DNA from: Rubripirellula sp.
GTDB taxonomy: Bacteria; Planctomycetota; Planctomycetia; Pirellulales; Pirellulaceae
DNA: 35,505 nucleotides
Reading direction: 5' to 3'
Assembly: GCA_012270065.1 (NCBI GenBank)
Contig: JAAXJB010000008.1
Coordinates: 19,105-54,609, forward strand
The notes under the pieces were generated by a model, which saw nothing but the letters and a program-made list of their open reading frames with translations, was not told the origin of the DNA and ran no database searches. Made by a program: the position numbers and the translations under genes. Every line of letters starts with the position of its first letter. Position 1 is the stretch's first letter. Shown here one piece after another: positions 1 to 35,505 of the stretch.

Positions 1-49
1 GTTCGGTTTGCCCAACAAAGTCGAATCCAAAGGGGACTACATCCTTTGA
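1..49 (+). CDS. C-terminal end of an upstream gene (partial)
   Basis: From base 2 one frame reads FGLPNKVESKGDYIL followed by TGA at 47-49. The codons look protein-like and the stop lies ahead of a convincing terminator (236-271), which fits the last residues of a gene that starts outside the window. The fragment is too short to identify. A second frame is also open here, so the assignment is tentative. Confidence 0.3.
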   Translation, partial: FGLPNKVESKGDYIL

Positions 50-370
50 AGTTTCGACTTGGGCCTTGCCCGGCATTGGCGGCGGGAAGTTGGGCCTGAC
101 GCGAAGCATTTGTTGGTGCAGCAAGAAAAGCATCGCTGTTTTACAAAAGCAGTTCAGTTGCAGCACGTCAGATCAGCAACACCTTTACAGGGCAACGGGA
201 ACCAGCGACAATGGTGGGTTGAATTACAGCGGAAGCCTTTCCCCTCTGGATGCGGGAAAGGTTTTCTTTTTGATCTCCATGCAATTGCTGTCTGCAAGCG
301 TTGCTGTTTGCAAGTGCGGTTCAATTGTTTTTCCTCATACAGCTTGACTACGCAGAAAGGTATATCTGTC
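50..370. other. Intergenic region upstream of greA
   Basis: About 320 bases lie between the putative upstream stop (49) and the greA start (371). A reading frame is open across it in frame with greA, but its translation is rich in Cys, Gln, His and Arg and resembles no protein. It also runs through the hairpin/T-tract at 236-271. I read it as untranslated, holding that terminator and presumably the greA promoter. Confidence 0.6.
236..271 (+). terminator. Rho-independent terminator of the gene upstream of greA
   Basis: Stem cctttccc (236-243) pairs perfectly with gggaaagg (254-261) around a 10-nt loop, and is followed directly by ttttcttttt (262-271). This is a classical intrinsic terminator on the plus strand. 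It separates the partial upstream gene from greA and argues against extending greA upstream. Confidence 0.65.
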
Positions 371-850
371 ATGATGGATTCGGTGCCGATGACTCGTGAA
401 GGGTACAACAAGATCAAGGCCGAAATAGATCGCCTCGAGAATGAGGAAATGCCGGCTGTCACAGAGAAAATTGCTGAGGCGCGCGAGGAGGGGGACCTGA
501 AGGAGAATGCCGAGTACCACGCGCAGCGGGAAAACCAGGGCATGCTGATGGCCAAAATCCATGAACTGAAGAGCAAAATCGCGCGTGCTTCCATCGTTGA
601 TGTTTCGCAGTTGCCCAAAGATGAGGTTGTCTTTGGATGCACTGTGACGGTTGAGGACGTGGCGTATGGTGACGAGGAACAGTTCACGCTGGTGGGTGCC
701 GGGGAAGAAGATTACGACTCTGGCAAAATCCTGGTGACCAGTCCCTTTGGTCAAGGTCTCATCGGAAAGAAGGTTGGAGAGACCGCCGAGGTGGAGGTTC
801 CGGCTGGGAAGCTGAAGTTCAAAATTCTCAAAATTGAATTCGAAGTCTGA
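371..850 (+). CDS. greA: Transcription elongation factor GreA
   Basis: A 159-aa protein of the usual GreA length (about 158 aa). GreA enters the RNA polymerase secondary channel and stimulates cleavage of backtracked transcripts. The N-terminal coiled coil (about residues 9-75) carries the hallmark tip [11 protein letters not shown], with the acidic residues near D42 and E45 that act at the polymerase active centre. The C-terminal FKBP-like domain contains [14 protein letters not shown] and ends in [12 protein letters not shown]. The start at 371 (or the adjacent ATG at 374) matches the family N-terminus and has AAAGG about 10 bases upstream. An open frame extends back to base 59 but is not protein-like. 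The next gene follows after 14 bases, suggesting co-transcription. Confidence 0.95.
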
Positions 851-864
851 GTCGATAGAAGGCC

Positions 865-1674
865 GTGACAGAAAAATCTGACAATCAAGCGGATGGCACA
901 GATGGTGGTTCCGCAGACGGTTCACCGGCGGACGATCGTGTTGTCGCGGGTGATGTTCTGAAAGAGTCGGCCAATACAACTTCCGGCAGACAAACAACAG
1001 AAAACTCTGCAGTAACACAGGAAGACAATCAGGGGCCCGGCTGGCTTCCTGCCCTGATGGCCGGTAGTGTGATTCTGGGTATCGCCGGCTTCATTTGCTG
1101 TGGGGTCTCGACATGGGTTCTATTTCAGAAACGCACGGAACTCGCCGTGCGAACATTGCGAGGCGCTTACCTCATCGAACTGGAACAAAGCTACCTTGAA
1201 CCCGCTACCAAGCGGGAAGTGATTGATGAAGTTGAGACACTGATTGCCGGAATGGAAGCAGGTGACTACGAGAATTGGCAGTCAGCGGCGATCATGCAGC
1301 GTCTGCAGCGCCTTCCCGTCGTGCAGTGGGGGGATCTTCAGGCGGTCGAATTGTTCATCAGCAAGAACGACGGACCGGATCAGGAAGTACAGCTCAAGGA
1401 ACTCTCTCGACTGCAGCAGGCCGTTGCAAATGGGTCAGCGACTTCGTTTGATTTTCAAGATGTTCTGGAACCGGTTCATCGTGCCGATCCGGAGAGTTCC
1501 AGCGGGTTTTCACTGATTCAGCCTCTGGGATCGGAACAGGTTGCAGAGGTCTGTTTGCGGGCAAAATTGATTGCCGATCGGGCAAATATCGCTGATCAGA
1601 CCTTTCCCAAGGTGGATTTGGCGGCAATTGTGGAGCGTGAAATCTCATTAGGAGCGACTGCTGGCGGTTTTTGA
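865..1674 (+). CDS. Single-pass membrane protein of unknown function, downstream of greA
   Basis: A 269-aa protein starting at GTG 865, with AGAAGG just upstream and only 14 bases after the greA stop. Residues 1-55 are hydrophilic and rich in Asp, Ser, Gly and Thr. One clear transmembrane helix follows (about residues 60-85, containing ALMAGSVILGIAGFICCGV). The remaining 180 residues are largely helical and acidic, with no motif I recognise. The likely topology is a disordered cytoplasmic N-terminus, one TM helix and a soluble C-terminal domain. Two Cys lie within the TM segment. It could be a lineage-specific planctomycete protein; I have no functional call. Confidence 0.75.
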   Translation: MTEKSDNQADGTDGGSADGSPADDRVVAGDVLKESANTTSGRQTTENSAVTQEDNQGPGWLPALMAGSVILGIAGFICCGVSTWVLFQKRTELAVRTLRGAYLIELEQSYLEPATKREVIDEVETLIAGMEAGDYENWQSAAIMQRLQRLPVVQWGDLQAVELFISKNDGPDQEVQLKELSRLQQAVANGSATSFDFQDVLEPVHRADPESSSGFSLIQPLGSEQVAEVCLRAKLIADRANIADQTFPKVDLAAIVEREISLGATAGGF

Positions 1675-1724
1675 CGTTGATTGGACTGGTCACGTCTGGT
1701 TTGCTGCCTACACTGCAACGCTCG

Positions 1725-1752
1725 GGAAAACAGCCATGTCGGAGCTGTTTCC
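1725..1752 (+). terminator. Possible hairpin downstream of the greA operon
   Basis: ggaaaacagc (1725-1734) pairs with gctgtttcc (1744-1752) with one bulged A and a 9-nt loop, 51 bases after the stop at 1674. No T-tract follows, so it may be a weak or factor-dependent terminator, or chance. Confidence 0.25.
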
Positions 1753-1890
1753 GGACTGGGAACGCGGACTTGTCTCATGATGGCAGCATGTGTTTCCAAG
1801 TTGACGATGGCAAATCAGCCATGCCCGTGCCGTCGGCGGGAAGCCTTCAGGTAGCTATCAAGAAGAAGATGATTGATTTGGGAGTTGGAT

Positions 1891-3483
1891 GTGGGAAAGC
1901 GTCAGGTTGTAATTGTTGGGGCAGGACCCGGTGGGCTGGCAACCGCAATGCAGTTGGCGCATGCCGGTTGCGATGTGACGGTGCTGGAACGACGTGATCA
2001 TGTCGGAGGACGCACCTCGGCCATTGAGATCGACGGCTATCGCTTCGATTGTGGCCCCACGTTCTTTCTCTATCCCAGAGTACTTTCGGAGATTTTTCGT
2101 TCGGTAGGTCGGCAATTGATGACTGACATTCCGATGGTAAGACTTGATCCTCAGTATCGTTTGACATTTGGTGAAGGTGGGCAACTTGATTGCACGCCGG
2201 ACATGGATGAGATGGATCGTCAAATCGCCGAGTTTGCCCCTGCTGATGTCGGTGCACTCCGACGTTACATGGATGATAACCGGATCAAGTTGGAAAAATT
2301 TCGACCGATTCTGGAGACGCCTTTCAATTCGATGGCTGACTTGATCAGGCCATCGCTTCTTGGGGCAGCAAAACACCTTCACCCATTCAGATCACTTGGT
2401 GACGAACTGGGACGATATTTCAGTGATCCAAGACTGGTCATTTCATTTGCTTTCCAATCGAAGTATCTCGGCATGTCGCCGTTCCAGTGCCCCAGTCTGT
2501 TCAGCATCCTGTCGTTTCTGGAGTACGAGCATGGTGTCTGGCATCCTCACGGTGGCTGCAGCATGGTGAGCGAGCGCATGGCGGAAATTGCTGAATCAAT
2601 GGGAGTGAAAATACGACTTTCGGAGCCAGTGAATTCAGTGGAACTCAACGGGAGGCGTTTGACAGCTTTGAAGACAGAACAGGCGACGTATACGGCGGAT
2701 GCTTTTGTCGTCAACGCTGATTTCGCGGACTGGATGTCCAAGACAATTCCGAATCGCGCCCGTAAGCGGTGGAGTGACGAAAGACTGTCTGAGAAAAAAT
2801 ACTCGTGCAGCACATTCATGCTCTACCTGGGAATTGATGGCGTGTACGAGGATCTTCCCCATCACAACATCCACATCAGCAGTGACTATGAACGCAATCT
2901 TGATGAGATTGAACGCCAGCATGTGCTCAGTGAGGATCCATCTTTTTACGTTCAAAACGCCAGCGTCACTGATCCGACGTTGGCACCGCAAGGTCAGAGC
3001 GCGATGTATGTTCTGGTGCCCGTGACCCATCAACACAGGAATGTTGACTGGTCAGTGGAATCGGATCGTTTCCGTGATTTGACGCTTGATAAGCTTGCCG
3101 CGATTGGATTGACTGACATTCGCGAGCGTATTCGTGTTGAACATCGGATTACACCTGCGGACTGGGAAAGCAAGTATGCAATCTACCGGGGGGCAACGTT
3201 CAACCTTGCCCACAACCTGGGACAGATGCTTCATAAACGCCCGCACAACCGGTTCGAAGAACTCGATGGTGTCTATCTTGTTGGCGGGGGAACTCATCCC
3301 GGCAGTGGGTTGCCAGTGATTTATGAGTCAAGTCGAATCAGCAGCCGTCTGCTATTGAACGATCTTGGAGTGAATTCGGATTTCATTGATGAGGCGTGCA
3401 CCTGTGTTGAGGAGGACTACTCCGATTATCAGACAAACACGCTCACAGGATCTGATCAGGCGATGGAAGAGTCACCTGCCTAG
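1891..3483 (+). CDS. FAD-dependent CrtI/CrtN-family desaturase or oxidoreductase
   Basis: A 530-aa member of the phytoene/diapophytoene desaturase group, which oxidises polyisoprenoid substrates at the membrane using FAD. The N-terminus has the dinucleotide-binding motif [13 protein letters not shown] (about residues 7-19), then [13 protein letters not shown] and the conserved FDCGPTFFL. The C-terminal FAD motif is [16 protein letters not shown]. Length suits the family (about 490-550 aa). A roughly 35-residue acidic tail with two Cys is extra. I chose GTG 1891 because GGGAG sits 6 bases upstream and the Rossmann motif then begins at the usual distance; TTG 1873 is the alternative. No other carotenoid gene lies nearby, so the exact substrate (C30 or C40 carotenoid, or squalene-related) is not resolved. 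It ends 11 bases from the convergent DUF1080 gene. Confidence 0.85.
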
Positions 3484-3494
3484 CCACCAGGGAT

Positions 3495-4223
3495 TCAATT
3501 CTGCTCAAGGGTCTTGATGGATACATCTTTGATCCAGACAACCTGGCCATGATTCTGAAAGCCGATTTTCCCTTCGCGGGGAAGTTTCTTCAGGGCAGTT
3601 TTGAATTTGTTTTTGGAGCCGTCCGGGTTTTGCCCTGCCGTTTCCCACTCGTCGATATTGGCCTGATTGACGAGCATGCCATTGATTTCGACACGTATCA
3701 TTGGCCCGCGGCAGGTCAGTTTCAGATGATTCCATTGACCGACTGGATTGGCAGGGTCAGCTTTTGCAGCCTGGGCGTCGTAAAGTGCACCGTTGAGATT
3801 TTTTGGATCCTTGCGGCCCTTGGCAGCCTGAAAACCTTCATTGTCAAGCAATTGGATTTCGAAGCCTTGCTGAACCGGGTCGGAAGGATTCGTACGAAAA
3901 AAGATTCCGCTATTGGCAGACTCGGAAAGTCTGTAATTCAATTGCAGTTCAAAATCGCCATACGTCTGACGGGTCCAGATATACCCCATGCCGCGTTTGC
4001 GTACCGTTCCATTGCGGCTTTTGACCTCCTGCATGCGACAGGAAAGACTGCCGTCCTTGTCGATGAACCACGCGTCCTTCGCAAAATCCCATTGGCTTGT
4101 TGTTGTGCCGTTGAATAGCACTTGTGTTTCAGCAGCGGCAAGCGGCCTGGTGAACATGCTGCCATGTATCAGGAGAAGGGTCAGAAAAGAGGTGGTCAGC
4201 TTGGAGATTGCTTTGGTTTGCAT
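3495..4223 (-). CDS. Secreted DUF1080 protein (3-keto-disaccharide hydrolase-like)
   Basis: A 242-aa protein with a signal peptide (hydrophobic segment SFLTLLLIHG, cleavage near residues 29-31). It has the DUF1080 concanavalin-like fold: VLFNGTTTSQWDF at the start of the mature protein, GDFELQLNYRLSESANSGIFF in the middle, and GKIGFQNHG near the end. DUF1080 proteins are greatly expanded in planctomycetes; some members cleave 3-keto-glycosides, and many are uncharacterised. It is the last gene of a three-gene minus-strand unit, 9 bases after the MazG-like stop. No strong ribosome binding site is visible before the ATG. Confidence 0.88.
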   Translation of the reverse strand: MQTKAISKLTTSFLTLLLIHGSMFTRPLAAAETQVLFNGTTTSQWDFAKDAWFIDKDGSLSCRMQEVKSRNGTVRKRGMGYIWTRQTYGDFELQLNYRLSESANSGIFFRTNPSDPVQQGFEIQLLDNEGFQAAKGRKDPKNLNGALYDAQAAKADPANPVGQWNHLKLTCRGPMIRVEINGMLVNQANIDEWETAGQNPDGSKNKFKTALKKLPREGKIGFQNHGQVVWIKDVSIKTLEQN

Positions 4224-4232
4224 GTGGATCGA

Positions 4233-4598
4233 TCACTTTGATTCGAGCTTTTTGTTTTTCAGGTGACGAGTCGCGTCACGTTTTGTTTTCTTGTCCAGAT
4301 TTTTTTTGAGTGCATCTGTCAGATCGATTCCAGATTGGTTCGCAAGGCAGATGGTTACGAACATGACGTCGGCAAGTTCATCGGCCAGATCACCCGGCGA
4401 TTCCCCCGGTTTGGATGACTGCTCACCGGCAGTCCGCGCGAGAATCCTGGCAACTTCGCCGACTTCCTCGACAAGCTGCGCGAGGTTTGTGAGTTCGTTG
4501 AAATAGCGGACACCAATGGTGCGGATCCATTCATCAATTTCAGCTTGTGCCTGCCGTAATGTCAGATCAGGAGCGGATTCTTCAGTTGATGAATTCAT
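4233..4598 (-). CDS. MazG-like nucleotide pyrophosphohydrolase
   Basis: A 121-aa single-domain protein of the all-alpha NTP pyrophosphatase (MazG-like) superfamily, which hydrolyses nucleoside triphosphates to monophosphate and pyrophosphate in the cytoplasm. The Mg-binding motif is visible as LVEEVGEVAR followed, about 25 residues later, by LADELADVMF, giving the EExxE...ExxD pattern. The C-terminus is very Lys-rich. It has one MazG domain only, so it is not the two-domain E. coli-type MazG. The ATG overlaps the stop of the upstream FG-GAP gene as ATGA (4595-4598), which implies translational coupling. A cytoplasmic house-cleaning enzyme between two secreted proteins is an odd arrangement. 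Confidence 0.88.
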   Translation of the reverse strand: MNSSTEESAPDLTLRQAQAEIDEWIRTIGVRYFNELTNLAQLVEEVGEVARILARTAGEQSSKPGESPGDLADELADVMFVTICLANQSGIDLTDALKKNLDKKTKRDATRHLKNKKLESK

Positions 4599-5788
4599 TT
4601 GGCCAGCAGGAGATAAGTTCCACTTTTGCCCGCCACTGCCACGTCACACTTTTCGTCACCGTTGAGGTCTGTGACGACGATTTGCAGACCGCAACCGACA
4701 TGCCCTTCTTCGATTGTGTGGCGGGTGAATTGACGGGTTTTGGAATCCCAGTCGTAGTAATAAAGGCAGGGCATTTCCTGACCACCGGGATCGCGTCCGT
4801 TGTGTCCATAGTATCGCTTTCCGGTAATCAATTCCGAGTTTCCGTCACCATCGATATCGGCCCATGCGAGGGTGTGGGGCTGGCTGAAGCTGCGATCAAT
4901 TTTGTGCTCTTTCCACTGGATTTTTCCATCAGCATCTCTGCCTTCGTTCTGCCACCACTGCAAGCCGTAGTCATGTCCCTTCCCGAAGATGAGATCCCCG
5001 TCACCATCCTCATCGAGATCTGTCACGATCATGGGGACGCTGGCATGCAATTCCCAGTCTGCGTGGAATTTCCAGGGCTGTCCCCAGGGGTTTTCCTTGG
5101 GTTGTTCATACCAACCCTGCCCGACCAGAACATCGGTCAGACCGTCGCCGCTGATGTCTCCGACTGCCAACCCATGTCCGTTTCCCTTCTCGCCTAGTTG
5201 ATGTGGTTGCATCTCATAGATTGGACTCGATGTGTCATTTTTTTTCTTTGGATCTGATGGTGCGGGTTTATCAATGAGTCGCCAGATCACTGTTGGCACA
5301 TTCTTGGTCCAGCTGTTGACAATCCATTCGGGCCGGCCGTCACCATCGATGTCCTGAAGCAGTTGCCCTTCATTGCGACTGTTCTTGGTGTCGACCAGTA
5401 AGTGTTGTTTCCAGTGCTTGCCAAGCCTGAGCCCTTCCTTTCCCGGGTTTTCGTACCAGTGAATCTCCGTAGGGGTGAAAGACCCTGCGATCACATCCAG
5501 TCTTCCATCACCGTTGACATCCAGCAGATAGTCACCATTACTCTCGACATAGCCATTCCAGTCAGCGATGTTTCGCAGTGGTCTTGGTGCCCAGTCGCCT
5601 CCACGGTACCAATTCCTGCCTGCAACAAGATCGGGCTTGCCGTCGCCGTCAACGTCCCCCGCAGCAATTCCCTCATTGGCATCAACTGTTAACAGCTTGA
5701 CGCTGTACAGTGATTCGGGCTCTTCCGACCATGCGGTTGTGGAAATCACGGCGAATGTAAGGAGGACGTGAAGGGAACGATTGAGCAT
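4595..5788 (-). CDS. Secreted seven-bladed FG-GAP/VCBS-repeat propeller
   Basis: A 397-aa protein with a signal peptide (MLNRSLHVLLTFAVISTTAW, cleavage near residue 21). It contains seven repeats built on a calcium-binding DxDGDG loop, for example GDVDGDGKPDLVAG, LDVNGDGRLDVIAG, QDIDGDGRPEWIV, GDISGDGLTDVLVG, TDLDEDGDGDLIFG, ADIDGDGNSELITG and TDLNGDEKCDVAVAG. Seven repeats predict one closed beta-propeller, as in integrin-alpha/VCBS families, acting outside the cytoplasm in binding. No catalytic module is attached. AAGGG lies about 8 bases upstream of the ATG. It heads the FG-GAP / MazG-like / DUF1080 unit, and an 11-bp tandem repeat lies 47-90 bases upstream. Confidence 0.88.
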   Translation of the reverse strand: MLNRSLHVLLTFAVISTTAWSEEPESLYSVKLLTVDANEGIAAGDVDGDGKPDLVAGRNWYRGGDWAPRPLRNIADWNGYVESNGDYLLDVNGDGRLDVIAGSFTPTEIHWYENPGKEGLRLGKHWKQHLLVDTKNSRNEGQLLQDIDGDGRPEWIVNSWTKNVPTVIWRLIDKPAPSDPKKKNDTSSPIYEMQPHQLGEKGNGHGLAVGDISGDGLTDVLVGQGWYEQPKENPWGQPWKFHADWELHASVPMIVTDLDEDGDGDLIFGKGHDYGLQWWQNEGRDADGKIQWKEHKIDRSFSQPHTLAWADIDGDGNSELITGKRYYGHNGRDPGGQEMPCLYYYDWDSKTRQFTRHTIEEGHVGCGLQIVVTDLNGDEKCDVAVAGKSGTYLLLAK

Positions 5789-6110
5789 GATGTAGACCCT
5801 TTTTGGGCAGGTTCCGGGAGACCGCCCTCGAATGGTGTGAGTGTGGTGAGAGTGTGGTGAGAGTGTGGTGAGAGTGTGTGGTACGGTGGTTTCGAGGGTG
5901 ACGGCTCAGGAGACTGACCCTCAGATTTCCCAGAATGTGTGACCCGTAAGTTTTTCCTTGGGCCTAAAAACCGCAACAAAATCGGATTTGTTTTCCCACT
6001 TTGGTTGTCAGGCACCTGTGCGGCGGCGGGAAATACAGCCATGATTGTACCTTCTGACGGCCGCTATTCCGATCTCGGTCGTGAAAAAATAACGCGGTTC
6101 TGCCAAGCTG
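5789..6110. other. Divergent intergenic region with an 11-bp tandem repeat
   Basis: About 320 bases separate the minus-strand FG-GAP gene and the plus-strand MaoC-like gene. It holds the GTGAGAGTGTG tandem repeat (5835-5878). Short open frames across it do not look like proteins. The promoters of both flanking genes should lie here, but I cannot assign -10/-35 elements with confidence. Confidence 0.5.
5835..5878. repeat. Four tandem copies of an 11-bp unit
   Basis: The unit gtgagagtgtg occurs four times head to tail (5835-5845, 5846-5856, 5857-5867, 5868-5878). The first copy differs at one base and the last three are identical. The array is G/T-rich on the plus strand and lies 47-90 bases upstream of the FG-GAP start codon, in or near its promoter or leader. 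Confidence 0.9.
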
Positions 6111-6704
6111 GTGTCTGTTTGGCCACTGATTCACGAGATCTCATCAGCCCTTTGTCACATTGCACCTTCACAGGTCGAGGAAGTCTTGGAAACATCCACC
6201 GAAGAATCGACCCAAGTTCAGCGGCTGTTTTTCGAAGATCTGCAGGTCGGCGATAATTGGCTCAGTGAAGAACGTGAAATCACGGCCGAAGACGTTGCCG
6301 ACTTCGCTCTGCTGACAGGTGACCATGATCCTTTGCATCAGGATGGTGGCATTTCATCTCCTTTTGGTGAACCGGTAGCTCACGGCCTTCTGGGGCTGAG
6401 TGTACTTGCCGGTCTGAGCAGTTCTCGCCCTGCAGTAGCTACATTGGCTCTGGTTGGAATTTCAGACTGGCAATTCGAATCACCGGTATTTTTTGGTGAT
6501 GTCGTTTGTGTGAGAACGGAAGTTCATGAGATTCATCCGCATGGACGTCGTGCGGGACGTGTCATCTGGAACCGCGAACTCATCAATCAACGTGGACGCG
6601 TTGTTCAGCGAGGCCGCTTTGTAACACTTGTTTCGACACGGTCGCGGATCCGCCGCGATGCAAAACACGAGACCGGTCCCCCGCGGTCGCTTCCTGCCAG
6701 GTGA
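6111..6704 (+). CDS. MaoC-like (hot-dog fold) enoyl-CoA hydratase
   Basis: The hot-dog hydratase signature FALLTGDHDPLHQD contains the Asp-His dyad of MaoC/R-specific enoyl-CoA hydratases, and FGEPVAHGLLGLSVLAGL follows as expected. These enzymes add water across the double bond of enoyl-CoA thioesters. The recognisable domain begins at RLFFEDLQVGD, some 38 residues into the longest frame. The start is therefore uncertain: GTG 6111 has no visible ribosome binding site, while TTG 6186 has GAGGAAG only 2 bases upstream. The C-terminal 20 residues are Arg/Pro-rich and divergent. It stands alone with no fatty-acid or PHA gene beside it, so its substrate is unknown. Confidence 0.82.
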   Translation: MSVWPLIHEISSALCHIAPSQVEEVLETSTEESTQVQRLFFEDLQVGDNWLSEEREITAEDVADFALLTGDHDPLHQDGGISSPFGEPVAHGLLGLSVLAGLSSSRPAVATLALVGISDWQFESPVFFGDVVCVRTEVHEIHPHGRRAGRVIWNRELINQRGRVVQRGRFVTLVSTRSRIRRDAKHETGPPRSLPAR

Positions 6705-6734
6705 TTTCTTTTCAGTCACAGGACAAATGATCAG

Positions 6735-6756
6735 TTCTGAGATAATCGTCTCAGAA
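6735..6756 (+). terminator. Possible terminator hairpin after the MaoC-like gene
   Basis: ttctgaga (6735-6742) pairs perfectly with tctcagaa (6749-6756) around a 6-nt loop, 30 bases after the MaoC-like stop. There is no clear T-tract, so termination is only suggested. Confidence 0.3.
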
Positions 6757-6775
6757 ATGATCCGTTTCTGGAACA

Positions 6776-6836
6776 CTGCTGCCAACCGACGTGGCCAGCG
6801 AACGACGTGGTCAGCGAACGACGTGACTGGCAGCAG
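6776..6836. repeat. 16-bp direct repeats flanked by a 9-bp inverted repeat
   Basis: cgacgtggccagcgaa (6787-6802) and cgacgtggtcagcgaa (6803-6818) differ at one base. A third partial copy, cgacgtg, follows at 6819-6825. The block is bracketed by ctgctgcca (6776-6784) and its exact inverse tggcagcag (6828-6836). It may be a structured 3' end or a binding site cluster. Confidence 0.7.
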
Positions 6837-7123
6837 CTTTGCAGATGACAACGTCAATCTGCAAACTCACGGGTGAAGATGCTCACTCAACCAGCGTTGA
6901 AGTAACCTGACTCAGGTTTGCGTTAGTGAACATCATGAAGGATAATCACATGAGTGATTCAGTTGCCCGGGGAATCAGAACATTGACTGATCGAATCTGA
7001 ACAGGCAACTACCGACAGTTATCCTGGCGAATGTGGTTTCAGCAAGGTAGTGAACCACCCAGTATCGCCGGAATTCCGCTCGTGACGTCGGTTCTTGACT
7101 CCCATACCAAGCAGAGATTTACG

Positions 7124-8569
7124 ATGCGAAAAATGAAAACGATGGCCCGGCGAGTACTGCGTTTGATCGCTGTGGCAGGTTTTCTTGTTTGTTTGAATGG
7201 TCAACCAGTCACCGCTGCGGTGCCCCACATCGTATTGGTGATGGCGGACGATCAGGGGTGGGGGCAAACGGGCTATTACAACCATCCTCGTTTGAAGACC
7301 CCGCATCTCGATGCGATGGCTGAATCAGGACTCCGGTTTGATCGCTTTTACGCTGGGGCTCCGGTTTGCTCGCCTACCCGCGCGAGTGTTTTGACAGGTA
7401 GAGCGAATGATAGGACAGGAGTCCTTAGTCACGGTTACGCTTTACGACGACAGGAAATCACGCTTCCACAAATACTTGCCGGTGCCGGATATCGAACAGG
7501 TCACTTTGGCAAATGGCATCTCAACGGAATACGCGGACCTGGTGTGCCAATCCTCAAGAGCGATGATCACAATCCTGGGGAGTTTGGTTTTGGGACGTGG
7601 CTATCGGTTACAAATTTTTTTGACCGGGATCCGCTTCTCAGTCGTGTTGGGCAATTTGAAGAGTTCGCAGGAGATTCGTCCGAGGTGGTTGTGGATCAGG
7701 CACTTGAGTTTATCAAGCAGAACGCAACGCAGGCCCCGACGTTCACCGTGATCTGGTACGGCACGCCTCACAGTCCCTTCAAGGCAGCAGAGGGAGACAT
7801 GGTCGATTTCACTGGGATGGATCCCAATTCCCGCAACCACTACGGCGAGCTTGTGGCGATGGATCGCAGTATCGGCGATTTGAGAAATGGCCTGCGCCAG
7901 CTTGGTATTGCGGACCAAACCCTGCTCTGGTTCTGTAGTGACAACGGTGGATTGCCAAAAATCAAGCCTGATACAGTGGGTGGTCTTCGCGGCAATAAAG
8001 GAACAATTTATGAAGGTGGTTTACGCGTACCGGCAATCATTGAATGGCCAGAAAAAATCAAACCGGCGCGCATCACATCTCACCCGGCAAGTGTTCTCGA
8101 CATTCTGCCGACAATTCTTGAAATCACGGGAACAACGTATCCTGCTCCCCAACGGCCGCTTGATGGGACAAGTCTGGTGCCACTGTTGCAGCGTGAAATT
8201 GGCAAACGGAAAAAACCCATTCCATTCCGGCACATTGGGCGTGCGGCATTGATCGACAACGATATGAAATTGCTGACCAATGCCATGCAAAAGGGAACGT
8301 TCGAATTGTATGACTTGGCCAATGATCCCAGTGAAACAACGGACATTTCTGGTGATCATCCGGAGATCTTTGCTCGGTTGAAGAAAGAAATGCTGACTTG
8401 GAGTAGCACTGTTGATAATAGTGTTGCAGGGAAAGATTATCCAAGTGGAATGGTTGATGAAGATGAGCCCGAACCCCGTTTTTGGACAGACATCGAAGCG
8501 TATCAACCATATTTCGACGACTGGAAAAACCGCTGGGAATATTCCTCACGACTGAAGAAACGGCGATAG
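7124..8569 (+). CDS. Secreted formylglycine-dependent sulfatase
   Basis: A 481-aa type I sulfatase, hydrolysing sulfate esters outside the cytoplasm. A signal peptide is present (positive MRKMKTMARRVLR, hydrophobic LIAVAGFLVCL, cleavage near AA 31-32). The calcium-binding DD pair lies in MADDQGWG (about D42, D43). The catalytic motif is CSPTR with C82, converted to formylglycine in this family. GKWHL (129-133) and SDNGG (D273, N274) supply further active-site residues. I chose ATG 7124 because the signal peptide then begins directly; ATG 7142 is possible, and the frame upstream of 7124 is not protein-like. The C-terminal half has the usual DLANDPSETTDIS turn. The sulfated substrate cannot be told from sequence alone. 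Confidence 0.9.
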   Translation: MRKMKTMARRVLRLIAVAGFLVCLNGQPVTAAVPHIVLVMADDQGWGQTGYYNHPRLKTPHLDAMAESGLRFDRFYAGAPVCSPTRASVLTGRANDRTGVLSHGYALRRQEITLPQILAGAGYRTGHFGKWHLNGIRGPGVPILKSDDHNPGEFGFGTWLSVTNFFDRDPLLSRVGQFEEFAGDSSEVVVDQALEFIKQNATQAPTFTVIWYGTPHSPFKAAEGDMVDFTGMDPNSRNHYGELVAMDRSIGDLRNGLRQLGIADQTLLWFCSDNGGLPKIKPDTVGGLRGNKGTIYEGGLRVPAIIEWPEKIKPARITSHPASVLDILPTILEITGTTYPAPQRPLDGTSLVPLLQREIGKRKKPIPFRHIGRAALIDNDMKLLTNAMQKGTFELYDLANDPSETTDISGDHPEIFARLKKEMLTWSSTVDNSVAGKDYPSGMVDEDEPEPRFWTDIEAYQPYFDDWKNRWEYSSRLKKRR

Positions 8570-8585
8570 CAGTCTGCGGATCGCT

Positions 8586-8625
8586 TTCATGATCTGTTTA
8601 CGAGTGACAGGATACAGATCATGAA
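8586..8625. promoter_or_regulatory. Perfect 12-bp inverted repeat downstream of the sulfatase
   Basis: ttcatgatctgt (8586-8597) and acagatcatgaa (8614-8625) are exact inverses with a 16-base spacer, beginning 16 bases after the sulfatase stop. As RNA it would form a stable hairpin, but no T-tract follows. It may be a transcript-end structure shared by the two convergent sulfatase genes, or a protein-binding dyad. Confidence 0.6.
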
Positions 8626-8841
8626 TTGATCGCTGTTGAATTGATTTGAGTTTGCAGTCACGGCGGGTTGGTATGAACGGGTTGCTACCACACAGCCATC
8701 GATCTGGGATGTGTCCAGTGGTGGCGATATTCGACGATAGTCTCCGTGCAGAACCTGCCGCGTGATCCTGTTCGCAAGCGGGCTGCAACGGACCCCCGGC
8801 AAGCAATGGATTTGGATCAGGCCCTACGCGTCATTGCAGGA

Positions 8842-10416
8842 TCATTTCTGTTTTGCCTGCCGGTTGGGCTTTTGACGTTTCGCGCGACCTGGGTCATCAT
8901 CGGGCCCAACGGCATACTGTCTGCGTAGACGTTCCAGTTCAGATGCCATGTATTTTTGGACTTCTGCGTACGCCGGGTCTCCATACACGCTTCTCAATTC
9001 GTTTGGATCCTGCTTCAAATCAAATAATTCCCAGTCATCGATCTTTTTTCCTTCCAGTGCATAGAAGTGGATCAACTTGTGTTGGCCATTGGTGACACCG
9101 TAATGGCGAGCCACATTGTGACCTCCTGGATTTTCGTAGTACTGGTAGTAAAAGGATGTCCGCCAGTCATCCGGTGTTCGACCCTCAAGGATTGGCACAA
9201 GGCTTTTTCCCTGCATGTCGTCCGGGATCTCGACGCCTGCCACGTCGAGGAAGGTTTCAGGGAAGTCCAGATTGGAGACAATGTCATTGTTGATCGAGCC
9301 TGCCTTCACGTGTCCCGGCCAGCGGATCAGCAGTGGAGTTTTCAGTGACTCCTCGTACATCCACCGTTTGTCAAACCAGCCATGTTCACCGAGGTACCAT
9401 CCTTGATCGGATGAGTAAATCACAATGGTGTTGTCGGTCAGGCCTGCTGAGTCGAGATAATCAAGCACTTGCCCAACACCGTCGTCAACACTTTTGACAC
9501 ATCGAAGATAATCTTTTGCATAGCGTTGATACTTCCACTGCAGAATTTCTTTTTCTGTCATGTTTGGCTTGGCCTTTTCGAACGCTTCATTTTTTGGTCC
9601 GTAGGCAGCATCCCAGACTTGGATCTGTTCTGGAGTCATTGTGCCATGCCCCTGGAGTTTCAGATCCCGTGGATTCAGGTGTTGCCGCATTGTCATGGTC
9701 TGGCGACCAGCGGACTGTGTGCGACCTGAATAGTCATCGTACATCGTTTCCGGTTCGGGAAGAGTGACGTCATCGAGCCAGTTGAGATATTTGGGAGCAG
9801 GCATCCAGTTACGGTGCGGTGCTTTGTGTTGATACATCACCATGAATGGTCTTTCGGGATCACGTTGTTCTTTCATCCAGGCAAGTAACTTGTCAGTGAT
9901 GATTTCTGTCGTGTAGCCGGTATGTTGCCGGGTGACAGGTTCCCCATTTTCTCCCGCCGTGATCATGGGAGGATTGTAGTAAGGACCTTGTCCCTTCAGC
10001 ACGTCGTAATAGTCATATCCCTGGGGTGTCGACGCGAGATGCCATTTTCCAACGACCGCAGTCTGGTAACCCGCCTTTTGCAGAAGTTTCGGGAAGGTCT
10101 GTTGGTCACCATCGAATCGATTGCCATTGCGAATGAAGCCATTGAGATGGCTGTACTTTCCAGTCTGGATTACCGCACGACTTGGTCCACAAATCGAGTT
10201 GGTGACATAGCAGCGGTTGAATCTCATGCCCTCGTTGGCAATTCGATCCAGATTGGGAGTGGTGATGCGCGAAGGATCGTAGGCGCTCAAAGCCTGTTCA
10301 CAATGATCATCCGTGAAGATAAACACGATGTTCGGCGCTTGGTCGGCTGCATTGGAAACCGAGGGAAGCCCGAAGAGGATCGAAAGTGCTGACAGGGTGA
10401 TCATCAATCGCTGCAT
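8842..10416 (-). CDS. Secreted formylglycine-dependent sulfatase (second)
   Basis: A 524-aa type I sulfatase with a signal peptide ([16 protein letters not shown], cleavage near NAA 22-24). TDDH (about residues 35-38) supplies the metal-binding DD pair, and CGPSR with C76 is the formylglycine site. GKWHL follows, and [16 protein letters not shown] is the later metal-binding segment, with DQ in place of the DN seen in the other sulfatase. That combination resembles the N-sulfoglucosamine sulfohydrolase/iduronate-type branch more than the arylsulfatase A branch. The C-terminus is an Arg/Lys/Gln-rich tail (about 25 residues). The long frame reaches back to 10548, but the signal peptide sets the start at ATG 10416. 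It converges on the first sulfatase and is divergent from the DUF1080-like gene. Confidence 0.9.
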
Positions 10417-10472
10417 GCTTTTTGACCTGGTGAGAGAGGCGGTTGCCCTGAGAGGACAAGGCAGGGCGGGTG

Positions 10473-10486
10473 GCTTGAATTCAAGC
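10473..10486. promoter_or_regulatory. Perfect 14-bp palindrome in a divergent promoter region
   Basis: gcttgaattcaagc is a perfect palindrome in the 261-base gap between the divergent sulfatase and DUF1080-like genes. A direct repeat gtgttgaact also occurs nearby (10611-10620 and 10630-10639). Either could be an operator; there is no independent support. Confidence 0.4.
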
Positions 10487-10677
10487 TTGGGGTGAACATT
10501 TCCCATGATAGCCGGAATATTCGGCTCTGCTTGCACGGAGGATAGCATATTTTATGCTCCAAACACGCGCAGTGCGGATTTCCATGTCATCGGCTTGTGG
10601 CACTCCGCGAGTGTTGAACTACAGTATGGGTGTTGAACTCCCCATTCTGATTTTTCCCTCACCAGCCCCCTGCTACC

Positions 10678-11934
10678 ATGCCAAAACTGTCAATTCTGAT
10701 CGCCAGCACCATTTTTGCGTTCTTCTGCAACTCTGATTTCGTGGTCGCAGATAATGGCAAAGGACCTGCGTTCACTGAGCCTCCTCAAGGAGATCCGGAC
10801 TTTGCTCTGATGGGTGAGTTTCTCGGCGAGATCACGCCTTCGGAAGGTCAGAAAGAACAGCTCGGTCTGCAGTTGCGGGCACTCGGCGATGGTTCCTTTG
10901 ATGCCCAGTCTTTTCTCGGGGGACTGCCCGGCCAAGACAAACACAAGCCTGAAGCGTTTCGAATGATCGGACAACGCTCTGATGACTTTGTGATTCTGTC
11001 AGGCGGTCCCTATGTCATGATCGTAGAAAAAGATCATTGCATTCTTGTCGACCGAAAAGGAAACAAGATTGGTAAACTCAACCGGTTGCACCGCAAAAGT
11101 CCGAGTCTGGGAGCTTTGCCACCTGAGGGGGCAATTGTCCTGTTTGATGGTAAGAATGTTGATCAATTTACCAATGCTCAAATGACCAAGGATGGATTGC
11201 TGATGCAGGGAGCGGATTTGAAACCGCTGTTTCAGGATTTCAATCTGCACGTCGAATTTCAAATTCCATACATGCCAAAGGCTGAGGGACAAAGTCGAGG
11301 TAATAGCGGGCTGTATCTGCAAAGTCGTTACGAGTGTCAGGTACTCGATTCATTTGCACTCGATCGGCTTTACAATGGGTTGGGTTCCCTTTACCGGTTT
11401 AAAAAACCGGATGTGAACATGGCGTTTCCACCCCTGACGTGGCAAACCTACGATGTTCAATTCACCGCACCGCGTTGGGCGGCAGATGGATCCAAAGTAC
11501 GCAATGCCCGACTCACATCCTGGATCAACGGTGTAAAAGTCCAGGACGACGTTGAATTACCAAACAAGACTGGCGCTGGAAAACCAGAGGAACCAGTCAT
11601 GTTGCCTATCCGTCTGCAGGATCATGGTGATCCGGTGCGTTTCAGAAATATCTGGCTGGTGGACCGCGGTTTGGCGAAGGGTGAATTTCCCGTTTACCCA
11701 ACCAAGCAGCAGCTTGAAGCAGAAGCAGCCAGAAAAGCAAAGCTAGCAGCCGAGAAGAAGGCAGCCGAGAAGAAGGCAGCCGAGCAGAAGGCAGCCGAGA
11801 AGAAGGCAGCAGAGCAGAAGGCAGCAGAGAAGAAGGCAGCAGAGCAGAAAGCAGCCGAGCAGAAAGCAGCCGAGCAGAAAGCTGCTGACGAAAAAGCGGC
11901 CACTGATCAGTCTGCTGGAGAAGCAAAAAAGTGA
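10678..11934 (+). CDS. Secreted DUF1080-like protein with a repetitive Ala/Glu/Lys tail
   Basis: A 418-aa protein with a signal peptide (SILIASTIFAFFC, cleavage near VVA 22-24). Residues 25-145 form an N-terminal domain I do not recognise. Residues about 150-345 are DUF1080-like (IVLFDGKNVDQF, FNLHVEFQIPYMP, GNSGLYLQSRYECQVLDS, PIRLQDHGDPVRFRNIWL), a concanavalin-like fold associated with glycoside or keto-glycoside binding or cleavage. Residues about 350-418 are a charged tail of nine AAEKK/AAEQK pentapeptides plus a degenerate tenth, predicted as a single long helix. It is divergent from the sulfatase at 8842-10416 and may act on the same polysaccharide. Confidence 0.88.
   Translation: MPKLSILIASTIFAFFCNSDFVVADNGKGPAFTEPPQGDPDFALMGEFLGEITPSEGQKEQLGLQLRALGDGSFDAQSFLGGLPGQDKHKPEAFRMIGQRSDDFVILSGGPYVMIVEKDHCILVDRKGNKIGKLNRLHRKSPSLGALPPEGAIVLFDGKNVDQFTNAQMTKDGLLMQGADLKPLFQDFNLHVEFQIPYMPKAEGQSRGNSGLYLQSRYECQVLDSFALDRLYNGLGSLYRFKKPDVNMAFPPLTWQTYDVQFTAPRWAADGSKVRNARLTSWINGVKVQDDVELPNKTGAGKPEEPVMLPIRLQDHGDPVRFRNIWLVDRGLAKGEFPVYPTKQQLEAEAARKAKLAAEKKAAEKKAAEQKAAEKKAAEQKAAEKKAAEQKAAEQKAAEQKAADEKAATDQSAGEAKK
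11746..11880 (+). repeat. Nine 15-bp tandem repeats encoding AAE(K/Q)K
   Basis: Nine contiguous 15-bp units of the type gcagccgagaagaag encode AAEKK or AAEQK in the order K,K,Q,K,Q,K,Q,Q,Q at the variable position. A diverged tenth unit (11881-11895, AADEK) follows. Copies are nearly identical at the DNA level, so the array could change length by slippage without shifting the frame. Confidence 0.95.
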
Positions 11935-11970
11935 TTTGCATGGCAATCAGGTGGTGAAGAAGATTTTGCC

Positions 11971-12633
11971 TCAGGAATCTTCTGCTGTTTTTCCGGTTTC
12001 TTCTACCACTTGCCCATCGGTGATATGAAATCGTCGGTCGGCTAACGCGCTCGCTTCGTCTGCGTTGTGTGTGATGTGCAAGGTGGTAACGCCGGTGTTA
12101 TCCGTCAGAGTGCGCAGGAGATTTTGGATCTCTTCGCGTGTTTCGGAGTCCAGTGCACTCAATGGTTCGTCGAGTAGCAGAACAGAAGGGCGAAATGAAA
12201 GTGCGCGGCCAAGAGCCACCCTCTGTGATTCGCCGCCACTGAGTCCTTCAATCTGGCGTTTCAAGAGATGAGTGATTCCAAGCATTTCTGCCAGTTCATT
12301 CACGCGGCGATCGATCTGGTTTCTGTGAAAGCCTCGCAATCGTAGGGCGAATTCCAGATGTTCGCAGACGGAGAATGTTGGAAAGAGAGCAAGGTCTTGC
12401 GGCACATAACCAATTTCCCGATCTGCCGGTGGCCAACTCGTAACGTCCATTCCACGGATGATGATCTTTCCACTTTGGATGCTTCTGAGTCCACAAAGGG
12501 ATTCAAGGATTGTTGTTTTACCACGTCCTGTGCGACCCATCAGAACTGCATATTGGCCGCTACTGATTTCGAAAGAAATGTCCTGCAGCCGAAAATCACC
12601 TGCGCGAATACAGACGTTCTGGAATTCGATCAT
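11971..12633 (-). CDS. modC: ABC transporter ATPase, molybdate/tungstate type (ModC-like)
   Basis: A 220-aa ATP-binding subunit that would energise import by the adjacent permease. It shows Walker A GRTGRGKTT (33-41), Q-loop YVPQD (Q79), signature LSGGESQRVALGRAL (131-145), Walker B VLLLDEP (151-157) and the switch His in ITHN (H189). It lacks the C-terminal MOP/TOBE domain of E. coli ModC, being about 130 residues shorter, so substrate-linked regulation by that domain is absent. The ATG overlaps the permease stop as ATGA (12630-12633). It is the last gene of the probable five-gene operon. The molybdate assignment comes from the permease and binding protein, not from the ATPase itself. Confidence 0.88.
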   Translation of the reverse strand: MIEFQNVCIRAGDFRLQDISFEISSGQYAVLMGRTGRGKTTILESLCGLRSIQSGKIIIRGMDVTSWPPADREIGYVPQDLALFPTFSVCEHLEFALRLRGFHRNQIDRRVNELAEMLGITHLLKRQIEGLSGGESQRVALGRALSFRPSVLLLDEPLSALDSETREEIQNLLRTLTDNTGVTTLHITHNADEASALADRRFHITDGQVVEETGKTAEDS

Positions 12634-13487
12634 GATGTCAGCCCTGTCCCCAGAAATCGCAGTACGACGAGGACGATCACAGCCATGACGACCATCAACA
12701 GTGAGACGGCAACCGCGGCATTCAACTGGCCGATCGACAATTCAAGAAATACGGTGGTTGACAGCACTTCTGTTCTCATGCGCGTTGCTCCGGCGAAAAC
12801 CAGAATTGGCCCAAATTCTCCCAGAGCCCTTGCCCACGCGATGGTGGTGGCTGCGATCATTCCGCGCCATGATTGAGGCAGAGCAATTTGCAGAAATGCC
12901 TGTCCCCGCGTACAGCCGAGCGTCCGTGCGACATCCTCTGCACGTGGGTTGATCTGGTCGAATGTGACTCGCATCGTACGAACAGCGAATGCACACGAAA
13001 CACTGAATTGGGCAAGAATCACAGCAGGCCAACGATAGGTAACGGGGAATCTGACATCGTCACGAAGCCACGCTTCCAGTTCCCAGTTTCCGACAGGAAG
13101 GTGAAAGAGGATCAGAAGACTCAGGCCCAGCACGAGTGGTGGCAGGACGATCGGGATATCCACGATTGTGTCAATCAACAGGCGGCCCGGGAATCGGTAG
13201 CGGGACAGCAGGTATCCCAGCGGAGTTGCAACCCAGATTGATAACAAGGCCGCGATGGTGCACGACAGGATGGTGAGCCTGAATGCTGATTGTATCTCCG
13301 GTTTCATGACGGCAGCCCTGAAGTCCTCAAGCGAGGTGAACATCAGATCTGCTGCGAGTAACAGTACGATCAGCAGGACGAAGCATGAAGAGATACCGCT
13401 CATGACCAGAAAAAAGGGCAGGTCCGAACGTGTCCGTTTCAGTTTTGTCTTTGTTTCAAGTTGTTGCCTGGCATTCGGGTCAGTCAT
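12630..13487 (-). CDS. modB: ABC permease, molybdate/tungstate/sulfate type (ModB-like)
   Basis: A 285-aa inner-membrane permease with about six TM helices. The cytoplasmic EAA loop appears as AEDVARTLGCTRGQAFLQIALP, the contact point with the ATPase. It is followed by GEFGPILVFAGATRMRTEVL, close to the ModB signature (LGEFGATxMFAGNxxGRTQTL). The start is ATG 13487, inside the last codons of the binding-protein gene (8-base overlap). The longer frame back to 13574 runs deeper into that gene and is not credible. Sulfate (CysT/W) and tungstate (WtpB/TupB) permeases are relatives, so molybdate is probable but not proven. Confidence 0.88.
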   Translation of the reverse strand: MTDPNARQQLETKTKLKRTRSDLPFFLVMSGISSCFVLLIVLLLAADLMFTSLEDFRAAVMKPEIQSAFRLTILSCTIAALLSIWVATPLGYLLSRYRFPGRLLIDTIVDIPIVLPPLVLGLSLLILFHLPVGNWELEAWLRDDVRFPVTYRWPAVILAQFSVSCAFAVRTMRVTFDQINPRAEDVARTLGCTRGQAFLQIALPQSWRGMIAATTIAWARALGEFGPILVFAGATRMRTEVLSTTVFLELSIGQLNAAVAVSLLMVVMAVIVLVVLRFLGTGLTS

Positions 13488-14997
13488 TATCGGCGCTGGG
13501 CTCCGTATCGAGTTTCCACCTGAAGCCCTCGGCCATGAAGCTGTCTTGTGAATCGGTCGAGCAGATCTGTGCAAAAAGCCGACTGGCCGTCAGTGCATTG
13601 GGAGAATCGGGTGTGATTGCATAGGGCTGTGTTGCCACACTGCAATCCAGGCCCTGTATTCGGACCGCATCAAGGAAATCGCCAGAACCAGCGGTGTTGC
13701 TGAGATACACCACCGCTGCATCCAGCGAACCTGCACGCATCTGGTTCACAAGCATGTCCCCCGTCGGAGTTTGAACTGTAACGTTCTCCATCACTTCCTG
13801 CTGTACACCACCTTCGCGAAATGTATTTTGAGTGACCCAGCCCATTGCACACTGTTTTTCATGACCAATTCCGACTCGCAGTCCCGGCTTGGTCAAGTCG
13901 CGCAAGCCGGCGATGTTTTTCGGGTTCCCTTTTTTGACAATGATGACCAATTCGTTCTGTGAGACATCGGTGGGTTCCGGAAACAGGTCAGGCACCTGTT
14001 CCATGAATTCCGTGTCGCAGGCAAAATATGCGTCAGGTACCTGACCGGCCTTCATTTGGGCAACCAGGATTCCACAGCCGTTGTAGACCGTGTTTACGCG
14101 GACACCTTCACGTGCTTCGAATTTTTTCACGGTGTCTTCAATCGCTGGCCGGAGCATTGAACCGGCAAACAGATTGAGTTCCGGGACTTCAGACCAGACA
14201 TCTCCTTTTTCCACCTGGAAGCCGTGCTTGGCATAATGGGTCAGGCCTCGGTCACGTGCCGTCACATAGCGGGCAAAATGCAAGGCCGCACTTGGTTGTC
14301 TGGTCTGGCTGGCAACGCCCAACGCAACCAGAGATGTTCCTGCCGAAAACTCGGGAAGTTGAACATATTCAAGATCCGGATAGGTGTGCAGTACTGCGTC
14401 ATAGACGATGGCTGCATCGGCAGCACCAACGAGCAGATCATTTGCCGCTTCTGTGACCGTTGTTCGATAGGCTGTTGTGTTTTTATCAAGCGATTCCCAT
14501 TGTCCAGATTCCGTAAGCATCTGTCTGGTCACTTTGCCAACAGCCGTGGCATCCGGGTTGGCTTGAACCAGCTTTACATCATCACGTAACAGGTCGTCGA
14601 AATTCTGGATGGATTTCGGGTTGCCTTTTTTTACGGCCACGACGACTTCCATCTTGGCGATCGGCAGAATCTCCGACGCCAGTCCCATTTCTCTGGCCAT
14701 GTTCAGATAACTGTCATCGGCAGGCAGGTAGAGATCACCTGTACCTGTCACTTCCAGTTGTGAGAGCAGTGTTTGTGACCCACCGTATTGTATTTCGATC
14801 TCACGGCCAAACTCACGAGTGTAGTCGGCGACGATTTTTTCCATCACGGCACGGTTGCTGGCCGCGCAGAAAAACATCAACGGTTTCGTCTTCGCATTTT
14901 CAGATGATTGGTTGCTGTTTGAGTTGTCCTGCAGCATCCAGATCATCGCGACGAGTACAACGATCGATCCGATCATTGCGATGAGCATTTTGTTCAT
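13480..14997 (-). CDS. Fused tandem-domain periplasmic oxyanion-binding protein (two ModA-like domains)
   Basis: A 505-aa protein with an N-terminal membrane anchor or signal (IAMIGSIVVLVAMIWML, residues 6-22) and two homologous ModA-like domains, about 38-268 and 274-494. The duplication is visible in parallel segments: CAASNRAVMEKIVADY (44-59) with FAGSMLRPAIEDTVKKF (277-293); VVVAVKKGNPKSIQNFDDL (118-136) with LVIIVKKGNPKNIAGLRDL (350-368); ADAAIVY (193-199) with LDAAVVY (425-431). ModA proteins normally have one domain of about 230-260 aa. The absence of a canonical lipobox suggests anchoring by the uncleaved N-terminal helix. It presents substrate to the permease and ATPase encoded next. 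Domain two has three Cys (C308, C327, C383) at or near ligand-binding loops, unlike standard ModA. Confidence 0.88.
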   Translation of the reverse strand: MNKMLIAMIGSIVVLVAMIWMLQDNSNSNQSSENAKTKPLMFFCAASNRAVMEKIVADYTREFGREIEIQYGGSQTLLSQLEVTGTGDLYLPADDSYLNMAREMGLASEILPIAKMEVVVAVKKGNPKSIQNFDDLLRDDVKLVQANPDATAVGKVTRQMLTESGQWESLDKNTTAYRTTVTEAANDLLVGAADAAIVYDAVLHTYPDLEYVQLPEFSAGTSLVALGVASQTRQPSAALHFARYVTARDRGLTHYAKHGFQVEKGDVWSEVPELNLFAGSMLRPAIEDTVKKFEAREGVRVNTVYNGCGILVAQMKAGQVPDAYFACDTEFMEQVPDLFPEPTDVSQNELVIIVKKGNPKNIAGLRDLTKPGLRVGIGHEKQCAMGWVTQNTFREGGVQQEVMENVTVQTPTGDMLVNQMRAGSLDAAVVYLSNTAGSGDFLDAVRIQGLDCSVATQPYAITPDSPNALTASRLFAQICSTDSQDSFMAEGFRWKLDTEPSADND

Positions 14998-15046
14998 GTC
15001 GTATCTGCACTTTCGTCAGTAATGTTTTGGCTCTATTCAGCAGAGT

Positions 15047-16087
15047 TCATTTCCCGGGAGGAATGGTTAGCAATTCCGGTTTTCGATTGAGTCGATCACG
15101 TTCGGTTCGCACCGGTGGTGGGGCATTTCCTTCCCCAAACAATCTGGTGTTCCAGTCAACTGACATCAGCAAGTCAAAGCCGGGGTTCCGTTCCTTGACC
15201 TGACAGGAGCAGGCACCGCTCAAAAATACCGTCAGATCCTTGATGAGTGGAGTGGTCAATACAGAAGCAGGAATGACTTCCAATGCCCGTCCGCGGCCAA
15301 AGACAGGAATGATAAGGTCCTCACCACGCTCAAAAGCTTCTGGCTGTATGCCAGAAAATAAACTGACAAGAAATGATTCTTCCGGATCGTTACGTTCTAT
15401 TTCCAAACGGGTGAATTTCAGTAAAAGTGGAATTTCTGAATGCAGTTCCGATCCCGGTAGCCCAATGCCCTCGGGCAGCGCTATGTTTTTCGTCAACCAG
15501 GAAAAGTTTTCTTCGAGCAAACGCCTCGCTTCCAGGTTGGTTTTCTTGATGCCGGAGGAGCCCTCGCCTGATTCGCCTGCCTTGATGACCAGCCAGATAA
15601 CCGAGTGGCCGGCAAGCAGCCTCTTGCTCAGTTCGCGTCTGGCAGGTGAATTCATGATCCCAATCCTGACAGCATCGGAAAGAGTGCCGTGCCAGCCATT
15701 CACAGTGCGTCCCTTGCCCAAGTTCATTCGAACGACAACATAGGGTTGTCCGCCGGCGGGATCTGCTTGTGTACGAATCGAATCCCACAAAAGCCGGTGT
15801 GCAGGTTCTGGTGTAGACAGATCACACATCGTCAATTTACCACCCTGCTCTTCACCGCGTCCTTTTTGTTCTTCTTGCAGTCTTGTCAGCGATTCCTGTT
15901 GCTGCTGATTCAACGCACCGTGATGGAAAACGATCAGTTCGCAATTGTCCGGTTGCCAACGCTCCAGCGCATACCGGAATACCGGGATGTTACAGGCCAT
16001 CATCTCCACTTGGCCGAGCATCATGATGCCAAACGCAAGCGTGACTTTTGCAACCAGTCTGTTTTGGATGGAGTAGGAGACGCACAT
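15047..16087 (-). CDS. Exported protein of unknown function (CNIPVFRYALERW family)
   Basis: A 346-aa protein starting at ATG 16087, 4 bases after the stop of the PQQ/LamG gene. The 24-residue-longer TTG start at 16111 overlaps that gene and is less likely. An N-terminal hydrophobic segment (about 12-30) leads to MMACN with C32, which could be a weak lipobox. The mature protein begins CNIPVFRYALERWQPD, then IVFHHGAL and a Gln/Glu-rich helix. Later come VVRMNLG, a segment SPARRELSKRLLAGHSVIWL, and near the C-terminus GACSCQVKERNPGFDLL with a CxC pair. I recognise no enzyme family. Position in the operon suggests a periplasmic partner of the PQQ protein and the transporter. Confidence 0.75.
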   Translation of the reverse strand: MCVSYSIQNRLVAKVTLAFGIMMLGQVEMMACNIPVFRYALERWQPDNCELIVFHHGALNQQQQESLTRLQEEQKGRGEEQGGKLTMCDLSTPEPAHRLLWDSIRTQADPAGGQPYVVVRMNLGKGRTVNGWHGTLSDAVRIGIMNSPARRELSKRLLAGHSVIWLVIKAGESGEGSSGIKKTNLEARRLLEENFSWLTKNIALPEGIGLPGSELHSEIPLLLKFTRLEIERNDPEESFLVSLFSGIQPEAFERGEDLIIPVFGRGRALEVIPASVLTTPLIKDLTVFLSGACSCQVKERNPGFDLLMSVDWNTRLFGEGNAPPPVRTERDRLNRKPELLTIPPGK

Positions 16088-16091
16088 CAGA

Positions 16092-19000
16092 TTACTCGGA
16101 CTCACTTCCAAAACAGATCACGGATCCATCGAGGGTTGACAGAAACAGTTTGCCCTCGGCACCCGCCAGTGAGTCCCAGCCGGGTAAGACAGGGAGTTCT
16201 ACTCGATCCTGTATCTTGCCGGTATCGATGTTGACCGAAAGCAGAAGTGCCCCATCGGTGCCATTGAGGACACGGTCCTGTTGTGCCAGCAGCTGCTGTA
16301 CTTCTTCATCCTTTTCGGTGAGTTTCTGGAAGGTCGATTCCTCGTCAATGATGTCCGGTGGACCGGCAATGAACAGTCTGCCACCGGAAAGCAACATGGA
16401 ACGAACATAGATCGGCACATCCTCTGTCCACTTGGGATCGACCAGGCTATTACCAGGTGTGTTCGCGTTCCCACCTTTTTTCTTGCCCGAGTACTGAAAA
16501 GCCATTCCGACTTTTCCCTCGACCAGCTTCGCCCCTTCGACGGTACCATCATTACGATTCAATCCCAGATCACGTGCTGTTCCATCATCAAAGCTGACGG
16601 CAAGTGCCGCGTTGCTCGAAATCTCTGACCCATCCTTGAAACGTTTTGCAATCTGTTCCGCATTGGCTGCCAGAAAATAGAGACGCACTTCGTCGATAAT
16701 GCCGGTGAATTGGGGATTGGTATAATCGCCCACCGCGGAGGCGCCGTCGGTACCAATTTCCATGGGTTGCAGAGGATCAGTGCTGATCAGCGCAGTTGCT
16801 TTGCCGGTGCCAGACAGTTCTCCATCAACGTAGATCTTCATCGTCTTGTCATTCTCGAGGACTCCCACCACATGGTGCCAGCCTCCGATGATTCTCTGCT
16901 TGGCGGTCACGGTGGCCAGCTTGTCGCTTGACCGGATATGAAATGCGGGGCGACCGTTTTTCAGTGACAAAGCGAATCCATCCGCAGGTCCACCACGGGC
17001 GATGATTACACCCTGGGGGCGAGTGGAAGTGACCCACGCTTCGACCGTGATGGGTTTGTCAGCCGGGTTGAGACTGGCAGATTTCTGAAATTGAGTGAAC
17101 GTCCCTGTGGGACCGGCTTTCTTCTTTCCAAAATCTTTTGGAATCTCGGGTGGATTTGGCTCTGCAGCAAAAAGTTGGTGCTCCAAAGTGGTTGTCCATC
17201 GCAAATACTCGGGTTTGCGGCCATAGCCAAAGACATAACCATTTCCATTGACGAGCAAACGTCCTGAAGGTGCAAAACGTCCCGCCTGATAGTAGCCACC
17301 ATGACCTCCGGCAAAACTCTGGCCGAGCACCCAGTAAGAGCGATGGAACCACGTTTCATCGAGGAAACCCATGGGTGCGAAAATGTGGGCATCCTCGCCC
17401 CGTTGTTTCGATGCCTGAGTGGCAAAATCACCGGAGTTGGGACCTATTTCCAGACGATTTCCCTCCATGTCGAACTTCTGGGACTTCATGAAAATGTGTT
17501 TGCCATCGGTGGACAGAATGTCGGGTAGTCCAACTGGCATTTGCAGTACCTGCAACTTTTCCTGAATGTTGTTGCCAGTCTCCGGATTTTTCTCGTCCAT
17601 CAGGGTTTCGGAGAGTTTTTTGCCGGTTGCCAGATCGAGACGCAACAGCCGCAGCCCGCCATCAAGGAAGATCGAGCGACCCGCAACGCAATGGACAATG
17701 TTGTTATGAATCAGGACGCTGCCATGAACTGGCCACAGGGATTCAAGTTGTTCAAAGGCCATGGTTCGGCGATCCATGGGAGCAGCCCGGTACCGCCACG
17801 CCAATTCACCCTCCGTGGACAGGCAATAAACCCAACCATCCGCGCCCCCAAAAACAACACGCCCGCGGTGAATGGTTGGTGGGGAGTCAATCCGTGCGCC
17901 GATGGTGTAGGTCCAACGCTCTGTGCCGTCTTCGTGATTCAGCGCCACCAGCGTGTGTTCATCGATTTGTGCTACGTAGACAGTTCCGTCAGCGATGACG
18001 GGTGCAGTCAGGCGACCGCCGAGATTGGCCGTCCATTTGGTTTTCACTTCACCACTGACTGGTTCTCCCATGGTTCCACTGCGATTCGCATCATGACGGT
18101 AAGTGGGCCAGTCTTTGGCTGCCTGAGTTTCATCCGCGTCCGTCAGTGGTTTTTGAAGCGCCGAGCCGACTTCAAGTCTTCCTTTTTCAGGAACCGTGGT
18201 CGGTATGGGGCGAGTTGCCGAAGGTGCAGCAAGGGCATTGAAACCGAACAATTTGGCCTCCGGATAACAGGCACAGTTATGCGGGGGAGCATAAGTCAAT
18301 CCGTTGCAGGGCATCACGCCATAAAGGCAACCACCTCTGACCCAGTGATGGATATCCCAATGTTCACTGTCAGGATCGACAAACTCAATTCCTGTGCGGG
18401 ACGGCATGAGAAAATTATCAGTTGCTTTGGCGATGTAACAGCGATGATGAAACCAATAGGTTTCGACATCCGGAGCAAATTCCTTTTCAACTTTTCCAGT
18501 ACGGGGATTCCGTCCTGTGTAGACCCCCGAGTCCCGTCCCGACGTCAGCGGTGCCAACCAGACCAACCCATTGACGACCATCAAGTCCTGAGGCGACTGA
18601 TAGCCACTGTTGGGAAAGCTGGAACCCCAGAGTTTCTCGCCACTCTTGGAATCAAAGCTGGATAGATTTCCATCACCGCCGGCATACAGCACGACATCTT
18701 CATGCAAAACCAATCGTGGCCCAAAGTTGAATGTGAATGACTGGCGTCTGGTCAGTGGTTCTGTTTGCCAGGCTGTCTCACCACTTTTCTGGTCGACAGC
18801 GACCAACCGTTCACCGTCATGGAAGTAAAGTTGAGAATCCTTGGCAGCCAGAGTCAGAGGTGAAATCCGTGTCTTGCGAGCCCAAAGTCTTTTCCCGGAT
18901 TCAGCATCGAAAGCCATCACGACACGGGGTTCTTCATTCCAGAAAAGGGAGCGAACCTTCGCCTGATCACCGACTCGCCCGTTGAGTGGAACATAGTTCT

Positions 19001-19982
19001 GGAGTTCGGCTTCGCCTTTGCGGACCACCAAAAACAGCATCCCATTTGTATGGATGATTTCTTCGGTTGCGTCACTTCCAGCGTATTCGCGAAGTGTCTT
19101 TCCATTCGCAGCGTCGATGGCTGTCACCGGTGCGTTGTAACCAAGGGTTGTGAATACAGTGTCTTCGGATGACACGAGTCGCCGTGACAATTGTGTGGGG
19201 CCACTCTTGAGCGGCCACAGGTGGGTTTGCCAGTTTTCTATGTCTCGCTTCCACAGTACCGATCCGTTGAATGCATCGCGGGCGATCAGCTTCCATTTAG
19301 GTGGCAACTGGATCGAGATACGGCTGCCTTCATCCATGATGTAAAACATCCGCCCGCCCGTTGATACCAGAGCACTCATACTCGCCATCCGGTCATGGTG
19401 CCGTGACCATCGTGGACTGCCGACCCATTGGAGGTGTCGGGGAGGTGCAACCTGATCATCATGTGCAACCGAATTCCCTGTCGCATCGTGAAGGTAATGC
19501 GACCACTCATCAATATCTTCTGGACGCGGCTTTACCGTCTTTTCCCATTTGTCACCTGACTTGATCATGGCGACGCCTCTGGGGACAAGAACACGAAGGA
19601 CTTCGTGCAGTGGAACGTTCCCAAGATCCTCGGTAATGAACAGATTGACCAGATTGTCCGTGTAGGGCAGTGTTTCACCAGAGAAATTCTCAAATGCAAT
19701 GTTGCCATACTGGCCCGCTTCGCGAACGCTTTCGCGAAGTGTTGCAAGTCGCCCTGGCTCACGGACCAGGCCCTGAATCTGTGTCGCTTCTGACTGCCGA
19801 AGCGCTGTGGCCAGCTCGCTGGACTGACTACCGAGTTCCACCACGAAACCACCCGTGAATCCTGATTCCTTCAGCAGTAAGTCCGCCAGTTCTGGTGATG
19901 CTGCATTCAGATTTGCCAACTGCTTCAGAAAGCAGAACAGGACAAACAGAACGGCGGTTGGGGCAAGTCGTGGGGTCTTCAT
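16092..19982 (-). CDS. Secreted methyltransferase-like / PQQ-propeller / LamG protein
   Basis: A 1296-aa exported protein. Signal peptide about 1-27 (LAPTAVLFVLFCFL). Residues about 30-145 resemble a degenerate class I methyltransferase (GGFVVELGSQSSELATAL, then VNLFITEDLGNVPLHEVLRV). A linker DEWSHYLHDATGNSVAHDD is followed by PQQ-type propeller blades (DAFNGSVLWKRD, DAESGKRLWARK, DQKSGETAWQ, DSKSGEKLWG). A second propeller starts near WPTYRHDANRSGT with HEDGTERWTYTIG. About residues 955-1160 are LamG/concanavalin-like (ITVEAWV, MKIYVDGELSGTGK, FTGIIDEVRLYF), inserted before the last propeller blades. ATG 19982 is chosen for the signal peptide. It likely binds rather than catalyses, since SAM is not expected outside the cytoplasm. 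First gene of the operon. Confidence 0.85.
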   Translation of the reverse strand: MKTPRLAPTAVLFVLFCFLKQLANLNAASPELADLLLKESGFTGGFVVELGSQSSELATALRQSEATQIQGLVREPGRLATLRESVREAGQYGNIAFENFSGETLPYTDNLVNLFITEDLGNVPLHEVLRVLVPRGVAMIKSGDKWEKTVKPRPEDIDEWSHYLHDATGNSVAHDDQVAPPRHLQWVGSPRWSRHHDRMASMSALVSTGGRMFYIMDEGSRISIQLPPKWKLIARDAFNGSVLWKRDIENWQTHLWPLKSGPTQLSRRLVSSEDTVFTTLGYNAPVTAIDAANGKTLREYAGSDATEEIIHTNGMLFLVVRKGEAELQNYVPLNGRVGDQAKVRSLFWNEEPRVVMAFDAESGKRLWARKTRISPLTLAAKDSQLYFHDGERLVAVDQKSGETAWQTEPLTRRQSFTFNFGPRLVLHEDVVLYAGGDGNLSSFDSKSGEKLWGSSFPNSGYQSPQDLMVVNGLVWLAPLTSGRDSGVYTGRNPRTGKVEKEFAPDVETYWFHHRCYIAKATDNFLMPSRTGIEFVDPDSEHWDIHHWVRGGCLYGVMPCNGLTYAPPHNCACYPEAKLFGFNALAAPSATRPIPTTVPEKGRLEVGSALQKPLTDADETQAAKDWPTYRHDANRSGTMGEPVSGEVKTKWTANLGGRLTAPVIADGTVYVAQIDEHTLVALNHEDGTERWTYTIGARIDSPPTIHRGRVVFGGADGWVYCLSTEGELAWRYRAAPMDRRTMAFEQLESLWPVHGSVLIHNNIVHCVAGRSIFLDGGLRLLRLDLATGKKLSETLMDEKNPETGNNIQEKLQVLQMPVGLPDILSTDGKHIFMKSQKFDMEGNRLEIGPNSGDFATQASKQRGEDAHIFAPMGFLDETWFHRSYWVLGQSFAGGHGGYYQAGRFAPSGRLLVNGNGYVFGYGRKPEYLRWTTTLEHQLFAAEPNPPEIPKDFGKKKAGPTGTFTQFQKSASLNPADKPITVEAWVTSTRPQGVIIARGGPADGFALSLKNGRPAFHIRSSDKLATVTAKQRIIGGWHHVVGVLENDKTMKIYVDGELSGTGKATALISTDPLQPMEIGTDGASAVGDYTNPQFTGIIDEVRLYFLAANAEQIAKRFKDGSEISSNAALAVSFDDGTARDLGLNRNDGTVEGAKLVEGKVGMAFQYSGKKKGGNANTPGNSLVDPKWTEDVPIYVRSMLLSGGRLFIAGPPDIIDEESTFQKLTEKDEEVQQLLAQQDRVLNGTDGALLLSVNIDTGKIQDRVELPVLPGWDSLAGAEGKLFLSTLDGSVICFGSESE

Positions 19983-20388
19983 GAGTGCAGCTCTTTGTCT
20001 GAATTCGCCATCTGCGAGGGTTGGGCCCGCGGCAGTCCGCAGGGAAAAACAATTCCGGGCAAAAATCCGGATCGTCTTGACGCTGCATTGTAACAGGCTT
20101 GCAGATTGCTGCAGTCGCGACGCGCTGGCGAATCTCATGGAAAAGGTCTCTGCTTTCCGTGGCGAGGAGTTTCTCGGGCATGGGGCATTCACGCCATTTG
20201 TGGTCTTTCAACGCCTTGCGGCAGCGAATTCTGGCCTCTCGCGGAGATGTCCATCACTGTTCATCGGGCATGCTGACTCGTTGAAACTGGTCGGGGTGTA
20301 TCGTGTTTGATTTCTGGTAAGCTTGGCGGCTGTTGGCTGTGATGAGACCTCGTTCTACAAAAAATCCACGTTCTGCTTCTGTCTGATT
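19983..20388. other. Divergent intergenic region before the operon and the aldo/keto reductase
   Basis: About 405 bases between two divergent start codons, where the operon and aldo/keto reductase promoters must lie. A minus-strand frame here continues into the PQQ gene out of frame and shows a short protein-like stretch, but it has an in-frame stop after MPDEQ and no credible start. I see no hairpin or repeat I would call. Confidence 0.4.
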
Positions 20389-21324
20389 ATGGAAACCCGA
20401 CCTCTGGCCGATACCGGCCTCAACCTTTCTGCCCTTTCTTTCGGTGCTTCTTCGATAGGGGCCGAGTTTCGTCGAATCGATGTTGGGGAGGCACTACGCT
20501 GCGTGAAGGTGGCGTTGGACAGGGGAATGAACTACATCGACACCGCTGCTTATTACGGGCGGGGCATGAGCGAGGTCATGCTGGGCCAGGTGCTGCCTGA
20601 GATTCCTCGCGATTCTTATACCCTGAGTACCAAACTGGGGCGTTACGCGCCCCAGCATTTTGATTTCAGCGCGAGACGCGTCGCTGAGAGCATTGATATT
20701 TCGCTGGAGCGAATGCGAGTCGACCATCTGGACATTGTTTTCTGTCATGACATTGAATTTGTCGAACTGGATCAGATCGTTAATGAGACGATCCCCGCAC
20801 TCAGGAAAGAAGTGGAAAAGGGCAAGGTGCGTTTCATCGGGATCAGCGGGTATCCCATGAAGATTTTTCTGGAAATGATGGAACGCGCGGAATTGGACGT
20901 GATCCTCACATACAACCATTACACACTTCAGAACGATATGGCTCTGTCTTTGGTAGAACCATGCAGAGAAAAAGGGATTGGGCTGATCAATGCAGCGCCC
21001 TTTTCGGCACGGCTGCTAACCAATGCTGTGTTGCCAGAGTGGCACAAGGCGACACCGGAAGTTCGTGAAGTCGCAGCCAAAGCCGCAAAGTACTGTTCCG
21101 ACCATGGAAGTGACATTGCCAAGTTGGCCTTGCAATATTCTGTTGCCAATTCAGCGTTCGCAAGTTGTGTGACGGGTTCTGCGAATCCTGATCGTGTATC
21201 ACAGTGGTGTGATTGGTTGGAAGAACCTCTGGACGAAAGCCTGGTGGATGGGGTCAAAGAGATCCTCAAACCGATTCACAACTGGGTTTACGTTGAAGGT
21301 CGTCCTGAGAACAACGATGGTTGA
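20389..21324 (+). CDS. Aldo/keto reductase
   Basis: A 311-aa NAD(P)H-dependent oxidoreductase of the aldo/keto reductase TIM-barrel family. The catalytic tetrad is visible: D51 in NYIDTAAYYG, Y56 in the same motif, K82 in LSTKLG and H120 in VFCHD. The barrel end shows GKVRFIGISGYP and later LALQYSVANSAFASCVTGSAN, the cofactor-binding region. The layout with IDTAAYYG and FCHDIEF resembles L-galactose/L-fucose dehydrogenase-type members, which oxidise sugars to lactones, but the substrate is unproven. ATG 20389 fits the family N-terminus; 22 upstream residues in the open frame do not. It precedes a sugar isomerase-like gene by about 240 bases. Confidence 0.9.
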   Translation: METRPLADTGLNLSALSFGASSIGAEFRRIDVGEALRCVKVALDRGMNYIDTAAYYGRGMSEVMLGQVLPEIPRDSYTLSTKLGRYAPQHFDFSARRVAESIDISLERMRVDHLDIVFCHDIEFVELDQIVNETIPALRKEVEKGKVRFIGISGYPMKIFLEMMERAELDVILTYNHYTLQNDMALSLVEPCREKGIGLINAAPFSARLLTNAVLPEWHKATPEVREVAAKAAKYCSDHGSDIAKLALQYSVANSAFASCVTGSANPDRVSQWCDWLEEPLDESLVDGVKEILKPIHNWVYVEGRPENNDG

Positions 21325-21560
21325 TCTCCCAGTCGACCCTTTCAAGGTTTGAGCTTGGCAAGTTCAGGACGCTCAATATTCCGAGGATACCGTTATTGGC
21401 TATCCATTTGAGACAGATCATGTTCATTGACTGCTTGCGAAATGGCTGAACGGATTTGTCCGGTCCAACTTGCATCAGTCACGTTTCCAAAGCACACGAT
21501 GGTCGGCTGTCCAAAATTGAAATCAATCCCATTCACCCCTTAAATCAGACTGGAATTACC

Positions 21561-22376
21561 ATGAAATCATGCATCACGATCAGCCTTGTTGAGGAAGCTC
21601 GTGGCGGTCCCTTTGTGTTATGGGACGGTCTTGAAAAGTCGATCGCTTTTGCAGCCGAACTTGGTTATGACGCTGTGGAAATATTTGCTCCGGGGCCGGA
21701 AGTGATCGATGTCGAAGCGCTTCGTTCCATGCTTGAATCGGCCAATCTCAAGTTGGCTGCGCTGGGGACTGGCGCGGGTTGGGTGAAACATCGTTTACAG
21801 CTTGCTGATCCTGATGCCGAAAAAAGGCAGCAGGCTCAGGCTTTCGTGCGTAGTATCATCGATTGTGCAGGTCAGTTCGGTGCCGCTGCCATCATCGGAT
21901 CGATGCAGGGTCCAAGCGGACAGACGGGTGACACCGAAACCGCCAGAGGATACCTTTGCGAGGCATTGGAAAACGGCGGTGCTCATGCTTCACAATATGG
22001 GGTCCCACTCATTTATGAACCACTGAATCGCTACGAAACACGGCAGTGTTGTACCGTTGAGGATGGGGTCAGCATGCTGGAGTCCTTGTCCACAGATAAT
22101 GTTCGCCTGCTCTGTGATCTGTTCCACATGAATATCGAGGAAGCCGACATTGCCAAAGCCCTGCTGCGGGGAGGAAAATGGGTCGGTCACATCCATTTTG
22201 TTGATAGCAACAGGCGTCCAGTGGGGCTCGGACATATGCAGTACGGCCCAATCATGGATGCGTTGAGGCAGATCAATTATCAGGGTTATCTGTGTGCTGA
22301 GGCCTTCCCCTACCCTGATCCCCATGAGGCAGCACGTCAAACCATGAGAGCTTATCGTTATTGGACCGGTACATGA
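21561..22376 (+). CDS. Sugar isomerase/epimerase-like TIM barrel (xylose isomerase-like)
   Basis: A 271-aa metal-dependent TIM barrel of the xylose isomerase-like superfamily (hydroxypyruvate isomerase, tagatose 3-epimerase, IolE/IolI). Probable metal ligands are E153 in IYEPLNRYE, D186 in LLCDLFHMN, H212 in GHIHFVDSNR and E247 in LCAEAFP. GHIHFVDSNR is typical of the epimerase/isomerase branch. ATG 21561 starts directly at the first strand; the 35 upstream residues of the longer frame are not family-like. Together with the aldo/keto reductase upstream it suggests sugar or sugar-acid catabolism, with no transporter gene adjacent. Confidence 0.88.
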   Translation: MKSCITISLVEEARGGPFVLWDGLEKSIAFAAELGYDAVEIFAPGPEVIDVEALRSMLESANLKLAALGTGAGWVKHRLQLADPDAEKRQQAQAFVRSIIDCAGQFGAAAIIGSMQGPSGQTGDTETARGYLCEALENGGAHASQYGVPLIYEPLNRYETRQCCTVEDGVSMLESLSTDNVRLLCDLFHMNIEEADIAKALLRGGKWVGHIHFVDSNRRPVGLGHMQYGPIMDALRQINYQGYLCAEAFPYPDPHEAARQTMRAYRYWTGT

Positions 22377-22484
22377 GCCGTTCCAACTGAGCTGGACCAT
22401 TGCCGGAATGTGCGACCTGTTTCATGCTGGTCGGCTCGTTGCCTGGTGGTCTTTTCGGGTATCAGGTCCAGCTTCCTCGGTGTT

Positions 22485-22751
22485 CTACTCATCGTCCGTG
22501 ATCATGCCATCCGGTAGTTCCTTGATTTCGGCGATGACCTGCCGTGCACGTTCGGCGTCGGCTTCGAAAGTTTGTACTTTGACGACGCCAGGTGCTTCTG
22601 CTCTGAATCCCGCAGTGAAACCTCCTGTTGCAATGGCGCGGATTCCCGCGTCCTTGAGGACCGCAACAAGAATCAGGGCTGAACTTTCCATCGCCCGTTC
22701 TGCAACGGTTACCAGTTTGGCGTTGTCCATGTCGTGTGGCTCGTTGGTCAT
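22485..22751 (-). CDS. DUF2007-like small protein
   Basis: An 88-aa protein with the DUF2007 (putative signal-transducing) pattern: LVTVAERAMESSALILVAVL, then a turn with AGIRAIATGG, then VVKVQTFEADAERARQVIAE and an acidic end. Members fold as small alpha/beta domains with no known catalytic function. ATG 22751 is preceded by a weak AAGAG. It lies 153 bases before the dsbB-like gene's stop on the same strand. Confidence 0.8.
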   Translation of the reverse strand: MTNEPHDMDNAKLVTVAERAMESSALILVAVLKDAGIRAIATGGFTAGFRAEAPGVVKVQTFEADAERARQVIAEIKELPDGMITDDE

Positions 22752-22904
22752 GGAGAATTCTCTTTGTCGGGTTAGTGTCGATCAGTGTTAAGATGGAAAC
22801 CGTTGAGTTCGTTCGAGTGCCTGGACCTGAGGTTGCTTCTGGTGATGGCATGCCCAGCGGCGGACTTCCTGCATTTTCTGTATTTCAGTCTGCCCGCAAC
22901 CTGG

Positions 22905-23519
22905 TCAAATCCGGCTTAGGAGAAGGTACTGGTCTGGGCTGTCTGGGCAGGGAGAAAAACCACACATCAGGAACGTGGACAGAATATTTGCGGCGGCGAG
23001 AAAAGTGACCAGCGCAAAGACCGCCATGACTGGTTTGCTCATGGGGCGTGGTGCCGCTGGCGAACCGAAATCAAAGTGTTTCTCAAACAGCATCATCATC
23101 CCGACCACTGCTATCGTGGCCACGAAAATTAACAATCCCCACGTGTACAAGTGCCAGCCAAACACGGGTGAACCATAGCCTGGACCATTCGGATTACCAG
23201 GGGCAACATGGAGCAGAATCTGGCGTGTTGATACCGCACCACCGAAGATGGCACTGAAAATGGTAACTGCATAATGTGATGTGCGTACACCGAATCGGAG
23301 ATTCATCATTGCACCAATCGCTACCCCCAGCATTGCCAGTCGCTGCAGCAGACAAAGCGGGCAGGGGAACTCACCCTCAGCGAATTGAATCCAATAAGCA
23401 CCGATCAAAGGAATGCAGATACCAGTGGTCAATAGAATCAGGATCCACTCGCCTGTCGTGTTTTTTATTTTTGTCAAAAGTTCAGATTCAATGGTTCGGT
23501 GATGTGATAATTCAGCCAA
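22905..23519 (-). CDS. dsbB: Disulfide bond formation protein DsbB (unusual cysteine layout)
   Basis: A 204-aa membrane protein of the DsbB family, which reoxidises the periplasmic thiol oxidase DsbA using quinone. The first redox pair and quinone-contact Arg are present in CPLCLLQR (C53, C56, R60) after TM1. The usual second Cys pair in the TM3-TM4 periplasmic loop is absent: HVAPGNPNGPGYGSPVFGWH has no Cys. A fifth TM helix (about 163-185) leads to a C-terminal tail CGFSPC (C186, C191). Counting helices from an inside N-terminus puts this pair outside. The TTG start at 23519 has AGGAA 4 bases upstream; TTG 23477 overlaps the next ORF by 4 bases and is an alternative. Confidence 0.82.
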   Translation of the reverse strand: MAELSHHRTIESELLTKIKNTTGEWILILLTTGICIPLIGAYWIQFAEGEFPCPLCLLQRLAMLGVAIGAMMNLRFGVRTSHYAVTIFSAIFGGAVSTRQILLHVAPGNPNGPGYGSPVFGWHLYTWGLLIFVATIAVVGMMMLFEKHFDFGSPAAPRPMSKPVMAVFALVTFLAAANILSTFLMCGFSPCPDSPDQYLLLSRI

Positions 23520-23629
23520 AAAATTCCTGCCGCAAGTGTCGCTGCAGACAGCAGAAAGCCAGCCTTTCGCTTGCCAGACCAGATGGCCAGCATGGTGAGC
23601 AGGGCGAGAGCGAAAAGCATGGTCATCAT
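23474..23629 (-). CDS. Possible 51-aa two-helix membrane protein overlapping the dsbB start
   Basis: A 51-aa reading frame from ATG 23629, not obvious in size-filtered scans. It reads MMTMLFALALLTMLAIW, a short basic turn SGKRKA, then GFLLSAATLAAGIFWLNYH, giving two apparent TM helices. It overlaps the dsbB-like frame by 46 bases (or 4 bases if DsbB starts at TTG 23477). The frame stays open upstream with a hydrophilic stretch rich in Ser, Thr and Lys but no ATG/GTG. AAAGG lies 13 bases upstream. It may be a small DsbB partner, or chance. Confidence 0.45.
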   Translation of the reverse strand: MMTMLFALALLTMLAIWSGKRKAGFLLSAATLAAGIFWLNYHITEPLNLNF

Positions 23630-24020
23630 CTTGCTGAAACCTTTTTCTACTTGTGCAGCGGGCTGGGTGGATTCAGAGGCATTTGGGCTCTTCGTTGATT
23701 TACGCGCCGCTTGAATGTAGCACGCATGAAACAGGTTATGTGAAACAAAACGGGATGGAAAGAAGCATCGCTGTGAACGCAGGAGTTTCGGCTGTTTTCA
23801 TGGTATGCCCGGTTTCTACGGGCGAACTGCCAGTCCTCAGATACCCAGATTTCCAGATGCTTCAGAGCAGAGGAACATGAGTGATCACAGAAAACTGGGT
23901 TTCACTCTTTTCGTGGAAAAGTGTGTCCATGCTCCTGTGGAAGGGCGTTCATGTCCATGACAGTCCTTCCTGTTGAAGTCATTGGACCATGTTAGATTTC
24001 AAACACGAAAAGCATGTGCA
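23630..24020. other. Intergenic region between the dsbB unit and a membrane protein gene
   Basis: About 390 bases with no convincing gene. A plus-strand frame across it lacks any protein-like pattern. There is an imperfect inverted element near 23935-23975 (ggaagg ... ccttcc around tcatgtccatga), possibly a transcript-end structure. Nothing else is visible. Confidence 0.4.
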
Positions 24021-25145
24021 TCATGCTTTTGAATCAGCGGAACCATCTGTCGCCGGATCGGGAGAATCATCGGAGAGGCTGGGTAATGGTGGTTCGGGAT
24101 GTATTTTTACTTCCCACAGGTCCTCTACTTCTTGACCACCTGCATCGAACCGCAGTAACAGGTAGACACCACCCAGAAGGCTTCCTGCGGCGGTGAACAA
24201 TACCACGATGGGCAGATTGGCAAGCATGTTGTTGCTGGTTTCAATCATGGCGTCGGTCGCACCGCTGAAGGCCAGAATTTGACCGCTGATTTGAATTGCT
24301 GCGGTTGTGATGCCGGTTGCAAGGATCGCAATCACAACGGTGATTCCGATGGCCAGCAGCACGTAAAGTGCCAGATGCAAGGGGCGGCGCAACAGATATT
24401 CATAGCCACGACTCAGTGAGTCCATTGTGTCAGGGTCCCGCTCGTTGGCCAGAGCCGCCCAACTCAAGGGAATGGCAATGTTTGCGCCGAAAGCCAACAA
24501 GCCACATGGGATTGCCAATAGAAGAGTGATCGCCGCCAGCATTGAGTTGATCCACGTGATGCTACCTGCGACACCAGAAAGCCAACCCGCACATAAAATT
24601 CCTGACGCAATCACAGTCGTTAATCCCAGTGGAATTACGGCAGTAAGCCAGCCGGCGAGAGTTCGAGACAGTGCGAGATGGATGGCCGACGAGAGAGGCA
24701 TCATTGGTCGGCCAGCGGCAAGGAGCCCACCTTGCCGTGACAACAGAATTGCCATTGGCGCCCAGATCATTACGGACCAGCAAATGCCCAAGGATGTGCG
24801 CCACCACGTCATCGTGGAATTTTCATGGAAGACCGTCGTTGGGTTGAGATTTTGCAGATGGTCAGTCAAAAAGGCGCTTTGCTGACCTGCTGTTGTGGCT
24901 ACTTCCGAATAATAAGCGGACACGTCTTCGGGCATCATGAATACGATCCCAATTTTCCAGACCGCAAATGTCAGGGCAACAAGCCCGAGCAAGGGTGGAG
25001 ACCCCATTGCACGCGTTATCCTGGCAAGTCTGAGACAGGGGAAAATATCAATCCATTCACGCATCTGGGCTAAAAGACCCGTTTCCAGATCATACCCGGC
25101 GTGTACCTGATCATTGTCTGTCGCTGGAGAATCGTTGGAAGTCAT
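24021..25145 (-). CDS. Multi-pass membrane protein of unknown function
   Basis: A 374-aa protein with about six TM helices (around PLLGLVALTFAVW, GICWSVMIWAPMAILL, GWLTAVIPLGLTTVIASGIL, INSMLAAITLLLAIPCG, LALYVLLAIGITVVIAILA and PIVVLFTAAGSLLGGVYLLL). A hydrophilic N-terminus contains an acidic stretch and IDIFPCLRLARITRAMGSPP. Between TM4 and TM5 lies LANERDPDTMDSLSRGYEYL. The C-terminus is rich in Asp, Pro and Ser. I recognise no transporter or enzyme motif. The start at ATG 25145 has no clear ribosome binding site. Confidence 0.75.
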   Translation of the reverse strand: MTSNDSPATDNDQVHAGYDLETGLLAQMREWIDIFPCLRLARITRAMGSPPLLGLVALTFAVWKIGIVFMMPEDVSAYYSEVATTAGQQSAFLTDHLQNLNPTTVFHENSTMTWWRTSLGICWSVMIWAPMAILLSRQGGLLAAGRPMMPLSSAIHLALSRTLAGWLTAVIPLGLTTVIASGILCAGWLSGVAGSITWINSMLAAITLLLAIPCGLLAFGANIAIPLSWAALANERDPDTMDSLSRGYEYLLRRPLHLALYVLLAIGITVVIAILATGITTAAIQISGQILAFSGATDAMIETSNNMLANLPIVVLFTAAGSLLGGVYLLLRFDAGGQEVEDLWEVKIHPEPPLPSLSDDSPDPATDGSADSKA

Positions 25146-25636
25146 CGAGCGAAGTTCTTGGCTTGCCTTGTTCGTAAAACTCAGGTGATTTTGTCACGCG
25201 AGATTGTATCAGGTAACAATGGATTTCCGTTAGACAGGTTTTCGAGGCTTTCCTGATAGCTAGCTACCAAGTCCATGAAGATGGATACAAATGTGTTTTC
25301 GCTCGAGTTACTGTGAAACGTGTCTTCGGATCATGGGTTTGCCTGATTCAGGTCAATTGGAGATTCCACATGCGTTCGGATATGCGTCAGGCACATTGTG
25401 AATGGCAGCTGTGAGTGTCGAGCAGACGCCTGAGAGGGTGTTGCATGACCCGTTTTGCCAACAAAGAAAAAGGAACGGATGAGTTGTTTTACTGGATTTT
25501 TTTCGCTCCGATTACCTTTCAATCCAGCCATAATGTCCGGGAATGAGGGTCGTGGAGAGATCATTGTTGTTGTACAGATTTCGAAAATCAACGAATGGGT
25601 ATGGGAAGTTATTGCGTCGAGCGTTAGTTTGAAAGT
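25146..25636. other. Intergenic region upstream of the sigma factor
   Basis: About 490 bases between divergent starts. The plus-strand and minus-strand frames here lack protein-like patterns, and one overlaps the sigma gene in another frame. It contains a 10-bp palindrome tagctagcta (25257-25266). Promoters of the membrane-protein gene and the sigma gene are expected here, but I cannot mark them. Confidence 0.45.
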
Positions 25637-26290
25637 ATGTCAGGCACGAGCAAATCCGGAGAACAGGAAGCGGAACGCTTTCTCATCGAACGCATTCGCG
25701 AGGGCGATCCCCAAGCGTGGCAGAATCTGATCGAGCGTTACGAAGGACGCCTGCTGGCGTTTGTGAATAGCCGGATCAGGAATCGGGCTACCAGCGAAGA
25801 CATCGTTCAAGAAGCGTTCGTTGGTTTTTTGATCAGTCTGCCGAACTATGATGGTAGCCGGCCGTTGGAAAGTTATCTGTTCTCAATCTGCGCCTATAAA
25901 TTGACAGATAATCTGCGGCGCGAGGGTCGCCGACCTTCGATACAAATGCATGGTCGCAGCAGCACCGCCGGTGAAATTGAACCTGCCGGCGTGGACCGTG
26001 TGGCAAGTTCCATCGCACGGAGCGTGGAACGCAAAGCAATAGAAGAGATGGCGGTGAAAGATGCTATCGCTGAACAGATTGCACGCTGGAAGCAGAATGG
26101 CTCGTGGGTAAAACTGCAGGCCATCGAGTTGCTCTTTGTATCTGGAAGAAGCAACAAGGAGGTTGCTGAAAAACTAGCGATTTCAGAACAGCAGGTCGCG
26201 AATTACAAAAGTGATTTCCAGATTCGTTTGAAGGCGATTGTGCAGCGTATGGATCTCGATCAAAGCGTCTTTCCAGAGTTGGCGGAATGA
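25637..26290 (+). CDS. Sigma-70 family (ECF-like) RNA polymerase sigma factor
   Basis: A 217-aa sigma factor of ECF size. Region 2 is at about 40-95 (AFVNSRIRNRATSEDIVQEAFVGFL, then YLFSICAYKLTDNLRR), contacting core polymerase and the -10 element. Region 4 is at about 160-200 as a helix-turn-helix (ELLFVSGRSNKEVAEKLAISEQQVANYKSDF), recognising the -35 element. There is no region 1.1 or 3. The linker between them is long, with a Ser/Ala/Glu-rich stretch. No anti-sigma gene is adjacent; downstream is the convergent DUF1552 gene, 17 bases away. ECF factors are abundant in planctomycetes, and the target is unknown. Confidence 0.9.
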   Translation: MSGTSKSGEQEAERFLIERIREGDPQAWQNLIERYEGRLLAFVNSRIRNRATSEDIVQEAFVGFLISLPNYDGSRPLESYLFSICAYKLTDNLRREGRRPSIQMHGRSSTAGEIEPAGVDRVASSIARSVERKAIEEMAVKDAIAEQIARWKQNGSWVKLQAIELLFVSGRSNKEVAEKLAISEQQVANYKSDFQIRLKAIVQRMDLDQSVFPELAE

Positions 26291-26307
26291 GCCAGACGGC
26301 CTCAGAT

Positions 26308-27618
26308 TCACGCTGGCTCAAGACCTGTCATTGTGCCTGTGCTGCTGGCAAAACTATCTGTCTCCATGCCAACCTGCTGTAAAATGGAGACGTAGAGGTT
26401 TGGAAGCGGATAGTTTTTCTTTTTGTCAAATGCCAGATGTTGGCCATGCCTGAAGCCACCTCCTGCCAGTAGCACTGGCATGTTGCGATTGTCGTGGTTT
26501 GACGCATTGCCCAGATTGCTTGTCAGTAGCACTGAAGTCTGATCCAGCAGGTTGCCGTGAGCTTCTTCAACTTCGCGCAGACCCTGCAAGAAGTTGCCCC
26601 ACTGTTTCATCACGGCTGCTTCCACCAGTGCAAGTTGCTCCAGCTTTTCTGAATCACGACCATGGTGGCTGAGTGAGTGGTGGCTGTCGTCGACTCCTGC
26701 AATGGGGATTGAGCCACTTGCACCGGGTATGTGAAGCGAAATGAAACGTGTTGAATCGGTTTGCAGAGCAAGTTTGATGACATCACACATTGTTCTTTGG
26801 CGACCAATCAGATCACCGGGGTCATTGATGTCGACCGGGATGCTCTGCTGCACCTGCGGTTTGGGAAGTTCGGCCCATTTTTCGGCTTCGGCCATGCGTT
26901 TTTCAAGATCGCGGACACTGGTGAAGTAGGCATCCAGTTTTTCGCGATCACCCACCCCGAGTTCACGACTGAGTGACTTCGCATCTTCACTCACCATGTC
27001 CATGATGCTGCGTCCCTGGCGGACGCGGGCCGATTGTTTTGCCCGTTCACGCTGGGAATCGTTGATGAACAGACGGCTGAACAGGCGGGAAGGACTGTCC
27101 TCAGGTGGAATCATGGCACCGTTTGCGGTGTAACATGGACTGGTGCTTCCATTGGTGCTGAGTACAAGAGAACGAAAGCGTGTTGCATCACCGAGATGAC
27201 GTGCCATCAACTGGTCGAGGGAAATCGTATTTCGAGCCTGGCCCGAGGTTCCCATGGGGGCTGCCGTCAAGATGCTGGCTTCCGCTCGGTGCCCCCCGGT
27301 GACACCCGGATGCGAGCTTCCTGATATGACTGTGATGCGGTCCCTTAAACGCTGCACTTCCTTCAAGTAAGGTGAGGGTTGATAGTCGAAACCACTTGTC
27401 GAAGGAAAGAGATTCTCGGCAATCAGGCCAAGTCCCAGTGTCATCGCAACAAAACGCTTGGGGCGATCTGATGCTGGCGTACCAGCGAATGATGGTTCCA
27501 TGGCAGATAACCATGGAAGGCTCATCGCAACCCCACTGCCCCGCAACAAAGTACGCCTCTTGAGAAAGCGACCGGAACTGGACAGGCGAGAATTAATTCG
27601 GTTCATGTCGGACATCAT
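26308..27618 (-). CDS. DUF1552 protein with a twin-arginine signal
   Basis: A 436-aa member of DUF1552, common in planctomycetes and paired with DUF1592-type cytochromes. The N-terminus has [18 protein letters not shown], a likely Tat signal (R21, R22), so it is probably exported folded. Family segments include [27 protein letters not shown] and [25 protein letters not shown]. The last contains the conserved NHDNRNMP and resembles the metal-binding end of alkaline-phosphatase/DUF1501-like folds; function is uncharacterised. GTG 27630 is a possible upstream start, but ATG 27618 is preferred. It follows the DUF1592 gene by 50 bases, presumably as an operon. Confidence 0.88.
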
Positions 27619-27668
27619 TTTCGTACGCACTTCAACGTCGTGTCATGGCTATTGGACACAGCAGACTC

Positions 27669-30032
27669 TCACTTTGTAAGAAAGAGATCGCTGGTGATGG
27701 CTGCATGCAGTAATGAACGCAACCCGTATTCTGAATCGGCCGTTTGCTGAATGATCTTGTTGATTTCCTGACGATCGGCAAAGTGTATGGGAGCACCCGT
27801 GCCATAGACGATTATTTTTTCGCAAAAGTTTTTCGCAAGTGGTTCAGGTTCACTGGCAATGAGCTGTCGAAAATCCTGGAAATCTTTGAATTTGCGACCA
27901 TCTGAGAGAGTGAAACCTGAATCAATTTCAATTTGACTCTTTTTTTGCCGTGACGAGTAGACCGACCGCCATCGACCAGCAGCGTCGAAATTTTCGAGGG
28001 CGTATCCGGGAGGGTCGATGTGTACATGGCAGGCAGCACATGCCACGTTCGACACGTGCTTTTCCAGTTGTTCTCTGATGGTCGTTGCGCCGCGGATATC
28101 AGGTTCCACGGCGGGCACATTCTCTGGAGGAGGCGGGACATGTTTGCCAAGAATGCGTTCGGAGACCCAGACACCGCGCAGCACAGGTGACGTGTTTGTT
28201 CCATTCGCAGTCACTTTCAGAATGGCACCATGCGCAAGGATTCCACCCCGTTGAGAATTGTTTTCGAGTTCGATTCTCTGAATCTGTTCACCGCGAACAT
28301 CCCGGATTCCGTAGTACCGGGCAAGTCGACTGTTGGCAAATGTATGGTTGGATTCGATCAGGCACGCGATGCTCTCATTTCTGACGAGCAGATCGCTGAG
28401 GAAATGTCTGGTTTCATCCAGCATTGCGTTTTGGACAAGCAGATCAAAGTCGCGATGGGTTTTACGATCGGGGTCTGTAAAAGCAATATCGACCAGGTCC
28501 AGCCATTGATCAGCAAAGTGTCTGATGAACTCGATTTCTCCCTGCTCTTTCAGAATGCGTTCGGTTTGCTGAACTAAAGTTGTCTTGTCTCTTAGTTTGT
28601 TCTCGCCTGCGAGTTGCATCAGAACCGGATCGGGCATGCTGTTGGAAAGCATGTAGCTGAGTCGATTTGCGATGGCGAAATCATCCAGTTTCCCAACCGG
28701 CTCAACAAAGTAGAGAAAACGCGGGGAGCACAGAATACCTCGGTAGCAAGCCATCAGAATGTCGAACGGTTTTTCACCATCAGCCATACCCGTGCGAACC
28801 ATTTCAATGAATGGTTGAATCTGTGTGTCGGTCACTGGGCGTCGAAAAGCGCGAGTGGCAAATTGACGTACCTGCAATTCCATGTCCCTCAGTCCGGTTT
28901 CCTCATTCAGACTGATTTCCCCACGACGCACATCAATTCCGAGGTTGCCGAACAGATGCTGCTGCGTCGCTTCGGCGGTTCCCCCCGGATGGATTCTCTG
29001 CATGACAATGGAATGCATTGCCAGTCCCGGTACGTTTTGTGGTGCGCCTTCACCAGTGCCTACCTGTCCACCGCGGAAACGTGCCCGCTTGATGGTTGCG
29101 TCGGCTGGCCGGATTTCGAGCATGTGACCCTTGGGAATCCATGCTTCGAATACGCGTTGCCTTGCCACGGATGTTGCTTCAAACCCTCCAATCCAAGCCA
29201 GCAGGGGTGCACCTGACGTGCAACGTCCACTTCGAATGGAACACCAGACACCATGTTCTTCCGGTTCATTCAGGGAAGATGCCATGATCGAGAACCGGTA
29301 CCAGCCACTCTCCTGTGCAGTCGTTGATGGCAGTCTGCCATGATACGTGATACCACTGGACCATACGACAGCTTTGCCATCCAGCAGTTCCGGTTCGCGG
29401 CATCGACGCTTTGGATTCTCGCGAGACAGTCTTGCTGCATCCAATTCAAGTGGCACAGAGATTTCTTGATCAGTGACTTTGGCGACAGCAGCTTCCAGTG
29501 CAGCATCAACCACAGCCAAATGTGATTGCAGATGAAAGTGGGACATCGCCTGGGCGTCTGCAATATTGTTGAAACCAGTTGGTCTCAACTCGTCGGTGAG
29601 ACGTGTTGCGAGCGGCAAGTCGATTGCCAGCAGGTCGTGTAATGTCCGTTCCAATTGCAAATTGGTGAGACGTCGGGAGCGGACGCGTCCAAGTTTCGCG
29701 AATTTCTTTTTCTGAAATTCAGTGATCCAGCTGGTTGTGTTCTGGATGAACTCACTCTTTTCCGAGGAGTCTGGCTGCTCCGAATCGACTGGAGGCATTT
29801 CTCCGTCAGAAATCCTGTCGATAATCCGTGACCACTTCGCCAGAGCAGCAGCATCGTCAAGATTATTCTGAAGGCGATTGAGATCGAATCCACCCTCTCC
29901 CTCAGGACCGTCGTGACAGTCCAGACAGTTGTTTTGCAGGAATTCATGTTCCTGTTCTGGAATCGGTGACGACGCCCACGTGTTGACCGACAAAAAAAGC
30001 GAAAGACAGCTCGCTGAAAGGCGAGAGGACAT
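27669..30032 (-). CDS. DUF1592-type planctomycete cytochrome c protein
   Basis: A 787-aa secreted protein with a signal peptide (SASCLSLFLSVNTWA) and a planctomycete cytochrome head with heme motif CLDCH (C36, C39, H40). DUF1587 follows (RRLTNLQLERTLHDLLAID), then the DUF1595, DUF1592, DUF1588 and DUF1585 modules (FATRAFRRPVT; ILCSPRFLYFVE; HFADQWLDL; LTSHPVLRGVW-like TSPVLRGVWVSERIL). A second CxxCH is in CAACHVHIDPPGYALENFD, at the usual DUF1588 position. Such proteins are thought to be periplasmic redox proteins linked to degradation of complex carbohydrates, though the substrate is unknown. It is the first gene of the pair with DUF1552 and is divergent from the hydrolase gene. Confidence 0.9.
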   Translation of the reverse strand: MSSRLSASCLSLFLSVNTWASSPIPEQEHEFLQNNCLDCHDGPEGEGGFDLNRLQNNLDDAAALAKWSRIIDRISDGEMPPVDSEQPDSSEKSEFIQNTTSWITEFQKKKFAKLGRVRSRRLTNLQLERTLHDLLAIDLPLATRLTDELRPTGFNNIADAQAMSHFHLQSHLAVVDAALEAAVAKVTDQEISVPLELDAARLSRENPKRRCREPELLDGKAVVWSSGITYHGRLPSTTAQESGWYRFSIMASSLNEPEEHGVWCSIRSGRCTSGAPLLAWIGGFEATSVARQRVFEAWIPKGHMLEIRPADATIKRARFRGGQVGTGEGAPQNVPGLAMHSIVMQRIHPGGTAEATQQHLFGNLGIDVRRGEISLNEETGLRDMELQVRQFATRAFRRPVTDTQIQPFIEMVRTGMADGEKPFDILMACYRGILCSPRFLYFVEPVGKLDDFAIANRLSYMLSNSMPDPVLMQLAGENKLRDKTTLVQQTERILKEQGEIEFIRHFADQWLDLVDIAFTDPDRKTHRDFDLLVQNAMLDETRHFLSDLLVRNESIACLIESNHTFANSRLARYYGIRDVRGEQIQRIELENNSQRGGILAHGAILKVTANGTNTSPVLRGVWVSERILGKHVPPPPENVPAVEPDIRGATTIREQLEKHVSNVACAACHVHIDPPGYALENFDAAGRWRSVYSSRQKKSQIEIDSGFTLSDGRKFKDFQDFRQLIASEPEPLAKNFCEKIIVYGTGAPIHFADRQEINKIIQQTADSEYGLRSLLHAAITSDLFLTK

Positions 30033-30208
30033 CTACTCGGCGTAGCTCGTTGGGATGCAATGCAGAATGGCGGGACCTGATTGACAGGCAAACGTGACAG
30101 CAAAAGCTGACGACGCAACCAATTGTAGGTCATACTGCCTGTTTGGGAATCGTTGAATTTTCCCTTCACTGGAATTTGAGTGGCGAAAACCAGTCCCTCG
30201 AATTCTTT

Positions 30209-30253
30209 TTGCGACATGAATCGGTTATTTTCGGGCCTCGTTTCATGTCGCAA
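30209..30253. promoter_or_regulatory. Perfect 12-bp inverted repeat between divergent genes
   Basis: ttgcgacatgaa (30209-30220) and ttcatgtcgcaa (30242-30253) are exact inverses with a 21-base spacer. The half-site centres are 33 bases apart, about three helical turns. They sit in the 294-base gap between the divergent DUF1592 and hydrolase genes, 74-118 bases upstream of the hydrolase ATG. This suits a dimeric regulator site or a hairpin; no regulator gene is adjacent. Confidence 0.55.
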
Positions 30254-30326
30254 TCAATCGCAGTTGAATGGATGGGATCCTCAAGCGGCTGTCTGCAGCC
30301 TGTATTGAGAATTCCATCACGACTGC

Positions 30327-31574
30327 ATGTCCGATGCGTGGTTTCCGGAAGATTCACTGACTTCAGATTTCACCATGGTTGAATTGGTAATTTCAGCACC
30401 TGCAGGGCGGATCCGCTGGAATCAGGTTGCGGCTACTCTCGCCACAGCACTCAAGCTGGATCAGGCGTCGATCGAGGAAAAGCTGCCGGACGGGGAATTC
30501 GATTTGTCTTCACCAGCAGTTTCGCTGTCCCTGTTGGCTATCAATTTGACCTTTGGAGATCGCCTCAGTTTTTCCATCGCTGAGGAAGAAAATGGGCGTA
30601 CAGGATTGTTGGTGCGTTGCAATGCTGATTTGTGGCCCACGGGCAGCGGCCTTGCAACGGACGGAATGATCAAAATTCACCATGACGCAGATTGGCTGCG
30701 GCTTGATCCGGCACGGCCTCTGATCCTGTGTTTGCACGGACTGAATGGAACGTATGACTCGTTCGATGGGCTTCGGCAAAAACTTCGATCCCATGGGTAT
30801 GCAACTGCGGCGGTTGAATATGATTGTGAACGAGCGATCGCGGTTATCGCCCAAGGCCTGTCTGAAGTGGTTGGAGCATCCTTGGATTCGTTACCGAGTC
30901 GGCACGCTTTGGTTCTTGTTGGGCATTCCATGGGTGGTTTGATTGGCCGTGAGTGGACGAATAACCCGGCATTGAACAATCAGTCCATCAAAGGCTTGGT
31001 CACCCTTGGATCGCCACATCGGGGTTCTGCCTGGGCAACGTTGCCACCATTGATGCAGTTATTTGCAAACGGTGAATTCGAATTTGCCCAAGTGAGTGAT
31101 CTGATTCTGCATTCACCGTCAAGTCCGGCATTGCGAGACATTGCTCCTGGATCAGCCTTTCTCAATGCGCTCAATGCGAGAACGCCACGACTGGACGTCC
31201 GATACACATCTGTGGTTGGAATTGGGAGCCCTTTCGATGCTGCAACCGTTGGGAAGATTCAGCAGACATTCCGGGATCTGCAGCATCGCGATGGATTTGT
31301 CCGTTTGATCCGCCCTCGCATTGAACCATTGCTCGGTGGTTTTGATGAGCTTGTTCGTGGACGCGGCGATGGTATGGTTGCTGCGCAAAGTGCGGCGATG
31401 TGTGGAACAGAAGATCTGGTTGAGGTTGATCTTTCACATTTCGCTTTGGTAAGAATGCCCGGTGATCAGCGGACCACCAAGAAGGTATCTCACCCTGTCT
31501 GGGAGGTGGTGCTGGAGCGTGTGGAGTCATGTCATCAACGACTCCGTTTGCATGAGAGTGATGTCGACCGTTGA
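30327..31574 (+). CDS. Alpha/beta hydrolase with a degenerate HPr-like N-terminal domain
   Basis: A 415-aa protein. The C-terminal part (about 125-400) is a lipase/esterase-like alpha/beta hydrolase: strand and oxyanion segment LILCLHGLNGTYDSF (132-146), nucleophile elbow GHSMGG with S201, TLGSPHRGSAW of the PGAP1/lipase-like group, GDGMV (likely acid) and LSHFALV (likely His). The N-terminal part (about 17-90) aligns with HPr phosphocarriers: ELVISAPAGRIRW against the HPr ITAPNGLHTRP region, and AVSLSLLAINLTFGDRL against AKSLFKLQTLGLTQGT. The phosphorylatable His15 is replaced by Ile29, but a Ser at the Ser46 position (S66) is kept. The start could be ATG 30327 or 30375; neither has a good ribosome binding site. 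Confidence 0.82.
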   Translation: MSDAWFPEDSLTSDFTMVELVISAPAGRIRWNQVAATLATALKLDQASIEEKLPDGEFDLSSPAVSLSLLAINLTFGDRLSFSIAEEENGRTGLLVRCNADLWPTGSGLATDGMIKIHHDADWLRLDPARPLILCLHGLNGTYDSFDGLRQKLRSHGYATAAVEYDCERAIAVIAQGLSEVVGASLDSLPSRHALVLVGHSMGGLIGREWTNNPALNNQSIKGLVTLGSPHRGSAWATLPPLMQLFANGEFEFAQVSDLILHSPSSPALRDIAPGSAFLNALNARTPRLDVRYTSVVGIGSPFDAATVGKIQQTFRDLQHRDGFVRLIRPRIEPLLGGFDELVRGRGDGMVAAQSAAMCGTEDLVEVDLSHFALVRMPGDQRTTKKVSHPVWEVVLERVESCHQRLRLHESDVDR

Positions 31575-31741
31575 GGAAAGGCCAGCCGGTCTTCTTGCGA
31601 TTCAGAGAGAGGGGTCTGGACCATCAAAGATGCCACTTTTACTGGCGATCCCTGATGGTTTTCCGTTTCGATGAAATTGCGTGTGGTGATGAATCCAGTC
31701 CGGGGGAAATCGGCTGCAATTGCTGAAATTTCACGCGTTGG

Positions 31742-34700
31742 TCAATGGTTGTTGGTCACTGGTTGAAGTGGATCAACACCCAAAGTACCCACCAATGCTT
31801 CCTGGTAGTCTGGCGATTGAGTGATCGCAATCTGATCCTGTACGTAGGCAAGTCGTTCTGTGAGATTCATCTCGCGAACGATGTCCTGCTCGGTAGGGTC
31901 ATCAAGGTACTCTCTTACTTTGCGTTCCAGTGTTTTCCAATGTTCGATATCACGCAGTTGTTTTGCCACCAACCTTCGTCGGTACCACTCGCTCTTGAGT
32001 AGCACGTCTCGCGAGAAAAGCTCACGGACTTCCGGGTCGGTAATCTGCTTTCCTTCGTGATTGCCATTGGCCATGATGTTGAGGACGGCTTTCAAGGGTG
32101 GGCAGGCATTTTCAAAACCACCGTCTTCCATGTAGTTCTGTGCGACCCTTTTCTGGGCTTCGGCAATGTGGAGGATGCCGTCTGCGAACGAATCCGGATC
32201 CTGCAATTCTGGCTTGAGAATGTCTTCTGTGAATACTTTGGAGGGATTGTCGAAAACACGGCCAAGATACTGTCGAACGAATTTGTGGGTGATCCGGTAC
32301 CCGAGTCGGCTGGCTGGGATCTGCTTGCCGTCGTATTCGAAGTCGTCAATTCTTTCCAGCATGCCCTGTTCGATCAGTTTCTTCGGATCTCTCTCGTCCG
32401 GTCCCATGCGACACCAGACTTCTGGTATCAGGAGAGAGATGTCATGCCCTACTTCAAAGCGAGGGCCGATGTGACCGGCCGGTGTACTGAATCCTCCCAG
32501 TTCGGTCAGGATCATCGAGGTCACAATCGCATTCAGGTCAATTGAAGGCAGGAGTGCATTGAACGGTCCTTTGGTGAGGGCACCCTCGCTGCCGGCACCG
32601 GTTGTACTCGGACTCTTGCCTGTCAATGAGCAGACATAATCCATCACCAATTCCGGAAGTTCCTGATAATGCAGTGGTGAGTAAACCGCCAAAGAACGGA
32701 TGCCGGTTTTGGTGTCTGGGGGATTATTTCGGCGTCCGCTCAGAATTGCACCCACAGGTGCATGCACAGGCGCGTCAGCCGCCAAGCATCGACTCAGTTG
32801 CATCCCACGCATTGCCACATAGGTTTCCCGTGCGTTCACGAGATCCGGGCGATCTTGCAGGTATCGGGGGTTCTTTGTTCGCGCACCGTTGACAATCCGC
32901 GGCTCGGCGGTGCTGACGACATAGCCCTCATCTTGCCTGGCCGCCTCTTCGAGAAGTGACTCCATCGGGCCGCTGAACTTGTCGAACTCAACCGCATCGT
33001 CAACGATTTCTTTCGCTTTCTGGGTTGAAAGTGGTTCAAAATTGCTGATGAAGTTGCCGGGTTGAGAGAGATCCAGTTCGGTCTGCTTGTCCAAGCCCCG
33101 ATGAACCGCATCATCTGGACGCTGAAACAGCCGGTATTCACAATTCTCGACAAACTTGTAACTGCCGGCTGGGGCCACAGCCGGGCCCATTTCCCCCACG
33201 TCTCTCGATGGAGCTACCGTGCTGCAACTGATGTCGTCCTCCCGCTGCACTTTTGCTGCCGCGATGAAGTCCTGACGCAGTTTGAAAGTTCGCCAGCTTC
33301 GTTCATCCAGTCCGACTCTCAGGTAGGTTCCGACCAGAGCACGTTCGCCCAGTTTCAATTCATGCCCCGGAGAGCCGTTGACAATGTCGACGCCAAAGTG
33401 CTGTTTCCAGTCTTTCTCCATGCCTGGTTGCACAAAGCGTTTGATGATCAGAGCCAACGCGTAAACGTGCTCGGGAATGGTTTCAAGCCAAGCGGTATAT
33501 TCTTCGCTGTAGTTTGGCTGAGGTGTCAGCAGTTGAATCACGCTGCCCAGGCTCCGCGTTGAATCCAGTACGCTACGGCTCGGACGCTTACTGTAGTCAG
33601 GTTTGTCAGGCATGTCGCTTCGCCAACGATCGGCGTAGGAACGACTGAAAATCTCGTCCAGCTTCGCGAAGTCGCGTTCAATGTCGGCGACAAAAATCGG
33701 ACCATAGAGCATGTAATCACGCAGGCTCTTGCTGATTTCACTCTTTCCACCGCCACTGACAGTGCATGGCTTGTGACAGAAAATTCCTTCCGCAGCAGTG
33801 CCGATCAAACGCCATGAGGGAGCAGCGGGGTGTTTTTCCAGACGGATCTTGTACCCGCTGGGCGCGATATAGATATTCCTCGGTGTCAGCGGGATGCGTT
33901 GTTCCTCACCATCAAGATCCCAGCGAATGCACCGCTCTTCCAGGCTGGCATAAGCATCTTCCGGTATGTAGACAACGCTGGGGTCTTTACGATCAACCCC
34001 ATAACCTTCGGGGTGTACTTCGATGAAGGATCCGTATTCATCGGCGATGGTCTTGAATGTTCGACCATTGTCACGCCGGCTGTTGACCATGAAGTCACTG
34101 CCCAACGAGTAGGATGCAAACGCCAACGCTCCACCGGCATGTTCCTCCTCTGCGTTACCCATCAAATTCGCTGCAAAGCTGATTTGGGTTTTGACTTCTT
34201 TTTTACAGTATCCGTAGTAGTTGTCAGCGATCAGTGTCACCATCACGCCCGACGCATCGCGGCACGAAAGTTTGAAAGCGCTGCCATCGTTGTAACACTC
34301 TGATTCATCTTTCCAGCACATGGAATCTGCCCGCTGACGCTCGGTCGCGTCATCCCAATGGGGCAGGCCCAGGTCTTTCTTTTTCAGGTGAACAAGATGA
34401 GGTGCGAGAATGACACAGCCTGTGTGTCCACTCCACGATTTCACATCCAGAGCCGCATCATTCGCGGCAGTCAGTGGGTCACCGGCGTTACCGAAGATGG
34501 ATTCAACAAAATCAAGATTGCTCACAAGGCTGCCCGGTGCGAAAAATCTTGTTTCCATGTATTTCGCTTCGCAGTAGCCCGGGACTTCCGGACAGACCGC
34601 TGGACGCAACAAGAGCGATACCCAGGACTCAGCGGGAGTTGCAGATTCTGAAGTATAAGGCAGCAGCATCATTTCCTTTGGTGGCTGCATTGCTGCATGG

Positions 34701-35248
34701 AACAAATGAACAAAGGTGTTGCGCGGCACAGCCCGTTTGTCGCGGGGAATGGCAAGGCCACCTTCGGCAACATGAAATGTGCCGGCGGTTGTACGCCGGT
34801 CAGCTCTGGGATTGTTCAGAACTCCGTTCAGGCAACGGTAGGAATTGACCAGTTCATTCTGGAAGCTGTGACCATTGACGGGCAGACTCAGTTCGCGTGC
34901 CATGCCGTGACGATCCAGCGTCAGCGAGCGACTTGGCAATCGCAGAGGTTCGGTGCGTGACAGGTCACGGAAGTATTCCTGCAAGAAACCTTCGATCCGG
35001 GAGTCGATGGGGGCGCGATGTTCAGCGAGGAGCCTGTTTTTCTCGCGAAGGCTGTTGAGGATACCCGTTGAGAAACTTGCCATCGTATCCGAGTCATTCG
35101 CCTCATCCGGTGTCGAAAGACCCGCAGATGCCATCTGGAAAGCGATGTAGTTGCGGAGCCGATCACGCTCCTGAGGAGTTCTTGCCAGCTTTCGGTCCCA
35201 CCCGGTGGCGCGTTGTAACTGGGCTGCTTCGGTGATCATGGTCGACAC
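31742..35248 (-). CDS. Large uncharacterised protein with a P-loop-like GGGKS motif
   Basis: A 1168-aa soluble-looking protein with no signal peptide or TM helix. Conserved-looking segments are SGHTGCVILAPHLVHLKKK, DNYYGYCKKEVKTQISFAAN (342-361), EEEHAGGALAF, CHKPCTVSGGGKSEISKSL (about 491-509), ENCEYRLFQRPDDAVHRG and NPRYLQDRPDLVN. The GGGKSEIS stretch resembles a Walker A/kinase-1a loop, as in PEP carboxykinase-like enzymes, but no downstream Walker B is obvious. I recognise no named family. GTG 35248 is chosen because AGGAG lies 9 bases upstream; ATG 35239 has no ribosome binding site, and the TTG start at 35305 is unlikely. It stands alone on the minus strand. A large cytoplasmic nucleotide-binding enzyme is a reasonable guess. 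Confidence 0.75.
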   Translation of the reverse strand: MSTMITEAAQLQRATGWDRKLARTPQERDRLRNYIAFQMASAGLSTPDEANDSDTMASFSTGILNSLREKNRLLAEHRAPIDSRIEGFLQEYFRDLSRTEPLRLPSRSLTLDRHGMARELSLPVNGHSFQNELVNSYRCLNGVLNNPRADRRTTAGTFHVAEGGLAIPRDKRAVPRNTFVHLFHAAMQPPKEMMLLPYTSESATPAESWVSLLLRPAVCPEVPGYCEAKYMETRFFAPGSLVSNLDFVESIFGNAGDPLTAANDAALDVKSWSGHTGCVILAPHLVHLKKKDLGLPHWDDATERQRADSMCWKDESECYNDGSAFKLSCRDASGVMVTLIADNYYGYCKKEVKTQISFAANLMGNAEEEHAGGALAFASYSLGSDFMVNSRRDNGRTFKTIADEYGSFIEVHPEGYGVDRKDPSVVYIPEDAYASLEERCIRWDLDGEEQRIPLTPRNIYIAPSGYKIRLEKHPAAPSWRLIGTAAEGIFCHKPCTVSGGGKSEISKSLRDYMLYGPIFVADIERDFAKLDEIFSRSYADRWRSDMPDKPDYSKRPSRSVLDSTRSLGSVIQLLTPQPNYSEEYTAWLETIPEHVYALALIIKRFVQPGMEKDWKQHFGVDIVNGSPGHELKLGERALVGTYLRVGLDERSWRTFKLRQDFIAAAKVQREDDISCSTVAPSRDVGEMGPAVAPAGSYKFVENCEYRLFQRPDDAVHRGLDKQTELDLSQPGNFISNFEPLSTQKAKEIVDDAVEFDKFSGPMESLLEEAARQDEGYVVSTAEPRIVNGARTKNPRYLQDRPDLVNARETYVAMRGMQLSRCLAADAPVHAPVGAILSGRRNNPPDTKTGIRSLAVYSPLHYQELPELVMDYVCSLTGKSPSTTGAGSEGALTKGPFNALLPSIDLNAIVTSMILTELGGFSTPAGHIGPRFEVGHDISLLIPEVWCRMGPDERDPKKLIEQGMLERIDDFEYDGKQIPASRLGYRITHKFVRQYLGRVFDNPSKVFTEDILKPELQDPDSFADGILHIAEAQKRVAQNYMEDGGFENACPPLKAVLNIMANGNHEGKQITDPEVRELFSRDVLLKSEWYRRRLVAKQLRDIEHWKTLERKVREYLDDPTEQDIVREMNLTERLAYVQDQIAITQSPDYQEALVGTLGVDPLQPVTNNH

Positions 35249-35505
35249 TTGAGTGGGCTCCTGACTGAGTGGGAGGCAAGCTGAATATCGCCAACAACAT
35301 AACAAATTACAGCCATTCGCGATTCTGCATCAGGAGGAGCGAGCCAGCGATATCATGGCAAGGTCGGGCTTGTCAGCATTCGGTGGGGTGGAATGTTGGA
35401 GTAAATCACGTTGAGTGGTTATCATAGGAGCGGCAAATGAACGGCTGGTCGGCTCTGGCACTTGGTAAATGCCCAAAATTGTCACCAAGCTGAAGCCTGA
35501 CTGCT
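35249..35505. other. Upstream region of the large minus-strand gene
   Basis: About 257 bases to the window edge. Reading frames here are short and not protein-like. It should hold the promoter of the 1168-aa gene; I see no repeat or hairpin worth calling. Confidence 0.4.

Follow-up and report, generated by a model that had tools for sequence, protein, structure and literature searches.

A tandem ModA-like binding protein with two exported partner families in a putative molybdate or tungstate import module of Planctomycetota

Why should genes for a giant exported protein with PQQ-type repeats and for an exported protein without a Pfam family lie in line with the genes of an anion ABC importer? 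The locus is found in Rubripirellula sp. (assembly GCA_012270065.1, contig JAAXJB010000008.1, positions 19,105 to 54,609), and the window analyzed here is this whole stretch of 35,505 nucleotides. A preliminary description had listed five minus-strand genes with junctions of 4 nt, 49 nt, an 8-nt overlap and a 4-nt overlap, which is the layout read from the sequence, and all of its domain calls were recovered:

11971-12633, minus strand: ModC-like ATPase, 220 aa (ABC_tran)
12630-13487, minus strand: ModB-like permease (BPD_transp_1)
13480-14997, minus strand: tandem ModA-like binding protein, 505 aa, membrane-anchored (two SBP_bac_11 stretches)
15047-16087, minus strand: 346-aa exported protein (no Pfam family)
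16092-19982, minus strand: giant protein, 1,296 aa, exported (PQQ_2 and Laminin_G_3)

For the ModB-like gene, the ATG start was used, and the open frame extends back to a TTG at 13574; likewise, the 1,296 residues of the giant are counted from an ATG in a frame that extends back to a GTG at 20192. A promoter scan of the operon returned 2 sites, against a mean of 4.8 in shuffled sequence.

As a unit, the five genes are widely conserved in Planctomycetota. All five occur in the same order in 24 of the 54 named loci with enough flank on both sides, and the grouping is therefore more than chance. Of 570 confirmed relatives, the best 80 make up the named loci, which are biased toward the clade of the window; 40 regions were fetched, covering 66 match rows, and the labels for the window's type of giant and for the PQQ2 type come from profiles of 4 and 13 sequences, respectively. 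The preliminary description had held that unlinked homologues in related genomes would speak against a common system, and this is partly what is seen: the giant and the 346-aa gene stand without an adjoining tandem gene in 9 of the 54 loci, against the 24 that keep the full order. Stand-alone copies of the 346-aa gene nevertheless come from genomes that encode the tandem protein elsewhere (15 of the 15 searched), and in at least 4 of those 15 another 346-aa copy adjoins the tandem gene. These are the genomes of L158, L162 and L163, three of the 12 tandem loci that were fetched, and the genome of stand-alone locus L139, which also contains the operon locus L113. Where a stand-alone copy has no adjacent giant, the giant is also present in the genome (6 of 6). 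In the genome of L143, which has both the importer cluster and a 346-aa gene, the giant domain gave no match.

Presence and absence across genomes follow the same pattern. At class level, we compared 12 of the 19 genomes that carry the 346-aa family (carriers) with 21 non-carriers, a hand-chosen sample drawn from the genomes listed for that class. Every carrier encodes both the tandem protein and a giant domain of the methyltransferase type (4 of the 12 of the window's own type), whereas neither was found in any of the 21 non-carriers. The three parts thus coincide in 33 of 33 genomes, with the giant scored by a domain match that in 8 of the 12 carriers is weak to moderate (1e-12 to 1e-36). 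Across the phylum, the full tandem protein occurs in 37 of 52 carriers against 11 of 340 other genomes, counts that, like those above, come from related and not independent genomes. Of the 15 carriers with no full tandem protein, three have separate single-domain proteins at their loci and others are incomplete genomes. Ten of the 11 tandem-positive non-carriers were inspected, and in 8 of these (four on weak evidence) a diverged relative of the 346-aa protein adjoins the module; even with almost no sequence similarity left, the family remains beside the importer. Linkage and joint presence and absence rule out chance proximity. Together with a single fusion of the PQQ giant and the 346-aa family in one protein (L045), they support the earlier proposal that the first two proteins of the operon belong functionally with the importer; the surface capture of a metal-oxyanion complex by these proteins, also suggested there, is more conjectural.

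We infer fairly strongly, from sequence comparison, that the cargo of this importer is molybdate or tungstate. This is likely because the tandem protein is the sole ModA match in the genome of the window (99.5% complete), because strong ordinary ModA proteins are rarer in carriers of the 346-aa family (5 of 52) than in other genomes (152 of 340), and because MoaD and/or MoeB genes sometimes adjoin the module (15 of the 80 named loci). The same genome encodes MoaA and molybdopterin oxidoreductases. Among the MoaD-like proteins scoring above 60 bits, 21 of 21 (20 of them distinct) end in GG. Neither MoaD nor MoeB lies beside the operon of the window, and no Moco riboswitch was found in six sources at the gathering scores of Rfam. 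Among Verrucomicrobiota, the genomes of loci L131, L133 and L141 have, in addition to the tandem protein, single ModA matches. The anion importer named in the preliminary description is thus backed, as one of the molybdate/tungstate oxyanion type, by domain matches, the ModA fold, the MoaD/MoeB linkage (which that description did not contain) and the distribution of ModA.

The core of the module resembles ModABC in the ModA fold of both binding domains, the ModB-like permease, the ModC-like ATPase and, in some relatives, the MoaD/MoeB neighbors. It differs in that the binding protein is doubled and membrane-anchored, in the invariant cysteine pair of the second domain, and in the two exported partners that accompany the module in most genomes checked. 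Neither transport component reaches its curated cut-off: the permease scores 158 bits against 182.6 for the ModB model TIGR02141 (and 190.3 bits, also below cut-off, for TIGR01581), and the ATPase 161.6 bits against 285.05 for the ModC model TIGR02142. A C-terminal TOBE/Mop domain is typical of ModC; no TOBE family was listed for the 220-aa ATPase in Pfam at E values up to 0.1. The module is also unlike WtpABC, missing the WtpB (140.2 against 340 bits) and WtpC (220.4 against 440 bits) cut-offs and having the tandem binding protein and exported partners, and it scores 50.3 against 320 bits with TupB, the sole TupABC model seen.

The tandem protein passes the curated ModA cut-off (TIGR01256), although its two ModA folds, at residues ~37 to 268 (domain 1) and ~269 to 500 (domain 2) of one 505-aa chain, set it apart from a one-domain ModA. 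Ser74 of domain 1 is kept in 47 of 47 relatives. What is new here is domain 2, in which alignments place two invariant cysteines, Cys308 and Cys327, in all 47 relatives and in 9 of 9 diverged tandem proteins, with Cys308 aligning with Ser66 of the Acinetobacter protein AbModA, a ligand-serine position of ModA. Met281, Cys383, Met385 and His379 are common alongside the cysteine pair at the domain 2 site of the 47 relatives. In the nine diverged proteins, Met385 is replaced by Leu or Phe and position 383 by Ser or Ala, and His379 is kept in five; only the cysteine pair is therefore general. The domain 2 cysteines could be structural disulfides.

The 346-aa protein is likewise new. Its structure model (pLDDT 89.9) is predicted to have a thioredoxin-like fold, a feature absent from the preliminary description, with modest Foldseek and VIA matches, and probably comprises two domains. 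The top Foldseek ranks are two-domain relatives of protein disulfide isomerase (PDI; 4tve, 6.1e-4; 3idv, 9.3e-4), although their TM-scores reach only 0.2 to 0.3. By sequence, the family gave zero matches in the PDB and scattered weak matches in Pfam, with no family common to its members. Family alignments show conserved cysteines at positions 32, 293 and 295 only, i.e., one directly after the signal peptide at the start of the mature protein and a C-terminal CxC; the CxxC active site of thioredoxin and PDI was not found in the alignment. The likeness to those proteins is thus one of predicted fold, and the protein differs in its cysteine arrangement and in having no detectable sequence relative. 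A lipoprotein assignment was rejected, with a lipobox-like motif preceding the conserved cysteine in just 5 of 91 sequences. Paralogues encoded in the window's own genome adjoin PQQ2-type giants, with no importer there (L041 and L049).

The giant comprises a signal peptide (identified by eye), a class I SAM-methyltransferase-like domain, PQQ-type propeller repeats and a LamG/ConA-like domain. The methyltransferase-like start, also missing from the preliminary description, is recognized by sequence comparison: a search with the family profile found solved methyltransferases (best 5.7e-6), and of the 37 aligned relatives 28 match PF08241 with E values no higher than 0.1 (the best being 1e-7), with no match at that threshold for the giant of the window alone. 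Methyltransferase activity is doubtful given the exported location of the protein.

Taken jointly, these features may describe a molybdate/tungstate module that takes the place of ModABC across many Planctomycetota and in some Verrucomicrobiota. The membrane-tethered tandem protein would feed the ModBC-type importer. Domain 1 would retain a ModA-like oxyanion pocket, and domain 2, arising by duplication, would have shifted its pocket to soft ligands through the two invariant cysteines, to which the branch of the window commonly adds two methionines, a third cysteine and a histidine. The thioredoxin-like 346-aa protein would most likely serve domain 2 as a redox or metal-carrier partner, with the methyltransferase-PQQ-LamG giant as its scaffold or acting upstream in capture or processing. 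An FtsX-like permease and a LolD-like ATPase accompany the same exported family in other lineages; this pair resembles LolCDE/MacB-type ABC systems, is lacking from the operon of the window, and at the one locus scored (L051) misses the LolCE (44.7 against 362.45 bits) and LolD (211.5 against 307.75 bits) cut-offs. We give this joint reading about an even chance, within which we infer only weakly that the ligand of domain 2 is soft and what roles the exported partners have. A bolder version is tentative: that the module is a fourth prokaryotic class of Mo/W ABC acquisition system, in which the exported CxC protein hands over a soft metal, a thiolated metal-oxyanion or a ligand-bound Mo/W species to the second pocket, the one bearing the cysteines. 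The CxC protein would itself work with the methyltransferase-PQQ giant and sometimes with an FtsX/LolD-type ABC pair as driver.

A simpler arrangement, in which both domains bind plain molybdate or tungstate, the domain 2 cysteines form an affinity-tuning redox switch or disulfide whose state is set by the thioredoxin-like partner, and the giant is a periplasmic scaffold, is possible but doubtful. It fits the ModA fold of both domains, the predicted fold and conserved cysteines of the partner, and the variability of the soft residues beyond the cysteine pair. For AbModA, a disulfide is reported that alters affinity (PMC11734730); however, the cysteines of that protein (141 and 189) lie elsewhere than Cys308, which aligns with the ligand position Ser66, and the partner lacks a CxxC.

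Alternatively, the module might import a soft metal or metal complex, e.g., Cu(I), through domain 2, with domain 1 vestigial or serving another oxyanion and molybdate entering by an undetected route. The Met, Cys and His residues common in the 47 relatives and the CxC of the exported partner are in keeping with this, but the universal retention of Ser74, the MoaD/MoeB linkage, the inverse distribution relative to ordinary ModA and the lack of any other ModA in the genome make it improbable. Similarly unlikely is an unrelated envelope function for the giant and the 346-aa protein, sharing the operon for common regulation only. The 9 loci with the pair and no adjoining tandem gene, and the paralogues beside PQQ2-type giants, are what this would predict; against it, the three parts coincide in every class-level genome, the genomes of stand-alone copies retain the tandem protein and the giant, and the 346-aa family stays with the importer despite near-lost similarity.

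A 2018 survey recognizes three Mo/W ABC systems in prokaryotes, describes Mo use in all sequenced Planctomycetes and counts 278 Mo-using bacteria with no known transporter (PMC6147048). Our literature search, which covered titles and abstract openings mostly from outside subscription journals, found no description of the module. Should its carriers indeed take up Mo through this module, part of a major phylum would rely on two exported families for which we found no described role, together with a binding pocket whose cysteine pair is invariant; an everyday nutrient system of these bacteria may then work in an undescribed manner. The analysis also offers a testable function for the undescribed 346-aa family and for one group of Planctomycetota PQQ/LamG giants. 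Recurrent neighbors other than the five genes, FtsX/LolD, PQQ2 giants and MoaD/MoeB over all 121 loci (in which L032 and L123, and L035 and L145, are the same contigs and thus counted twice) were sulfatase-like genes (18 loci), aldo-keto reductase genes (12 loci) and TIM-barrel genes (11 loci).

The sequence bears out the preliminary description of a minus-strand operon of five genes separated by 4 nt, 49 nt, an 8-nt overlap and a 4-nt overlap. The group and its flanks read as follows.

Features of the operon and its surroundings
7031-8569, plus: second open reading frame, beside the sulfatase and weakly similar to it
8842-10548, minus: sulfatase (Sulfatase + SGSH_C, Pfam), beside the operon
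10678-11934, plus: protein with a 3-keto-disaccharide hydrolase domain; its long C-terminal tail is repetitive and rich in Ala/Lys/Glu/Gln
11971-19982, minus: five-gene group, junctions read straight from the sequence
20323-22376, plus: genes for an aldo/keto reductase and a xylose-isomerase-like TIM barrel, on the upstream side of the giant

The exported giant combines PQQ_2 and Laminin_G_3, the exported 346-aa protein matched no Pfam family, SBP_bac_11 occurs twice within the 505-aa tandem protein, and the last two genes belong to a permease and an ATPase family, respectively (all Pfam). The tandem protein exceeds the NCBIfam ModA cut-off. The top NCBIfam scores of the permease and ATPase are for molybdate, tungstate, sulfate and related families, below the curated cut-off of every model among those listed. 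No description of the five-gene module was found in a limited literature library, as judged from titles and the starts of abstracts.

A scan of named genomes returned at least 570 confirmed relatives of the 346-aa protein, with Verrucomicrobiota among the record titles, and the best 80 of these were taken as loci. Part-specific profiles were built and used to label these 80 loci, the window and 40 regions from 392 Planctomycetota genomes, 52 of which match the 346-aa protein (carriers). Among the 80 loci, the giant lies directly upstream of the 346-aa gene in 44/68 with at least 4.2 kb upstream, and the tandem gene directly downstream in 40/73 with at least 1.7 kb downstream (FtsX, of the ABC pair FtsX/LolD, in 8/73). 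The neighborhood comparison called for by the preliminary description gave a divided answer across the 54 loci with sufficient flanks on both sides: all five genes stand in order in 24, but in nine the giant and 346-aa pair lacks an adjoining tandem gene. Three loci have importer genes without the giant, seven have FtsX and six have no partner at all. In the 40-region set plus the window, 3/33 with both flanks hold all five in order (the window, L031 and L032), and FtsX adjoins the 346-aa gene in 17/33. The two sets share duplicates (L032 = L123, the same DNA; L035 = L145). Region L045 was left out of this scoring because its 346-aa part is fused to a PQQ giant as the C-terminal portion, with the tandem gene next in line; this single case may reflect an assembly or sequencing error.

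Genes for MoaD and/or MoeB lie within or adjoining the module at 15/80 loci, on the opposite strand in four. Two such pairs belong to the ThiS and ThiF families (Pfam); MoeB models score highest for two ThiF members, yet below cut-offs. All 21 MoaD-like proteins above 60 bits (20 distinct) end in GG. At L060, L061 and L069, separate single-domain binding proteins lie near 346-aa, FtsX and LolD genes, with no single tandem protein. The window's own genome has two more 346-aa paralogues (L041, L049), each beside giants of another type, PQQ2, and no importer gene was labeled within either 19-kb region.

Joint presence was scored in 33 genomes of the window's class, where the tandem protein occurs in 12/12 carriers (E ≤1.8e-122) and 0/21 non-carriers, and the giant's methyltransferase region likewise in 12/12 and 0/21. 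Four of these giant matches are of the window's type (<1e-100); the other eight score lower (1.7e-36 to 1.7e-12), in line with what PQQ2 giants should give. Domain 1 has a single-domain relative in four non-carriers of the class, adjoined by ModB in 3/4 fetched regions. In genus g11, all parts are present in genome G105, whereas G087 lacks every one of them but carries a strong ordinary ModA. Across the phylum, the full tandem protein occurs in 37/52 carriers versus 11/340 others, counting related genomes as independent. Its absence from 15/52 carriers counts against joint presence; three of these have loci with separate single-domain proteins, and many of the 15 are incomplete genomes. Ten regions were read from the 11 tandem-positive non-carriers: eight contain a diverged 346-aa relative within the module, and two stop at a contig edge. 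Four of the eight relatives reach E <1e-3 in the scan, and the other four are assigned from position, weak profile score and motif only. All eight retain a CxC as well as a Cys close to the N-terminus. One diverged branch (L180, L182-L185, L187 and L188) has a CRYT-type start and a CEC motif and adjoins FtsX, LolD, the tandem protein, ModB and ModC, with a PQQ giant, MoaD and MoeB also present at some loci.

Stand-alone 346-aa copies (16 in 15 genomes) are accompanied by a tandem protein elsewhere in 15/15 genomes, as two frames in one. A second 346-aa copy adjoins the tandem gene, within 1.5-kb flanks, in 3/12 tandem loci fetched, and the L139 genome is the operon-carrying L113 genome; at least 4/15 are therefore second copies rather than scattered parts. 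At L158, L162 and L163, the 346-aa copy is divergent from the tandem gene, and the other copy in the genome stands alone. The six stand-alone copies without an adjacent giant (L104, L105, L109, L110, L120 and L124) all have one elsewhere in the genome (E <1e-100). A giant was matched in 17/18 genomes searched, the L143 genome giving no match despite its importer cluster. Two tandem proteins at separate places occur in the genomes of L084, L107, L108 and L123, and in G137 and G194; G194 and the L123 genome have DNA in common.

There is fairly good support for a function of the module like that of a Mo/W importer. The only ModA locus of the window's genome (99.5% complete) is the tandem gene, as two stretches of one frame, and this genome encodes one MoaA and two molybdopterin oxidoreductases over cut-off. 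Counting related genomes as independent, a strong ModA (E <1e-25) occurs in 5/52 carriers versus 152/340 others, and two or more ModA stretches, taken to indicate a tandem protein, in 46/52 versus 24/340. Because of this relatedness, p-values for these counts and for the phylum-wide tandem counts should not be read at face value. ModA frames were examined in 22 genomes of the 80-locus set. In the 14 Planctomycetota genomes, picked for an importer cluster, every match falls within a frame of 491-610 aa. Among the remaining eight, the genomes of L131, L133 and L141 have additional single matches (frames of 264-494 aa), and that of L136 has no ModA match. A 2018 survey (PMC6147048) names ModABC, WtpABC and TupABC, reports Mo use by all sequenced Planctomycetes, and counts 278 bacteria that use Mo but have no known transporter. 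Identity as ModABC proper is not well supported, because unlike ModABC the module has no single-domain binding protein, its permease and ATPase fall below the ModB and ModC cut-offs, and no TOBE domain was found.

Roles assigned to the exported proteins are putative, as is any ligand of domain 2. In the model of the tandem protein (pLDDT 91.2), a helix at the N-terminus (3-24) precedes two domains of the ModA fold, which share 27% identity over 160 residues (E 3e-18; profile alignment of 221 columns), a similarity suggesting that domain 2 arose by duplication. In domain 1, Ser74 is kept in 47/47 relatives and position 199 is Tyr, Trp or Phe. In domain 2, the same 47 relatives keep Cys308 and Cys327 throughout, Tyr431 in 45, His379 in 39, Met281 in 38, Cys383 in 37 (Ser in nine) and Met385 in 36. 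The ligand residues of Acinetobacter ModA are reported as Ser39, Ser66, Val150, Val177 and Tyr195 (PMC11734730). By hand-counted alignment, Met281 corresponds to Ser39, Cys308 to Ser66, Met385 to Val150 and Tyr431 to Tyr195, and the predicted oxyanion pocket of domain 2 would thus have gained sulfur residues. Nine further diverged tandem proteins all have Cys308 and Cys327, with Ser/Ala at 383, Leu/Phe at 385, Met281 in eight and His379 in five. The Cys pair, present in every relative seen, may therefore be general to this gain, and the other residues mainly a trait of the window's branch.

The N-terminal region of the giant matches class I methyltransferases at family level (solved structures at 5.7e-6), with PF08241 found in 28/37 members at E up to 0.1; the window giant alone matched no Pfam family there. 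Four His that directly follow this domain are the same in all 37 relatives. A methyltransferase-like domain is unusual in an exported protein, and it is probably not an active enzyme.

Among the flanking genes, a group including sulfatase-like ones recurs at 18/121 loci, and relatives of the aldo/keto reductase and the xylose-isomerase-like TIM barrel occur at 11 and 10 other loci, respectively.
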